Source of the DNA: Tritrichomonas foetus
Taxonomy: Eukaryota > Parabasalia > Tritrichomonadida > Tritrichomonadidae
Direction of reading: 5' to 3'
Assembly (NCBI GenBank): GCA_001839685.1
Contig: MLAK01000627.1
Span: 1 to 64,000, forward strand
DNA: 64,000 nt
Positions within the stretch are counted from its first letter, which is position 1; every line of letters starts with the position of its first letter. A program made the position numbers and the translations under genes. Below are positions 1 through 64,000 of this stretch, one piece after another. The notes beneath the pieces were generated by a model. That model was not told where the DNA came from, ran no database searches, and was given only the letters and a program-made list of their open reading frames with translations.

Positions 1-41
1 AGTGATTTCGTACGTTAAGACTATTTGGTTTGTATACATCT
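1..41 (-). mobile_element. Terminal end of a TIR transposon copy, cut by the window edge
   Basis: These 41 bases are the reverse complement of the left end of the complete element at 3403-4498 and match the end of the copy finishing at 34655. The terminal inverted repeat ends in GTATACATCT at base 41. The rest of this copy must lie upstream of the window. If this family duplicates 8 bp, the adjoining target copy would be 42-49, which cannot be checked because the other side is missing. Confidence 0.85.
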
Positions 42-233
42 GATTGTATCAATATTTTCTATGATAATTCAAAAAAATTCAGAAAAGGAAACAATAGTTT
101 ATACAGAAAAAAGCACATTATCTAAATTTCTGAAGATAGTATTCAAATTACCACTTTAATTATCGTAAATCAGTGAATTTCATTGTAAAAATTTTCAATA
201 CTTCAATACAGCAGGTATTTTTCGACATACAGG

Positions 234-1484
234 ATGTCTATTCTTCCTTATGCTGAGAAGATGATTGTTGATGCTTCATCTGTTCAAACACCAGTAGCCA
301 AAAATCTCGAAGCCCTTCGAAAATTTGACGCCCAACTACGAAATAGTTTCAAAATCCAAATCGAAAGAAACAAAAAATACAGGCCGCCAAAGCCCACATC
401 AGTCATCGTCCACTTCAGACCTTTGATGCGAGTTTTAACCGCTTATTTAGAAGAAATTCAAGAGAATTATTTCGAGAATATTAAAAAGAATACAAAAACG
501 GTTGTGGAAGGAAATATCGCTCTAATTCAGTTCCTTCAAGCGAATACTGATAAAACTGTCAATCCAGACCAGTATGTGAAAGCATCTATCAATTATATGC
601 AAAGTACTCCAGAAATCAAAAAATTCACTTGGCTGAAGGTGGCGGTTGAAAATAAAGTTACAGCATTGGTCAAAGCACATGGATCAAAAAACATCAATAA
701 AATGGCCGTTGTAACTCTCAAGCAGGCCTTCACAAAATTTGACGAAAAGGAAAAATACATTCCAGTAAACCCTTTTGAATCTGTTCTGCCACACTACTTG
801 AATAACTCACCAAAGTATTCAAAAATGATTGATTCAATTGTTGAACAAATCACTCAACAATCTGTTCAAAGTTCAATGGTAACAATTGCTGAACTCACTG
901 ATTCTATTAAAGACTCCTTGCTTGATAAAAAAGAGGCAGAGGGTCACAGGTTTGTTGTATATTATGCCCTTGTTAGGTATTTGTTTTCTCAAGCGTATAT
1001 TGAAAGGCCAATTTTGGCAGCAAACGGAAAAGCAAATTTACTATTTTTAGAAAAATGTCAAATTTTCCAAAAAGCAACAGTTGGATCTTTGGCACTCCCG
1101 GCTAGTATTAAAAAGACATGTCCAGCAAATGCACCAGTTCGAACAATCTTCAGGGAACCACACATGAAAGCACTTAATGCAATTTCATTTTTAACTAATC
1201 CAATTGATATCATGATTCGAATTAATCGCGCTAGAATTTTAATTACGAAGTTTTTCAACGATGTCGCTGAAAAGGATGTCAAAATATTATTCACAATCCT
1301 CATTGCTTTGAACCCACCTTTAAATGCAATTTCAATCGCACTCTTCCTCCAAAAGTGGGGAGATATGAAGATGAATAACATGATGGCGATTTCTAAAGAC
1401 ATGTTTGTGGCTGGTGTGCAGCTTATCTACCAACTCGATGATGAAGATGAATATGAAGAAGAAGAGGATGAAAACGAAGAGTGA
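234..1484 (+). CDS. Hypothetical protein, possible VPS9-like C-terminal half
   Basis: A 416-aa intronless frame starting at the first ATG, with no signal peptide or membrane segment. It is mostly alpha-helical in character and ends in a very acidic tail rich in Asp and Glu (about residues 401-416). The segment at about 300-395 has a layout like VPS9 domains, the Rab5-type GTPase exchange module: a TNPIDIMIRI segment, then a helix, then FTILIALNPPLNAI, which resembles the conserved 'IvxxAxPPxLxS' strip. This is a pattern impression, not a proven match; the N-terminal 300 residues match nothing I recognise. A VPS9 protein would act in endosomal traffic. The gene lies between a transposon end and the convergent GH43 gene. 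It is almost certainly a real protein-coding gene; the function is a guess. Confidence 0.7.
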   Translation: MSILPYAEKMIVDASSVQTPVAKNLEALRKFDAQLRNSFKIQIERNKKYRPPKPTSVIVHFRPLMRVLTAYLEEIQENYFENIKKNTKTVVEGNIALIQFLQANTDKTVNPDQYVKASINYMQSTPEIKKFTWLKVAVENKVTALVKAHGSKNINKMAVVTLKQAFTKFDEKEKYIPVNPFESVLPHYLNNSPKYSKMIDSIVEQITQQSVQSSMVTIAELTDSIKDSLLDKKEAEGHRFVVYYALVRYLFSQAYIERPILAANGKANLLFLEKCQIFQKATVGSLALPASIKKTCPANAPVRTIFREPHMKALNAISFLTNPIDIMIRINRARILITKFFNDVAEKDVKILFTILIALNPPLNAISIALFLQKWGDMKMNNMMAISKDMFVAGVQLIYQLDDEDEYEEEEDENEE

Positions 1485-1663
1485 GTTTAAAACCACTATA
1501 TGCGTATTAAAAAGATAATTATCCATTATTGTTTATTATTATTTTTCTTAGTATTTTATTGCTGTGTTTGAGTTTTTTGTCATGTGTGATATTATATGCT
1601 AGACTATTCATAAAATCAGAGAAAATGATTTTCTTTAATGTAGTTTAGATATTAAATATTTTT

Positions 1664-3181
1664 TTAAACTTCATTGTATGTATTCTTTAAGTCTTTCTTC
1701 TTTCTAATTGTATAAATAACTATTGATACTATAGCAATGAGTGAAACAACACCTATTGTTATTGCAGCGATGGTAACGATATTTACTTTTGTAACTTTCT
1801 TCTTTATGTTGGATACAATGCTTTGTAATGAATTGTCAGATGTTGACTTGAACTTGATGAGATCTTCATCATAAAAATCTTCAAGTTTCCATTCTTCTGT
1901 GTAGTATAAGTTAAATCTATGTTCTTTCTTATTGATATACACTGGAAGCCAGACATATCTAGAGTGTTCAAGGTCATTTGACCACCAGCGATCACCAAAG
2001 TACATAACCTTTCCATTAGCGGCATCAATATCAACAAAATAAGTTGACTGTGAATCAAAAGTTCTATCTGAACCATCACCATCGCATGGATTTCCAATTT
2101 CTTCATATGGGCCGTAAAGCATTGTTGATCTATGAACAGTTGCAGCATTTGGTGCCCAGCCAGAGCAGCCACTTGTCATTAAATAATAATAGCCATCATA
2201 TTTGAAGATAGCTGGGGCTTCTCTACTCCAGGAATCAAGAATTCTTCCTTTGAAATCAATTCGATCTTTAGCAAATTCTTGTGGTGTTGCCCATGTTGTG
2301 TAAGTGTCATCTAAACGAGAGATGTACATGAATTGGTTTTCTTCACTTGAATAAATGGCATATACCATATCATCTGTATCTTTATATATTGTCATGTCAC
2401 GGGCCATTCCACGCGATTCGTCATGCCATCCTTCAACCCAATGCATTCTTTGAACATTAACAAGTTTATATGGGCCAAATGGCGTGTCTGAAACAGCAAA
2501 ACCAATCGAAGCTCTAACATAGTTTGAATATCCATAATCGCCCATACCATTCTTGATCCAATCAACAATATCCCAATCTCCTGGTCCATCCATATGGAAT
2601 GCAATTACGTAGTTATTATACTTCTTGTTATAAATGAATTTGGGTCTTTCAACAGTTGCAAATTTTCTATAGAGATATTTAAAACCAACAATCAAAGACA
2701 TTTCATCATATTCGATAAAGTTACCTTCTTCATCAGTCTTAGTAGCATAAGCTTTAAGGAAATCATGTGCTCTTTTAATATCATATTCAGAAACGCCTTC
2801 TTCTGGTGCTTTCAAATTTCCTCGGCGTTTCAATTCTCTCAAGTTATCAATATTGTGAGTGATTCCAGTTCCAAGTCCATCAAGTTGTTCAGGCATCATT
2901 TCATGTGTAAAAAGTGCCATTCCTTTATCTTCCCAGTTATATAAATCTGTTGAGGCATATCCATGAATACCAAAATCCCATGTTTTATCTTCACCAAACC
3001 AGACCCAGCAGCCCTTGGTGCCATTATTAAAGCAGTCATAATTCTCAACACGTGTCACAACACCACCATGACCTTGGATGAAATTTCCATTTGTATCTGT
3101 CCACCAGTCGCCAACTTTAATAGTGTTGGCTGCTGCAGCAGATCTAATGAGTAATCCTATCAACATAGCAAAAAAAGTCAT
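1664..3181 (-). CDS. Membrane-anchored GH43-type glycoside hydrolase (exo-beta-1,3-galactanase-like)
   Basis: 505 aa. A short hydrophobic signal peptide covers residues 1-18 (cleavage probably after the AAAA stretch), followed by a five-bladed beta-propeller glycosidase domain to about residue 435. A single membrane helix follows at about 465-490 with a basic tail (RKKK) of roughly 15 residues, giving a type I surface protein. The motifs VERPK (Glu178), REAPAIF (Glu321) and DSQST (Gln378), with a GCSGWAPNAA stretch between the last two, resemble the GH43 subfamily that removes galactose from beta-1,3-galactans. In that subfamily the usual Asp base is absent and a Glu/Gln pair is used. Substrate assignment is therefore an inference from motifs. 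A likely role is trimming host or microbial galactan-type glycans at the cell surface. It sits tail to tail with the preceding gene and near a GH35 beta-galactosidase. Confidence 0.85.
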   Translation of the reverse strand: MTFFAMLIGLLIRSAAAANTIKVGDWWTDTNGNFIQGHGGVVTRVENYDCFNNGTKGCWVWFGEDKTWDFGIHGYASTDLYNWEDKGMALFTHEMMPEQLDGLGTGITHNIDNLRELKRRGNLKAPEEGVSEYDIKRAHDFLKAYATKTDEEGNFIEYDEMSLIVGFKYLYRKFATVERPKFIYNKKYNNYVIAFHMDGPGDWDIVDWIKNGMGDYGYSNYVRASIGFAVSDTPFGPYKLVNVQRMHWVEGWHDESRGMARDMTIYKDTDDMVYAIYSSEENQFMYISRLDDTYTTWATPQEFAKDRIDFKGRILDSWSREAPAIFKYDGYYYLMTSGCSGWAPNAATVHRSTMLYGPYEEIGNPCDGDGSDRTFDSQSTYFVDIDAANGKVMYFGDRWWSNDLEHSRYVWLPVYINKKEHRFNLYYTEEWKLEDFYDEDLIKFKSTSDNSLQSIVSNIKKKVTKVNIVTIAAITIGVVSLIAIVSIVIYTIRKKKDLKNTYNEV

Positions 3182-3402
3182 GAGATAAATCTGTTACAAG
3201 TTCAAATTTAAAATGAAATGAAAAAAATTGAAATACTAAAAAGTTTATCCATTTGAATTTTTCAATGGTATATGTATTGAAAAAGCTGATTAGAGAATTT
3301 CAATTAGCATCATAATTGAATGGAATAACTTTTTTTTCAGAGACAAGAGAATTTTCAGAGTAGTTGGTGATATAATACTATCAAAAAGTTAATTGTTACA
3401 AT

Positions 3403-4498
3403 AGATGTATACAAACCAAATAGTCTTAACGTACGAAATCACTAAAATGATCCTTATCATCAGTATTACTTAATACCATCAGTCAAAAATCAAAACCCAA
3501 ATAGCTAAAAGAATGACGAAAATTTCCCTTATCGCAAACTTCGCAAATGGCCGAATTCAAAAATATTTTGAAAATGATTCTGAAGAAGCTATTGTTTCAG
3601 TTTTCGGGTGAACAGCTGTCAGTCAATTGTTAAATCTATTTTTTATAGTTATGAGCCATATTTATTCATAGTTTTGAAATTTTGCAACAATTAAACCGAA
3701 AAAAGAGCGATTTTGGAGAAAGCCTAAAAAAAAATTGTGAGAAGCTTTTTTTCCAAGAATCACAAAGATTATAATACTGCTTCCTATAATTCTATTTACA
3801 CTTCTTCTATCGATTTTTAATTAAAAATCGCGAAAATTTTGATAGTTTTAACTCAGTGATGTTGAATTAATTCAATTTCCATTTGACAAATATGAATGTA
3901 TTGAAATCTTTTCTGTCATAAAATTTTAGTATATGAAGAAAATAGACTGGCAGTCCTCAACAGCACATTCTCAAGCAGGGATACAGATACAACGATTGAA
4001 AGACCAAATCAAGAAAAATGGAATCCAATATGTTTTTTTCCAGACTCGATGCCAAGTGAATTTTCTGATGACTCGCCATTTAGATGGCAAAACATTCGTA
4101 ATCTTCTCATTGATGCCTAAATTTTTTTTATTTATATCAAAATTATTAATATTTTTTTTATACTTCATTTTTGTATTTTGGAAAACATTATAATTTTCGA
4201 TGGAGGGTCATATGATAATAAAAAGCACGATTTATGATAAGAAATAATCAAGATATTAATGCTATAAAATCACTTTTTATCTCAATAATTCTCAGAAATT
4301 TCTGTGGGGTTTATTTTTTTCTCACAATTTTTTTTTGGATTTGGTTTTCTCTGTATCTTGATTTTTAAATTATAATATTTATATATTATTAATATGATTA
4401 CAATTAAATAATTTTTAGATGACNATAATATCAANAATTATNCATTTAGATCTCTCAATAGTCTTCTACATCTAGAGCTAGTTAGTTTGTATACATCT
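3403..4498 (+). mobile_element. Complete TIR DNA transposon, probably non-autonomous, 1,096 bp
   Basis: The ends are perfect 14-bp inverted repeats (AGATGTATACAAAC at 3403-3416 and its complement at 4485-4498), with weaker matching for about seven more bases. The element is flanked by an 8-bp direct repeat GTTACAAT at 3395-3402 and 4499-4506, the expected target-site duplication. A near-identical second copy lies inverted at 33646-34655, and a third end is at 1-41. Inside are short frames only: 32 codons from an ATG at 3513, an 86-codon ATG frame at 3933-4193, and an overlapping frame at 3905-4120 with more protein-like composition. No DDE-type transposase is recognisable. An 8-bp duplication fits hAT, P, Merlin or some Mutator-like elements; the TIR alone does not decide. 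Ambiguous bases at 4424-4442 suggest several collapsed copies. Confidence 0.9.
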
Positions 4499-4619
4499 GT
4501 TACAATCGTGAATTTTCAGACATAATATTTAATTAATTGAGGTATATTGAATATTTCAATTTATTCAAATTTTAGATTCATATCATTTTTATTTCGTGAG
4601 TCAATCTATTTTAGTTAAG

Positions 4620-6464
4620 ATGCTAATATTCACATATATGATTTTAACACAATGCTCACGTACCTTTAGAATCTTTGATGATGAATTCCAAATGGATGGA
4701 AAACCATTCAGATATGTATCTGGCTCTTTTCATTATTTCAGGACAGATGCTGAGAAATGGGAAGACATCATTCTCAAAATGAAGAATTGTGGTCTGAATA
4801 CAATTCAAACCTATGTTGCCTGGAATTTGCATGAACCACGAAAAGGAATTTTCAACTTCACTGGAAATGCTGACATTGTTAGGTTCGTAGAACTCGTTCA
4901 AAAGCATGGCATGTACTTAATTTTAAGACCAGGTCCCTTCATATGTGCTGAATGGGAATTTGGAGGTTTTCCCTATTGGCTCCTTAAAGATGGAAACATC
5001 AAGAAACTTAGAGCTAATGATGATGCCTATATGGGTCATGTTAAAGAATACTTTACTGTTTTGTTTGATAAATTGAAACCATATATGTACCACAATGGTG
5101 GCCCCATTATCATGGTTCAAGTTGAAAATGAATACGGGTATTATGGTCTATGTGATCATGATTATATGAGAGAACTTGCTTTATTCACAAAAGAGAAGCT
5201 TGGCGATGAAGCTTTCTTGTTTACTGTTGATCCTCCATGGCGGGATACTCTTGAATGTGGAGCTGTGAAAGATTTGGCTTATGTAACTGTCGATTTTGGC
5301 GTTGGAGATCCAACAGATAACTTCCGAGTTATGAGAGAAATGAATGGATATGGTCCATATGTGAACACAGAATTTTATCCTGGATGGCTTGATCATTGGG
5401 AAGAAGGGCATCATTATGTTGATACTGATTCCGTTACTTCATCACTTGATAAAATGCTTGAATTAGGAGGAAATGTAAACTTTTATATGTTCATTGGAGG
5501 AACAAACTTTGGTTTCTATAATGGAGCCAATGGAGATAGTTCATATTATCAAGCTGATCCAACATCATACGATTATGATGCACCATTAAATGAACAAGGT
5601 GATATGACATTTAAATATCAGAAAATTAAGGAAACAATCGAGAAATATCGTCTGAAAAATGCCAATGAATCACGAAAATTCTTTTACCAAAATGGAGCTT
5701 CGAAAGTTAATGATCTTGATGTTAAAAACACAACAAAGAGAGGTTATGGAATTGTCAAGTTCACACATGGTGTTTCATTATTTGAAATTCTTCCATACCT
5801 AACACAACGTGAGCTATACTCTTTAGATGTTATGAACTTTGAAAATCTTGATGTTGATTTTGGATTTGTTATGTATCAAACTAATATTGAAGAGAATGGT
5901 AAGTTATGGATTCCATCAGTTCATGACCGAGCTAATGTCTACAACAATAATAAATATGTTGACACTATTCAAAGAAATAAAGAACATGATCTTTATGTCG
6001 AAACTGGAAATCTATCGATTTTGGTTGAAAATATGGGTAGAATCAATTTTGGACAAGCCTTCCATGAATATAAGGGATTAGTTAATGATGTAGAATTGAA
6101 CTCACGAAAGAAATACAGGTGGTTGATGAGTGGATTTAATTTCTCAAACATTGATCAAATCAAGCATTTAATCAATCATAAACAATTGCCAACAAAGGTG
6201 CCATCACTCTACAAAGCGACATTCAAAGTTGATAATGTCGCTGACACATTCTTAAATCCAACTGGTTTCACTAAAGGTGTTGTATTCATCAATGGAAACA
6301 ACCTTGGAAGATACTGGTCTGCAGGACCCCAATTATCCATATATGTTCCATCATACTTCCTTCACCAAGGAATTAATGAATTAATTATTTTTGAGATAGA
6401 ATCTCAAGCAGATAGTGTTCCATGTGTATGGTTTGAAGATAAGCCTCAAATAGCTTTATATTAA
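4620..6464 (+). CDS. Secreted GH35 beta-galactosidase
   Basis: 614 aa from the ATG at 4620; the frame is open upstream only through non-ATG codons. Residues 1-14 are hydrophobic and serve as a signal peptide. The GH35 TIM barrel covers about residues 20-345. Family motifs are clear: the RPGPFICAEWEFGG strip near residue 103, MVQVENEYG with the acid/base Glu171, and VNTEFYPGWLDHW with the nucleophile Glu251. The C-terminal part ends with the jelly-roll signature GVVFINGNNLGRYW and PSYFLHQGINELIIFE, as in other GH35 enzymes. The length fits the family (about 600-680 aa). It hydrolyses terminal beta-galactosyl residues; secretion is inferred from the leader and there is no C-terminal membrane anchor. 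Only 121 bases separate it from the transposon at 3403-4498, so its promoter region may include transposon sequence. Confidence 0.95.
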   Translation: MLIFTYMILTQCSRTFRIFDDEFQMDGKPFRYVSGSFHYFRTDAEKWEDIILKMKNCGLNTIQTYVAWNLHEPRKGIFNFTGNADIVRFVELVQKHGMYLILRPGPFICAEWEFGGFPYWLLKDGNIKKLRANDDAYMGHVKEYFTVLFDKLKPYMYHNGGPIIMVQVENEYGYYGLCDHDYMRELALFTKEKLGDEAFLFTVDPPWRDTLECGAVKDLAYVTVDFGVGDPTDNFRVMREMNGYGPYVNTEFYPGWLDHWEEGHHYVDTDSVTSSLDKMLELGGNVNFYMFIGGTNFGFYNGANGDSSYYQADPTSYDYDAPLNEQGDMTFKYQKIKETIEKYRLKNANESRKFFYQNGASKVNDLDVKNTTKRGYGIVKFTHGVSLFEILPYLTQRELYSLDVMNFENLDVDFGFVMYQTNIEENGKLWIPSVHDRANVYNNNKYVDTIQRNKEHDLYVETGNLSILVENMGRINFGQAFHEYKGLVNDVELNSRKKYRWLMSGFNFSNIDQIKHLINHKQLPTKVPSLYKATFKVDNVADTFLNPTGFTKGVVFINGNNLGRYWSAGPQLSIYVPSYFLHQGINELIIFEIESQADSVPCVWFEDKPQIALY

Positions 6465-6866
6465 TTTCAATAAAGTAGATTGTTTTGATAATATTGTTAC
6501 TCTTTTCTTTTATTTGTCCTTTTTATTTCAACCAACAATCAACTTTTGTTTTATCTTGAGTATTTTCATTTGTTGTCCAAAAACAAGTATATTAGAATGA
6601 ACAATAACAAAGTTATAATGAATGATTCTATTGTCTGTGAAATAGAAGAAAGATCTTTTTATATACTTCTTTTTGAAAAAAGGATTTTGATCCAATTTCG
6701 ATCTAAAAACAACTAATTTTACAGTGATACTCATGAAAGATTTGGTGTAATATATGAAAAGAAGATGATTTGAATGAAGTTGAATGAAAAGATTAGGTTT
6801 TGTTGTTTAATAATATGTAAATATAATAATAAAATGAATTAAATCGTTAGACCATCTTCAAATGCT
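6465..6866. other. Convergent intergenic spacer, nothing recognised
   Basis: AT-rich spacer between the 3' ends of the beta-galactosidase gene and the TMEM62-like gene. The only sizeable frame (68 codons on the minus strand, 6528-6734) has no supporting motif and is not called. Confidence 0.5.
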
Positions 6867-8840
6867 CTAATCGACTTTCTTCTTTGTGTTGTTCTTGGGA
6901 TTCCTCCAATCACGAAAAAACTCCGCGGGTGCCGAGAATCTCCAGAATAAAATAGAAACATGTAAAATAAATGGAATGAATACAAATAGTGGACTTATGT
7001 TTGTTAATGGTCCAGAAGCCTCTTTAACTGTTGTATTTAAGTAGTTCAAGGCTACAAAGTATCCACCAAAGCCTACACATGCATCCAAAATGAATATTGA
7101 ATGCCAAGGTTGGCTAATGGCCATTCCAGAAGCAAATAAAGCAGAAGCAAGAACAACCAACAACTCATATACTCCGCAAATAAGTTGTCCCCAAATATCA
7201 TAAACGAAAGTTCCCTCGAAATAGAAGCCATAAAGGCAATTGAAGCCAATATGGCCTTCATCTTCTATAAGGGAAATTGGAAGGAAGAGAGGAGCCAAAA
7301 ATGCTAAGAATAATTCAATTCTGAGCCATTTTGGAAGAGTCTGAATTCTTGATCTGACAGTCAAGAATCCACCAAAAGTGTAAAAACAAAAACCATTCGC
7401 AAAAATACAAGAATCAACAAAATTATCAAGAGTTAAATTCACAGGAAGTAAAATAAATAGAATCATTATCGTAAAGATTATACAATAAACAATACCAGTA
7501 CCAAACAAATTAACAGAACCATATCTAGTTTCAGTGAAGCTAGCCATTTTGCTGCCAACGAAGAAATCTATTTCATTTTCATAGTCTCCATAGAATTCAA
7601 TTGTATGATATCCACTATCTAACGATATAGGAAGTGAGTAAAGATATACATCTGGTTTGATTTCTCTTTGATATTTCACTTCATCTTCAGCAGCTCCTCT
7701 AACTTTGATATTCAACGATTTATTTCCGAAAACAAGGAGACGGATTGAAGTGTCACGTTCATTAAATACATTTCTATTCGAAATATGACGTACTGGAACT
7801 GGATGTGTCATAATTATTTTGGCTTCTTCGGCCTTTTTGAACGTGTGAAAAGAAACTCTGCCATTATCGAATGTGCAAATGCAAAAACTGGAATGTTCCT
7901 GAACATCAGATGCCGCAACTTCAAGAAAGCCGTCATGATGTTGAAAAACAGAATTTCTTGGATGAATATGTCCAGATAAATAAATTGATGCATTGCTTTC
8001 TTTAATGATTTCAATGAACGTCTTTTTAGTTGATGATACAGCTGTGTTCAACCAAAAGTGCATGGGATAGTGACATGCAACAATTATTGGCTTTTTTGCA
8101 TTTTTATGCTTTTCAAGTTCTTTTTGGGTGAAATCTAATATTTCTGTAGTAGGTCTAACAAAGTAATCAAATTTTGCATGAGGAGAAGGATACCTATATG
8201 GATTTAAAAGAACAAAAATGAAATTATCTGTTTCAGCGGATGACGCCCAGAACTCATCGACACGTTGATAGTTGTGTCTCGTAAAGAACTTTGTAAAATC
8301 AATAAAATTATGGTTCGGGGATTGGAATTTGTAGATTCCAAATTCATCATGGTTTCCAGCCAAATCGAAAACATTTTTGAACTTAGAATAGTATTCCTGA
8401 GTATTTTCATGATAATATTCATAATCTGGCTTATGTTGATGTCCATATTTTGAAAAATGGATTTCACCCCAATTATCGACGAGGTCCCCTGTAATTAACA
8501 AGTCGTCTATCGAAAAGTTTGCTAGTGCTGAAATTGAATTAAAAAATCGATAATTGGTGCTTCGGTCGACTGAATTTAAATGAATATCGGTGAGAAGGCC
8601 AAACCATTTCGGATCACTGTCGTCGTTCCATTTCTCCTTTATAGGGGCAGAATGGATAATTCCTGACTCTTGGACAGGCTGGTATTTAATTCCAATAATG
8701 CAAAATGAGGCGAGAAAGAGAATCCAAAAATATTGCGAGAAGAAGTGCTTGAGTGGATTGAATTGTATTGTATTAGATGAATCTCCTTCGTTGAGAAGGC
8801 CTACATCATCTTTACCCTGTTTTTCAGTCATTTTGATCAT
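6867..8840 (-). CDS. TMEM62-like transmembrane metallophosphoesterase
   Basis: 657 aa from the ATG at 8840 (ATGs at 8831 and 8873 are alternatives; the frame beyond 8873 opens only with GTG). A membrane helix lies near residues 37-51, then a calcineurin-like phosphoesterase domain with all metal-site motifs in order: TDIHLNS, ITGDLVDNWG, AGNHDEFG, ACHYPMHFWL and SGHIHP. A middle beta-rich segment follows, then a C-terminal block of about six hydrophobic helices (about residues 455-640) and a basic tail. This order (one helix, phosphoesterase, beta segment, multi-span C-terminus) is that of the TMEM62 family. The substrate is not known for the family. The catalytic domain should lie on the lumenal or outer face if the first helix is a signal anchor. 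The 5' end faces the C1orf43-like gene across about 70 bases, so the two promoters overlap. Confidence 0.85.
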   Translation of the reverse strand: MIKMTEKQGKDDVGLLNEGDSSNTIQFNPLKHFFSQYFWILFLASFCIIGIKYQPVQESGIIHSAPIKEKWNDDSDPKWFGLLTDIHLNSVDRSTNYRFFNSISALANFSIDDLLITGDLVDNWGEIHFSKYGHQHKPDYEYYHENTQEYYSKFKNVFDLAGNHDEFGIYKFQSPNHNFIDFTKFFTRHNYQRVDEFWASSAETDNFIFVLLNPYRYPSPHAKFDYFVRPTTEILDFTQKELEKHKNAKKPIIVACHYPMHFWLNTAVSSTKKTFIEIIKESNASIYLSGHIHPRNSVFQHHDGFLEVAASDVQEHSSFCICTFDNGRVSFHTFKKAEEAKIIMTHPVPVRHISNRNVFNERDTSIRLLVFGNKSLNIKVRGAAEDEVKYQREIKPDVYLYSLPISLDSGYHTIEFYGDYENEIDFFVGSKMASFTETRYGSVNLFGTGIVYCIIFTIMILFILLPVNLTLDNFVDSCIFANGFCFYTFGGFLTVRSRIQTLPKWLRIELFLAFLAPLFLPISLIEDEGHIGFNCLYGFYFEGTFVYDIWGQLICGVYELLVVLASALFASGMAISQPWHSIFILDACVGFGGYFVALNYLNTTVKEASGPLTNISPLFVFIPFILHVSILFWRFSAPAEFFRDWRNPKNNTKKKVD

Positions 8841-8894
8841 CCACTTTTTTGAATTAAAGATGATCGTTTTCATAGCAAAAATTATTTTCACCTT

Positions 8895-8900
8895 TCATTT
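8895..8900 (+). promoter_or_regulatory. Initiator (Inr) element of the C1orf43-like gene
   Basis: TCATTT with the presumed +1 A at 8897, 13 bases before the ATG at 8910. It fits the trichomonad Inr pattern TCA(+1)Y(T/A), and the distance is typical of the very short 5' leaders in this group. Confidence 0.6.
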
Positions 8901-8909
8901 CTAAAAAAA

Positions 8910-9503
8910 ATGGCGAAATCAGGATCGACGGTGATTGTGAGCGCGATTGTCATGATTGCCATTGTGGCCATCATTGCCTTTATTTTCCTCCTTTTTGTCT
9001 TTTTAATGACGCAATTTCGACGCGTAAGCTTAAATAAATCGATTCAAAAATTATTAGAAAGCGAGAAAAACGATAAACTACAAGTCACAGAAAAGCATCT
9101 CGGAAAGATGTATCCGCTAATCAAAGACACGTGGGATCGACGCGCAGATATTCATCCGATACCAGAATTAAAACGTCTCCAAAAGGGGTGGATCAGAATC
9201 GAAGACGATAAAGTTGTTTGCATTCGTGAGGAAATTATCAAATCACCCAAAGCGATTGAGCAGGCTGCAATTTCAGTTCATTCGGAATTATCTCGAAAGC
9301 CAACGCAAACCATGCTTCAATACCTCCGGTTTTTGGTCAATCAGAATGTTGGAAAGTTGACCATGCACAAATGTAACCGGTATTTGTCGTTTTACAGCGC
9401 GGCAAGATTTGGATCATCAAATTTGGTTTACACAAACGAAGACTATGCAATTTTCACAGGAGAATTAAACAAAATTTTGCAGGCCATATCTGATGGCGAA
9501 TAA
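8910..9503 (+). CDS. C1orf43/NICE-3 family membrane protein
   Basis: 197 aa. One long hydrophobic segment at residues 8-33 anchors the protein, followed by a basic stretch (QFRRVSLNKS) and a soluble cytosolic domain. The C-terminal part, with SFYSAARFGSS, then a Tyr-x-Asn-Glu-x-Tyr pattern and a final helix, parallels the human C1orf43 (NICE-3) motif YETARYGTGVFGQNEY. The middle 'RIEDDKVVCIREEIIKSPKAIEQAAI' region occupies the place of its 'YLYRMKALDAIRTSE' segment. The family is widespread in eukaryotes, is placed at the Golgi and mitochondria in animals, and has no agreed biochemical function. A clear TCATTT initiator lies 13 bases upstream, and the gene is divergent from the TMEM62-like gene. 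The assignment rests on remembered family motifs, so moderate confidence. Confidence 0.7.
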   Translation: MAKSGSTVIVSAIVMIAIVAIIAFIFLLFVFLMTQFRRVSLNKSIQKLLESEKNDKLQVTEKHLGKMYPLIKDTWDRRADIHPIPELKRLQKGWIRIEDDKVVCIREEIIKSPKAIEQAAISVHSELSRKPTQTMLQYLRFLVNQNVGKLTMHKCNRYLSFYSAARFGSSNLVYTNEDYAIFTGELNKILQAISDGE

Positions 9504-9986
9504 TTTTGACATATTGCGTCAGCAATTGATTTTATTAATGAAATTTGTATTTGACATGTTAGAATAAAATAATTTGGTTTAAATACTCTTTTGAATTTTT
9601 ATTTTAAATATGGCATCCATTTGGACTGTCATGAAGAAAGTATCACAAATGTGAATGCGCTTTTTATATCTCCGATATTGAACTATTTAATTAAAAAATG
9701 ATTTATGAATTACTTCTTTCCTATGAAGCACTTTTTAAAAAAGTAAGAATTATTTATTATTAATATTTTCGATAAAAATCAGTCATTCCTAGGATGAGTA
9801 GATTTTTTGGCCCAGCAAGTTAATGATATGAAAAAACAACATGACGATATGATGATGAAAAAAAAAAAAAAATATGGGATTTCATGAATCTATAAAAAAA
9901 TGCAGTAATGAGATTTTGAGAGAAAAACAAATATATTGAATGCGTGTAGTTATTCAAAAGTCGTTTTAGTCATTTTATTACGCCAT
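9504..9986. other. Convergent intergenic spacer with a poly(A) run
   Basis: AT-rich spacer between the C1orf43-like gene and eL36. It contains an uninterrupted run of about 14 A near 9859-9872 and no convincing frame or RNA gene. Confidence 0.5.
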
Positions 9987-10247
9987 TTAATGATGATGTT
10001 GAATGTTTTCCTCTTGGATAACATTTTCAAGGTGGTGTAACTTGCGGATAGCGCGGGAGTGTGTTCCGAGTCTCTTCTTGAGGAAGGAGCGGGCAAGCTT
10101 GTTCTTACCAAGTTTGATGATATCCATAGCGCGGCGTTCGTATGGGGCCCAGCCAGAAAGCTCGTGAACGACTTCGCGGACGAACTTGTTGTGCTTTCCG
10201 CTAGAGTGATGTACTTTCTTTGAGACGGCTTTCTCGGTTCCTGACAT
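9987..10247 (-). CDS. Ribosomal protein eL36 (L36e)
   Basis: 86 aa, very basic. The family core is present: KFVREVV, then GWAPYERRAMDIIKLGKNKLARSFLKKRLGTH, corresponding to the human FAPYERRAMELLKV and FIKKRVGTH strips. It is about 19 residues shorter at the N-terminus than animal eL36 and ends in a short His tail. An in-frame stop lies just upstream of the ATG, so no longer single-exon form exists. It is a structural protein of the large cytosolic ribosomal subunit. Codon use is richer in C and G in the third position than in its neighbours, as expected for a highly expressed gene. Confidence 0.95.
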   Translation of the reverse strand: MSGTEKAVSKKVHHSSGKHNKFVREVVHELSGWAPYERRAMDIIKLGKNKLARSFLKKRLGTHSRAIRKLHHLENVIQEENIQHHH

Positions 10248-10540
10248 TAATCAAAAAGGCAGACCAAGGAAAAGCAAACAGAGTCTGTCAAATTTCACAG
10301 ACCAAAAATTCATCAATGTCTATATTTTCTCATTTTTATAATTGAAATAGATATCTATTTTCGTATTAGATACATATTTCGGCTTGTTTTCGGAATATAT
10401 CAATGTCCTCACACAATAAAAGGATTTTACTTTTTTCATTGATTTGAATACTTTACATACGACGATTAATTTTCATACAATTATTAAAAAACGTATCAAG
10501 AAGAAAGAATTATCAAATCTAATCTTTTCGTTATCGCTGA

Positions 10541-11839
10541 ATGAGTTCTTATAGATATACCGAAGAAGAAATCGAAGAATTATGCCGTATTCCGCCTTGG
10601 ACAGATAGCTCGCTCGATAAGCAAACCAAAAGAATTCATGATCAAGTTCCACTCACGCGAAAATGTATAGTAAATCAATGTCTTTTTTGGTGTGATGTTG
10701 CTCGACGATTCAAAAAAAATATGCATAGCAAAAAAGCAGCAGCATCACATCAAGAAGAAGGAGATTCAAATAATAATCTCGGCACTCCAAACGATCCAAC
10801 ATTTATCGTTGGTGTCATTGGATGTGGATCAGTTGGCTCAAAGTTTGTGCGCGAGCTCGTCAAGCGAGAGATTGTCAAACCGAATCAAATAAAAATATCA
10901 TCGCGAACGCCATCCCGAGCCAAACAAAGGTGTGGACTTGAAGTCATTCCATCAAATACTGAAATTGCATCACATTGCACAATTCTATTTTTGTTTGTTC
11001 TTCCATTTCATTTTCGTAATTTTTCACGTGAAATTCGTGATGCGATTCAAGGATCGCGACCTTTGGTTGTTTCTTCATTAGCTGGCTTCACGCCAATGTA
11101 TTTACAAAGAGCTTTGAATACACCATTTCTCATCACAACTGGTGTTGACATGCCAACCATTCAAAATGCCTCAGAACATTTGGATGAAGAATTCCCACTT
11201 GCTTCATTTGCAAGTGGTGATGAATTAGTTCACTTTCAAGAATATTTCATGGGAATGTTCGAAGCTGGCGGAAATGGTGAAAATCCATCAAATCTTCTTC
11301 AAACTTCTAGAGATGATGAAAATCGACCAAAAAGCTCAAATGATACATCAGTTTCTGCTCAGCCAAGTAATACTAGCGTTTTAAGTGGACAAAAAGAACA
11401 TCAAATTCCACCTCAACCATCAGAAAATAATTTGAATCCATTTCAAATAAAATTAACTGATCCGAAACTCATGAGACAACTTCACGAAGCATCTTTTGCT
11501 GCGGAAAATTTATCAAACTGTGGTTTTGACTTTTTGACAAGTACTATAAATGCATTAAAAGACTGGGTTTCACTCGATTCTAACTATGCAAAAATTCAAT
11601 CAAAACCTGAAACATATAACAATCTTTGGACTAGATCTTTTATTCCACTTTCTTCACTAAACAGAGTAGAAGCAATTCAAACCTCTGGTTCAGTTGAACA
11701 ACAAATGCCGGTTCGATACATGCTTAAAAGAGCATTTGTTCGTTCTCTAATTGGAAATAAACTTGCGGATTTGAAACACCAACAAGAGCAATCTAAAATT
11801 GCAAATGCGATTGTAACTCCAAGTCCATCAATAATATAA
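10541..11839 (+). CDS. NOXRED1-like NAD(P)-binding protein
   Basis: 432 aa. A short N-terminal helical part (about residues 1-85) precedes a Rossmann domain starting VGVIGCGSVGSKFVRELVKR, with the GxGxxG-type nucleotide loop at about residues 93-98. Next come ISSRTP, where the cofactor's second strand ends, and LVVSSLAGFTPMYLQ, as in pyrroline-5-carboxylate reductase and the coenzyme F420-dependent oxidoreductase fold. The arrangement matches animal NOXRED1, a P5CR-related protein with unknown substrate. A Ser/Asn/Gln-rich insert separates this from a helical C-terminus with a NALKDWVSLDSNY motif. It is cytosolic by absence of any targeting signal. Whether it is an active reductase cannot be told; no catalytic residue can be named. 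Confidence 0.75.
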   Translation: MSSYRYTEEEIEELCRIPPWTDSSLDKQTKRIHDQVPLTRKCIVNQCLFWCDVARRFKKNMHSKKAAASHQEEGDSNNNLGTPNDPTFIVGVIGCGSVGSKFVRELVKREIVKPNQIKISSRTPSRAKQRCGLEVIPSNTEIASHCTILFLFVLPFHFRNFSREIRDAIQGSRPLVVSSLAGFTPMYLQRALNTPFLITTGVDMPTIQNASEHLDEEFPLASFASGDELVHFQEYFMGMFEAGGNGENPSNLLQTSRDDENRPKSSNDTSVSAQPSNTSVLSGQKEHQIPPQPSENNLNPFQIKLTDPKLMRQLHEASFAAENLSNCGFDFLTSTINALKDWVSLDSNYAKIQSKPETYNNLWTRSFIPLSSLNRVEAIQTSGSVEQQMPVRYMLKRAFVRSLIGNKLADLKHQQEQSKIANAIVTPSPSII

Positions 11840-12139
11840 AAAAAAATGTTATGTTAATTTTGTTATTAATAAAAATACTTTTCTGATCTTTAACTTTTCT
11901 TGTTTTATTTTATGAAATGTATGTTAGACAATCTTAACAAAAGTATCATCAATCAATATATGATTTCTTAGCATCTTTTTCGTCTGAATATTGTCTAAAA
12001 CTAAAAATTATATGAAATGCTTCAATTGATATCAATACTTAATTAAAATACTATCAATATACTCCTATCTATATAGTTTTTATTTAACATGCTACAGATT
12101 GTAAAAGAAATAATATTAGGCTAATATATATACTCTTTA
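11840..12139. other. Convergent intergenic spacer, nothing recognised
   Basis: About 300 AT-rich bases between two converging genes. I see no frame, repeat or RNA signature. Confidence 0.5.
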
Positions 12140-13483
12140 TTAATAATTAATACTATCAGTACCAACAAAAACTTCATTATCATAATATTCATCATGTGAA
12201 TTGCTTTCTTCTTCTTCTTCCTCTTCACCACGAGAAGGAATCTCACGTCCATTTTCCATTTTAACAAATGCCTTTAAATCAACTAAGCTTCTAACAAAAA
12301 TATTAACTAATTTAGAATTGACAAATTCTTCTTTGGTCATTGATGAGTTTTGCATGTTACATTGATCAATAAGCTGAATGGTAAATTCGTGAAAGCTTAG
12401 TGGCTTTTCATTCATGAAACTTTCAAAATCTTTTGATAAATCGTGATAAAAATGGTTAATTTCAGTATCGTTAATTTCACCATTTTTATCAATATCCAAA
12501 ATATCGAAAAAGAAAAAGTTGGCCCATGGTCTACCAAGTTTATTATATGAGTGCTTAAACCGACAAAACCATGAAAAATCAAGGACATTACATGAATCAA
12601 ATATGCGATCAATAAAAGATGAAGTAAATCGAGTTCCTTTCATATAAAGTAAATCATCTTTTGTGAGGATTCCTGAATCATCATAATTCATTGATGTAAA
12701 ATGGTCATAATATAGATAAAAACCTCCACTGCCAAATAAATTCGATGGATTATCTCCGATAGTTTCAAGTTTGACAAGATACATAAAAAGGTCGCTTGTC
12801 AAAAAATCATCAATTAATATAAATCCAGTATGAAGTGGATCCAATTCACAGAAAAATAATTCAACAACAAATGCAATATAATAAGGTTTTCCTTCTTCTG
12901 GAAATTTGACTTCAATATCATTCAAAAAATCATAATCTTTTGTTATTTCTTCGACTACTCTTCCTAATTCCAGCTTAGTTATTGCATTGTTCCTCATTGG
13001 AGTCTTGAAAAATATTATCTGATAATATCTCAATATTGTGGCCTGAATTGTGAGGTGAAAAAATAAATCATCAGGATTGATTGTTTTGCGAATTGATTTA
13101 CAAAGTTTCAAAAAAAGCTGAGCCGTCAAAATACCGGGAAATTTTGTTTCCCACTTACTCTGTAAAACTCTATAGTCGGAATATTTTAGAAATCTCGGTA
13201 TTTCTTTTGGATTCAATTTTAAAAATTCTTTTCGCAATAATTTGATATCGTATGATTTTGGATATTTTTTGAAGATTGTGGTCATGGACCTTTTCCGAGA
13301 TATTTTTATGATGTTCATGACAATATTTTGCACGTTTTTATTATCAGGATCGGAATTAAATAAAAATGGCGGAATTTTGTCATCTATATGAGATGAGCGT
13401 AATAACTGATTGTATTCTTGTTTTATCTCTTTGTCCGTATCGAGAAATGCTTGGAGCTTGGCGGTGCTCGCCAGCAAGCTCAT
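12140..13483 (-). CDS. PP2A regulatory subunit B'' family (PPP2R3-like)
   Basis: 447 aa. An N-terminal helical part is followed by the PPP2R3 core with two EF-hand areas: FYLYYDHFTSMNYDDSGILTKDDLLYM at about residues 256-282, and FFFDILDIDKNGEINDTEINHFYHDL at about 327-352, where D-x-D-x-N-G-E-x-x-x-x-E is a complete calcium loop. The phrases RFLKYSDYRVLQSKW and WFCRFKHSYNKLGRPWANFFFFDILD are typical of the PR72/PPP2R3C group. A Glu-rich tail ends the protein. The family recruits PP2A to substrates in a calcium-sensitive way; PPP2R3C works at centrosomes and basal bodies, which would suit a flagellate, but that is inference. An initiator TCACAT lies 5 bases before the ATG. The gene is divergent from the nucleoside kinase gene. 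Confidence 0.85.
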   Translation of the reverse strand: MSLLASTAKLQAFLDTDKEIKQEYNQLLRSSHIDDKIPPFLFNSDPDNKNVQNIVMNIIKISRKRSMTTIFKKYPKSYDIKLLRKEFLKLNPKEIPRFLKYSDYRVLQSKWETKFPGILTAQLFLKLCKSIRKTINPDDLFFHLTIQATILRYYQIIFFKTPMRNNAITKLELGRVVEEITKDYDFLNDIEVKFPEEGKPYYIAFVVELFFCELDPLHTGFILIDDFLTSDLFMYLVKLETIGDNPSNLFGSGGFYLYYDHFTSMNYDDSGILTKDDLLYMKGTRFTSSFIDRIFDSCNVLDFSWFCRFKHSYNKLGRPWANFFFFDILDIDKNGEINDTEINHFYHDLSKDFESFMNEKPLSFHEFTIQLIDQCNMQNSSMTKEEFVNSKLVNIFVRSLVDLKAFVKMENGREIPSRGEEEEEEESNSHDEYYDNEVFVGTDSINY

Positions 13484-13484
13484 G

Positions 13485-13490
13485 ATGTGA
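13485..13490 (-). promoter_or_regulatory. Initiator (Inr) element of the PP2A B'' gene
   Basis: On the minus strand the sequence reads TCACAT, with the presumed +1 A at 13488, five bases before the ATG at 13483. It fits TCA(+1)Y(T/A). Confidence 0.6.
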
Positions 13491-14060
13491 TGAAAATCTG
13501 AGACCGTTTACTTTCTTTCAACTTGAAATCTATCATCATAAAAAGTGAATAATAAACTGTTTTTACGACTAATGATGCATTTAAAAAAGGGTGTTTGAAA
13601 AAGTTATGTTATAAATCTTCTTGATTATATCTTGATATCTATTTGTTTATAATCCAAGATTGGCCAAAGTTATATATATATCAATCATCTTTAAGGTTAA
13701 TAATCATTTTTGGTGAGATTTATGAACTGTGAAATTGGTCAATTTGGCGGTTAATCAAACAAAAACACATGGTTAACGAAATAGGGATTAAAATAGTTGA
13801 CCATAGATTAATTCAAAAAAAAAGATTTTCAAGCAACGGAGAAATTCTGTATATTTTACAAATGGTCTGAAAGTTTCTGATGTTTACAAAAATCTATGTG
13901 AATTTTCAGAAAAATTTTCAGAACCAATGTATCACATAAATATCACAGAAAAACGAAATCCACCAGGGGAAAAAAAAATTCTGAGTTCACATTCAAATTG
14001 TTTCAATGATCTATCGCTGAATGTGAGATGACTCAATTCAGGATTTAATCTATTATTCTG

Positions 14061-14066
14061 TCATTC
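14061..14066 (+). promoter_or_regulatory. Initiator (Inr) element of the nucleoside kinase gene
   Basis: TCATTC directly abuts the ATG at 14067, with +1 A at 14063. A 4-base leader is extreme but within what is described for trichomonad mRNAs. Confidence 0.6.
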
Positions 14067-15728
14067 ATGGAAAAGCAGCCACTCCCGCCATTTACTCCTT
14101 CACCCGACCACTTCGACATTAATCACGTATACAAGTACTGGACTATGTTTGCTCAACGCTCGACAATCTTGTTTCTCGCTTCTTGCGCTTACAAAGACGT
14201 CACCGGGCGTCGTATGAAAATTTCCCACGCACTTGATCATTCATCTTTCTGCATGGATTTTGATGAACAGCTGATCGATGATGCCATCGTTCAAAAAGTC
14301 ATCTCGAAATTTCAAGAATATCAAAACTCAGGCGAATTAATTCAATCTGTTCGGGTTAAAACATCTGATCTTATAGAATATTACGAAAAAATCGGATATT
14401 TGGACAAGGCGCAAATATTGGGCAATTATATCAGATGCTCCAACAATGAATGTGATACCAATAACAAAGGGGCGACAGTGTCTTTGGAATATTTGAACAC
14501 TGTCTGCCCATCAGATACTGTTGAATGCGTTCTTTTTAGGGGGTACCTTGAAATTACCTACGAAGCGCAATATATCAAAAATTTGAAAGAAATTGGGAAC
14601 TATGACATTCAATTTGAATCACCTGGATTTTTCGTCAGATATCCAAGTTTACTCTCTGATGGATCAATCACCAAATGGAGAGGTGCACCACTTCAACACA
14701 AATTGCTAAGAGATTACTCACGTTGGGTTGAAGGAATAAAATCAAACTCTATTGAAAATTTGAATACTTTATTTAAGGATACTGAAAATCCAAATGATGT
14801 GATTCATCAAATCAATGAAGCATCAAAAACTTTTTCACGAAAAGAACTCTCAGAAATAACTGAACAATTAATTAGTGGATTTCCTGAAAAAAGACTCGTT
14901 ACTATTGCTGGACCATCGTCTGCAGGAAAAAGCATATTTTCAAGAATGATTCATGATGAATTAATAAATCGAGGCTTTGACTGTCTAATTTTCTCAATGG
15001 ACAACTACTATTTAGATGTTCCTGATACACCACGTGGTCCAGACGGTCAATACGATTTTGAATCAATCTATGCACTTCATATTGACATGCTTGTTGATCA
15101 TTTAAAGAAACTTTTGAAGAATGAATCTATTCCTAAGCGTGCTTTTGACTTTCCTAAAGGTGTTGGTTACTTTGCTGAAGGAACACATCAACTGGATCCA
15201 AAAGGATTTCTTATCATTGAAGGAATTCATGGATTAAATCCTGTTTTATTTGAGAAAATATCGGCTGACCAAGTTACTAAAATATATGTTGCTCCAATGA
15301 CACCAATTTCTATTGATGCTGAACATATCTTTCGAACTCCTGATTTACTGCTTCTTCGAAGAATTATTCGTGATTACAGCGAGCGTGGTTATTCACCAAG
15401 AAAGGAAATCGGTTGGTGGCCAAATATTAGCTGTGGTGAAGCCAGAAATATTACACCGAATTTACGACTTGCTGATCTTTTCTTCAATAGTGCCCTTGTA
15501 TATGAAATTCCAGCTTTGGCAACTGTTGGAATACCACTACTTGTGAATTCTTTGAATCCAAATGGGCCCAAAGAAGAGTGCGACAGTGATCCAAAAATTA
15601 GTGAGGCAGTTTCAGCTGAAACTCGAAGATTGGTGAATATTTTAAGACTCTTCAAATGCCTTAATCCTGATGAAATTCCACATGATTCTTGCATATATCA
15701 ACTTGTTTCTGATGTTTCAAAGAAATGA
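14067..15728 (+). CDS. Uridine kinase-type nucleoside kinase with threonyl-tRNA-synthetase-like N-terminus
   Basis: 553 aa. The N-terminal half (about 1-230) resembles the editing part of threonyl-tRNA synthetase, including a Gly-Tyr-x-Asp-Lys and a CxxxNxC-like Cys cluster. The second half is a P-loop phosphoribulokinase/uridine kinase domain: Walker A GPSSAGKS at residues 282-289, SMDNYYLD at 310-317 (acceptor-site Asp and Tyr), RGPDGQYDFESIYAL, and LIIEGIHGLNP. This fusion of about 550 aa is common in Firmicutes and Bacteroidetes and rare in eukaryotes. Trichomonads depend on salvage of pyrimidine nucleosides, so a nucleoside kinase fits their metabolism. The preferred nucleoside cannot be read from the sequence. 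Bacterial ancestry by lateral transfer is likely but needs a tree. No targeting signal is seen. Confidence 0.9.
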   Translation: MEKQPLPPFTPSPDHFDINHVYKYWTMFAQRSTILFLASCAYKDVTGRRMKISHALDHSSFCMDFDEQLIDDAIVQKVISKFQEYQNSGELIQSVRVKTSDLIEYYEKIGYLDKAQILGNYIRCSNNECDTNNKGATVSLEYLNTVCPSDTVECVLFRGYLEITYEAQYIKNLKEIGNYDIQFESPGFFVRYPSLLSDGSITKWRGAPLQHKLLRDYSRWVEGIKSNSIENLNTLFKDTENPNDVIHQINEASKTFSRKELSEITEQLISGFPEKRLVTIAGPSSAGKSIFSRMIHDELINRGFDCLIFSMDNYYLDVPDTPRGPDGQYDFESIYALHIDMLVDHLKKLLKNESIPKRAFDFPKGVGYFAEGTHQLDPKGFLIIEGIHGLNPVLFEKISADQVTKIYVAPMTPISIDAEHIFRTPDLLLLRRIIRDYSERGYSPRKEIGWWPNISCGEARNITPNLRLADLFFNSALVYEIPALATVGIPLLVNSLNPNGPKEECDSDPKISEAVSAETRRLVNILRLFKCLNPDEIPHDSCIYQLVSDVSKK

Positions 15729-15953
15729 TGTGCGTATAATTCTTTCTATTTTATTATATTGAGTTTTATATGATTTAATAAATTTACAGTTAATTTTTAT
15801 ATGTTTTGTTTCTTTCTACGGATTGAAAGTTATGAAAATATATTCAAGTTATGATAATCTTTCGAAGCCAATTATATCATTACCAATGGACAAAAAGCAA
15901 CAGTAATAATACTAATAATAATTATAATCCTATTCTCTATAAAAACATAATGT

Positions 15954-18900
15954 TTATGATGGAAGAAGGGCAATTCTCTGGTAAAAATCAGAAGTTTGAC
16001 TATTTTTTGGAACACCTACTCCAACTCGGTATAAATCAGCAAGTCTTTGTGCTGAAAGTTTATGCCTTCTATTTGCCGCTTCCGTATATAATTTGACTGC
16101 TTCTTCAAGGTTTTGTGGAACACCATCACCGGTTTCAAGTAATGTTGCTGCCATATATAAGCTATTTAAGTTTCCACTATTTCCAGCAATTCGAAAATAC
16201 TGAAGTGCCTGTTCATTATTTTTTGCTACAGCCTTTCCATCATGAAGAATCATCCCCAATTTAAATATTGACTCCATATGACTACCTTTTGCTGCTTGGT
16301 AATAATATGTTACTGCTTGCTTTTCATTCTTCTCAATTCCAATCCCTTCTTCTAACATTTGAGCAAATTTATATGATGCATCTGGTAAATTTTGGCTGTC
16401 TGCTGCAACTTTATAATAATGTGCTGCGAGGGGTAAATTTTTATCAATTGATCGTCCAAATTCTAGCTTTTGTGCAATAGAATATGCTGCTGTAGATTCA
16501 CCCTTATCTGCAGCAATTTTATAATAATATAAAGCTTGCTTTTCATCTTGTTGGATTCCTCTCCCAGTTTCCATCAAATACGCAAGTCTTGATGCAGATA
16601 ATGCATGACCATTATCAGCAGCAAATTTAAAGTATTGGGGCGCTTCGTTCTCGGAATTTGTATTAGAAATAAATTGTGATGCATTTAAATCAACTCCTTT
16701 ACCCTGTTCATACATTATTCCGATACGATAAGCTGCTTCAATACTTCCTTTATCAACAGCTTGTTTATAATATTTTATTGCTTCGTTATCGTTTCGATAA
16801 ACACCTTTTCCAGATTCATATAATCCACCAAGTAAGTATAAGCAGTTTACATTTCCAATACTAGCACCTCGACTAAAGACTTGTGCCGCTTCTGTATGGT
16901 TTATGGGGAAACCACGTCCTTCAAATATCATTAACCCGAGTTTATACGCTGCACCACCATTATTTTGTTCATATGCAATTCGATAATAATTTCCTGCTGC
17001 TTGTGGATTACTTTGTTCCTGAGTTAATGCATATTCATAGGAAGCATTTGGATGATTTCCTGATGCTGCATGATAAAACATTTTTATAGCCTCTGCTTCT
17101 TTTCCATCTTTTCTTAACAGTAATCCATATTTATACATTCCATCAACACTGCCTAAGCTTGCTGAAGTTTTATAAGCTTGATACTTATCTTCACCTTCAA
17201 GTAAATCACCAAGCATTAAAGCAGCATCTTTATTTTTCGCTTCAGCAGAAATATTCAAATATTTTATAATTTCTTCCCTGTTTTTGTTCATTTTATAAAG
17301 TATTATTGCATAACGATATGAGCTCAATGGATGGCCGAGATCAGCAGACAATTTGTATAATCGGATGGCCTCAGTGATATTCTGAGGAACACCTCTTCCT
17401 TCTTCATTCATGAAAGCGAGTTTGTATTGTGCATCAGCATTTCCTCTTTCAGATGCTATTGTAAACAATTTAATTGCTTTTAATTCGTCTTTTTCTATTC
17501 CAGGTCTTCCTTCTTCATATAAAATTCCTAAACGATATGATGCTTCATTTACCCCTCCATCAGATGAAATTTGATATAAATTCATAGCCTCAACACAATT
17601 TCCAACATTTTCTCTTTCTTGACCAATTATATATGAGGAATAAGGATGTTTTGATTCTGCTGCAATACGAATTATTCGATGTAAAAATTCATTCGGTGGA
17701 TGATAAGTATTATCCTTATTATTAGATAAGTCAACAAGCAGCATACATGATTTTGGATCATTTCTATCAGCTGAATATTCCAGATATTTGATTGCTAGTT
17801 GAATATCTGTGGGGAGACTTCGACTTCCATTCAAATAACTACTTCCAATAATATAGGATGCTTCTATCTGGTTATTATCAGCAGCTTTTATGTAATATTT
17901 AAGTGCATCATTTAGTTTATTTTGTGCTTCATAGAGCTTTCCAAGACCCAACATTGCATCTGGACTTGTTTGAGCTGATAGTAAAAAGTAAGACAGAGCT
18001 TTATCATCACATTTTTCAACCCCCACACCATTTAAATATGCATATGCCAAATGTAATTGAGCTGGGGTATTTCCTGCCTCAGCTGCAGTAATAATATGCT
18101 GTGTTCCTTGAAGAATATCGGGAAGTGTTCCTTTTCCATCCAATAACAGTTTACCGAGATAATAATTAGCTTCAATATGCCCAGAATCAGTAGCAATTTT
18201 GAGTTTTTTCAATGCTTCGAAGTAATTTTCATTTTTATAATGCATCACACCAATTTCAAAGGCTGCATCACTATTTCCATTTGTTGCAGCAATATCAAGG
18301 TATTGCAATTCTATTTGATGAGAATCTGTGTTTGGTGGAAGTGGGATTTTACCATCTTTGATATACACTGCATATTTATATGCTGCATCAGCGTGATTTT
18401 GTTCTGCCGCTCCTTTCATATATAGAAAAGCTTTAGAATCTCCTTTTTCTTCAAGTACTTTAGCTAAATTATACATAGCATCTTTATTACCGAGTTCTGC
18501 TGCCATCGAAAAATACTGTTGTGCAGTATCTTCATTTTTTGCAACACCAATTCCCTCTAAATACATTTGACCCAGGACTAAAGCAGCTTGATCATATCCA
18601 TTTTGGGTGGCTTTATAGAAGTAATTAACAGCTGTCTTTTCATCTTTATCCAAGCCATCTGCGCCATTTAAATAGACTTTACCAATATAAAAGTTTGCAG
18701 CTTTCGACCCAGATTCGGATGCTGTTTGGAATAGTCGAATAGCGCGTTTCGTTGAACGGGTAACACCTCGACCATCAAGAATCATATGAGCTAACTCATT
18801 CATCGCATCCGCACATCCATTATCAGCAGCTACTTGTAAAAGCTTAACTGCCTGAACACAATCTTGATCAATGAATTTCCCAATTTCATAAAAAACTCCC

Positions 18901-21140
18901 AATCGATAGGTTGAATCAATATGTCCTCTATTAGAAGCTTTCTGATATAATTGAAATGCATAAGAATCATCAATTGGAACACCATGCCCAAGTTCATACA
19001 TTCTAGCAAGTCTGTAAAATGCAAAGAGATGTCCATTCTTTACAGCAATTTGATAATATTTTGCTGCTTCCGTATAAGAAGGAACAGATATTCCACTTTC
19101 ATACAATTCACCTAAAGCATATGCTGCATCAGAGTTTCCCGCATCTGCAGCAATTTGATAATATTTCATACTTACATCTAATTGATTCCTACTGAAATAT
19201 ATTTGGCCAACATAAAATGAAGCAACACTATTTCCTTGATTAGCTGCAATTTCTAAATATTTTTGTGCTTCAATATCATTTTTATCTACTCCAATACCTA
19301 ATTTATATGCTTTTCCAACCCTCATGGCCGCATCCGAATCTCCATTATCTGCAGCAATTTTGAAAAAGTAAAATGATTCAGTATCCAATTTCCCAGGAAT
19401 TTTGCCATCTTCAATCAGAACACCAAGACGGTATGCAGCCTTTGCATGACCATTTTCTGCAGCAATTTTGTAGTTTTTAGCTGCTTCATTCATATCATGT
19501 GAAACAACAACACCTGCTTCATACATTTCAGCCAGAGAATAGGCTCCATTTTTAGATCCACATTTAACAGCAATTTCATAGTATTTTGCGGCTAATGTTA
19601 AATTTGTCATCATTCCATGACCACTTTTTAATAAGTCACCATACGCAGCTGCAGCATCTCCATAAGGAGCATTCGAATCAGCTGCTTTTTGAAAGAAATC
19701 AGCAGCTTTTTCAATATTTTTATCTACACAGTTTCCATTCAGATACATCGTTCCTATTATATATTGAGCATGCGCAGTTGAAGAACTAGATGCAATCTTA
19801 CAGAACATTGCCAGCGTCTTTTTATCTGTTTTTATAGAACTTGACAAATTTATGAGATTGACATATCTTTTAGCAGCTTTTTGATTTCCATTTAGTGCTG
19901 ATTCACGGAAGTTGTCAATTGCAAGGTTAGAATTTTGTTTAATATCTTTTCCTTTTTCATACATTTTACCAATTTTATATTGCGATTGAGTATGACCAAC
20001 TTTTGAAGCTTCAGTTAAATAATGGATGTAATCCTTTTTATTTTTGATTAATGAACTATTACCTATCAACTTGTCAGCTAGTTTCAAAAGAGCATCTTTA
20101 TTTCCTTGATCAGCTGATAACCGATAATATTTAATACCTTCATCTTCATTAACAATAGTGCCAATTCCTTTACCATAACACTCAGCTAATTGATATTGAG
20201 CAGAATCGTTATTTAGTTTTGCTAAAATGGCATACTGTTTGAATGCTTCTTGAAAATTTTGATCTAAATACCTTCCTGTTAGTCGCATTTCTGCAATTGC
20301 TAATCTACCATCATTAGAATTTCCTGCAAGAGATTCATTTAAATATTGGGCATACTTGTTGATGTCAGTTTGTATGATGCTTATTTTCTTTCCAAGTTTT
20401 GATGTAGTATTACTGTGTTTATTATTTATACTAGCAATACATTTAATATACTGTACAATCAAATAATTGGGCATAAATGAAACCGAATTGGATAGTTTCT
20501 CAATATAATCCTTACTGATTTCCTCGATGTTAAAAGTAGAGAGTAATATTAAACCATCTCTTCCATGGTGAAAGATACATTTCGTACATAAATCAACTAA
20601 ATCAGAAGAATGAAGAGTTGGATGTGAATTAGATATATTTGGTGTTTGAGAATTCTGGTAAATATTACTGTAAATGGTTAGCAATCTTAGAACATCAATT
20701 GGAGGTAATTCAATTAAATTTTTAACTTTAATAAACTGGAGAAAGTTTTGTGCAATATGGTTTTCTACTGTTGAAGATGTGATTCCTCTTTTGAGCAAAT
20801 CAACATATTGTTTTATTATTTCCTCATTCGTTAATTTTTCCATTAAAGTATGCATTACTTCTTTTATTAAAAGAGATGAATGCCATTGATCAGCAATAGA
20901 CAAAAGTTCAATTGTGTCTTCTTTGTTAAACTGTTTTTCATTACGTTCAATAAAGAGTACAAATGCCGTAAAAGCAACATCAGAAAATCTATCATTGACT
21001 TTGAGAGTATTGCCAAATGATCTCAAACACATAGCACGAAAAAAGTCACAACGCTTCCCAAAATCTTGTGAATTAATATAGTAACCAGTATTATTATGTT
21101 GAAGGTGCATCATATACTGATCGCTATTATTCACCAACAT
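15954..21140 (-). CDS. Giant BTB-like / Sel1-repeat protein
   Basis: 1,728 aa from the ATG at 21140; the frame beyond opens only with TTG. Residues about 20-170 look like the end of a BTB domain followed by a BACK-like helical region (FFRAMCLRSFGNTL, then DTIELLSIADQW). From about residue 275 to the end the protein is a nearly unbroken array of Sel1-type repeats of about 36 residues, roughly 40 copies. Each follows A-x-Y-x-L-G-x-x-Y-x-x-G-x-G-V-x-x-N-x-x-x-A-x-x-Y-Y-x-x-A-A. Sel1 arrays form a superhelical scaffold for protein binding; a BTB-Sel1 combination suggests an adaptor, possibly for ubiquitin ligases or endoplasmic-reticulum quality control. No signal peptide or membrane segment is seen. 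It is one of the longest single-exon genes in the window. Partner proteins are unknown. Confidence 0.9.
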   Translation of the reverse strand: MLVNNSDQYMMHLQHNNTGYYINSQDFGKRCDFFRAMCLRSFGNTLKVNDRFSDVAFTAFVLFIERNEKQFNKEDTIELLSIADQWHSSLLIKEVMHTLMEKLTNEEIIKQYVDLLKRGITSSTVENHIAQNFLQFIKVKNLIELPPIDVLRLLTIYSNIYQNSQTPNISNSHPTLHSSDLVDLCTKCIFHHGRDGLILLSTFNIEEISKDYIEKLSNSVSFMPNYLIVQYIKCIASINNKHSNTTSKLGKKISIIQTDINKYAQYLNESLAGNSNDGRLAIAEMRLTGRYLDQNFQEAFKQYAILAKLNNDSAQYQLAECYGKGIGTIVNEDEGIKYYRLSADQGNKDALLKLADKLIGNSSLIKNKKDYIHYLTEASKVGHTQSQYKIGKMYEKGKDIKQNSNLAIDNFRESALNGNQKAAKRYVNLINLSSSIKTDKKTLAMFCKIASSSSTAHAQYIIGTMYLNGNCVDKNIEKAADFFQKAADSNAPYGDAAAAYGDLLKSGHGMMTNLTLAAKYYEIAVKCGSKNGAYSLAEMYEAGVVVSHDMNEAAKNYKIAAENGHAKAAYRLGVLIEDGKIPGKLDTESFYFFKIAADNGDSDAAMRVGKAYKLGIGVDKNDIEAQKYLEIAANQGNSVASFYVGQIYFSRNQLDVSMKYYQIAADAGNSDAAYALGELYESGISVPSYTEAAKYYQIAVKNGHLFAFYRLARMYELGHGVPIDDSYAFQLYQKASNRGHIDSTYRLGVFYEIGKFIDQDCVQAVKLLQVAADNGCADAMNELAHMILDGRGVTRSTKRAIRLFQTASESGSKAANFYIGKVYLNGADGLDKDEKTAVNYFYKATQNGYDQAALVLGQMYLEGIGVAKNEDTAQQYFSMAAELGNKDAMYNLAKVLEEKGDSKAFLYMKGAAEQNHADAAYKYAVYIKDGKIPLPPNTDSHQIELQYLDIAATNGNSDAAFEIGVMHYKNENYFEALKKLKIATDSGHIEANYYLGKLLLDGKGTLPDILQGTQHIITAAEAGNTPAQLHLAYAYLNGVGVEKCDDKALSYFLLSAQTSPDAMLGLGKLYEAQNKLNDALKYYIKAADNNQIEASYIIGSSYLNGSRSLPTDIQLAIKYLEYSADRNDPKSCMLLVDLSNNKDNTYHPPNEFLHRIIRIAAESKHPYSSYIIGQERENVGNCVEAMNLYQISSDGGVNEASYRLGILYEEGRPGIEKDELKAIKLFTIASERGNADAQYKLAFMNEEGRGVPQNITEAIRLYKLSADLGHPLSSYRYAIILYKMNKNREEIIKYLNISAEAKNKDAALMLGDLLEGEDKYQAYKTSASLGSVDGMYKYGLLLRKDGKEAEAIKMFYHAASGNHPNASYEYALTQEQSNPQAAGNYYRIAYEQNNGGAAYKLGLMIFEGRGFPINHTEAAQVFSRGASIGNVNCLYLLGGLYESGKGVYRNDNEAIKYYKQAVDKGSIEAAYRIGIMYEQGKGVDLNASQFISNTNSENEAPQYFKFAADNGHALSASRLAYLMETGRGIQQDEKQALYYYKIAADKGESTAAYSIAQKLEFGRSIDKNLPLAAHYYKVAADSQNLPDASYKFAQMLEEGIGIEKNEKQAVTYYYQAAKGSHMESIFKLGMILHDGKAVAKNNEQALQYFRIAGNSGNLNSLYMAATLLETGDGVPQNLEEAVKLYTEAANRRHKLSAQRLADLYRVGVGVPKNSQTSDFYQRIALLPS

Positions 21141-21236
21141 GATTGATAATTTTGGTGTATTCAATTTTTCTTTCAGAATCTGTCTTCGATGTCATTTTTT
21201 ATTTGTCAGATTATTTAAAGTTTGCAATCCAAAATA

Positions 21237-21398
21237 ATGTCTCATGAACACAATTCATCAATTACAAATACAATGAATGCACAGTGGACAAACACAATTT
21301 TGAAGGGCATCCTTTCTCTATTTTCATTAAAAGCATTTGACGAAATGAATACTCTTCAACTTTGGACAGATTTTTCGAAGAGTGAACAAATGATATGA
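21237..21398 (+). CDS. Possible small protein of 53 aa
   Basis: An ATG-started frame (MSHEHNSS at the start, MI at the end) with mixed, protein-like composition including two Trp. A TCATTT sequence lies about 45 bases upstream. It occupies the short gap between the starts of the Sel1 gene and the 3' end of the BRO1 gene. No motif is recognised; a chance frame is quite possible. Confidence 0.25.
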   Translation: MSHEHNSSITNTMNAQWTNTILKGILSLFSLKAFDEMNTLQLWTDFSKSEQMI

Positions 21399-21455
21399 AA
21401 TCTAAAAAGGAGACTCTTCATAATCACTATTATTTACGTTATGGAATGGAGAACA

Positions 21456-21588
21456 AGTAAAGAATGACGAAAAGAGTAAGGAATGACGAAAAGAGTGAAG
21501 AATAAAGAAAATAGTAAAGAATAAAGAAAAGAGTAAAGAATGAAGAAAAGAGTAAAGAATGAAGAACAGAGTAAAGAATAAAGTAAAG
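21456..21588. repeat. 19-bp minisatellite, 7 copies
   Basis: Seven direct copies of a 19-base unit, consensus AGTAAAGAATGAAGAAAAG, with one to four differences per copy. The unit is not a multiple of three and the tract lies just beyond the 3' end of the BRO1 gene, so it is non-coding. Confidence 0.9.
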
Positions 21589-21612
21589 AGTGTAGGAAAT
21601 AGTACTTTTTAT

Positions 21613-22710
21613 TCACTGTGCTGGTTCGGGAAGAGAAAAAGGTGTTGGTTGTGGCAAGTTTGGCATCATCGTGCATGTTGTAGTCATAATCATTTCTGCT
21701 TCTGCTGCTGGCGGGACGTATTCAGCTTGGACGGTGAAGTTCTCTTGAGTCCACTTTTTGTCGATTGGCTGGAGGGCTGCGATGAGCTCATTTGAAGCTT
21801 CATTCAAGCGAATGTTGTGTTTGTCGAGCTTTACAGCTTGCTCAAGATATCCAATAGCGAGTCTAATCAAGCCGATAGACTTTCCAATGGCCTGTGCTGC
21901 GTTTTGTGCATACGCAAGATTCGCTGCAGCAGCTGCCTGATAGAAAAGTTTGACTCCTGTCAGCCAATGAATAAATTGTTCATGAATTGCTTCAGGCGGC
22001 TTGGCTGTTTTGATGGCGTCCAGTGCACTTGAATATGTTGCTGAAACAGTATAGCATAATTTCCCGAGTGCCGATGGTGAAATGCCATCAGCCTCGCCTT
22101 TGGCGGCAATTAGCGAATAAGCCTGGCCGAGTGCGAGCGATGTGAAGGAATTGAAAACTGGTGCTTGAAATTCAATTGCGACTGGTTCGTTCGACACGCG
22201 AAGTCGATCTGCTGATAAATAATGGAATATTCCGGCGCATTCTTTGAGGGTGGCGATAGCCTTTTCAATATCGTTGCCTGTGTAGAGAAGATACGAATGA
22301 TTAAGGAGAAGGATCGCTTTGAGCCAAATTACGTGTAAAACTTCATTTGCGATATAATCCGAATTGAAGTTCCTTTCGAGATATTTGTTGATGACAATTG
22401 GCGACTGCTTCCATTTGAATCTGTTCTCTTTGTTGGCGGTGACCTTAGCGTTTTCCTTTTTGATCTTTTCCATGGCGAGCGCAACGGGAAGGTAGTTATT
22501 GACCATTTCGAGTTTTGCACTGAATGGGTATTTGTCTGATGTAATGTTTGATTTGATCTTGTCGCGCATTTCTTGGGCTGTCGATAATAATTTGAGATTA
22601 TCATGGGGCCAGTTGATGAAGAGACTTTTGAGCTGGACATCTTGGGGACATGCATGACCAAGTGTAAAGAGTGGTGTTTTTGTAAGAGTTAATGGACGAC
22701 CTGAACTCAT
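21613..22710 (-). CDS. BRO1 domain protein (BROX-like)
   Basis: 365 aa from the ATG at 22710; three further upstream codons begin with TTG and are not used. The whole protein is helical and matches a BRO1 domain: an N-terminal LTLTKTPLF segment, the mid-domain HVIWLKAILLLNHSYLLYTGND region, and KECAGIFHYLSADRL, equivalent to the 'aAGiFqyLs' helix of ALIX and Bro1. TPR-like helices follow, including YEQAVKLD-like text near the C-terminus. There is no V-domain, so the layout is like animal BROX. BRO1 domains bind the C-terminal helix of ESCRT-III subunits and act at endosomes and in membrane repair. A TCATTA initiator lies 19 bases upstream of the ATG. The C-terminus is Pro-rich (PTPFSLPEPAQ). 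Confidence 0.85.
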   Translation of the reverse strand: MSSGRPLTLTKTPLFTLGHACPQDVQLKSLFINWPHDNLKLLSTAQEMRDKIKSNITSDKYPFSAKLEMVNNYLPVALAMEKIKKENAKVTANKENRFKWKQSPIVINKYLERNFNSDYIANEVLHVIWLKAILLLNHSYLLYTGNDIEKAIATLKECAGIFHYLSADRLRVSNEPVAIEFQAPVFNSFTSLALGQAYSLIAAKGEADGISPSALGKLCYTVSATYSSALDAIKTAKPPEAIHEQFIHWLTGVKLFYQAAAAANLAYAQNAAQAIGKSIGLIRLAIGYLEQAVKLDKHNIRLNEASNELIAALQPIDKKWTQENFTVQAEYVPPAAEAEMIMTTTCTMMPNLPQPTPFSLPEPAQ

Positions 22711-23908
22711 TTTGGACAAGTGTTATAATGAAAAAATAAAAATTATAAAATGGTAAATTTTTGAGAAGATTTGAGTTTCTTTTGAGAACATTTTGATGTT
22801 GAATGAAAAATTGTCAATTTTAACTGTGATAGAAAATATCGACGGTTATGCAGTCAAAATTTCTGATGAATTATTCAATCCCCGGTGAAGATTTATGCCA
22901 GTAAAAATTTCTCTCAGATTTGAGAGGAATTCAGAAGAATGGATATCTTTTTGAATAAAATCAACGAGAAGTCACCTTTTAATAAGATAAAAATATTCAA
23001 AAACTTCGACGGTCAACCAGTTTTTCGGTAAATTGAATGATAAAAAAATGTCAATTAATGAAATTGATCGGACTAACAGTCAAAAAGTCAGTTTTTTTCT
23101 AAATCAACGATCGCTTCATGTTTCATGAACTTTACACGATTCGGTCAAGTTCATTCAATGAAATACAGATCTCTGTTTTTGAACTATTTTTATGTTCATA
23201 CTTCCTTTATTAAATACTTCAATATTGGCTTATTCAGGGATCAATTCATAAAGTAAATAATTGTTCTGATCATTTTTATCATTGACTTGCGTAGATTATT
23301 TTCATATAATATATAGTGATAATGAACATACATTTTATCAATATAAATAAGCCCGATATCAATCGTATAATTTAAAATCTGATATTTCAATATTTCTTTA
23401 ATTATATAATGAAAAGGGATCTGATCATCTATGTTTATTTATATATATGATCCTGCAATTTTTAATTAATTAGGAAATTAATCCATTTGTATGAAAAATT
23501 TCTATAATTTGATAAGTGGTCACTATGACACAAGAAGTGAATAGAAAGAAGTACATATATTGAATATGATTTTACCAAGGATAAATTCAATGCTTTTCCA
23601 TATTCTAATGATTGACTGTTTCCACTTTCTTAAGGCCTTTGAGTTAACGGAGATGAAAGAAAAGAAGACGATGTGTTAATACAGAAAATAAGTTTTTCGT
23701 GACTTCCCTCCAAGTTTTTCCGAATATGAAAAAATACAAAAACCAAATAAAACAATTGATGAGGAAACCCAGAAGAAAACGGAGGAGTAGGTATAGAAGC
23801 AAAGTTTATAAAATATTTCTTTCAAGTTTTTCGAAATTAATTTTTCATTCTTATTATTCCAAAATTTTCGAAAAAAGTTTCGTTTGAGGATTTCTTCTTC
23901 AGTTTGTT
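22711..23908. other. Gene-poor AT-rich stretch
   Basis: About 1.2 kb between the BRO1 gene start and the ARL1 3' end. The minus-strand TCATTA initiator of BRO1 is at 22726-22731. I found no frame with recognisable content, no tRNA-like B box and no long inverted repeat. Confidence 0.45.
22726..22731 (-). promoter_or_regulatory. Initiator (Inr) element of the BRO1 gene
   Basis: Minus-strand TCATTA with the presumed +1 A at 22729, 19 bases before the ATG at 22710. This supports the ATG at 22710 as the start. Confidence 0.5.
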
Positions 23909-24460
23909 TCACTGTGCGCGACCCTCGACAGTCTCAGCCAGCCAGTCAAAGGCATTTTTGATTCCATCTCCTTTCAATGCGCTTGTTGGCGCAATCATCC
24001 ATGTTCTGTCTAAGATTTGATCAAGTTCGAGTTTGCTGCTGATTTCTTCGGCTGTCATTGCTTCGGGAAGATCCTGCTTATTGGCCATAATTAAGAGTGG
24101 AACATTTTTCAGCTCTTCTTCACTGAGGAGGGAATTCAATTCATCTCTGCATAGATCCATTCGCTCGCGGTCGTTCGAATCGATCACGAAAACGATGCCA
24201 TCGGTCGATTTGTAGTAAAGGCGCCAAAACGGTCGAAGTTGGTGCTGACCACCGAGATCCCAAATATGCATTGTTAATTTCCCGAAAGTGACTTTTTCGA
24301 TGTTGAAAGCGACGGTTGGTGCAACATTTTCAACATATTGGTTAAGCGAAAGACGATATAAAATTGTGGTTTTGCCGGCAGAATCCAAACCTAAGATAAG
24401 AATTCTGACTTGTTTGGATCCAGAGAACCAGTTCATAACAGATGAGATAATTCCTCCCAT
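23909..24460 (-). CDS. ARL1-like ARF-family GTPase
   Basis: 183 aa, the family's normal length. Gly2 in MGGIISS is the expected myristoylation site. G1 is GLDSAGKT (residues 24-31), switch I has the PTVAFN form of the usual PTxGFN, switch II has WDLGGQ, and G4 is NKQD. G5 is the TSALKGDG loop. The N-terminal MGG, the ILILGLD and ILYRL strips and the ending FDWLAETVEGRAQ are closest to ARL1, which recruits GRIP-domain tethers and adaptors to the trans-Golgi. The switch-I Gly-to-Ala change is unusual, because this Gly is almost invariant in ARFs, though its neighbours are intact. Assignment within the family (ARL1 versus ARF) needs a tree. Confidence 0.9.
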   Translation of the reverse strand: MGGIISSVMNWFSGSKQVRILILGLDSAGKTTILYRLSLNQYVENVAPTVAFNIEKVTFGKLTMHIWDLGGQHQLRPFWRLYYKSTDGIVFVIDSNDRERMDLCRDELNSLLSEEELKNVPLLIMANKQDLPEAMTAEEISSKLELDQILDRTWMIAPTSALKGDGIKNAFDWLAETVEGRAQ

Positions 24461-25236
24461 TTCGAAATGTCACTTTTCATCCGATTTGGGACGATAATTT
24501 TCGTTTCAAATATTAATTATTTCAAAGAAAATGTAAACATAAGAAACCGAATTTTTATAGAGTGATATCGAGTGGTTGGTTGATTGGATTAAGTTTAGTT
24601 TTTTTTAATGACATGTGTTGTGACTTTAGGCTTGTCCCAATCATGATACTCTTATCATTATGTGAATAACTTTGATAAGTTCATTGTATTTCATATTATT
24701 AGATATATCTTTTTTTTTCAAAATCTTGTTTAACCAGAAATACATCATAATTTTAGGTTTTGTAATAACTTTTCTAGTAATTAATATATTGTGCAAATGA
24801 TTATTGCTGTAGAAAGAATATATAATATCGTTACAATCATTATAATATAGTAGTAGTAGTTATTCATACTTTCTATAGTTCATCAGGAACTTTTGGAATA
24901 AAAATATGAGGATAAATGATTGTGTTCGTCATTTGGATCCCCAATAATGAATAAATCATATGTGATTGGCAAAAAAAAGATAAGAAATACACCAAATCTA
25001 ATGCCATTTTCTCATTTACCATTTTTTTTATTATTTATAATTTCGGAACACATTGCTACATTCAACACCATGGGACAAGGAAAGTTAAGAAGTCATTAAT
25101 AAGTGTTATAGTATTGACAAAATCTGTTTTAAACAAAGATTATGAAACAAAGATTCTTAAATTAAGATTATGAAGCAAAGATATTCAGGTATGAAAAGGT
25201 TATCGATTAATTTTTATAAATCAAATAAAAGAGTTA
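24461..25236. other. Gene-poor AT-rich stretch
   Basis: About 780 bases with no convincing frame. Near 25130-25185 the short phrase AAAGATTATGAA is repeated a few times imperfectly. Confidence 0.45.
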
Positions 25237-26574
25237 TCATGCAGCTGGAGTTTCCCAAAATATGTATTTCTTGTTTTCTGTTGCATAGCTGATGTCAGTT
25301 GTTACATTTACGTTAGATGACGAGCTGAATGTGATTGATTCTTTATCGAGTGAGAGTCCGCTAAATGTTTTCTTCTTGCTATGGAAGTTTACATAAGCAC
25401 AATACTTTCCAGAACCAGGTGGACGAGTTTTCACTTCAAAATTCAATGTTCCTGTTAATGTTTGGGAGTTGTTTTCTCCAATTTTAGTAATCCACATAAC
25501 AGTAGCCTCTTTACGTGACATCTTTAGTTGACCACCTGGGCTTTGGAATTGTGGTTTCACGAATCCACCACGTCCAGGGAACGGTAAGTGAACTGTTACT
25601 TTTTTGACAGGTGTTTTACATGAAATGGTCAAAACAAAGGCTAAACCATGTTCGTCTTCAAAAATTTTGTATGTGCCTTTTACTGGAGGCTCCTCATTTA
25701 CAGCTGCACGCCATGTAAGGAGCTGTGTGATGCCTGTTGGTGGTGAAAATACTATTTGATCATTTTCAAGTGACTTCAAGCAGAAATGTGATGCAACTGA
25801 TGATATCTTATCAAGATTTGTAAGAGAGGCAGTAATATCGGGCAAGTATGGAATAGATGCAACACATCTAAGCTCACCGAATACATCAAACCGTTGAATA
25901 TTCTTATCAATATGACCGATTATTACTTCTCTGATTTTGAGGTCAAGCTGTGGGCGGGGGAACAGTAAAGAAATTTTCCATGATGGTATAGGCGAATTTG
26001 CAACAGTTTGATAGCCACCACTGAATCTCCTTAAGTCACCATTCGTGACAATCGTCGACATAAAATATGGATCGTGAATGACGGGAGAGCCGAACGGTAG
26101 TGCTTGGTTGAGGAGCTGTCTGAATGGAGCGAAAGCTGAAGGTGGCGAGTTTCCTGATAACGAGCGTAATGTGGCTTTCGATATTGTATCTAAGAAAGAT
26201 AGGAACGAATAGGCACCTGATATTTCGATGTATGGACGAGTTGGACTGCTTTCCGATTCAATCAGGGGAACAACAGCGAGATAGAAATTCTTTACTGCAA
26301 GAACTACTAATTGAAGCCTGTCCTGTCCAACTGAGTCAGAAACAGGTGACTCACTTTCAGTTGTGATTGGAAAAGAAAATTGTATCGTCGTGCTTGAGGC
26401 ACGAGGTAAAACATTTGTTTTGAAGAAATTCGATAATTCTTGATTCGAGGGGATTTTGAGGGAAGGATCTTTTATGCGAGACTCTACGGTTTTAAAGCGA
26501 TGTGAAAAAACTATTTCACCATTGGTATCGAAAATAAAAACGCCGGAAAAGCAAATCGGATGGTTTGATTGCAT
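25237..26574 (-). CDS. AP5M1: AP-5 complex mu subunit
   Basis: 445 aa (human AP5M1 is about 490). An N-terminal longin-like part (FIFDTNGEIVFSHRFKTVESR) is followed by a linker and a two-lobed mu-homology domain. Points shared with AP5M1 rather than AP-1 to AP-4 mu chains are the 'FSxRxxTVExR' strip near the start, AVVPLIESESSP with SGAYSF, ending helix NQALPFGSP, the GQLKMSRKEATVMWITKIG segment, and the terminal YIFWETPAA. The domain lacks a clear YxxPhi-binding pocket pattern, as in AP-5. AP-5 works at late endosomes and lysosomes with SPG11/SPG15. The identification is from remembered family phrases and is fairly strong. Confidence 0.75.
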   Translation of the reverse strand: MQSNHPICFSGVFIFDTNGEIVFSHRFKTVESRIKDPSLKIPSNQELSNFFKTNVLPRASSTTIQFSFPITTESESPVSDSVGQDRLQLVVLAVKNFYLAVVPLIESESSPTRPYIEISGAYSFLSFLDTISKATLRSLSGNSPPSAFAPFRQLLNQALPFGSPVIHDPYFMSTIVTNGDLRRFSGGYQTVANSPIPSWKISLLFPRPQLDLKIREVIIGHIDKNIQRFDVFGELRCVASIPYLPDITASLTNLDKISSVASHFCLKSLENDQIVFSPPTGITQLLTWRAAVNEEPPVKGTYKIFEDEHGLAFVLTISCKTPVKKVTVHLPFPGRGGFVKPQFQSPGGQLKMSRKEATVMWITKIGENNSQTLTGTLNFEVKTRPPGSGKYCAYVNFHSKKKTFSGLSLDKESITFSSSSNVNVTTDISYATENKKYIFWETPAA

Positions 26575-27004
26575 TTAGGTAATTTTAATTGTAAATTTAC
26601 AATGGTCAATTTGTGCCTTAAATAAGGTGAAATAATTTCAATGAGTTTCAGAATTTTAGTACCGATAGAATTCAGTTTGACGGTTCATTTGTATTATCAA
26701 TTGATTTGACCTTCATTTCGCATTGAGATGAAGGAGAAAAAAAATCCCCATTGTGAAAATCAAATGTTTGTTTATAATATAGATAGAGATTACAAGATAA
26801 CCTCAACAAAATTAGAAACTTTTCCAATACTTTCGAAATTTTTATTCAAAATTTGATAATTCTTGATGATATACAATTGTATAACTTACTGTAAACTACT
26901 ATTTACATAAATCTAGATCTTGGTCTTTTTCTCCAAAGAGGGAGTCATCAAAATGATTCACTAGAAAAAAACTTTTTTTTACTTTTTATTGAAAGAAAAT
27001 AAAT
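26575..27004. other. AT-rich spacer, nothing recognised
   Basis: 430 bases between the divergent starts of the AP-5 mu gene and the 147-aa frame. No further signal seen. Confidence 0.45.
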
Positions 27005-27448
27005 ATGCCATTTCAACTTTTTTATAGTTTTATGGTCATTTTTTTTTCATTTTGCATGAGCAAAAATTATATTCAAAAAGATAATTGCCAGGAAACCCCA
27101 ATATATATGAAGTATTTATTGAAAGGGGATGCATTAGGATCAAGGGAATTTAATGATATTTCAAAGTTTTTATTATTTTCTCATAATGATGATCCTCCCT
27201 TTTTTCAATGGTTTTATAATGAAACTCCAATATCTGCATTGTTTGATTTTGTTTTAATGATGGGGAATCATCATAAACCTGACACTTATAAATATGAATC
27301 GAAACAATACAATTTTATAATTACATTAAATTTGCCAGAAAAGAAATCAGAATTTTCAGAACCAAGAAATAACCCTCTATCTGATTACATCATTGGACCA
27401 ATACATCATATTGAAGTTTTGATAACTTTGAAGAACAATGCTTATTAA
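27005..27448 (+). CDS. Hypothetical 147-aa protein with signal peptide, possibly truncated
   Basis: The first 18 residues are a hydrophobic leader ending at Cys-Met-Ser-Lys, so the product would be secreted or membrane-inserted. The rest has ordinary protein composition with aromatic residues, Pro and Cys, but no motif I know. After the stop, a frame shifted by one base (27438-27647, 69 codons) also looks protein-like. The original gene may therefore have been longer and suffered a frameshift. No initiator is visible near the ATG. It could be a recent relic or a lineage-specific gene. Confidence 0.4.
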   Translation: MPFQLFYSFMVIFFSFCMSKNYIQKDNCQETPIYMKYLLKGDALGSREFNDISKFLLFSHNDDPPFFQWFYNETPISALFDFVLMMGNHHKPDTYKYESKQYNFIITLNLPEKKSEFSEPRNNPLSDYIIGPIHHIEVLITLKNNAY

Positions 27449-28255
27449 TCTGTTGTTATTTAAAATAATGATTCAAACTTACTCCAGTAATATGCTTATG
27501 TACTGGAAAATCAGAAAATGCTCTCTCATATTTTTTTCCCTGACATCTATAATATTTAATGAATTATATTCAAAAGAAAGTAATTTTCCTAATTTTTTGA
27601 AATTTGGAGTATATTTATGTATATTTGAAACATGCACATATTTATAAATAATGTGCAAAACACAGATTTTTTTTTGATAGAAAATGAATTTGTGAAAACT
27701 TCTTTCCATCGATTAAAAAACTGAAATCTGAATATTAGAAAGTAAAAATATAATATTTTATTATATATCTTCTTAATTCAAATCGAATGTTGGAATTCAT
27801 TTTTCACGAAATAATTTTCTCTTACTAGGCATAATTTCTTCTCATTATATAAGGATGGTGCTTGATGCCTCTGCATTATGACCAAAAGTTAGGGCAGAAA
27901 TTCGAAATTCACCTCTCGAATTGACAAAAATCGGTAGTAATCTTTTTTAAGTTTTATAGAAATGCAGATTTATAGGGATTTTTTATCCATTATAATGCAT
28001 GATTGAATAAAATCCAACTTTTTGACAATCTGAATATTATTCGATAAAAAAGAAGGATGATGTTAGTAGAAGCATACCGAATATGATTTTACAATATAAA
28101 TAAAATAAAATATGCTTAGTATAATATCGTAATGTTTAATAATAAAAAAAAAATATGAATCTGGAATATTCGAGAGAAAACAAACTAGAATCATTATTTC
28201 GTGGGATTATATTGTGCATCATATACTTTATTACGAAAATAAAACAACAAAGCTA
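27449..28255. other. AT-rich stretch with scattered coding-like fragments
   Basis: About 800 bases. Besides the shifted frame at 27438-27647 there is a short in-frame fragment near 27860-27950 broken by a TGA. Nothing else is supportable. Confidence 0.35.
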
Positions 28256-28420
28256 TTACAGAGTTCCATCGCCTGAATCTGAATATGTATATGAGTATTC
28301 GTAATCGCTTAGTTCGATTGTGTGAGCTTTATATTTCGGAGTGATGTCGTTAATTATTACCTTTTTGTTTATGATAGCTTCTTCTTTGTATCCAGTAGCT
28401 TTTGAGCCACAGCAACCCAT
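28256..28420 (-). CDS. 54-aa protein with dual acylation signal MGCCGSK
   Basis: A complete small frame below usual length cut-offs. It begins MGCCGSK: Gly2 followed by two Cys and a Ser/Lys is the classic pattern for N-myristoylation plus palmitoylation of the two cysteines, giving stable attachment to the plasma or flagellar membrane. The rest is hydrophilic, with Lys-rich residues 7-31, an acidic Tyr-rich segment at about 37-47 and the ending SDSGDGTL. There is no globular-domain signature. A TCAATA sequence lies about 9 bases upstream of the ATG in the right orientation. Its start lies 132 bases from the divergent gene at 28552. Codon composition looks coding. Function unknown; a membrane adaptor or tether is the natural guess. 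Confidence 0.65.
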   Translation of the reverse strand: MGCCGSKATGYKEEAIINKKVIINDITPKYKAHTIELSDYEYSYTYSDSGDGTL

Positions 28421-28551
28421 TTTTATTGACTATTTTTGTAAAATAATTTATCGATTTTGGAACTAGCCCAACATTGACCATTAATTTCGCCATAATTTCA
28501 CCATCTCCAAAATCCAATTTTTCTAAATATTGAAATTCAATTTTGGAAAAG

Positions 28552-30027
28552 ATGAATTTTCTCGATGATTTTTACCGAAATCATCCTCTAACTTTCATTG
28601 GACGCGATCCTTCAAAACAGCAATTAACAAATTTACCATCATCAATTAACGAAGCCCGCGATCTTATTCTCCATAAATCATGGAATTCGCCAGAAACAAA
28701 AGAATCAACACTCGGCATTAAATGTGCACAGCAGTTGTATCTTTTCGCAACAGGAAATTATAACTTTGCATCAGAATTTTCAGATGATCCAGGTGAAGAA
28801 ATCCGATTTCTATTAAAAAACGGACGAATTGGAGAAATTTCATGTGGATTTGTAAACGACATTGATATTAAGCAACGAAAAGACATCATTAAAATGCTTG
28901 CATCAGAATTGGAAATGTCATCCATTCATCAAATCACAAGGTTTTGCTATGCTCATGGAATGTACACCGGACATGATATAGAACCAGAAGAGTTAAAATC
29001 AATGGCACGATGGATAATAAGGAATGAAAATGATGGTGTTACTTTTGCTCATTTTTCAACAATGATGCAGCAGGCAATTGACATGTCAGTTTTTGCACAA
29101 TACACAACAGACATGGGCCCAGATATTGAAGCAAGCAGCCGTTTGGACAAATTGGCCAAACTTGGTCTGAAATTAACTAATAAAATGACAAAACAACAAG
29201 CGAGCACTCAAGAAGAAGCTGGACAACTATTCAATATTGCTTCAGAATCAGCAGATCGAAAAACAATTGCCGATTTTCAGGCCAAAGTTCTTCGTGCTCA
29301 CATCGAGGCTCAACTTGAGATTGAAGAAAAAATAGCTCATCATACACACGATCAAACTAATGACAACAATGAAAATCAGGAAAAAATTAACGAAAGCCAT
29401 GAAGAACAGAATGATGACCATCAAAACAACAAAAACAATGAAATAAGTCCAAATGAGCAAAATAACGAATCTATTAATGAAGAATCAGTAAAAGAAATAG
29501 AGGTTGAGGCGAATGAGATAAAAACAACTGAAATTGAGGAAAATGAAGAAAATCATGATGAGGCCCCCGAAAATGAAATTATTAATGAAAACAAAGAAAA
29601 TGAACAAAATGAAACAAATCAAGAAACAGAAGAAAATGAACAAAATAACACAGAAAATGATGAACATCACACAGAGAATGATGAACATCACACAGAGAAT
29701 GATGAACATCACANAGANAATGATGAACATCACAAAGAAAGTTATGAAAATCACACAGAGAATGAAGAAAATCACAAAGAAAGTGATGAAAATCACACAG
29801 AGAATGAAGAAAATCACAAAGAAAGTTATGAAAATCACACAGAGAATGAAGAAAATCACAAAGAAAGTGATGAAAATCACAAAGAAAGTGATGAAAATCA
29901 CACAGAAAATGAAGAAATTGGGAGTGGAAATGGCGGTGAAGTCACATTCAATGATGAAAAAATCCAGTTTAGAGAAGAAGACGAGGGAACATATAGAAAC
30001 AAAGAAAATGAAGAAGCGGATGAATGA
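28552..30027 (+). CDS. Hypothetical protein with charged heptad-repeat C-terminus
   Basis: 491 aa from the ATG at 28552; three upstream codons begin with TTG. Residues 1-250 form a soluble helical domain I cannot name (FATGNYNFASEFSDDPGEEIRF, FCYAHGMYTGHDIEP). From about 260 the protein is low-complexity Glu/Asn/His/Lys, and residues about 367-450 consist of 7-residue repeats of the types TENDEHH, KESDENH and TENEENH. Two ambiguous bases in this tract (29714 and 29718) leave two residues undefined. The last 40 residues return to mixed composition. There are no membrane segments. The repeated part is likely disordered or a charged helix. Function unknown. Confidence 0.8.
   Translation: MNFLDDFYRNHPLTFIGRDPSKQQLTNLPSSINEARDLILHKSWNSPETKESTLGIKCAQQLYLFATGNYNFASEFSDDPGEEIRFLLKNGRIGEISCGFVNDIDIKQRKDIIKMLASELEMSSIHQITRFCYAHGMYTGHDIEPEELKSMARWIIRNENDGVTFAHFSTMMQQAIDMSVFAQYTTDMGPDIEASSRLDKLAKLGLKLTNKMTKQQASTQEEAGQLFNIASESADRKTIADFQAKVLRAHIEAQLEIEEKIAHHTHDQTNDNNENQEKINESHEEQNDDHQNNKNNEISPNEQNNESINEESVKEIEVEANEIKTTEIEENEENHDEAPENEIINENKENEQNETNQETEENEQNNTENDEHHTENDEHHTENDEHHXXNDEHHKESYENHTENEENHKESDENHTENEENHKESYENHTENEENHKESDENHKESDENHTENEEIGSGNGGEVTFNDEKIQFREEDEGTYRNKENEEADE
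29650..29901 (+). repeat. 21-bp coding tandem repeat, 12 copies
   Basis: Twelve in-frame 21-base units inside the gene at 28552-30027. The first four read T-E-N-D-E-H-H; later ones mostly alternate K-E-S-[D/Y]-E-N-H with T-E-N-E-E-N-H, suggesting expansion as a 42-base double unit. The fourth unit contains the ambiguous bases. Confidence 0.9.
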
Positions 30028-30579
30028 AATAAAATTGGCGATGAATCAGAAAAATACGACAAAAATTCTCATTTGTTGTTTAATTAGTATATTTTTTGCT
30101 TATATTTAATAAAGAAATTCTATATATATATTATATTATATTCTGTGTCGATATTTTAGAAATCGTTTTAGTCTTGGTTCTTTGTCGGAGAATACATAAT
30201 ATTATTTTGTGGAACTCTGATGTTCTATGGAATATAAATTATTAAATCTCATATAATCTCTATATATGATATATAAGAGAAGTTGTATGGAAAAGTTCGA
30301 AAATGGTCAGATATTGAATGAATAATTAAAATGAGCTTTCTGACAATTATATGAAATACAAAATTCTTATCTCATCATGAAGATTATCATCTCAAGCGGA
30401 GAGAGGTTCTTTTCTCAGTTGAGATCCGATGATATTAGTGATAATCTGAATTTATTGAAATTTCTGAGAATAAGAATACATTCAAAAAATGGGACATTTT
30501 TGTCGAGAATGGCATATTACTTTTGAATAGAATTGAGAGGAATATCTAGAAATTCAATATAAAATTTCCCGAGACGACA
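30028..30579. other. AT-rich spacer, nothing recognised
   Basis: About 550 bases between two genes on the same strand; contains a TATATATA tract near 30121-30130 and no frame worth calling. Confidence 0.45.
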
Positions 30580-32640
30580 ATGCTTTTGGATGGCGTCGAG
30601 ATAACTATCGAGGATCCATTTTATTTTCACACAAAATTGATTGTAAATGGATCCATTACCGGGCGAAACCTAAAGAACGAAATAACTCGTGTTTCAGGGA
30701 GAGATACATCAAAATGTACCCTATTTTTCGATAAGAATATAATTTTGGACAATCAAACAATACAACCAAACTCTTCACAGCCGTACATAATTGTCGACGA
30801 AGTCATTAATCAACAGAATTCCAATTTTAATGAATATGAATTAAATTATGCAACTCCTTTTCAATTTTCACAATATTATAAAAAAATTCATGTTTTTAAC
30901 ACAGAAAACGCAATTTCTGAGCAAAATCGTTATTTTGGTGATCACCAAAATTTCCATGATCCCAATCGAGGACGTTTTATGAGAGGAGATTCTGGATTGT
31001 ATAATAGATTGTTTCATCATAATCAAGATGATGAAAATCTTAATGATGATCTTCGAAATTATTCAAATTATTTTTTGAATCATCATATTTTACCTTCAAA
31101 TCCATCACGCATAAATTTAGACATATTGGAAAATTTGAGATCAAATTTGAGAAATGATCTATTTTTATTTCGCCAAAGTTTCAACAGGAGAATTAATGGA
31201 ACAAATAATGCAGTAAATAATCAGCCAAACAACATCAATCACACAAACCATCCAAATAACAATCAAAATCTCAATAACAATCAAAATCTTAATAACAATC
31301 AAAATCTCAATAACAATCAAAATCTCAATAATAATCAAAATCTCAATAACAATCAAAATCTCAATAACAATCAAAATCTTAATAACAATCAAAATCTCAA
31401 TAACAATCAAAATCTCAATAATAATCAAAATCTCAATAACAATCAAAATCTTAATAACAATCAAAATCTTAATAACAATCAAAATCTCAATAACAATCAA
31501 AATCTCAATAACAATCAAAATCTTAATAACAATCAAAATCTCAATAATAATCAAAATCTCAATAATAATCAAAATCTTAATAACAATCAAAATCTCAATA
31601 ACAATCAAAATGTGCTTTCTGGAAATCGCATTGCCACACGTCGACATAATAGCACATCAAATATAATTGCTGAAAATGATCTGCCAAACAATAATACCAA
31701 TCAAAATGCCAATAATGTTGCTTTAATTGTTGATGATGAGCTTCAACATGATTTCTTTTCATTGGATTTAAGTGAATATTTAAACGAAGATTTTATTGAA
31801 GAACCAACATTACTAGATTTACCCATATCCCCTGTAGATCCTAATACAGACGTCGATCTGGATATTAATCCAAATCTTAATCAAGATATTAATCAAGACA
31901 ATAATACAATTATTTTTAACTTTAATCAGAATGAAAATCGTAATATTCAAGAAGCAAATCGAGATAATATGCCAAATAATCCCTATCATGTTCATGGTGC
32001 TTTAGAAAGACTCTACGGGAACATGGATAATGATCAAAGAGAAATAATTCATACTCTTTATACCCTTGCTGCTCCTGATTCAAATCCTCCACAAGGCAAT
32101 ATGATGCTTCTGTTTCCAATAGACAGGATGAATTTGCGACGCAGGATTCGACGACGTCATTTCTTTTTAATGCCAAATCATCAAAGCAGCTATATTAATA
32201 ACTATTATGGTGATACTTGGGCTCAAGGGGAGAATTATCAAAATTTACGACCAGATTATGATAGTCTTATTGATTTCAGTGCAATTAATCCAGTTCCTCA
32301 TCGAAATGTAAATAACAACTCATACATTGCTTTTCAACGAAATAACAATAACCGAAATCATAATCCTATCATCAACAATGACTTCAATAGAAACAACAAC
32401 ATAAATCATCATATCAATAATGCCAATAATGAAAATAATCAAGAAAATAATGAAGAAGAAGGAAATCAAAGAAATAGAAATTATGGTCGTTTGCAAGTGA
32501 ACCTTTCAGTGGAAGAAGAAGCTATTGTTCAACGACTTTGCATGAATCACCAACAATTCGATAGGCTAACTATTATTCAAGTTTTTGAAGCATGTGGTAG
32601 AGATGAAGAAACAACATATCAATGCTTGGAAACAATGTAA
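30580..32640 (+). CDS. Rad23/ubiquilin-like UBL-UBA protein with large NNQNLN tract
   Basis: 686 aa. Residues about 15-75 resemble a divergent ubiquitin-like domain (TKLIVNGSITGRNLKNEITRVSG, then LFFDKNIILDNQTI, equivalent to 'L.F.GK.L.D..T'). Residues about 226-344 are almost 20 perfect repeats of N-N-N-Q-N-L-type hexapeptides. The C-terminal 48 residues form a UBA domain of the Rad23 type (LSVEEEAIVQRLCMN, then IIQVFEACGRDEETTYQCLE). A second possible ubiquitin-binding or STI1-like helix pair is around residues 466-500. Such proteins carry ubiquitinated clients to the proteasome. The XPC-binding domain of true Rad23 was not seen. The Asn-rich middle is probably disordered. It is the first of two UBL-UBA genes in the window. 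Confidence 0.7.
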   Translation: MLLDGVEITIEDPFYFHTKLIVNGSITGRNLKNEITRVSGRDTSKCTLFFDKNIILDNQTIQPNSSQPYIIVDEVINQQNSNFNEYELNYATPFQFSQYYKKIHVFNTENAISEQNRYFGDHQNFHDPNRGRFMRGDSGLYNRLFHHNQDDENLNDDLRNYSNYFLNHHILPSNPSRINLDILENLRSNLRNDLFLFRQSFNRRINGTNNAVNNQPNNINHTNHPNNNQNLNNNQNLNNNQNLNNNQNLNNNQNLNNNQNLNNNQNLNNNQNLNNNQNLNNNQNLNNNQNLNNNQNLNNNQNLNNNQNLNNNQNLNNNQNLNNNQNLNNNQNLNNNQNLNNNQNVLSGNRIATRRHNSTSNIIAENDLPNNNTNQNANNVALIVDDELQHDFFSLDLSEYLNEDFIEEPTLLDLPISPVDPNTDVDLDINPNLNQDINQDNNTIIFNFNQNENRNIQEANRDNMPNNPYHVHGALERLYGNMDNDQREIIHTLYTLAAPDSNPPQGNMMLLFPIDRMNLRRRIRRRHFFLMPNHQSSYINNYYGDTWAQGENYQNLRPDYDSLIDFSAINPVPHRNVNNNSYIAFQRNNNNRNHNPIINNDFNRNNNINHHINNANNENNQENNEEEGNQRNRNYGRLQVNLSVEEEAIVQRLCMNHQQFDRLTIIQVFEACGRDEETTYQCLETM
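31255..31611 (+). repeat. 18-bp coding tandem repeat, 19.8 copies
   Basis: Unit AATAACAATCAAAATCTC, encoding N-N-N-Q-N-L. The copies differ only at AAC/AAT and CTC/CTT, all silent third-position changes, so the amino-acid sequence is perfectly periodic while the DNA is not. Confidence 0.95.
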
Positions 32641-32917
32641 TGTATAAGACGATCTTACAAGTTGAAATCTTTTTTCTAAAGTTCAAAAACAAAATTGTAA
32701 AATAAAATCTAATTATTTGGCAACCCGATTTAACCTTTTATAATTCATTTCCGAAAATATTTTTCTCATTTTTAGAATCAAATATTAATAATTGCCTTCT
32801 TTTAATTTGAAGTTGTAAAAAACGTAAGTTGTCAAAGATTTGATAATTCAATCAATCATTTCGTCTCTCAATCAAATTTATTTTTAATGTATTCAAAGTG
32901 ACTAAAGAAATATATAC
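32641..32917. other. AT-rich spacer
   Basis: Spacer between two genes on the same strand, no signal recognised. Confidence 0.4.
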
Positions 32918-33247
32918 ATGACTTTAGTCATGTTTTTCAGTTTGATTCTCTTTTGCACATGTAAAAGAAGAAAGTCTACAAGAAGATTCTCGAATAATGA
33001 TAGGGAGTACAGACATTTCATTCGTCATTTATCAAAAGATGCAGATATTTTTGCCAAAAGAAGATTTATTGAACAATTGAATAATAAAAGATTGAAACAA
33101 ACAAAAAGGATTTACAAAACCGCAATTTTATCAAAACTTGGGAAAAACTGGAAAGATATGCTTGGTGCTATTCCAGAAATGACAACAAAGGCACCATCAA
33201 TGTATTATAGACCTTTCATTTCAGAAATCCAGGAGGTTAAGAAGTAG
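32918..33247 (+). CDS. Small basic protein with N-terminal signal anchor
   Basis: 109 aa. Residues 1-15 are hydrophobic (MTLVMFFSLILFCTC) and are followed at once by KRRKSTRR, the pattern of a signal anchor with a cytosolic basic tail, or of a signal peptide with cleavage near the Cys pair. The remainder is highly basic and helical (RHFIRHLSKDADIFAKRRFIEQLNNKRLKQTKR) and ends KAPSMYYRPFISEIQEVKK. The ATG at 32930 is an alternative start. No family is recognised. The composition is convincing for a real gene of a lineage-specific type. Confidence 0.5.
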   Translation: MTLVMFFSLILFCTCKRRKSTRRFSNNDREYRHFIRHLSKDADIFAKRRFIEQLNNKRLKQTKRIYKTAILSKLGKNWKDMLGAIPEMTTKAPSMYYRPFISEIQEVKK

Positions 33248-33340
33248 TAGGATATCTGAAAAAAATAAAACTCTTACACTGAAAACATTATTGTTGATAT
33301 AACATTTTTTATTTAATCAACAATAACAACAACAACAAGA

Positions 33341-33645
33341 AAAAAAAAAAAAAAAAAAAAAAAAAANNNNNNNNNNNNNNNNNNNNNNNNNNNNNNNNNN
33401 NNNNNNNNNNNNNNNNNNNNNNNNNNNNNNNNNNNNNNNNNNNNNNNNNNNNNNNNNNNNNNNNNNNNNNNNNNNNNNNNNNNNNNNNNNNNNNNNNNNN
33501 NNNNNNNNNNNNNNNNNNNNNNNNNNNNNNNNNNNNNNNNNNNNNNNNNNNNNNNNNNNNNNNNNNNNNNNNNNNNNNNNNNNNNNNNNNNNNNNNNNNN
33601 NNNNNNNNNNNNNNNNNNNNNNNNNNNNNNNNNNNNNNNNNNNNN
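33341..33645. other. Poly(A) run and assembly gap
   Basis: A CAA-repeat and an A run lead into 279 unresolved bases (33367-33645). The gap hides the right end of the inverted transposon copy (about 90 bases by comparison with the complete one), its target duplication and some flank. The A run at the gap edge may itself be an assembly artefact. Confidence 0.9.
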
Positions 33646-34655
33646 ATTATTTAATTGTAATCCTATTAATAATATATAAATATTATAATTTAAAAATCAA
33701 GATACAGAGAAAACCAAATCCAAAAAAAAATTGTGAGAAAAAAATAAACCCCACAGAAATTTCTGAGAATTATTGAGATAAAAAGTGATTTTATAGCATT
33801 AATATCTTGATTATTTCTTATCATAAATCGTGCTTTTTATTATCATATGACCCTCCATCGAAAATTATAATGTTTTCCAAAATACAAAAATGAAGTATAA
33901 AAAAAATATTAATAATTTTGATATAAATAAAAAAAATTTAGGCATCAATGAGAAGATTACGAATGTTTTGCCATCTAAATGGCGAGTCATCAGAAAATTC
34001 ACTTGGCATCGAGTCTGGAAAAAAACATATTGGATTCCATTTTTCTTGATTTGGTCTTTCAATCGTTGTATCTGTATCCCTGCTTGAGAATGTGCTGTTG
34101 AGGACTGCCAGTCTATTTTCTTCATATACTAAAATTTTATGACAGAAAAGATTTCAATACATTCATATTTGTCAAATGGAAATTGAATTAATTCAACATC
34201 ACTGAGTTAAAACTATCAAAATTTTCGCGATTTTTAATTAAAAATCGATAGAAGAAGTGTAAATAGAATTATGGGAAGCAGTATTATAATCTTTGTGATT
34301 CTTGGAAAAAAAGCTTCTCACAATTTTTTTTTAGGCTTTCTCCAAAATCGCTCTTTTTTCGGTTTAATTGTTGCAAAATTTCAAAACTATGAATAAATAT
34401 GGCTCATAACTATAAAAAATAGATTTAACAATTGACTGAAAGCTGTTCACCCGAAAACTGAAACAATAGCTTCTTCAGAATCATTTTCGAAATATTTTTG
34501 AATTCGGCCATTTGCGAAGTTTGCGATAAGGGAAATTTTCGTCATTCTTTTAGCTATTTGGGTTTTGATTTTTGACTGATGGNATTAAGTAATACTGATN
34601 NTAAGGATCATTTNAGTNATTTCGTACGTTAAGACTATTTGGTTTGTATACATCT
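33646..34655 (-). mobile_element. Second, inverted copy of the 1.1-kb TIR transposon, interrupted by the gap
   Basis: The sequence is the reverse complement of the element at 3403-4498 with only a few substitutions along roughly 1 kb, for example in the 34271-34280 region (T to C), near 34440 and near 34488. The TIR end GTATACATCT finishes at 34655. It keeps the same 86-codon frame (33865-34125). Clusters of ambiguous bases at 34583-34618 lie in the first 75 bases of the element, again hinting at collapsed copies. The candidate target duplication next to it is 34656-34663. Confidence 0.9.
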
Positions 34656-35879
34656 GGCTTTCCATTAACCTTACATTGAATTTGGGACACTGCTTTCAAT
34701 TTTGTGAAGAATATTTGTTTGAATATTTGAGAAGATTGATGAAAAAATATAAAATGTGATACAGTCTTTTCTGCTCTAATGCTATTTTTATAATGTTTAT
34801 CACCATAATATGAAATATAAAAGACGATTTTCAAAATTGAAGAGTAAAGACTTTATGACGACGAAATGATGAAAATAAGTTGAATTTTTTTCACAAAGAT
34901 TATTTCCTATATCTCACTTTTTCCGATGTAAAATAATGAAAAAGTAAGATTTCCATTGTTATATGTATATTTCCATATTATATAAAAGTGAAACATTCTT
35001 TAATTTAATTGTAACAATAAGATATGAATGATAATAGGTTTCACCAATATCTGTTTTCTCAAGAATTGAACTTTTGAAAATTCATAATAAATAGAAATAT
35101 TCTAATACTATTCAAATTGTGATGATATTCCTTTATTTCGTGAATATCGAAAATTATTTGGTGTAATTTTCATCGACCAAATTTAACAATAAAATGAAAA
35201 ATAAAATATACAATGGAAATACGAAATAATACAGTTTAACCTCTGTAAATATTGATCCAATTTCTATATACAGAAAAAGTAATTCAGAAATAATAGAAAG
35301 TCTTAGAAAAAGTCATAAAAGTCGATTTACTCTAACCAAAATTGAAATATTCTGTTGGTAAAATTTATTCAATGTTTTCAAAAAATGTAATCGTTTCCGA
35401 GAATATTCAATCAAAACATACGAAATAAAATTGAATATTTTCAAATCTTTGTATTCTTCACAAAATGTTGAATTATACCTTTACGAGTAAACATTTCATC
35501 AATTGGACCATGGTTCTTTTTCCAATCTAACAGGAAAAAAATTCATATGAACTACGAGATACACCTCAAGAAATATCATTTATTGAATCACATCTTTTGA
35601 ATGGGTTTTTAATCCTACATTTAACACAGTTTAAATGTGATAAACCATTTTCAATCATAATTCTTAGTCTCACTATCAATAAATGACGAGTTGATAATTT
35701 TTTCAAATAATTCTCATCGTGTAATTTTTTCAAATCTGAAAAATTCAGAAAAAATAGGTAAATTTCATTTCTTTTTCTGTGAAAAGAATCTTTTTTAATT
35801 AGAAGTGCAATTCAAAAAATGAGAGACGACTTTGTGAAATCTTATTCAATTATTGTTAGTAAATTAGATAAGTTTTATA
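34656..35879. other. Gene-poor stretch between transposon copy and Myb gene
   Basis: About 1.2 kb. It holds the coding relic called separately and otherwise only AT-rich sequence; a minus-strand frame crossing the transposon edge (34550-34834) has no support. Confidence 0.4.
34990..35690 (+). pseudogene. Decayed protein-coding gene, unidentified
   Basis: Several plus-strand stretches read as good protein but are broken. In one frame 35233-35358 and 35362-35487 (42 codons each) are separated by a single TAA at 35359-35361 and closed by TAA at 35488. A third stretch, 35543-35683 (47 codons), continues in a shifted frame right after a run of seven A at 35535-35541. Upstream, a fragment near 35117-35186 is also protein-like. 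Composition (Cys, Pro, aromatic residues, few low-complexity runs) differs from random AT-rich DNA. I cannot name the family. Confidence 0.45.
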
Positions 35880-36710
35880 ATGATTAGCGTAAACTGCGGA
35901 AACAGTTCTAAGCCACTTCTTCCATCAATCACCGAACTTCCACTTGATGATTTATGTCTGAGAACGTTTGAAACATGCCAACCCCTCATTCCTGCTTCAA
36001 GTCTGAAATCAATTGAAAATCCACCCACATCCACTCAGCAATCTCAGAAACCTTTTACGCCTAACTCATTTAATAACCAGGCAAATATAGCCAGTCAATC
36101 CTCCAGCGCTTTACCTCAATCGTCCCCAGCCAAAATCAATGATCAACAAATTAATTCCAGCCAAAGCTCTAACCTTATTCCAAGCATGAACTTTAATCCC
36201 AATGCAACTACTGACTCCATAAATAGTGACAATACAGTGAAGCAAAACGCTATCGGAAAAGGACCCTGGACCATTCAAGAAGATAAAATGCTCCTTGATG
36301 CCATGGCAACTTTTTCAGGACACGTTTGTTGGGAAGAGCTCTCAAAAATGATCCCAGGACGTACTGCTAAACAATGCCGTGAAAGATGGCAATTTCGACT
36401 TCACCCTGATGTTTCAAAAGCGCCATTCGAACAATGGGAAGATGATCTCATTACTAAGGAGAGACTAAGCATGGGCAATCATTGGACCCAAATTGCAGCA
36501 AAATTACCCGGGCGGACATCGTGCTCAGTGAAAAACCGCTGGTATACCGTTCTGCGCCACAGGAAGAATCAGAAGATACAGAGGAGACCGAAGGCTCTTG
36601 TTCCACCTTCTCCTTTCTATTACGAAACTTTGATGCTCCGAGATAAGAATTGCCCAAAGAAGGACATACCACAACAATACTGCCCACAGCCATTCAACTG
36701 CGCCCTTTGA
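35880..36710 (+). CDS. R2R3-type Myb DNA-binding protein
   Basis: 276 aa. A Ser/Gln/Asn-rich N-terminal region (1-125) precedes two adjacent Myb repeats: R2 at about 128-175 (GKGPWTIQEDKMLLDAM, with Trp130, Trp151 and Trp170; recognition helix with AKQCRERW) and R3 at about 181-228 (FEQWEDDLI, with Trp186, Trp202 and Trp221; recognition helix with SCSVKNRWY). Repeat spacing and the KQCRERW / SVKNRW motifs are the canonical DNA-contacting parts. The C-terminus is short, basic and Pro-rich. Trichomonads have many such Myb proteins that regulate individual promoters near the Inr. It is nuclear; its target genes are unknown. Confidence 0.95.
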   Translation: MISVNCGNSSKPLLPSITELPLDDLCLRTFETCQPLIPASSLKSIENPPTSTQQSQKPFTPNSFNNQANIASQSSSALPQSSPAKINDQQINSSQSSNLIPSMNFNPNATTDSINSDNTVKQNAIGKGPWTIQEDKMLLDAMATFSGHVCWEELSKMIPGRTAKQCRERWQFRLHPDVSKAPFEQWEDDLITKERLSMGNHWTQIAAKLPGRTSCSVKNRWYTVLRHRKNQKIQRRPKALVPPSPFYYETLMLRDKNCPKKDIPQQYCPQPFNCAL

Positions 36711-37346
36711 TATGCCTCATCTAGAGCTTCTTATATTTTTGATTTTACTATTAGCTTTATTATAACCACTGACTAATCCATTCTGAAATGATACTTTTAA
36801 TGACATTATTTGTATTAGAGGGAATGTTTAATTAATGCTGGGATAGCATTCGAAGAAATAGAGTATGACAGACTTGATATTGTTGATGATTTATTTTAGA
36901 GTTAATGTTTTGTTGATTCGTAATTTTTTCTTTCTTTTTATATTTTTCATCCGAATTTCACCATAACCGGTATAAATTTCACCATTTCCTGACATTTAAT
37001 TAGGAAATCTCATCTTTGACTATTAATGATTTCCTTCGGAATATATCCTTTGAAGTTATCCTTTTAATGATATAGTATTATCAAATTGAAATTGAGAGTA
37101 AGCATTAATCTCAAGCTAAGAAAAAAGATGATTTATTGATATTCATTCAAGTTGGGTATTCCAAAATGGATTTTCATAAATGGGAAAACTACTTAATAGC
37201 ACCATTCTACTTGAGATATCCAAATATGATTTATCTTGCAGGCATTATTGAATAAATTGAAAAAAATAATGATTGAAATGTTATCTGAAAAATTTCCATA
37301 TTCATTGAATCAAAAAAACCATTTTTCATTTCTCACCAATTCACAC
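36711..37346. other. AT-rich spacer with a possible short upstream frame
   Basis: Holds nothing I can name. A 29-codon frame starting at 37166 is protein-like but short, and a frame open through non-ATG codons leads into the next gene; ATGs at 37269 and 37278 are possible earlier starts for it. Confidence 0.4.
37341..37346 (+). promoter_or_regulatory. Initiator (Inr) element of the doublecortin-like ATPase gene
   Basis: TCACAC immediately before the ATG at 37347, with the presumed +1 A at 37343. No equivalent lies within 25 bases of the earlier ATG at 37269, which is why I prefer 37347 as the start. Confidence 0.45.
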
Positions 37347-40300
37347 ATGCAAGCACAATTTAGTAAAACAGAACCGATTGCAAAAATGCACGGCCACCTT
37401 GTTGATACAAACGATTCGATTGAAGCCGGAAAACGATTCTTTATCACATCTCGCCATTATCCGAAAAAAGATAGACAAACGATGAGAATCGCAGCTCGCA
37501 TCTACATTTCAAAAGACTTAGAAGTTTCAACATTACTGCAAGATTGCGTTAGCATTTTTAATTTGAATTATACGCCAAATTGTCTCATGATCAACGACAC
37601 TCAAACTCAAGTTGAAGATTTGAGTGAAGTTCCCGAAAAAACTTACATGTTTATTAAGTACGATGCCGAACTTCAGTTTAATTCCAAACGCGTTCGATTA
37701 TATCGAAATTCATATCCGAAAAAAGACGGAAAGCTTTATCACACAAAGAAAGGAGGAATTGACGCTTTATTGAAAGATGCCAAAAAATTACTGAAATTGG
37801 ATGAATATCCATCATTTTTATATCTTACGAACGGACAAAGATTAACCGATATTAATTCATTACCAGACAATACAACAACCGACATAATTGTTTGCAATGA
37901 TGAAAATTGCGTTTTTAAATCAATTAATGATGAATCACAATCAGTCACATCAGAAATGATGGCAGAGTCACCACTTATGTATCAGTCAAGCGACATTTAT
38001 AATTACATTCTCGGAATGGCAAGCACATCGATTCAAAAGGCGAAAAAGTTGGCAAAATTGGCTGCGTTTCAAATGCTGAGTGAAAAAGATAGAAAAAGTT
38101 TGCCAGAAGCTCAAAAAATCAAAAGAGTAATGAAAAAGACACATAATGAAGGGTTTAACAAACAAATGGCAACACAAATGATTGTTCCACCAATTTCTGA
38201 ACAATCAGTTTTGGGTGACCTCACCAAAAAGTGCATAGAATTTTTATCAGATGACGATCTTGGCAAGATTCAATACGTAATCAGTGGTGCGAATGGAAGT
38301 GGTAAATCAACTTTTCTTTATGTTTTTGCAAATACATTCGTTCGTAAATTGACTTTATGTGACGAAGAACAAAACTATTTGATGTTTCCTGTTAATTTTG
38401 AAAAATATACATTAATTAAGGATAAACCACTTCAGTTATACAATTTGTTTATTGAAATTGGATTTGAATCAGCCAAATATACTTGTTTCGAATTTGTTCA
38501 ATATGCAAACTTATTAAAACAATATCTAGTTCAGCTTCCTTTGCAGCTCGCTGCTAAAAAACCACCAGCGCCTTTTGGTTCTCTTCAGAATTTTGCAAAT
38601 GAAGTAGTCAAATGCTTCCAAAATAAAGGACAAAATATTGCTAATATTTTGAGAAGATTTCCATCTGCTTTTGCCAAAGCTATTGGATTAACAAATGCAA
38701 TCTTAGTCATTGATCATTTTGATTGCTTCGGCTCAGAATTTGGTGCTTCGTTTGCACGATGCTTTGTAAATACTCCATTCATTGTTGCAACCAAGAACGA
38801 CAAAGAGTTCTTTGAAGTTTTTGATAAAGTTGATCCTGAATTTTTGTATACTGAAAATTTAATTGAACCATTTGAAGACCGAGTTTTGTCAGTTCCTGAA
38901 CTAAAACTTCAATTAAAAGCAACACACTGTTTTGGATCACCTGGATTTGTCTCATTGTTCTCAGAAATCTGCGATATGGTGGAGAACTTTAATTGGCATG
39001 TCGACTCTGACCAGAGAATTCGTGGAAAATTCAATACAATTCGTTCGAAGGCTGAGCTTTCAAGAAAATTCATCATTCGACAAAAATTATTTAAACTTTG
39101 TATTCAATTAGAAGCAGCTGGTTCAAAAATCATAACAAATAATATTTTGAATGTCTTGGATGACATTGATCAGAATATCACATTCAACTTAACAACAGTG
39201 AATCAAGATGGCGCATCACGTGCAAGCACTGTACACAGAACCAGAACAAAAGACAACAGTAGTCGATCAAATCATGATCAAATTTTTGATGATAAATACA
39301 AAATAGCCAACATTAAGAATCGCTCAATTGAAATCGATAATAATGAAAATAATAAAAATAACAGAAAACCTTCACCACCTAAAAATAACATGTTTAACAA
39401 CATTGTGAACGATAAAAGCAATAAATTAGATGGACTTAATAGCATAATGAGTGCAATTGGAAATTCACCAGCAAGCCAAAAGAATTCACATCAACAACAA
39501 TCTCCTTCTCAACAAAACAATAAAATCGATAATAAGCTTTCCAAACCATCACCAAGCCATAAGAAAGGATTCAGTAGTTCAGATGATGCTGAAAGTGGAT
39601 TTAATTTCGATAATTTGAAACCAATTAACAAGATACCTGTTAATAATTCACCATCTACAGATAAAAACGTTAGAATTACTAATAATAAACCACCACAAAG
39701 AAAAGGAAGTCCAATTCAAAAACCACCAAAACAACAAAATAACTTTTCTGATTCAGACTCAAATGATGATGATGAAAACCAAAAGAAAGTTATGAAAAAG
39801 CCAGTTCAATTCAATTTCAATAAGAATTCACGACCAGTTGCTTCAAGTCAAGTTGCCACTAATCAAAAATCTTCTCCATCAGCGAAAAACACGTTCGATT
39901 CATATTCAGAAGATGACGACGATGATGATAACAATTTCAATAACCAAAGCAAATTACCAATTGCAAGAAACCAGGCCTCACCATCAAAAATTCCTGAAAG
40001 ACGTTCACCTGCGAAAAGTGTTGGTTCTCAAATGATTGTTCCAGATAAACAAGTTGTTCGAAAATCTCCACCAAAGAAACCAGCCACCAACTTCAATGAC
40101 CCAATATCAGATTCTTATTCGAATGATGACGATTTTCGTTCTCCACTCAGAAAATCTAACAATTCAACACCACAAAGCCAAAAGCGCCTCTCACAAAATG
40201 CACTAGCTGACTCTGATTCTGACTCTGAGGGTTATGCCATCCCTGGAACTAAACAGAACTCTCAAAAATCCACGCCAAACAAGAAATCACCTGCAGCTTC

Positions 40301-40607
40301 TCCAAATCACAATTTAAATAGTCCAGGAAAGAAATCCCCTTCAGGAAGAATAAAAGGATCACCAGTAAATAAAAATTCCCCTGGAAACCAACCCGTTAAA
40401 AAGTTCGATTTTGATGATAGTGATGAAGATGAAGATGGAGATGACTATGGTAATTTAAATAATAATAAAAACAGGAGTGTAAGTAATAATAATAATAATA
40501 ATAAGTTTAGAAAGAATAGATTTGACAGTGACAGCGAAGAGGATGAAGAAGAAGAAATTTCTTCACTCCGAAAACGGGCCATCAATGATTTTGAATCAAG
40601 CGACTAA
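37347..40607 (+). CDS. Doublecortin-like domains fused to a P-loop ATPase, with a long disordered tail
   Basis: 1,086 aa from the ATG at 37347 (1,112 from 37269). Two consecutive doublecortin-like ubiquitin-fold domains are suggested at about residues 29-104 and 113-188. The second carries the typical RVRLYRNSYPKKDGKLYH strand and the LYLTNGQRLTDINSLP segment. A helical linker is followed by an ATPase domain with Walker A GANGSGKS (about 314-321), a Walker B-like ILVIDHFD (about 455) and an arginine-containing sensor region. From about 620 the chain is low-complexity Ser/Asn/Lys/Asp, with many KKSP-type and acidic DSDSD patches. DCX modules bind microtubules, so a cytoskeleton-linked ATPase is a reasonable inference. 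Such proteins appear in trichomonads; I know no animal counterpart. The start is the main uncertainty. Confidence 0.75.
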   Translation: MQAQFSKTEPIAKMHGHLVDTNDSIEAGKRFFITSRHYPKKDRQTMRIAARIYISKDLEVSTLLQDCVSIFNLNYTPNCLMINDTQTQVEDLSEVPEKTYMFIKYDAELQFNSKRVRLYRNSYPKKDGKLYHTKKGGIDALLKDAKKLLKLDEYPSFLYLTNGQRLTDINSLPDNTTTDIIVCNDENCVFKSINDESQSVTSEMMAESPLMYQSSDIYNYILGMASTSIQKAKKLAKLAAFQMLSEKDRKSLPEAQKIKRVMKKTHNEGFNKQMATQMIVPPISEQSVLGDLTKKCIEFLSDDDLGKIQYVISGANGSGKSTFLYVFANTFVRKLTLCDEEQNYLMFPVNFEKYTLIKDKPLQLYNLFIEIGFESAKYTCFEFVQYANLLKQYLVQLPLQLAAKKPPAPFGSLQNFANEVVKCFQNKGQNIANILRRFPSAFAKAIGLTNAILVIDHFDCFGSEFGASFARCFVNTPFIVATKNDKEFFEVFDKVDPEFLYTENLIEPFEDRVLSVPELKLQLKATHCFGSPGFVSLFSEICDMVENFNWHVDSDQRIRGKFNTIRSKAELSRKFIIRQKLFKLCIQLEAAGSKIITNNILNVLDDIDQNITFNLTTVNQDGASRASTVHRTRTKDNSSRSNHDQIFDDKYKIANIKNRSIEIDNNENNKNNRKPSPPKNNMFNNIVNDKSNKLDGLNSIMSAIGNSPASQKNSHQQQSPSQQNNKIDNKLSKPSPSHKKGFSSSDDAESGFNFDNLKPINKIPVNNSPSTDKNVRITNNKPPQRKGSPIQKPPKQQNNFSDSDSNDDDENQKKVMKKPVQFNFNKNSRPVASSQVATNQKSSPSAKNTFDSYSEDDDDDDNNFNNQSKLPIARNQASPSKIPERRSPAKSVGSQMIVPDKQVVRKSPPKKPATNFNDPISDSYSNDDDFRSPLRKSNNSTPQSQKRLSQNALADSDSDSEGYAIPGTKQNSQKSTPNKKSPAASPNHNLNSPGKKSPSGRIKGSPVNKNSPGNQPVKKFDFDDSDEDEDGDDYGNLNNNKNRSVSNNNNNNKFRKNRFDSDSEEDEEEEISSLRKRAINDFESSD

Positions 40608-40904
40608 TTCATTTTTGATTTTTTTATTCATAAAGATATTTATTTTTGATTATATTTTTCTTCTATTTTGTTTCTTTTTAAATTCACATAATTTGGTTCA
40701 TTTATTCAAATATCTTCAACATAATCAAATATCTTCAACATAATCAAATATCTTCAAAATAATCAAATATCTTCAACATAATCAAATATCTTCAACATAA
40801 TCAAATATCTTCAAATAAAGAGAATCAATCAAATAAAGAGAATCAAAAAGAAAATTACCAAAAATGGAGTTTGCAAAGATTTTTGTTTTATTGAAACATA
40901 AAAA
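40608..40904. other. Convergent spacer with minisatellite
   Basis: Contains the 19-bp repeat called separately, then short AT-rich sequence up to the next gene's 3' end. Confidence 0.5.
40706..40819. repeat. 19-bp minisatellite, about 6 copies
   Basis: Direct copies of TCAAATATCTTCAACATAA starting at 40706, 40725, 40744, 40763, 40782 and 40801. Four are identical, one has a single change, and the last runs into ATAAAGAGAATCAATCAAATAAAG. Confidence 0.95.
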
Positions 40905-41630
40905 TTATAAATTATCGTATAAGGTCATATATTTGTTGGATCTCTTCTTTCTGCAGCCTGCAGAATGCTCGTCCATATTTCCACAGCATGACCAGGCCTT
41001 TCCTCCAAGCGCTTCATTTTCAATGTAAACGCCGTCGTGGAAATATTCGATCTGGTCAGCCTTGTGAATGAATCGGTTTGATACTTTTGACATTTTTGGT
41101 TTCTTTACGATAAATGGTGGAGGTGGCTGTGCTGCTGGGATTCCGTTTTCTTTGATCATTTTCGCATATTGAATTTGACGTGTAACTAACAGTGGGGTGT
41201 TGGACAATGGCTGGCACTTTTTAATTGTATTCATTCGTGCGTCTGCTGTGAATTTTCGGAATTGCTTTGCTTCCAATTTTGGATTGATTGTTCCCATATC
41301 GTCCCATGGAAGTGATGGATCGTAAAAATCGCGTCTAAAATCAGGATCTTTCTCGTTTTTCCGAGTTACGTAGATATTCTGCGGATTGAATGGCTCCTTT
41401 GGATTGAAGACCAAAACGTCATTGCACCACTTTTTCTTTGTGACGCCGTCTATCTGCGGTTGAAGAGTAAGCAGTACCTCCCTCCTTGCAATTGCTGCAC
41501 GAAGAGGCATATCTTCACGTGAGAAGGCCATTTCATCTGGAGCGAATGAAAGTTTGACGCCGGCCGTCCCTGGCTTAAATTTCTTGTTGTAGCTGATGAG
41601 TTCGTGTTTAGGGGTGTCGTCTGCGTCCAT
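40905..41630 (-). CDS. Hypothetical protein with C-terminal Cys/His cluster
   Basis: 241 aa, basic and Pro-rich, with no signal peptide or membrane segment. The body contains conserved-looking short phrases (NPKEPFNPQNIYVTRK, SLPWDDMGTINPKLEAKQFRKF, NTPLLVTRQIQYAK) separated by flexible sequence. Near the end, EYFHDGVYIENEALGGKAWSCCGNMDEHSAGC has three Cys and flanking His residues in an arrangement that could bind zinc, like the WxCC....GC patterns of CHORD-type and related modules. The phrase style is that of small microtubule- or axoneme-associated proteins, which is inference only. The gene lies convergent to the DCX-ATPase gene. Confidence 0.7.
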   Translation of the reverse strand: MDADDTPKHELISYNKKFKPGTAGVKLSFAPDEMAFSREDMPLRAAIARREVLLTLQPQIDGVTKKKWCNDVLVFNPKEPFNPQNIYVTRKNEKDPDFRRDFYDPSLPWDDMGTINPKLEAKQFRKFTADARMNTIKKCQPLSNTPLLVTRQIQYAKMIKENGIPAAQPPPPFIVKKPKMSKVSNRFIHKADQIEYFHDGVYIENEALGGKAWSCCGNMDEHSAGCRKKRSNKYMTLYDNL

Positions 41631-41864
41631 GTGAGTGATTTTCGAGATGAGATTTAAATCAAGAAATTTTCTAAAAAATACGTTACTATAGTGAAATTGA
41701 ACTTTTTGATGTAATCGAACTTTTTGATGGAAATAGATTGATATTTAACTTGATAGTATTCTGTGCATATTTAGCTGAATTCGTTGAAATATATGACCAT
41801 ATAATTTCAGAAATATAATTATTAAAGGTGAAATAATTCACCGTGCGATTGGCAAAGATGTCCT

Positions 41865-43313
41865 ATGGATGGACAAATGGGATATAAAATCACTGAAAAC
41901 AATCAATCAATTTTTCAGAGGGTTCATGATCGAGAAGAAGATGATAATAGTGACGAAAGCCAAGAAAAAATTCAAATTGCAATCGAATCAATATCAAAAA
42001 TTGTGGATAATGAAAATATCGAAGAATCTTTAAATAATTTAGTTCTTTTTACAAACGATCCAGATTTTGATTTCATTGAAGGAGTTCCATCCCAGCTGGT
42101 GACCAATATTATTGCATATATGAGATCCTTTCCACAAAATCGAATTTTTGCACTTTTTAGTGCTAGATTAATTGGCAATATTTGGCTTGCTGATGGTAAA
42201 AGCTATCCATTATTTGTAGATCCTGAATTAATTGAAAGTGTGACTTCACTCTGTCTTCAAAAAGTTGATGAAGAAATTGCACTTACTAGTATTCGTGCCC
42301 TTACCTGTTTAATCAACTCAACATATGAGAAAGGAAGTCCAGTTTTTGCAGTTGACCAATTAGATGCAATTCTGAATGAATCAATTATGAATCAATTTCT
42401 CTCATTTTTCGATTCAAATAATGGTGATTTAATTTTAGCTTTTCTTTCTTTACTTGAAGCGATTTCTCAAACTTATCAAAAAGAGTTACTTCAAGTTGTT
42501 CATCATCCCAAATTTTTTGAGATTTTAAATGTCGAAACTTTTTTTGAATCTTGTTTATCATTTCTTTGTAACTTGTCAAAAAATGAAGAATGTTTTACTA
42601 TTGTTTTCAATTCAGATTTCCGACAAATTTTTCTTTCATACTTGCCAAAAATCAAAAATCCAGTTACTCTAAATAAGTTTTATTCTGTACTTTCGCTTTT
42701 TGTCAAGAAATATGGAGATGATTTCATTAAACCCGAATTTTGGTCAATTGTTACTCATCATTTATTAGAAATGGCAACTTTAGACACTACAGAAATATTT
42801 GCTTTTATAGAAACAGTTATTCTCATATATCCAAAATGCCTCAATGATGAATTATGGACAAATATTTTTTCAATATCTGAACAATTTTCGTTTGCAAATA
42901 AAGAAAGATGTGCTGTAATGCTATGCATATATTTCCATGATTTTCAGAATTCCATCGTTCTCAATTTGGAATCTCCACCATTGAGTATTGCCATCAATGG
43001 TGGATATGAGTTTATTCTCAATATTGCCGCACAGACAAAAAATCCAATATCATTAAAAACGATGCTGGAATTCTTGACTGAATATTTAATTAAAAGTCCA
43101 GAAACTTTTTTGCCAATTATTCATGAAAGTGATATTATTGAGCAATTGAAATTGATGAAAGAAGGAAAGACACCTAAAAAAGAGATTCAAGATGAAGATT
43201 TAGGATATATTGACGATGACAGCGATCTTGTTACATTAATTGAATCCTTTTTGACCCTTGTTTCCTTTTCTTTTTTAAGTCCTTTCAAAGACAACTTTTA
43301 TGAATCAGAATAG
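41865..43313 (+). CDS. Hypothetical alpha-helical (armadillo-like) protein
   Basis: 482 aa without signal, membrane or coiled-coil segments. After an acidic N-terminus (DREEDDNSDESQEK) the protein is a series of amphipathic helices with regularly spaced Leu/Ile (LISTIRALTCLINSTYE-like units, LLEAISQTY, FCNLSKNEE), the usual look of an armadillo/HEAT solenoid. The tail is acidic (DEDLGYIDDDSD). Trichomonad genomes contain many such solenoids with no named function. A TCACCG sequence precedes the first ATG at 41858, whose frame is short; the ATG used here is the next one. Confidence 0.75.
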   Translation: MDGQMGYKITENNQSIFQRVHDREEDDNSDESQEKIQIAIESISKIVDNENIEESLNNLVLFTNDPDFDFIEGVPSQLVTNIIAYMRSFPQNRIFALFSARLIGNIWLADGKSYPLFVDPELIESVTSLCLQKVDEEIALTSIRALTCLINSTYEKGSPVFAVDQLDAILNESIMNQFLSFFDSNNGDLILAFLSLLEAISQTYQKELLQVVHHPKFFEILNVETFFESCLSFLCNLSKNEECFTIVFNSDFRQIFLSYLPKIKNPVTLNKFYSVLSLFVKKYGDDFIKPEFWSIVTHHLLEMATLDTTEIFAFIETVILIYPKCLNDELWTNIFSISEQFSFANKERCAVMLCIYFHDFQNSIVLNLESPPLSIAINGGYEFILNIAAQTKNPISLKTMLEFLTEYLIKSPETFLPIIHESDIIEQLKLMKEGKTPKKEIQDEDLGYIDDDSDLVTLIESFLTLVSFSFLSPFKDNFYESE

Positions 43314-43674
43314 GCATTCTTGTTTTAATTAATAAAAATATAGTAAATATTTTCTTTCTTCGACAATTTCTTTTGATGATTTATTTCTTTTGATGTTTTA
43401 TTTCTTCAGTTTCTTGATTTCGTGATTGATTTGATTGAATCATATATGTTCAAAAATTAATCAACACTTCTCGTTGATCTGCAAATTCGACATTTTTTGT
43501 AATTAAAAATTCAATGATTCTCTATCAAATCTATTAAACGCTTTACAAAATCTTTTGAATTTGATGAACGATCGATTTTTCTGATCTTTCAAATTAATTT
43601 TTTCAGAAGGTTATTTGAATAAAATATATTTGCTTTTGAGTTAATTCAAAAAGTAAAACGTTTGATCACATAAC
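43314..43674. other. AT-rich spacer, nothing recognised
   Basis: Spacer of about 360 bases; short phrase TTATTTCTTTTGATG is repeated imperfectly just after the stop codon. The initiator of the next gene lies at its end. Confidence 0.45.
43666..43671 (+). promoter_or_regulatory. Initiator (Inr) element of the YbaK-family gene
   Basis: TCACAT with presumed +1 A at 43668, seven bases before the ATG at 43675; matches TCA(+1)Y(T/A). Confidence 0.6.
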
Positions 43675-44145
43675 ATGACTACCGAGCATGTTCGCGAATA
43701 CCTGAAACAGTTTGGCCGTGACCAAGAAGTTCTCGAACTTGAACTTTCAAGCGCGACGGTTTCTCTTGCAGCAGAAGCCCTCAACGTCGAACCCGGAAGA
43801 ATCGCCAAAACCATGTCTTTTTATGACGCCGATAAAACAAAGTGCATTTTAGTTGTTGCCGCAGGAGACAAAAAAATTGACAATGCCAAATTCAGGGCTG
43901 AATTCAACATCAAATCGAAGATGCTTCAATCAAAAGATGTTGAGAAGTTGACTGGATACGCTCCAGGTGGCGTCTGCCCGTTTGCCAATCCAGAATCTGC
44001 TCGAGTGTTCCTTGATGTTTCTCTCAAAAGGTTCGAAACAGTTTATCCAGCATGCGGAACAGATAATTCGGCAATTAAACTGACATGTGATGATTTGGAG
44101 AAACTTTCAAAATCCGTCAAATGGATTGACATCACCAAAGATTAA
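43675..44145 (+). CDS. YbaK/ProX-family aminoacyl-tRNA deacylase
   Basis: 156 aa, the usual size of the stand-alone domain. The YbaK fold features are present: SSATVSLAAEALNVEPGRIAKTMSF (with the key Lys after Ile-Ala), LVVAAGDKKIDNAKF, and the substrate-pocket strip LTGYAPGGVCPFA, followed by FLDVSLKRFETVYPACGTDNSAIKLT. Proteins of this kind hydrolyse mischarged tRNA such as Cys- or Ala-tRNA(Pro), protecting protein synthesis. They are scattered in eukaryotes and abundant in bacteria, so lateral transfer is possible. The initiator is seven bases upstream. Confidence 0.9.
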   Translation: MTTEHVREYLKQFGRDQEVLELELSSATVSLAAEALNVEPGRIAKTMSFYDADKTKCILVVAAGDKKIDNAKFRAEFNIKSKMLQSKDVEKLTGYAPGGVCPFANPESARVFLDVSLKRFETVYPACGTDNSAIKLTCDDLEKLSKSVKWIDITKD

Positions 44146-44650
44146 ATTTTCGGGTAAATTTTTTTTCCATTTTTTCATATTAATTTCTTTCTTTTAAATT
44201 TTCCATCAAGCAGAAAATAAGATGTATTAAACACATAAATACACAATTTTACACTCAAATAATAAATCTTCATGGAAATTATTGTTCCAATTTTATGATT
44301 TTCAATTTTTGTTATTAAATTTTTGGAATTTTCTATTTTTAAGAACGATTTTAATGCGTCTTGTTTTAGATTTAGAAAAATGGATTGAAATAATAATTAG
44401 ATGAAATGATTTTCTCTCATTTTCAATATGTTCATATAAAGTTCCTTCATTTTTTATATCTAATAATCAGAAAATTCATTCAAACTCTCACCGTTTCAAA
44501 TTTTTCCCAAAAAAGTCATTCGTAAATCTCATTTTCGAATCCCGCCACTTTAAATCATCATATTATAATCATGAAAAATTGAGATAGAGATAGTCGTGAA
44601 AGAGCTGAAAGATGAATTCAAACAATAAGAAATAATAACATTTAATACAA
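44146..44650. other. Convergent AT-rich spacer, nothing recognised
   Basis: About 500 bases between the YbaK gene and the UBL-UBA gene. I see no frame, repeat or RNA gene. Confidence 0.45.
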
Positions 44651-45610
44651 CTAACATTCCGGTCTTGGTCTCTTCCGCAGCAGCTGCTCAGCCTTTTGAA
44701 CGTTTCCGCCTGTTTCTCGAAGCGCCTGAAGGATTCCTTCCTCGTCTGTAAATCCCATATTTTTTAATGCCGTGAGTTGATCGGCAAATTTCTCTTTGAG
44801 GGCAGATATCGTATTGTCTTTCCCTCGGCGACCGTTTGCAGCTTCCCAGGTTGTTGGGGGCGCATCCAATTGCCTTTCGTAAAATGAGAATCTCGGCGTT
44901 AAAGACAGAGCAGTATTTTGGAATACGTTTTTCTTCTTTTTCCAGCAATTCGGCAGAGCTTTTTCGCTGATTTTTGGAACATATACGATATTGGTATATC
45001 CAGATGCCCTTGAGCTAGTTGTTGGTGCTGGCTCCTCATCCATTACTGACTGTAGGAGGCGATAGCCATCTGGCGTGGCCTCGAACTGAGCGAATGTCAT
45101 GTCTTGAGATTGCGCCACAAATTGAAGAGTTTTCTCGCTGAGTGGCCGTTCGGAGGACTTGACGGCTTGTGCCGCATCATCCAAAATTTGCTGAATTTCT
45201 GGATTAATTCGAGCCGCTGATTTCAATACCGGATGTTCGAGAATTTGGTTGATTTCGTCGATCGCAAGCGCAAATTTGGTCGAGGATGACTCGCCGAGCG
45301 TGTTGACGAGTTCGAATAGGCGAGAAAGTAATGCTGATGCTTTCGGTCTTTCGACTTTCTGATGTTTTATGGCCAAATAGACGATATCGTTCGCATTGAT
45401 GTTGTAGAATCCAAGCGTCATGTCATCACAGAGAACTTTCCCCCTGAAGACAAGCCGCTGTTGCTGGGGTGGGATGAAGCATTGTCGCATAATTTGTTCT
45501 TTGAGAGAAAAGATTGTGTCAACTCGAGAAGCCTGAGTCTCGATAATTGTCCCATCGATTTGCTTGATCTTAATTGTGGCCGGGCGAACTCGGGCACTCA
45601 GAGAAAGCAT
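44651..45610 (-). CDS. Ubiquilin/Dsk2-like UBL-UBA shuttle protein
   Basis: 319 aa. An N-terminal ubiquitin-like domain (residues 11-83; VDTIFSLKEQIMRQ, the loop FIPPQQQRLVFRGKVLCDDMTLGFYNI) is followed by a helical centre (about 90-200). A C-terminal UBA domain lies at about 275-315 (ALKEKFADQLTALKNMGFTDEEGILQALRETGGNVQKAEQLL), which contains the MGF loop and the closing LL. The layout fits Dsk2/ubiquilin, which deliver ubiquitinated proteins to the proteasome. STI1 repeats were not clearly found, and the protein is shorter than typical ubiquilins. C and G use in third positions is high, suggesting strong expression. Confidence 0.85.
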   Translation of the reverse strand: MLSLSARVRPATIKIKQIDGTIIETQASRVDTIFSLKEQIMRQCFIPPQQQRLVFRGKVLCDDMTLGFYNINANDIVYLAIKHQKVERPKASALLSRLFELVNTLGESSSTKFALAIDEINQILEHPVLKSAARINPEIQQILDDAAQAVKSSERPLSEKTLQFVAQSQDMTFAQFEATPDGYRLLQSVMDEEPAPTTSSRASGYTNIVYVPKISEKALPNCWKKKKNVFQNTALSLTPRFSFYERQLDAPPTTWEAANGRRGKDNTISALKEKFADQLTALKNMGFTDEEGILQALRETGGNVQKAEQLLRKRPRPEC

Positions 45611-46569
45611 TTTCTCCTTCTTTGAAAAACTGCGAATTATGAATTAGACTCACAAAAAGTTTTAAGATTGAAGATTTTTGATAGAAATTTTCTGGAAATT
45701 ATTTGTGAAGAAATTATGAAATTAAATCCATGAGAACTTTTTCCGAATTGTCGAAAAATAATTTTTCTATGATTCTCTCATTGAAATTGTGATTAGTTTT
45801 AATTGAAATTTATGTAAAGTATTCATAAATAAATATAATCATAAAATTTTGAAAAGAAAAACTTTCTCTTTTCACCCGTTACTTGGTCACTTTTGTATTA
45901 ATTTATCATCGCGAGTGATGTCGATCTCTTTCTTCATGCGGAAAGAAAAGGTATAAGCAGAAAAATCTCGACTTCCCAAGGAAATCTATGTCTCGTCAAT
46001 GTTGTGATTATGCCAATTTTATTCCACAATCATTTATGAATTCTTATTTGTGAAATGAATATTATTGGTAATAAATTATATGTGAATAAGGTTTTGGTGA
46101 ACATGAATGCAAGCATTTGATTGTGCTATCTAAATACATTTAAATATTTGTTAACATAAAATAACATGCTTTAGATTATTCTAATGATCATTAACTAAAA
46201 TAAATATGTGATGTATAGTATGAACACATTTTATGATTTTAGATCATGAAAAACCAGTCTGAAGAAAATCGATAATAATCACATTCTTTCTCATATTGGG
46301 TGCTTTGAAATATCAAAGATGTTTAGGTTTATATGCACTCCTTGGAGTTGGCATCATTTCATTTTTGTATCAAAATCATGGTTTTCATATAATATTTTTT
46401 TTTTTTTGTCCAAAAGACATTCAAGAGGAAAAGGATTCATGACTGCTTTTAATAAAAAAAAAATTATATCAGCATCTCCATTTTTAGCTTTTAAATTTCA
46501 GATAATAATTCGAGATTTTAAAAAAAAGCGCATTTAGTGAAAAATAGAATATTCAGTTAAAGGTAGTTT
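45611..46569. other. Gene-poor AT-rich stretch
   Basis: About 960 bases upstream of the UBL-UBA gene and downstream of ARL3. The only longer frame (46319-46537) is hydrophobic/basic low-complexity sequence over a T run and an A run, without a family match. Confidence 0.45.
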
Positions 46570-47128
46570 TTACTTGATTGCTTGGACAAGCCATTTAAGA
46601 CCATCATCAAGTCCACTTCCGGTGATGGCTGAGCATCCTTGAATTTGCCATGGGTGGTCCCTGATCTTGTGGAGGTCGAGGGCGACTGTAACCTGATCAG
46701 CTGGAAGAGCTGTAGCGAGATCCTGCTTGTTGGCGAAAATAAGAACTGGAACGTTGGCCAATTTTGGATCGGCCAAAAGACTAGTTAATTCGAGGGAGGT
46801 TTCTTCAAGACGTGGTTCATCCGCACAGTCGACCACCCAGACGAGGGCATCTGTATTCTCGTAGTAGTTATCCCAGTATTGACGAATAGCCTTCTGGCCT
46901 CCGATATCCCATACGTTGAACTTGAAGGAATCGGCCTGGACTGTTTTCACGTTGAAGCCGCGTGTTGGTGATGTCTCAGTTGGATCTTCATTGCACAAAT
47001 TCTTTAAGATTGTTGTTTTTCCGGCATTATCGAGTCCAAGAAGTCTGAGTGTTAGAAAATAAAGCATACAATATCCTGCATTCGTGGTCGGAACGACGCA
47101 TTTGTTGAAGAAGACGAAGAAGACCCAT
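46570..47128 (-). CDS. ARL3: ARL3 GTPase, two exons with a 25-nt intron
   Basis: The spliced protein is 177 aa (exon 1: 47128-47070, 59 nt; exon 2: 47044-46570). Exon 1 starts [12 protein letters not shown], the ARL3 N-terminal amphipathic helix. Joining the exons puts the P-loop GLDNAGKT directly after the ...RILLL strand. Other motifs: [10 protein letters not shown] switch I, NVWDIGGQ switch [20 protein letters not shown]. Read without splicing, the frame has no ATG at the proper place, loses the N-terminal helix and garbles the first strand. ARL3 releases lipidated cargo such as from UNC119 and PDE6D in cilia and flagella; Gly2 is not thought to be myristoylated in ARL3. It fits a flagellate. 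A TCACTT initiator sits 12 bases before the ATG. Confidence 0.92.
47045..47069 (-). other. 25-nt spliceosomal intron in ARL3
   Basis: On the minus strand the intron starts GTATGC at 47069, close to the GTAYGT 5' site of trichomonads, and ends TCTAACACTCAG at 47045, which matches 10 of 12 bases of their fused branch-point/3' site ACTAACACACAG. Removal restores the ARL3 frame exactly between an Ile-Leu and Leu-Leu codon pair (phase 2). Confidence 0.92.
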
Positions 47129-47136
47129 TTTAAAAA

Positions 47137-47142
47137 AAGTGA
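47137..47142 (-). promoter_or_regulatory. Initiator (Inr) element of ARL3
   Basis: Minus-strand TCACTT with presumed +1 A at 47140, 12 bases before the ATG at 47128. It also supports exon 1 as the true 5' end. Confidence 0.55.
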
Positions 47143-47573
47143 TAATAATTTAATCAAACGGACTTTTTCAAAATTGAAATAAACTGAATTTCACAAAGAT
47201 ATGCTTATATTTTCCTATGAAAAAAATGTTCGAATGAAATTTTGGTTTTGGAACTTATCTTCAAGAATCATTTCTATAATGATACACCAACACTAGAATT
47301 CGAATTCCATGCTGCGTGATTAGTTGCCGTTTACAATTATCTTTTAATCAAATATTTCCGAGAAAATCAATATGACAATTGAAAAGTTATGATGACGACG
47401 TCATCATAATTTGCCAATAAGCATGGTTAGAATTTAACTTTTTGTATGAAATTTTGGTCAAATTTGAAAAAGTCACAAAATGTGATGAATTTGCAACTAG
47501 TGTTTGAAAAGGGAATATACTTAATAATTAGTTAGTTAAGCGAAACTTCCTCTCAATCTTTATGACTAGAATC

Positions 47574-48083
47574 TATAGGTGCCACTTATGGTCATTTTCC
47601 ACTTTTTTATTCATTCTTATGTCACATGACTATTTATTTCCATTGAAAAGCGGAACTTTTTCAATGCATATCAGTATTTCTTATGATCGATAGAACGCCC
47701 AAAAAACGGCAGAGTACAAAAACTACGATTCCCACGTTATGGACGCCAACATGTGATGAAAAAGACAGGGCTGGATAATTATAGAGGTGAAAAGAACACA
47801 TCAAAATAAATTTGTCCTTAACTGCCATTTTTGGCCTGTGCAAAATTGAAGTATATTTAGCCTTTGCATTTCACCTCAATATTGAGGTTTCTCCCCTTTT
47901 TTTACCTTCAAGTTCTCCATGTGACGATCAATTTTTACATATCTGTTTTTCAATAGTCCAAATTTGAATAGAAGAATGGTCTTTCTAAGAAGATGATTTT
48001 TTTCCCCTAATTTTTCACTTCACCATTTTTGCCCATATGAGCACTTTTTTTGGGCATAAAAGTGTCCATATGTGGCACCTATA
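47574..48083. mobile_element. Second type of TIR element (MITE-like, 510 bp) with 8-bp target duplication
   Basis: The left end TATAGGTGCCAC (47574-47585) and the right end GTGGCACCTATA (48072-48083) are perfect inverted repeats of 12 bases, and the pairing continues imperfectly to about 24 bases. An 8-bp direct repeat CTAGAATC flanks it at 47566-47573 and 48084-48091. The interior has no transposase; the only frame, on the minus strand at 47661-47843 (60 codons), has no known motif. Internal C+G is somewhat higher than the surroundings. The termini are unrelated to those of the 1.1-kb element, so it is a separate family that happens to make the same target-duplication length. Confidence 0.85.
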
Positions 48084-48331
48084 CTAGAATCTTATTAAAA
48101 ATGCTATTTTTTAACCAAAAAGATTTTCACATTAATATTAATGAAACATTAATTGTTATTTCATCTAAAGTTATATTATTAATTCATTATTCAATTGAAT
48201 GATATTTTGATTGCTTTGGATCATTGTTGAATACTTCAAAAATACACCAAACATTTTTTTATAAATCGTGATATATAAATTAAATTAATTCGTCTTAGAG
48301 ATTGATGAGAGAATTTTTTAATAGACAATAC

Positions 48332-49379
48332 TCAATCATCTATAAACCAAAAATCAATTGTTAATGAACCTTTAGAATCCCATGTTAATCTGAATTCTCT
48401 AGAGCCCCAATTCAATAATATTGGAGTGACTTGATTCCATAACTTATTCACAAGAGAAATACCTAAATCCCTTAATATTTAAATTCGTGAGTTGTTCAAA
48501 ATGATATTTGAATTTTGACCATTTGGTGAGGTTTTAAGTAGATTTGGATTTGTTTTCTCTGAGTCATTTTTTCTTTTGAGTTGTGGTTAATTGTGTGTTT
48601 AATTGATTCCACTTCTTGATCGTTTTCGAGGGAAATCAATCGTAAAAGAATTAGATATTTCATTTGTCTGTTAACTTTGTTGATGTTTACATGATTGATG
48701 TTTGAGAAAGAAACATAAACTCTCTTCATGAACCAGTGTTTCATGGGATTTGAACTTATTTGACCAATTATATTTACCACAGTCGATATCAATTATATGG
48801 CTTCTTAATACAGAGCAACTAGATTTGTTTTCCAAATTGCATAATCACCAAAAAACTCAAATAGATATCAAAAAGAATAACTCCAAGTCGGAGTCTCTGA
48901 TAGAGATTGCTAATTAATAAATGAAAATTCTTCTAAATATCAGGTTCATATAATAATCACAATCCATGATATGAAATAACACTGTTTCCAAACAGAAGTC
49001 AATAAAAATATTAATTGAATATGAACAATTTTTTTTCAAGATCAAACTAATCAAACTCTAAATATTTAGGTTCAGTCTCAGTCAAGAAATTTACAATTTT
49101 TGATAATAAACCATTCAGATCACTTTCCTCTTTCAAATTTCTACATTTTGGCACAATTCTTATGAATTCACAGTGAATTCAATTTTTTATTTAATCAAAT
49201 TTTGATTCAATTAAATTAACCTCAAAAAATATTCTCGATAAAATAATTTCAGAGTTTGAGTGTATTTTATTTGATTTGTTATTTGGCCAAATATAAAGCC
49301 TTTTCATAATATCGATGGGATCGAAAATATTCAAATTTCTGATCATCGACAAAAATCTATTCAACTTAAACTTTTTCAT
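48332..49379 (-). pseudogene. Decayed protein-coding gene, unidentified
   Basis: Divergent from the MATE gene. A frame opens with the ATG at 49379, hits TAA at 49193 and TGA at 49181, then continues as good protein for 43 codons to TAG at 49049. Further down, a 98-codon frame (48496-48792) gives way, around a six-base A run (plus-strand T run 48567-48572), to a shifted frame. That one stays protein-like through a TAA at 48479-48481 and on to 48332. Several fragments have Trp-rich, ordered-looking text (LVNKLWNQVTPILLNWGSRE). It appears to be one gene with multiple nonsense and frameshift lesions. Family unknown. Confidence 0.45.
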
Positions 49380-49493
49380 AACAATGTTCTTCTTTTAATC
49401 CACTTATTTGAGAAAAAATAAATTAACTTTTTCAATGTCAGTTGACTTTTTGAGAGGCCACCAAACTCGAGAATTTTATACAATTAAAATCTG

Positions 49494-51098
49494 ATGACCG
49501 AGTCCGACTATGGTATCAAATCAGATGAATCTATTTCCCTTTCAGGCGAAAGCGATCAAGAAAAGCGAGATACAGAAGCAGCAGAACAATTTAGACTCGG
49601 TGGTCGAACCCCTCTCTCAACAATATGCCACTTAATGGTTGGCCCCCTTTTTTCACAACTTGCGCAATCATTTTATGGCCTTATGGACTCGTTTTGGATT
49701 TCTCGTTCAATTGGAACCAAAGGCATGACTGTCATGGGAATTATATTGGTTGTTGATTTCATCAACATCGCTTTTGCTCAATTTTTCAATGTGGCAATGA
49801 GTACCAGAATTTCATTTCTATTTGGTCGCAAAATGAAAGAAGAATGCGCTCAAGTCGTTGTCGATTTATTGCGTATGTGCGTTTTGATCGGAATTTTAGT
49901 GCCAGCTGTCCTAATTCCTTGTGTGAAACCGCTTATGAGATGGTATGGCGGTAATGATGAAATTGTTGATATGTGCCTCGATTTTCTGCTGCCAGCTTTA
50001 TGCTGCAGCATGATCAACTACACATATTTATCACTTTGTGGTCTTCTCCAAGCTATGGGAAACTCAGTAATTTATGGAATCTGCCAAGTTACTTCAGCCA
50101 TTTTAAACATGGCTGTTTTTGATCCATTATTCCTTCTTGGCTTCAAAACAGGTATGTGGGGTGCTTCTCTTGCTACAGCATTATCTAACTTCTTCCCAAT
50201 GATTATACTTTATATTTTGTTATTTAGAGGAAAATTCGTTGTCAAGCCTAAGTTTTCAAATTATGTGAGAAAGTTCAATCCACATTGCTGGAGTGCATTG
50301 CGAGTGTCTGTGAGTCAATTTATTGCCAACTTAGCTTCATCACTTCCAGTTCTTTTGCTTTCTAAGCTTGTTGCACAATCATCAACAACTGCTGGAATTT
50401 ATACTGAAGCAATGGCTGCTTGGAATGTTCAAGATCGTCTCTATGTTTTCGCGATTTGCGTTTGCAATGGATTAAATCAAGGTTTCTTACCAGCAGCTTC
50501 ATTCGCATACGGATCAAATCGATTAAATCGTCTTCTCCATATGTTTGGAATTACAATTTTAATTGGAACATGCTGGACAACATTGGTTTGCATTTTAATT
50601 ACAACACTCCCGCAATACTTTGCAAAGATTTGGGGAAGTGATGAAAAATTCATTGATGTGACATCTAAAATGCTCAGGATAGGTTTTGCATCTTGCTTCT
50701 TAAATCAGATCATTTTGACAACAACAGCATGCTTACAAGCAATGAAGATGGTTACTTTATCAATTGTTACTTCTATTTTGACAATGCTGATTCCAATTCC
50801 TATCTTTTCATTAATTTTATACTATACAAAGAAAGATGATCCAGTGAGATTAATCTTCTCGTTTATTGGACATGATATTTGGGCACTTTCAGTTACAATT
50901 ATTATCATTATTTGGAAGCTCAGATTTTTATGGAAAGCGCCAAAGGATGCTGTTGTTCTGGCTGAAAGAGAAAATGCCAATCAACAATATAATGGCTCAT
51001 CATCATCATCGAAATCTTCAAGATCTTCAAGGTCATCATCATCATCAGGTTCGTCTTCAAGTTCATATTCACTTCAAGAAAACCAAAGTGAGTTATAG
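49494..51098 (+). CDS. MATE-family efflux transporter
   Basis: 534 aa with 12 hydrophobic segments between residues about 40 and 480 in two halves of six. The MATE/MatE signature appears at the start of the first half (TPLSTICHLMVGPLFSQLAQSFYGLMDSFWIS) and again in the second (GLNQGFLPAASFAYGS, equivalent to 'aisqg..p...yn.Ga'). The N-terminus is acidic and cytosolic; the C-terminus ends in a Ser-rich low-complexity tail (residues 500-525). MATE proteins exchange H+ or Na+ for organic cations and drugs. The family relation is to the bacterial-type DinF/NorM branch more than to plant MATE, by general appearance. The gene is well isolated, with a relic divergent on the 5' side. Confidence 0.9.
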   Translation: MTESDYGIKSDESISLSGESDQEKRDTEAAEQFRLGGRTPLSTICHLMVGPLFSQLAQSFYGLMDSFWISRSIGTKGMTVMGIILVVDFINIAFAQFFNVAMSTRISFLFGRKMKEECAQVVVDLLRMCVLIGILVPAVLIPCVKPLMRWYGGNDEIVDMCLDFLLPALCCSMINYTYLSLCGLLQAMGNSVIYGICQVTSAILNMAVFDPLFLLGFKTGMWGASLATALSNFFPMIILYILLFRGKFVVKPKFSNYVRKFNPHCWSALRVSVSQFIANLASSLPVLLLSKLVAQSSTTAGIYTEAMAAWNVQDRLYVFAICVCNGLNQGFLPAASFAYGSNRLNRLLHMFGITILIGTCWTTLVCILITTLPQYFAKIWGSDEKFIDVTSKMLRIGFASCFLNQIILTTTACLQAMKMVTLSIVTSILTMLIPIPIFSLILYYTKKDDPVRLIFSFIGHDIWALSVTIIIIIWKLRFLWKAPKDAVVLAERENANQQYNGSSSSSKSSRSSRSSSSSGSSSSSYSLQENQSEL

Positions 51099-51989
51099 AG
51101 TTATAGAATTTATATATATTATTTTATAAAATTGATAGTTGTATGATCAATCTTCTTTTTTTTATTATTTGTTTCTATTTATATAATGATATAATAATCA
51201 TATAACAAAAGTTTTCGCTAAGTTTTTCCCTCTTTTATGGAAAGCATAATTTGTTTCATGCCATTTAACGACGTTCTAACTGAAATTATTCGTGATATAC
51301 ATGATGAGAAAAAGTGAATTATTTCATTAATGGAATCAATAAAGGATAATAATTCTAGTTGACCAAACTTGGTGGTAATCTCTTTCAGGTTTGGTCCTAA
51401 TGCAAAGGTATAAAAATAATGTTTCCATGGCAATGAATTGATCATTTCATCATGAATTTGATTATTCATGAATCATGACATTGGTATCCGGTTCATTTTG
51501 ACCTTATATTGAAATAAATTATTTTTATTAATATTTTATTGACAAAAATTCATTTAATAATAAGATTAAATAACTACAGATTGAAATAGTCTTAAAATAT
51601 CAATATTATATTCAATACAAAATTGAAAGGGAACACGCTACAGATTTCAAAGTGTTTTTTGAAAAATTCTGCTTCATAATGAGGATTTGTGAAGTACTAA
51701 AAAGTATTTTCAAAATTTGTGAAAATCAAAAAATGAAATGTAAACAAATTGTGATTTATCGATTTATATTTTAAATTTTTGATAACATGTATTTGAAAAT
51801 TGTATACATTATGAAGTATTCAAGAATTGTCATCAAAATCCATATTTTTCGGCTAATATTTCGAATATTATCGATATTGAATCCTATTTATTTGATTCGC
51901 TCATTCACAAATTGGTGCTAAATTTTGAAAATATAACCGTCTGATTTATGAATTAAGTTGTTAATAATTTTCATAATTTTGAATGAAGA
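51099..51989. other. AT-rich spacer containing one small candidate gene
   Basis: About 890 bases. Besides the 83-aa minus-strand frame called below, no feature is recognised. Confidence 0.4.
51218..51469 (-). CDS. Hypothetical protein, 83 aa
   Basis: A complete ATG-to-stop frame with good protein composition (NSLPWKHYFYTFALGPNLKE, Cys and Trp present), no low-complexity and no signal peptide. A TCATGA sequence lies about 9 bases upstream of the ATG. No family is recognised. It is convergent with the MATE gene, about 120 bases from its stop. It may be a short lineage-specific gene or a fragment of a larger one. Confidence 0.4.
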   Translation of the reverse strand: MNNQIHDEMINSLPWKHYFYTFALGPNLKEITTKFGQLELLSFIDSINEIIHFFSSCISRIISVRTSLNGMKQIMLSIKEGKT

Positions 51990-54900
51990 ATGATTGAAGA
52001 TGAATTTATTCAGAGTTCAGAGATATCTCAACAGAGGAATTTTCGACTCGAGCTAAAATGGAGATTCTTTTTCTTTAGTTGTGTATTTAAAAATATCACA
52101 AGAACAGGCTTCGCTCCCAATTTTGTATTTTTGATCATTGAAATAGTAGTTTTAATTTTCACAGGATATTATGCAGTGATATCAGAAACAATGCCAAATG
52201 ATATTAGCGAGAAAATTTTCAAATCAAATCAATACATCTTTCCATCATCTTCATTCCTTTCATTATTGACTCCAGGAATTTTCTCAGCGATTTTTTTACT
52301 TACAATTTTGTGTATATTCTTCATAGTATTTCTTGTGATTTTCATACTCTGCTTTGTTTTTCCACATTGGATTTCATTTTTCAAAATTATTTTTTATCCA
52401 CAAATTCATTTAATTTTTTACCCATTTATCACAGGAACATTTGGATATTGTTTAAACTATATAATAAGTGATCACGGATCAGGAATTACACTCGCATTTT
52501 GCATCTGTAATATTATACTCTATTTTATTTATACGTATTTTATATCACTATTATGCTTTTTGGAATCGAATTCATTAATTAATCCAAATCCTTTGCTGAC
52601 AGAATATTTTTCTGGATATTCAATTTTTTATCCAATGATTATTTCCATTATTTCTTTGATATGTTTTCATGCTGATAAATTCAACGAAGTAGGAAAATTT
52701 GTATTATTATCAATTTTGTGTATTCTACCGTTATTCGTTGGAATATTTATATGTATAAATCAGCCATTTATGGTTTCAACGATAAACGAAGTTTTTAGTG
52801 CCAAATTTTTTACTATTTCCGCTATCTCTATTATCACTATTATTTCAATGGTTTTGAAAGAAAATTTTCATCGATGGACAATTACATTAATTCTCCTAAT
52901 TGGAATAATTTTATTATCTATTGTTCATATATTGAATTCCATTTTTAGGAAATCTACTGAAGAAATTCTCGCTCAAATTGGTGATCCTGATTCATTAACA
53001 ATTGAATCATTGGAAACAACATTTCAATCCCTTTTTCAAGAAAGGAAATTTCACAATATTATTCGAGTTGGTATACTTTCGGGTAATAAAGTCATTCTTG
53101 ATGAAATTTTTGTTCGATATTGTCTAGAAAAATATCCATCAAGTGAATGGTTGTTAAAATATGTTACTTTTTTGTATTCAACTGTTTGGGGATGTGATTC
53201 TGATACCTATCAGTTTCTTCTTCACCTCTGCAGTTGTAACATGTTCTCAAAAACGACAGAAATGTTACTTTTTCATTCTACTTTTTGTTACATGCAATCA
53301 AGTCAAGAGTTATCGCCAATAATAGAGAGAGAATTGGCCAGTTATCGAACAGAATTTATGTATACATGCCGTGCACATAAAAAATTCTGGTTATCAAATT
53401 TCGATGAGAAAAGCATCGATTCTGATAAAACTATCATGTTTTCATTATTATATAAAATTCAAACTCATTTAAATCGAATGCGCCAATGTTATCGATTTTG
53501 TCCATCAGTACATTTTGAATGTGCAATTTTTGAAGCTGATTTTCTTCATAAATATGAAAGTTCATCTGTACATTTTATGAATGGAACCAATCTTGCAAAA
53601 AATCCCAAAAAATACATTTCCGAAAAATTGTTTGAGCCATTTTCATTGATTTTTCCATCGATTAAGAAAAATTATTTACAAGTACATGATGGAAACGAAC
53701 ATTCACCTGATGGCTTTGCCTTTATTTCGCTACGTGATCAAAATGATCGTGCAAAATTTTATTCATCTCAATTAATTACTTATGATCCATATATAAAGAA
53801 GCTTTGTAAACCATTTTTTATTTCCAAAGCGCAGCTTCAAACTAAGTTTCCATTTTTCACCTCAAAAATAGTATTTTTGAAAGTTGCACTCGTTTTCATT
53901 TTATCATCATATATTCTATGTAATTATTTTCATTTTCGCTCGAATAATATCTTTTTTACTGGTATCGATGTTCATAATTCTGTCAGGGAAAAAATTAATA
54001 CCACAATTAATTTTCGAAAAGATGTAACAACTTATGCATTCAATCTGATGCTTCTGGTTGATATTTTTAATCGGAGCTATGGGGACTCAACAGTTTTTAA
54101 GAATGAAGGACAAATTAGTGAAAGCAACTGGAATAATTTTTATAATTTTGCATTAGAACATTTAGAGCAAACTGAAATTAAAATTCTCAAATTTAGACAT
54201 ACTTATGATTTATTTAATCACTCATTTCCAGGTGAAACTGCACAAGCTTCGAATTTTACATTACATCTTTCACATGCTCATGTATTTTATGAATTTTTTT
54301 CGCGAACAAATGCAACAATTGAAGAAATAGTGGATTATGTTGAGCCCACCTTATCTGTTGATATTCCAGCAATAATAACTATTACAGATTCTATCATATT
54401 TGCTATGATTGATTACATTTCTAATTATTCTTCGAATATTTTACTTGATAATCAAGGAGTTTTGATAGCAAGCATAACGATTGAAATATTGACACCAATT
54501 ATTGGGTTATTGGTGATTAAAGAATCCATTCGTTTCATTTTCATGAAGGTTTTTTCAATCATTAAAACTATTCAACCACCTGTTCTCAAATATATTGCCA
54601 ACACATTTGAAAAACTTTTATCCACAGAAGAACACCAAGAATTGGAGAACAAATTTATTAAATTTTCAAATCCTTCGTTGATCCTTTGCGCTTCTTTTTT
54701 CATTAATGCAATTGATACAATTATGATTCTATGTATTTTGATTTTCAGAGATAAGACAGTATATTGCAATCGAGAATTACCCACATTAATGCAATTAACT
54801 GTACCTTCAAGATTTGTGTTTTATTCACAGGCTTGGCTTGAATATCGAATTAGTGATGAAAATTCTGATATTTCAATTGGAGTGAATGGAACTGTTGTTG

Positions 54901-56186
54901 ATGAAGTTTTTGGAGAAGAAACACTCTGTATTAATAATGCATTTGATAATATGCCTGATAACTTTTTCCTTGAATGTCCCTTTTTCAACTATTCACCTAC
55001 TTTCTTCAAACTTACAAATTTTATATTTTTCGTTATTTCATTACCACTTTTGTTATATTTTACTTATTTATTATTCATTATTGAAAAGGTTTCACATTTT
55101 GGGAGATACATTTTATATTTCCTTCCATCGTTGGCAGTAAATTCAAATCCTGTCTTCCAATCATTGATTCGTGGCTACCATTTGTCAATAAAAGATGTTA
55201 ATATTTTTGCTGAAGAGCTTCAAGCAATTCCAAAATTTAAAGGGGCGTTTTGTACATTTTTTTATAACGAAAAAGATGAAATTACAAGTGTTTACGGTGA
55301 TCGAAAAATGTTTATGTCAATTAAGCCAACACACATTCAAGAAGTTATGGAATATTTAATGAAAGAACAATCCCACACATCAGGTAGTCTGGAGGCATTC
55401 TTTGAAAGTAAAGGTCAAGTTTTGAGAATGACTTTAAAGAATGAAAAAGATATTTCAATAAGTTTTATCAAACCCGACCAATTATTTATAAAATCTGAAA
55501 TCTCAAATGAAGAAATTATTAAAAAAGAAAAACTTATTCGATATTTAACTGAATCTGTTGACAAATTCTATCCACGAAAAAGACCTCCTATTCAATTTGG
55601 AGTTGTTTTTGTAATAACTTGTCTTGAAGAAAGAGATCATTTTAATTTAATTAATCTTGCATTAGAACAAAATGAATTCTTTATTTTTGATACAAGAAAT
55701 AATTCTCTATCCGGAGCTTTCGACCTGAAAGCAGGGAATAATCAACCAACTTCGCAAAATGCATCACGAACAATTCTAGAAAGCTTTTTAGGATGCGGTT
55801 TACTTGGATTTTTGAGTTTCATGAGTAAAATTCCCAAAACTTGTACAGCTGCAATTGCTGTTGGTGGGCCAATGACTTTCTTTGATATGCCACGTGGACA
55901 ATTTACCAAAAGTCGATGTGTGTCTGAATGTTACGATACAGCCTTTTTACTAACATCATTATCAGCTCCTGGTTTTGTATCACTCACGAAACAATTTTTG
56001 GATATAATTAAATGTGATCAATCAAAACATTCACTAAAATCATTACCGCTTTCAAATAATGAAGTAATTAAATACTCATTTGTGAAAATTCACAAAATGA
56101 AGAAGATTTTTAAAACTGAGGTGAATAACTGTCGAAATAATGATCCTGACAAGAACCCAACAAACGTAAATGCAAGCTCGACATGA
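51990..56186 (+). CDS. Polytopic membrane protein of the trichomonad cyclase family, with degenerate C-terminal domain
   Basis: 1,398 aa. Several membrane helices lie in the first 320 residues; a cytosolic helical part (about 330-620) follows. Next come a helix near 630, an extracellular region with several N-x-S/T sites (about 650-830), and further helices near 835, 900 and 1010. The C-terminal 360 residues occupy the place of the adenylate/guanylate cyclase domain in related trichomonad proteins. The end of that domain is still visible: TAAIAVGGPM (near 1284), SECYDTAFLLTSLSAPG, VSLTKQFLDIIK. The strip FGVVFVITCLEERDHF, where a cyclase has FxDIxGFT with the first metal Asp, lacks the Asp, and no second metal Asp is found. 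It is therefore probably inactive and may act as a partner or receptor. Family placement is inference. Confidence 0.75.
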   Translation: MIEDEFIQSSEISQQRNFRLELKWRFFFFSCVFKNITRTGFAPNFVFLIIEIVVLIFTGYYAVISETMPNDISEKIFKSNQYIFPSSSFLSLLTPGIFSAIFLLTILCIFFIVFLVIFILCFVFPHWISFFKIIFYPQIHLIFYPFITGTFGYCLNYIISDHGSGITLAFCICNIILYFIYTYFISLLCFLESNSLINPNPLLTEYFSGYSIFYPMIISIISLICFHADKFNEVGKFVLLSILCILPLFVGIFICINQPFMVSTINEVFSAKFFTISAISIITIISMVLKENFHRWTITLILLIGIILLSIVHILNSIFRKSTEEILAQIGDPDSLTIESLETTFQSLFQERKFHNIIRVGILSGNKVILDEIFVRYCLEKYPSSEWLLKYVTFLYSTVWGCDSDTYQFLLHLCSCNMFSKTTEMLLFHSTFCYMQSSQELSPIIERELASYRTEFMYTCRAHKKFWLSNFDEKSIDSDKTIMFSLLYKIQTHLNRMRQCYRFCPSVHFECAIFEADFLHKYESSSVHFMNGTNLAKNPKKYISEKLFEPFSLIFPSIKKNYLQVHDGNEHSPDGFAFISLRDQNDRAKFYSSQLITYDPYIKKLCKPFFISKAQLQTKFPFFTSKIVFLKVALVFILSSYILCNYFHFRSNNIFFTGIDVHNSVREKINTTINFRKDVTTYAFNLMLLVDIFNRSYGDSTVFKNEGQISESNWNNFYNFALEHLEQTEIKILKFRHTYDLFNHSFPGETAQASNFTLHLSHAHVFYEFFSRTNATIEEIVDYVEPTLSVDIPAIITITDSIIFAMIDYISNYSSNILLDNQGVLIASITIEILTPIIGLLVIKESIRFIFMKVFSIIKTIQPPVLKYIANTFEKLLSTEEHQELENKFIKFSNPSLILCASFFINAIDTIMILCILIFRDKTVYCNRELPTLMQLTVPSRFVFYSQAWLEYRISDENSDISIGVNGTVVDEVFGEETLCINNAFDNMPDNFFLECPFFNYSPTFFKLTNFIFFVISLPLLLYFTYLLFIIEKVSHFGRYILYFLPSLAVNSNPVFQSLIRGYHLSIKDVNIFAEELQAIPKFKGAFCTFFYNEKDEITSVYGDRKMFMSIKPTHIQEVMEYLMKEQSHTSGSLEAFFESKGQVLRMTLKNEKDISISFIKPDQLFIKSEISNEEIIKKEKLIRYLTESVDKFYPRKRPPIQFGVVFVITCLEERDHFNLINLALEQNEFFIFDTRNNSLSGAFDLKAGNNQPTSQNASRTILESFLGCGLLGFLSFMSKIPKTCTAAIAVGGPMTFFDMPRGQFTKSRCVSECYDTAFLLTSLSAPGFVSLTKQFLDIIKCDQSKHSLKSLPLSNNEVIKYSFVKIHKMKKIFKTEVNNCRNNDPDKNPTNVNASST

Positions 56187-56461
56187 ACAGATTGATCTAT
56201 TTTTATTTTGCGGTATATAATAAACTATAGATATTTGCGGTTACATCTCCTTTCTTCCTTTCTATTTTTTAATATTCCTGTAATATCAAATACTAATTTA
56301 ACAGACAGATATCGATGATAAAAAGTATTTTTTGTAGTATAGATAGCTCTGAAGACAAATAACAAATAATCGAATACATACATGAAAATAATCGACATAA
56401 CAATATACAACATATTTATTAAATAACTTGATATATATAAAAACAGTAAAGTATTTTCATA

Positions 56462-57148
56462 TTAAATATAGTTATCAAAACCGCATGAATCATTGTCAAA
56501 TGAAAATCCATCATTTTGTTCTGAGAAGTTGAATGTTTTTGTTGGAGTAACAACCATCTCTGGTGGTTTTCCAATTGGTGAAATATCAAATGAATTTGGG
56601 TACTTTTCAAACTCTTCAATAATTTCCATTTCAGATTCTTTTCTCTGCTGAAAAGCTTTCGAACGGAAGTATCTTTTTGGCCCGACTAATTCTTGTGACG
56701 GAAGGATGTAATTTTTGACCGGAAAAGGTGCCGGTCGAATTATCATTCTTGACTCATTTCCTAAGGCATCTTTCGAATTCCTCGAATTATGCTGGAAATT
56801 TTGTGTTGGCGCTGTTCTTGGTCGGCTGGCTGAAATTGACCTCCTTCCACGCCTGGAGTTTGTCCGTGAATTAAATCTCGAATCATGGCCAGAATCTTGA
56901 TGATTCCGATTTTTGGAAATATTTGCACTTGTTGAAGTTGCTGGACGTGTAGCTGCATGGCGTGTTGATAAATTCGTTTTTTGGTCACGACGAACAAGGT
57001 TTAAAGTGTTTTTGACTGTTTGATCAATTTTTTTGAAATCTGAATTCACTTCTTGCAATTTGCGGCGCTGATAAAGAGCTAGATCGCTATAGTTTTCGCA
57101 GGATTTATCCATGGAATTAAGAAACCCCAAAATTTGTTTGGAATTCAT
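56462..57148 (-). CDS. Hypothetical basic, Ser/Arg-rich protein
   Basis: 228 aa. The first 55 residues form a helical, possibly coiled-coil segment (LALYQRRKLQEVNSDFKKIDQTVKN). The middle (60-130) is rich in Arg, Ser, Thr and Asn (SRTNSRRGRRSISASRPRTAP) and presumably disordered. A more ordered segment follows (RMIIRPAPFPVKNYILPSQELVGPKRYFRSKAFQQRKESEMEIIEEF), then an acidic, Phe-rich tail. No family is recognised; composition suggests a cytoskeleton- or RNA-associated protein. The ATG is unambiguous. A separate frame on the opposite strand is not supported. Confidence 0.6.
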   Translation of the reverse strand: MNSKQILGFLNSMDKSCENYSDLALYQRRKLQEVNSDFKKIDQTVKNTLNLVRRDQKTNLSTRHAATRPATSTSANISKNRNHQDSGHDSRFNSRTNSRRGRRSISASRPRTAPTQNFQHNSRNSKDALGNESRMIIRPAPFPVKNYILPSQELVGPKRYFRSKAFQQRKESEMEIIEEFEKYPNSFDISPIGKPPEMVVTPTKTFNFSEQNDGFSFDNDSCGFDNYI

Positions 57149-58270
57149 GAAAATCTTCTCTCGTTGGAAACTTTATGATTGAATTGATAATAGGCCGACC
57201 AAATAAAACCTAAAATCTAAATAATTCATAAAATCAACGTTTTTTCATCAAAAACATCCAAAAACGAATGAAAAACTTACTGTTACATAAGCTTCAAATT
57301 GGCATACAAGAACACAATGTACTTTTTTTGAGATATAGTGGAAGAGTTGTTTTCATCAACGGTAAAAAATGTCTGAAGAAAATTGAGTAAAATTCAATTA
57401 ACGAATAAAATCAATTCAATTTATTGTGTGACACGTACTCGTTATCATCAACTCATAATTAAATGATTCATTTTGTTTAATGGTGACATGTGAAAGTAAA
57501 TATAAAATATGACCAACAGCTTATTAGGAAATGACCAAAAAGGCAGTCAAAGAAAAATTGAGGATCAAAATTGAAATTAATCATTAGATATTTTGTGTAA
57601 TGTGCTCACATTGCATAAAAATGTATATCACATGTCCAAATTATGACAATGATTATCACAATTCGATAAATCACCCAAATTCAAAAAAGATATCTTTCAA
57701 ATAATTTCCGAATTTTTGAGAAAACGATTTATATATTTCTCACAATATGTTCATTATTTTCTCAAATCATTGAACTTTTTGATAAATAATTGCATATTCA
57801 CATCGTTGATTAATAATTGTATCAACAATTCAAAATAACGGGTATTTTATTTTTCACATTAATAAAAAGTCGATTAATTGAAAGATGTTGTGATTTTTCT
57901 ATAGAGACACGAAATTTATTTGTTCAAACTAGATAAACCTTAGAATTTTCTTTTTATTTTGTCATTCAAATAAAATAGCATCATTTATATCGGCATTTTA
58001 ACTCTATTATATCATTTACTCCCTATTATCTCGAATATAGGTTCTATTACATTGAATAAATAAAAATTTCAAGTAAATTTCATAATAACTTTTGATATAA
58101 AAACACTAAAATTGAAAATACTTTATGAAAATAATCCTTTCAAAAATGTATCAATAACTATCAAAAAGTGCATATCACTGTGTCATATCTTTAAAAAGTT
58201 ATCAATTATTAACAATTTTCACACAAAAAGTTTATTTCTCAAATTTACAAAAAGCGAAGTACCAAACATT
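57149..58270. other. Gene-poor AT-rich stretch
   Basis: 1.1 kb between divergent genes. It contains only short frames (for example 21 codons starting near 57510). A frame leading into the phosphatase gene is open from 58112 but starts with TTG, so this part is treated as 5' leader. Confidence 0.45.
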
Positions 58271-60019
58271 ATGATTCAGCAGCAGAAAGATGTTGACTAC
58301 ATTTCAATCTACCAGTACTTCGCAACCCTACTCATCCGCAATGCAAATGACTACAGCACGGGTGGAACCACCCTTCAACTGCCGATAATTCCTCGATCAG
58401 TTATTCAGAGACTTTCCCGCCACGTTACGGCCATTTTTTCGACAGAAGAGACGGTGATTAAAATTGAAGGTCCGATAATTGTTGTTGGTGATCTTCACGG
58501 CCACATTTTAGACCTCTTCAGAATTTTAAAAAGATTTGGATCACCTCCACGCGCCCGTTATCTTTTCCTTGGTGATCTTGTCGACCGCGGCGAGTTTTCT
58601 ATTGAAACCATTGTTCTCGTTTACGTCATGAAAGTTCTTTTTCCGACAGATATTTATGTTATTCGAGGAAATCATGAATTTTCAGAAGTTTGTTCAAATT
58701 CAGGCTTTTTAGGTGACATTTCATCAACTTATAACAGTGAGGACGTCTTTCAAAGCTTTCTGGAAAGCTTCGCCAATATGCCGCTTGCTGCAATCATAAA
58801 CAAAACGACAATTTGTGTTCACGGAGGACTCGGGCCATCAATCCGTGACATAAAAGACATCGAGCAGATAAAGAAGCCAATTTATGATTATCAAAATGAA
58901 ATTGTTGCATCTCTTGTTTGGAGCGACCCTGATGCTTCAGATGAAAAAGAAAATTTGCTCTCTTTCACGCCACAGTGTATGAGTGACCAAAATAATATAA
59001 ATCAATTTTTTTCGAATATCAATTCACATGAATGTCAGAATAACAACATCAGCCACATATCGGATTTCAGGAATCCAAGTATTAGTGATTTTCAAGTTAC
59101 AGAAAAGAAAAACTCACCAGACATGTTCTCACAAGAGAGGAATTATTCATTGCCTCAACAACCACAACCACAATCATATCAGCAATCATATCATCTTGAT
59201 AAACTCATTCATATTCATCAAAATGTTAATGAAGATAGTGACAATGATAGTGACACTCGTACAAATGACAATCTCTATTTAAATCGACATGAAAATCATT
59301 CAAAGCATGCTCATTCACATTATCCTTTTGCAATAGAAATTGGCAATCCTGAAAACGAAAATTCAATGTGTATAAATGAAGATAAAAATGAATTTATTTA
59401 TGAAGATAAAAATGAAATTATTTATGAAGAAAGCAATGATGTGAATCTTGATGAATGGTATAAATCATCACCAAGAGGATATGGCTATCTTTTTAATCGC
59501 TCATCATTTGATGCTTTCATGTCTCGTTCAGGCTTTGAACGGATGCTTCGTGGACACCAGTGCGTGCTCTCAGGAACTCAGTCTGTCTTCAATGGTCGAC
59601 TCACAACAGTTTTTGGCGCATCTCATTATTGTGGTAATATAAATAACAATGCAGGCGTAATAAACATTCGCCAAACTGGTTTTCGAACGGAAACATTCAA
59701 GCCAATTCAATATCTTCGAAGATACACTGCAATGTTTATCGCAAGTGAAAGTGAAAATGCTTTTGTATTACCAAAGTTTACTCCACCTAATCGAAACAAT
59801 GAAGGGAATGGTACTAGTCCAAACACACTCAATGATCGTTCACGTTCCCTCCTCAAACCACGAGTGACACTTCTTGGTGAGTTACGCGCGCAAAGTACAG
59901 ACCAACTTCCTGATGTTCAAGCCCCGAAGCCTCTTTCGAATAAGCTTCCAAATTTATCAACAGGATTGAAAGCCATGCCCAAGCGCCGATTTACAAATAG
60001 CAAACTGTTTTTTATTTAA
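58271..60019 (+). CDS. PP1-like Ser/Thr phosphatase with a 180-residue insertion
   Basis: 582 aa from the ATG at 58271. Metal and catalytic motifs are intact: GDLHG (73-77), GDLVDRG (101-107), RGNHE (132-136), and the CVHGGLGPS strip near 182-190. At the point where PP1 has WSDPD followed by RGVSYTFG, this protein has WSDPDAS and then about 180 residues of Asn/His/Glu/Asp-rich sequence (about 222-399). It then returns to SPRGYGYLFNRSSFDAF, MLRGHQCVLSG and FGASHYCG, which correspond to the PP1 RAHQV and SAPNYCG strips. Substitutions such as Arg-Gly-His for RAH are unusual. The fold and active site should still form. The C-terminus (about 460-582) is basic and disordered. The insertion could be a docking region. 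Confidence 0.85.
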   Translation: MIQQQKDVDYISIYQYFATLLIRNANDYSTGGTTLQLPIIPRSVIQRLSRHVTAIFSTEETVIKIEGPIIVVGDLHGHILDLFRILKRFGSPPRARYLFLGDLVDRGEFSIETIVLVYVMKVLFPTDIYVIRGNHEFSEVCSNSGFLGDISSTYNSEDVFQSFLESFANMPLAAIINKTTICVHGGLGPSIRDIKDIEQIKKPIYDYQNEIVASLVWSDPDASDEKENLLSFTPQCMSDQNNINQFFSNINSHECQNNNISHISDFRNPSISDFQVTEKKNSPDMFSQERNYSLPQQPQPQSYQQSYHLDKLIHIHQNVNEDSDNDSDTRTNDNLYLNRHENHSKHAHSHYPFAIEIGNPENENSMCINEDKNEFIYEDKNEIIYEESNDVNLDEWYKSSPRGYGYLFNRSSFDAFMSRSGFERMLRGHQCVLSGTQSVFNGRLTTVFGASHYCGNINNNAGVINIRQTGFRTETFKPIQYLRRYTAMFIASESENAFVLPKFTPPNRNNEGNGTSPNTLNDRSRSLLKPRVTLLGELRAQSTDQLPDVQAPKPLSNKLPNLSTGLKAMPKRRFTNSKLFFI

Positions 60020-60691
60020 GTAAATATTTTTATCATGCGGATCAATTTAGCCACTTCTCTTATTCTTTCAAATTATTGCTTTCAGTTAATAATATATAAT
60101 ATTTGTAATTATTCGAAGGTAATGTTTCATTCTTTATAAAAACAGTGAATGATAGGTAATAATTCTTTCATGTTATTTTAGTCCATAGCCATAATGGTTT
60201 TCTCTGAAAGAAAGATGGTATGATTATAAATTATTTATTGTTTTTATGTTTCTGCAAAGGATTTGGTGCTTGAACATATTTTTATCCGCATTTTCGAATG
60301 TATTTATTCATTTCGAAAAAAGGACTGATTCTTAATAGAATGATTGAACAATAAGGTAATGAGATGCTTCATGATACAAAGTGGATTCTTACTTTCAAGA
60401 AACTAGAACCAGATATATTCATAATATACAAAATCTCTTCATTTTCGTGTCATTTAACTGCTAATTATTCTAAATATGCAGAAAAAGGGACTATTCTTCT
60501 TAACTACAGATCTGAATCTTCTTTTGATCAGAAATGTACTACGGTGCTTATTTGTGCATTTTTCTATACAGCTTCAGAATTATTAATATGATTTGAGACA
60601 ATTAATTGGATGGTCGGCCAACAGCTCCTTTCAATTGAATGATTCAGTTTGATGCATAAAAAGTGATTGGAATCACTTCACATCAACTTTT
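60020..60691. other. AT-rich spacer, one weak small frame
   Basis: About 670 bases. A 75-codon ATG frame (60364-60591) has fair composition but no motif or initiator support, and is not called as a gene. Confidence 0.4.
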
Positions 60692-61726
60692 ATGAGTAAA
60701 TTCCACAGAGTTTGGTGTGATGGATGTTTTGATTTATGCCATTTTGGACATTTTAACTTCATGAGACAAGCAAGAGGTTTAGCAGACGAACTTTATGTTG
60801 GTGTTCATAATGATGGAGAAGTTGAACATAATAAAGGAAAACCAGTTTTTACCCTTGAGGAAAGAATGGAGCTAGTCAGTGCATGCAAATGGGTTACTAA
60901 AGCTATCCCTGATGCCCCGTATACTACCGAAATCGAATGGATTGATAGATATAATTGTGACGCAGTTGTCCATGGCGACGATCTTGTATTAAATGCTGAT
61001 GGTATTGACACCTATCATGAAGTCAAGCAACATAATCGATTTACAACTGTTCCAAGAACCAAAGCTATTTCTACGACCAATTTAATAGGAAGAATGATTC
61101 GCCTACCAAAATCTGAGCTCCCTGAAGGATTTGATATCACACAACTTGAATCAATTGCTGGAACATCAACATCTTTACATACTTATATTCCAACCACACA
61201 TAGAATTGCCCAATTTTCCAACAGAAATGAACCGAAATATGGTGATAAAATTGTATATTGTGATGGAACATTTGATTTACTTCATCCTGGTCATGTTTCA
61301 TTTTTAAAGAAAGCAAGAGAAATGGGTGATTATTTGGTTGTTGGAGTTCATGATGACCCTACAATGGAATCATTGCTTTGTCCAGCTATGCCAATAATGA
61401 CTCTTCAGGAAAGAGTGTTAAATGTTCTCGCCATGAAATATGTTGATGATGTCATTATTGGTGCACCATATATTATCACCAAAGAATTAATGGATCAAAT
61501 TGAACCACATGTAGTTGTAGAAGGATCTGCCCCTACCAGAACAAATGAAGAAGATGCTTTCAGAGTTCCAAAGGAACTTGGAATATTCCAAAGAATAGAA
61601 TCAGATTATCCAACGATGAGTGCAAAAGATGTAGTTCATAGAGTCATCAATAACTTTTCTATTTATGCGAAAAGAAATCAATCAAAAGAGCAATCACAAT
61701 ATGAAGTACATCCAGAAAACGAATAA
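60692..61726 (+). CDS. Ethanolamine-phosphate cytidylyltransferase
   Basis: 344 aa with two cytidylyltransferase domains in tandem, as in eukaryotic ECT. Domain 1 has WCDGCFDLCHFGHFNF (HxGH at residues 17-20) and ends with TVPRTKAISTTNLI. Domain 2 has YCDGTFDLLHPGHVSF (HxGH at 197-200) and VVGVHDDP. The family's RTxGIST motif reads RTKAISTT in domain 1 (Gly to Ala), and domain 2 has no clear copy, as in other ECTs. It catalyses CTP + phosphoethanolamine to CDP-ethanolamine, the key step of phosphatidylethanolamine synthesis by the Kennedy pathway. It is cytosolic, without targeting signals. It is convergent with the beta-helix gene. Confidence 0.95.
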   Translation: MSKFHRVWCDGCFDLCHFGHFNFMRQARGLADELYVGVHNDGEVEHNKGKPVFTLEERMELVSACKWVTKAIPDAPYTTEIEWIDRYNCDAVVHGDDLVLNADGIDTYHEVKQHNRFTTVPRTKAISTTNLIGRMIRLPKSELPEGFDITQLESIAGTSTSLHTYIPTTHRIAQFSNRNEPKYGDKIVYCDGTFDLLHPGHVSFLKKAREMGDYLVVGVHDDPTMESLLCPAMPIMTLQERVLNVLAMKYVDDVIIGAPYIITKELMDQIEPHVVVEGSAPTRTNEEDAFRVPKELGIFQRIESDYPTMSAKDVVHRVINNFSIYAKRNQSKEQSQYEVHPENE

Positions 61727-61832
61727 TACTATAAAATATCTTCTTAATTTACTTTTCTATCTTAATTTTGATTTACATTTATATGTTAATTGAGAAAAAT
61801 CATTTAAACGATTAGTTATAGTCACGTATTTA

Positions 61833-64000
61833 TTATACATTCATGTTCGCATCTGAATCATATCGTTTTTTTCTTAAAACAAATACTATACATACAACAA
61901 CAACTACTACTACAACAATTACAGCAATCACAATTCCAGCAATTGCTCCTGGTTTCAGCTTCTTATCTTCATTATTAGAGGATTCTGTATCATCAGAGAT
62001 TTCGAGTAAAACTTCATTATCGAAAAATGGCGGATCTGGTGTATCAATGTCAACATGAAGATCATCAAAATAAACAGTTGATGTTGGATCAAGCCATAAT
62101 CTCCAATATTCCAATGGTCTCATTCCTTCACCAACAGTCACATTATATTCTTTCCCATCAACAATCATTAAGAAATAACCAGTGTTATTTTCAGTATGGC
62201 ATTCACATTTTCCAGTGATTGTAATCCATTTATCTTCTTCATATTCACCAACATAAGTTTCCCAGCCATATAATAGTTTAGATGATCGAAACTCAACCCA
62301 AATACCAGTCCAAAAATCTATCCAGAAAATAGAGCCTTTGGCTGCAAAAACTTTAAAGGAAATTTCACCATTTCCATCAGTGAATCCAAGATGAAGTTTG
62401 ATTTCAGGGTGTGCGTTTTCATTACCAGAAACTAATTTTAATGAATGTGTTCCATCAATTGCTTTTTCGGTAGTTAATTCAATATTTCCATTATTATCAA
62501 AACGATCTAAACGATAGAATATATCTGCATTTTCTCCTCGTTCAAAAGATTCATCTCCTGTTAAAGGAACACGTGGATACAAAATAATACAATCATGATA
62601 AGAATAGTCTTCAGCAATTTTTCTCCAATCATCACCAACAACACCAAAAGTTTGATTGAATGGTACAAAATTAATTTTCGCTGCATTTTCAGTTGATTTA
62701 AACGAGAAATCACGCTTTTTAGGGTCAGTAAAAAGTGGATCAGCAACAAAAGAATTTTGATCATAACCTATTCCTCTCCACTCATCGTAAGACAATCCAT
62801 AAAACCTCAAATTGGCATCATCTGAAGTTTTATCTTCGCGCCAATAAAGATTATTTTCAAAATGCAATTTACTATTTTCAGTAAATGAGCCACTTGCAAC
62901 TTCCCCATCATTTTCACCCAAATACAGAATATTGTTATGGAAGCTCATAATATCATGATCATCACGCGTTTCTCCATGTGATGCTTTATTTCCAGAATAA
63001 GCAAAAATGTTGTTAAATATTTCATGTTCCATTCCATTCATATTCCATGCAGCATTATCAACGTCATAAACAAGATTATTCTTAACAATGGCACCATTGC
63101 TGCCAGTATCAGAGTAGATTCCATTTCCACAATAATTGTGAACATAAGAATCATGAACAAGATTGTGATCAACAACATTTCCAGGCGGATGCTGACCAAA
63201 GAAAAATCCACCAATATCATCAACAATTCGATAACCAAAATGATGCATGTGATTATTAGCAAGATAAGTATTTTGTACTTTGGTATTATCGAAAAATGCA
63301 CCATCACCATAAATGATACAACTTGAAAATCCATCACTAAAGTCACAGTTTGTAACATAAGTGAAATTATTCTCTCCCCAGAAATTCATTCCATTTGAAA
63401 AGATACGACGCCCAAATCCACGAATAATAGAATTATTCAAACCAGAATTTAGCATTCCATTAAATCAAACAGCCATAGAACCCATATCTTCAAACAGTAA
63501 ATGATTCATAACTGTATTATTTGAAAACAGAATACTCAAACCGGTTTCACAATGTTTAAAATCACAATTTTCGACTAGCAAGTTAGAAAACAGAATTCCA
63601 CCAAGTGCAACTCCAGTTGTATAACGAAAACTGAGATTCTGAAAAGTCGCGCTTTTGATTCCATTGAAATTAAGAGTATGATCAGCGACAGCCATCCATG
63701 TTTCAACAGTTTCTAGGTCATCATCATCATAAGGATAGTAATACAATATACCTTTACTAGTATCATGGAAATATTCACCTGGCTCGGTGACTGCGAAAAT
63801 TGAATTTTGCAAATAATAGAAATCAGTTGCGCGTGGTCGAGTGAAACCTTGATATAAATCATCTTCTAATTCTTTTGAATTTTTTGTGACAATTATGCAT
63901 GTTTCTGGATCATAATCAACAATTTCCATTATATCAATATACCAAGTATGTAGTTGAACCATTTGAACCCGATGAACTTCTTTTGAAGAAATCGAATACA
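61833..64000 (-). pseudogene. Surface beta-helix (GH141-like) protein with an in-frame TGA, 5' end outside the window
   Basis: The frame is open from the window's right edge down to 61833 apart from one TGA at 63465-63467 (minus strand), 15 bases upstream of an ATG that could start a shorter 540-aa form. The part upstream (about 178 codons) has GEYFHDTSKGILYYYPYDDDD, the strip that precedes right-handed beta-helix domains of the GH141 kind. The following sequence is a series of N-x-x-V/I-x-N-N repeats (HNLVHDS, VKNNLVYDV) typical of the parallel beta-helix. Residues beyond contain a carbohydrate-binding-like beta domain. The C-terminus is a membrane helix (AGIVIAVIVVVVVVVVCIVFVL) with the basic tail RKKRYDSDANMNV, resembling the GH43 protein at 1664-3181. 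Possibly inactive because of the stop; a sequencing error, real nonsense or readthrough cannot be told apart here. Confidence 0.8.
63465..63467 (-). other. In-frame TGA stop interrupting the beta-helix gene
   Basis: The minus-strand codons read GGT TCT ATG GCT GTT TGA TTT AAT GGA ATG, with no frame change on either side. A single substitution at the third base (TGG to TGA) would explain it. Confidence 0.9.

Follow-up and report, generated by a model that had tools for sequence, protein, structure and literature searches.

A 25-nt segment of the Tritrichomonas foetus ARL3 gene is very probably a short spliceosomal intron at a codon shared with an ARL3-like paralogue

Is the ARL3 gene in a 64,000-nucleotide stretch of Tritrichomonas foetus DNA (the window) broken, or is it interrupted by a spliceosomal intron of only 25 nt, as a preliminary description had proposed? 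The sequence evidence makes it almost certain that positions 47045–47069 are a real, very short intron of the U2 type. On the minus strand, from 47128 onward, the gene reads ATGGGTCTTC...AGGATATT, then GTATGCTTTATTTTCTAACACTCAG (47069–47045), then ACTTCTTGGACTCGATAATGCC..., and ends with a stop codon at 46570 (Table 1). When exons of 59 and 475 nt are joined, the product is an ARL3 of 177 aa whose alignment with solved ARL3 proteins begins at residue 1; the intron splits a leucine codon after its second base, three residues ahead of the first P-loop glycine. The Pfam Arf profile matched the spliced protein with 232.2 bits from profile position 3, versus 216.4 bits from position 19 for the unspliced one, in agreement with the earlier claim that the gene read directly lacks a correct start and that excision yields full-length ARL3. 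The best solved match was PDB 4goj (ARL3, presumably the human protein; query residues 1–174, 233.6 bits), compared with 212.7 bits for the best ARL2, and ARL3 was the best full-length match among Arf-family proteins. The named close relatives among the best 120 of 2494 similar proteins were ARL3 of Histomonas (91% identical) and of T. vaginalis (81% over 177 aa), and because of these matches the host would be a parabasalid.

Table 1. Coordinates of the ARL3 locus in the window.
Feature	Position	Strand	Remarks
Possible initiator-like TCACT	47138..47142	-	just 5' of the ATG; read from sequence; we liken it to the trichomonad Inr consensus
ARL3 exon 1	47070..47128	-	59 nt; 19 residues and the first two bases of a Leu codon; N-terminus aligns with solved ARL3 proteins
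Intron GTATGCTTTATTTTCTAACACTCAG, 25 nt, phase 2	47045..47069	-	excision restores the frame; codon and phase match a 24-nt intron of an ARL3-like paralogue
5' splice site GTATGC	47064..47069	-	read from sequence; fits GYAYGY (PMC12316389, available part)
Fused branch site and 3' splice site TCTAACACTCAG	47045..47056	-	CTAAC 47051–47055; putative branch adenosine 47052, 7 nt before the exon
ARL3 exon 2	46570..47044	-	475 nt including stop; P-loop GLDNAGKT and remaining GTPase domain

When 1–60 nt were removed between the ATG and the P-loop, the frame was kept open in 1112 placements. Five of these deletions were GT...AG, and the 25-nt one alone restored the family sequence. A genome search (63,729,861 bases) with GTATGN{6,34}CTAACACNCAG gave three matches versus none in the reversed control, and one of the three was exactly the ARL3 intron. 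The preliminary observation is confirmed by these three results: the 177-aa product, the single family-restoring GT...AG excision and the 3 versus 0 motif matches. By itself the 12-mer TCTAACACTCAG was uninformative (two exact genome copies, in ARL3 and at the end of a Rab1-like short intron, versus one in the reversed control). A loose-consensus scan of the window, with 5 matches versus 18 in the reversed window, was not used as evidence.

Two further points of the preliminary description concern the supply of ARL3 protein. It had stated that intron retention kills the protein. This stood for translation from the MGLL start codon, whose unspliced frame stops after 33 codons, but not for the 165-aa frame that begins at an ATG inside the intron (47067), in frame with exon 2; translated from it, an ARL3 with a shorter N-terminus could persist even when the intron is retained. 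It had also considered that an ARL3 paralogue elsewhere might supply the protein, and none of the 150 (of 399) genome candidates scored proved to be a second ARL3 orthologue, the next Arf-family match being 50% identical. The window holds another Arf-family gene at 23909–24460, which is 41% identical to ARL3 and has no intron at the ARL3-intron codon.

We asked to which class of intron the segment belongs. With its GT...AG ends and an excision that restores a conserved protein, it fits a U2-type intron; its 25 nt lie within the roughly 23–28 nt of short (type B-like) trichomonad introns, and TCTAACACTCAG supplies their TCTAA branch site with T at –12. The strict T. vaginalis type B 3' motif, TCTAACH[1-2]AACAG, is not matched, C and T at –5 and –4 replacing A and A; CT at these positions is found in 4/18 longer-spacing candidates of the genome, the ARL3 intron included. 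We therefore file it as a type-B-like intron of another species, in the short trichomonad class in general only.

According to the available part of PMC12316389, T. vaginalis has 63 introns, 39 of type A (56–196 nt) and 24 of type B (23–25 nt), the corresponding numbers in T. stableri are 32 and 52, and in type B the first base of the branch motif is T. A correction to the preliminary description concerns the T that opens the 12-nt 3' motif of the ARL3 intron: it is no oddity but the rule in short trichomonad introns (PMC6260720 and PMC12316389, available parts). Compared with the type B introns of the two Trichomonas species as given in the same parts of these sources, the ARL3 intron is alike in length (23–25 and 23–28 nt), in its GT...AG ends, in the T before CTAAC, in the fusion of branch site and 3' splice site and in its early gene position and phase 2, which is common there; the host genes also overlap (small GTPase, LSM domain, PH domain). 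In contrast, its GTATGC fits GYAYGY rather than GTWYWD, and its ACTCAG end fits neither published T. vaginalis 3' motif. The statement that few eukaryotic introns are so short proved too strong, given the 24 type B introns of T. vaginalis and some ciliates: Paramecium and Nyctotherus have introns of about 25 bp only (PMC5014332, available part), similar to the ARL3 intron in length, by which alone they were compared, and different in that this is the ciliates' only class. By annotation, two Histomonas strains have 573 and 638 introns (PMC8529796, available part) and T. musculus has 2,500 intron-bearing genes (PMC11978803, available part). ARL3 is not named in the available main text of PMC12316389, in which Table 1 gives two type B, phase 2 genes only as 'small GTPase', so T. 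vaginalis may have an ARL3 intron as well. In the literature searched, which held few subscription journals and no supplementary tables, no article describing a parabasalid ARL3 intron came up.

A small GTPase gene with a similarly short intron is TvRab1a (25 nt; Deng et al., cited in the available parts of PMC6260720 and PMC12316389). Two Rab1-like genes of T. foetus (so named by eye; Pfam, Ras family) carry short introns just before the P-loop. That of the gene on contig C707 has 26 nt (GTACATATTCTTTTTCTAACACTCAG), the final 12 identical to those of the ARL3 intron, and that of the second gene (L042) has 23 nt and lies in the same place. Both are phase-1 introns whose distance to the first P-loop glycine is five residues, whereas the ARL3 intron is in phase 2 and three residues away.

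To what extent does the 63.7-Mb genome contain other introns of this kind? Three short-intron patterns gave 20, 14 and 49 sites versus 4, 2 and 8 in the reversed control (total 83 versus 14). Though the patterns allowed 22–30 nt, 74 of the 83 candidates measured 23–26 nt; the spacing from TCTAAY to CAG was two bases in 65 and three, as in ARL3, in 18. All sites of the 20- and 14-site patterns were submitted to a frame test, which was passed when an ATG-started frame was joined to at least 60 further codons. Exact excision passed at 20 of the 34 sites and retention at one, and after moving the excision's 3' end by –2, –1, +1 or +2 the test was passed by 2, 4, 3 and 5 sites, so that the controls overall ranged from 1 to 5 of 34. 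The 14 failures include loci, among them L033 and L063, with a second candidate intron nearby; others may be chance sites. At L035/L063 (G000:C724:16084-16262) two candidate short introns of 25 nt each lie near the gene start, and L033 (contig C224) apparently has two as well (24 and 23 nt), of which the 24-nt one, the first, may belong to the 5' UTR. Known domains were found across or beside the short-intron junction in Rab1-like, cyclophilin, LSM, ubiquitin-like, PH-domain kinase and NTF2-like proteins. The LSM and ubiquitin-like genes with short introns (L064, L065) are both of splicing-related kinds, the latter (Pfam, ubiquitin family) resembling, we presume, UBL5/Hub1. Other patterns were rejected: a TTTAAY branch site with GTATG was too noisy (29 sites versus 15 in the control), and ACTAACACACAG alone gave 17 sites versus 11. 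At 10 of these 17 ACTAACACACAG sites (L067–L083) a suitable GTATGY would give an intron of 95–188 nt (95–107 nt in seven; counted without a control), which hints at possible longer introns of type A as well.

The genome also holds U2 and a probable U6, snRNAs that such splicing would use. Two U2 snRNA copies scored 81.1 and 80.7 bits (branch-pairing GUAGUA; GUGUAGUAUCUGUUCU), and the probable U6 snRNA contains ACAGAGA and scored 40.8 bits, under the Rfam cut-off of 44. With a branch site that by eye can pair with U2, and with U2 and the below-cut-off U6 in the genome, the locus has the further marks of U2-type splicing. The U2 matches start with UUUGCACUC and the U6 match carries GAGUGCAAA near its 3' end (L084, L085, L086); nine complementary bases, found by eye, could form U2/U6 helix II. 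Probably, then, the ordinary spliceosome removes the ARL3 intron. GTATGC would be read by U6 and U1, and the GUAGUA of U2 would pair with TCTAAC except for its first base, leaving adenosine 47052, the second A of TAAC, bulged as the nucleophile of the CTAAC branch site. The AG 7 nt past 47052 would be the 3' splice site, which makes branch and acceptor one 12-nt block; a 7-nt branch-to-AG distance is called conserved for type A introns in the available part of PMC6260720. Splicing would join the N-terminal helix of ARL3, from exon 1, to the first strand and P-loop in exon 2, which would carry the whole nucleotide-binding domain.

We asked whether relatives are interrupted at the same codon. 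From the best 120 of the 2494 ARL3-similar proteins 24 were taken, 23 of them parabasalid-like (at least 75% identity). Fifteen of the 23 begin with MGLL and read through the site without an intron trace (two are 92–94% identical), and two start at MRRS and also read through it. The deposited Histomonas ARL3 (P0009) has 159 aa, starts at MILLGLDN and is without the N-terminal helix; this truncation may stem from a short intron that was missed or misplaced. The other five (P0015, P0016, P0017, P0019 and P0020) turn to unrelated residues exactly at LLGLDN. Within the genome, 12 Arf-family loci were examined, and an interruption at the ARL3-intron codon was found in L004 only, an ARL3-like paralogue on contig C535 with an MGG-type N-terminus. 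One intron of 24 nt lies directly behind its ATG and a second, also of 24 nt, at the codon and phase of the ARL3 intron. Its sister gene, L009, has the first intron only (23 nt). Positions 1426–1508 of L004 correspond to G000:C535:7725-7807, and its protein has a long charged C-terminal tail. Twenty of the 67 L004-similar proteins were examined: 12 read through, five start too late to tell, and three (P0126, P0136 and P0151) diverge exactly at the junction.

The five ARL3 and three paralogue rows, picked by that divergence, were examined for translated intron sequence. Arg or Ser stands at the junction in 8/8, as AG|N demands (binomial P 1.6e-7), and Asn two residues before it in 6/8, as TAAC NN CAG demands (binomial P 1.8e-6); both tests were chosen after the rows were seen and took the six-frame translation of the window as background. 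A same-codon intron in other parabasalid ARL3 genes, which the preliminary description had raised, is suggested by intron-like residues running up to that codon in some relatives' proteins. An intron of 23 nt would fit P0016 and P0017, whose residues before the junction are readable, in a shifted frame, as CRI plus two bases; for the other peptides several lengths fit. The uninterrupted rows, seen as protein sequences only, may come from intronless genes or from spliced sources. In a tree of 24 ARL3 rows (P0034, which is without the LLGLDN motif, P0022 and P0023 were left out) the window gene falls inside an 11-row group with Histomonas (97/93), and rows with an intron trace are mixed with uninterrupted ones. 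Forks are mostly weak, with 4/21 inner branches starred; this and the unseen DNA of the uninterrupted rows are why we claim no count of losses. A short spliceosomal intron in ARL3, as proposed, is accordingly the best reading of the locus, supported by frame, motif, relatives and snRNAs.

Two other readings of the 25 nt were weighed. They could be retained, with translation from the GT-ATG inside the intron giving the 165-aa ARL3 that lacks the N-terminal helix, either as the sole product or beside the full-length one. The ATG at 47067 has the frame for this, and among 10 GTATG introns (of 11 restoring the frame, L039 left out) an internal ATG is in frame in five, ARL3 being one; but five of ten barely exceeds the one third expected by chance. 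Moreover, a 23-nt intron that has no GTATG in frame could account for P0016 and P0017, so the in-frame internal ATG is probably not conserved, and the conserved ARL3 N-terminus encoded by exon 1 would not be expected to persist without a use. We consider retention very unlikely. A 25-nt insertion in a decayed ARL3 copy, or a mistake in assembly or sequencing, is conceivable, as this is one locus from one draft assembly (1064 contigs). However, the insert carries a complete splice-site block next to an intact exon 2, some relatives and the paralogue have an interruption at this junction too, and the same anatomy was found at 20 of the 34 loci tested, so that such an origin is extremely improbable.

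If the segment is an intron, how old is it? It could be ancestral in parabasalids, predating the split of ARL3 from the MGG-type paralogue, and have been kept at 23–25 nt in some lineages and lost elsewhere. We hold this only tentatively, at somewhat under even chances, on the codon and phase shared with L004 and the traces in eight proteins. If it is true, the shortest parabasalid introns are old and at stable positions rather than recent insertions. Alternatively, parallel insertion may have occurred at the same codon in ARL3 and the paralogue, in which case the many uninterrupted rows need no losses. The ARL3 intron is possibly old, and the shared codon and phase provide a position marker by which an ancient origin of the shortest introns could be tested.

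The ARL3 intron is a member of the known short, type-B-like trichomonad class; what seems new is its apparently conserved position. With it the class reaches beyond two Trichomonas species, into a lineage in which ARL3 clusters with that of Histomonas, and the 83 sites versus 14 in controls suggest that this genome may hold more short introns than T. vaginalis (24) or T. stableri (52). Judging from the motif mismatch, a filter built on T. vaginalis 3' motifs would miss the ARL3 intron, a practical hazard, and the deposited Histomonas ARL3 is already without its N-terminus. The interest of the finding lies in the codon and phase common to ARL3 and its paralogue, together with the apparent number of short introns in the genome.
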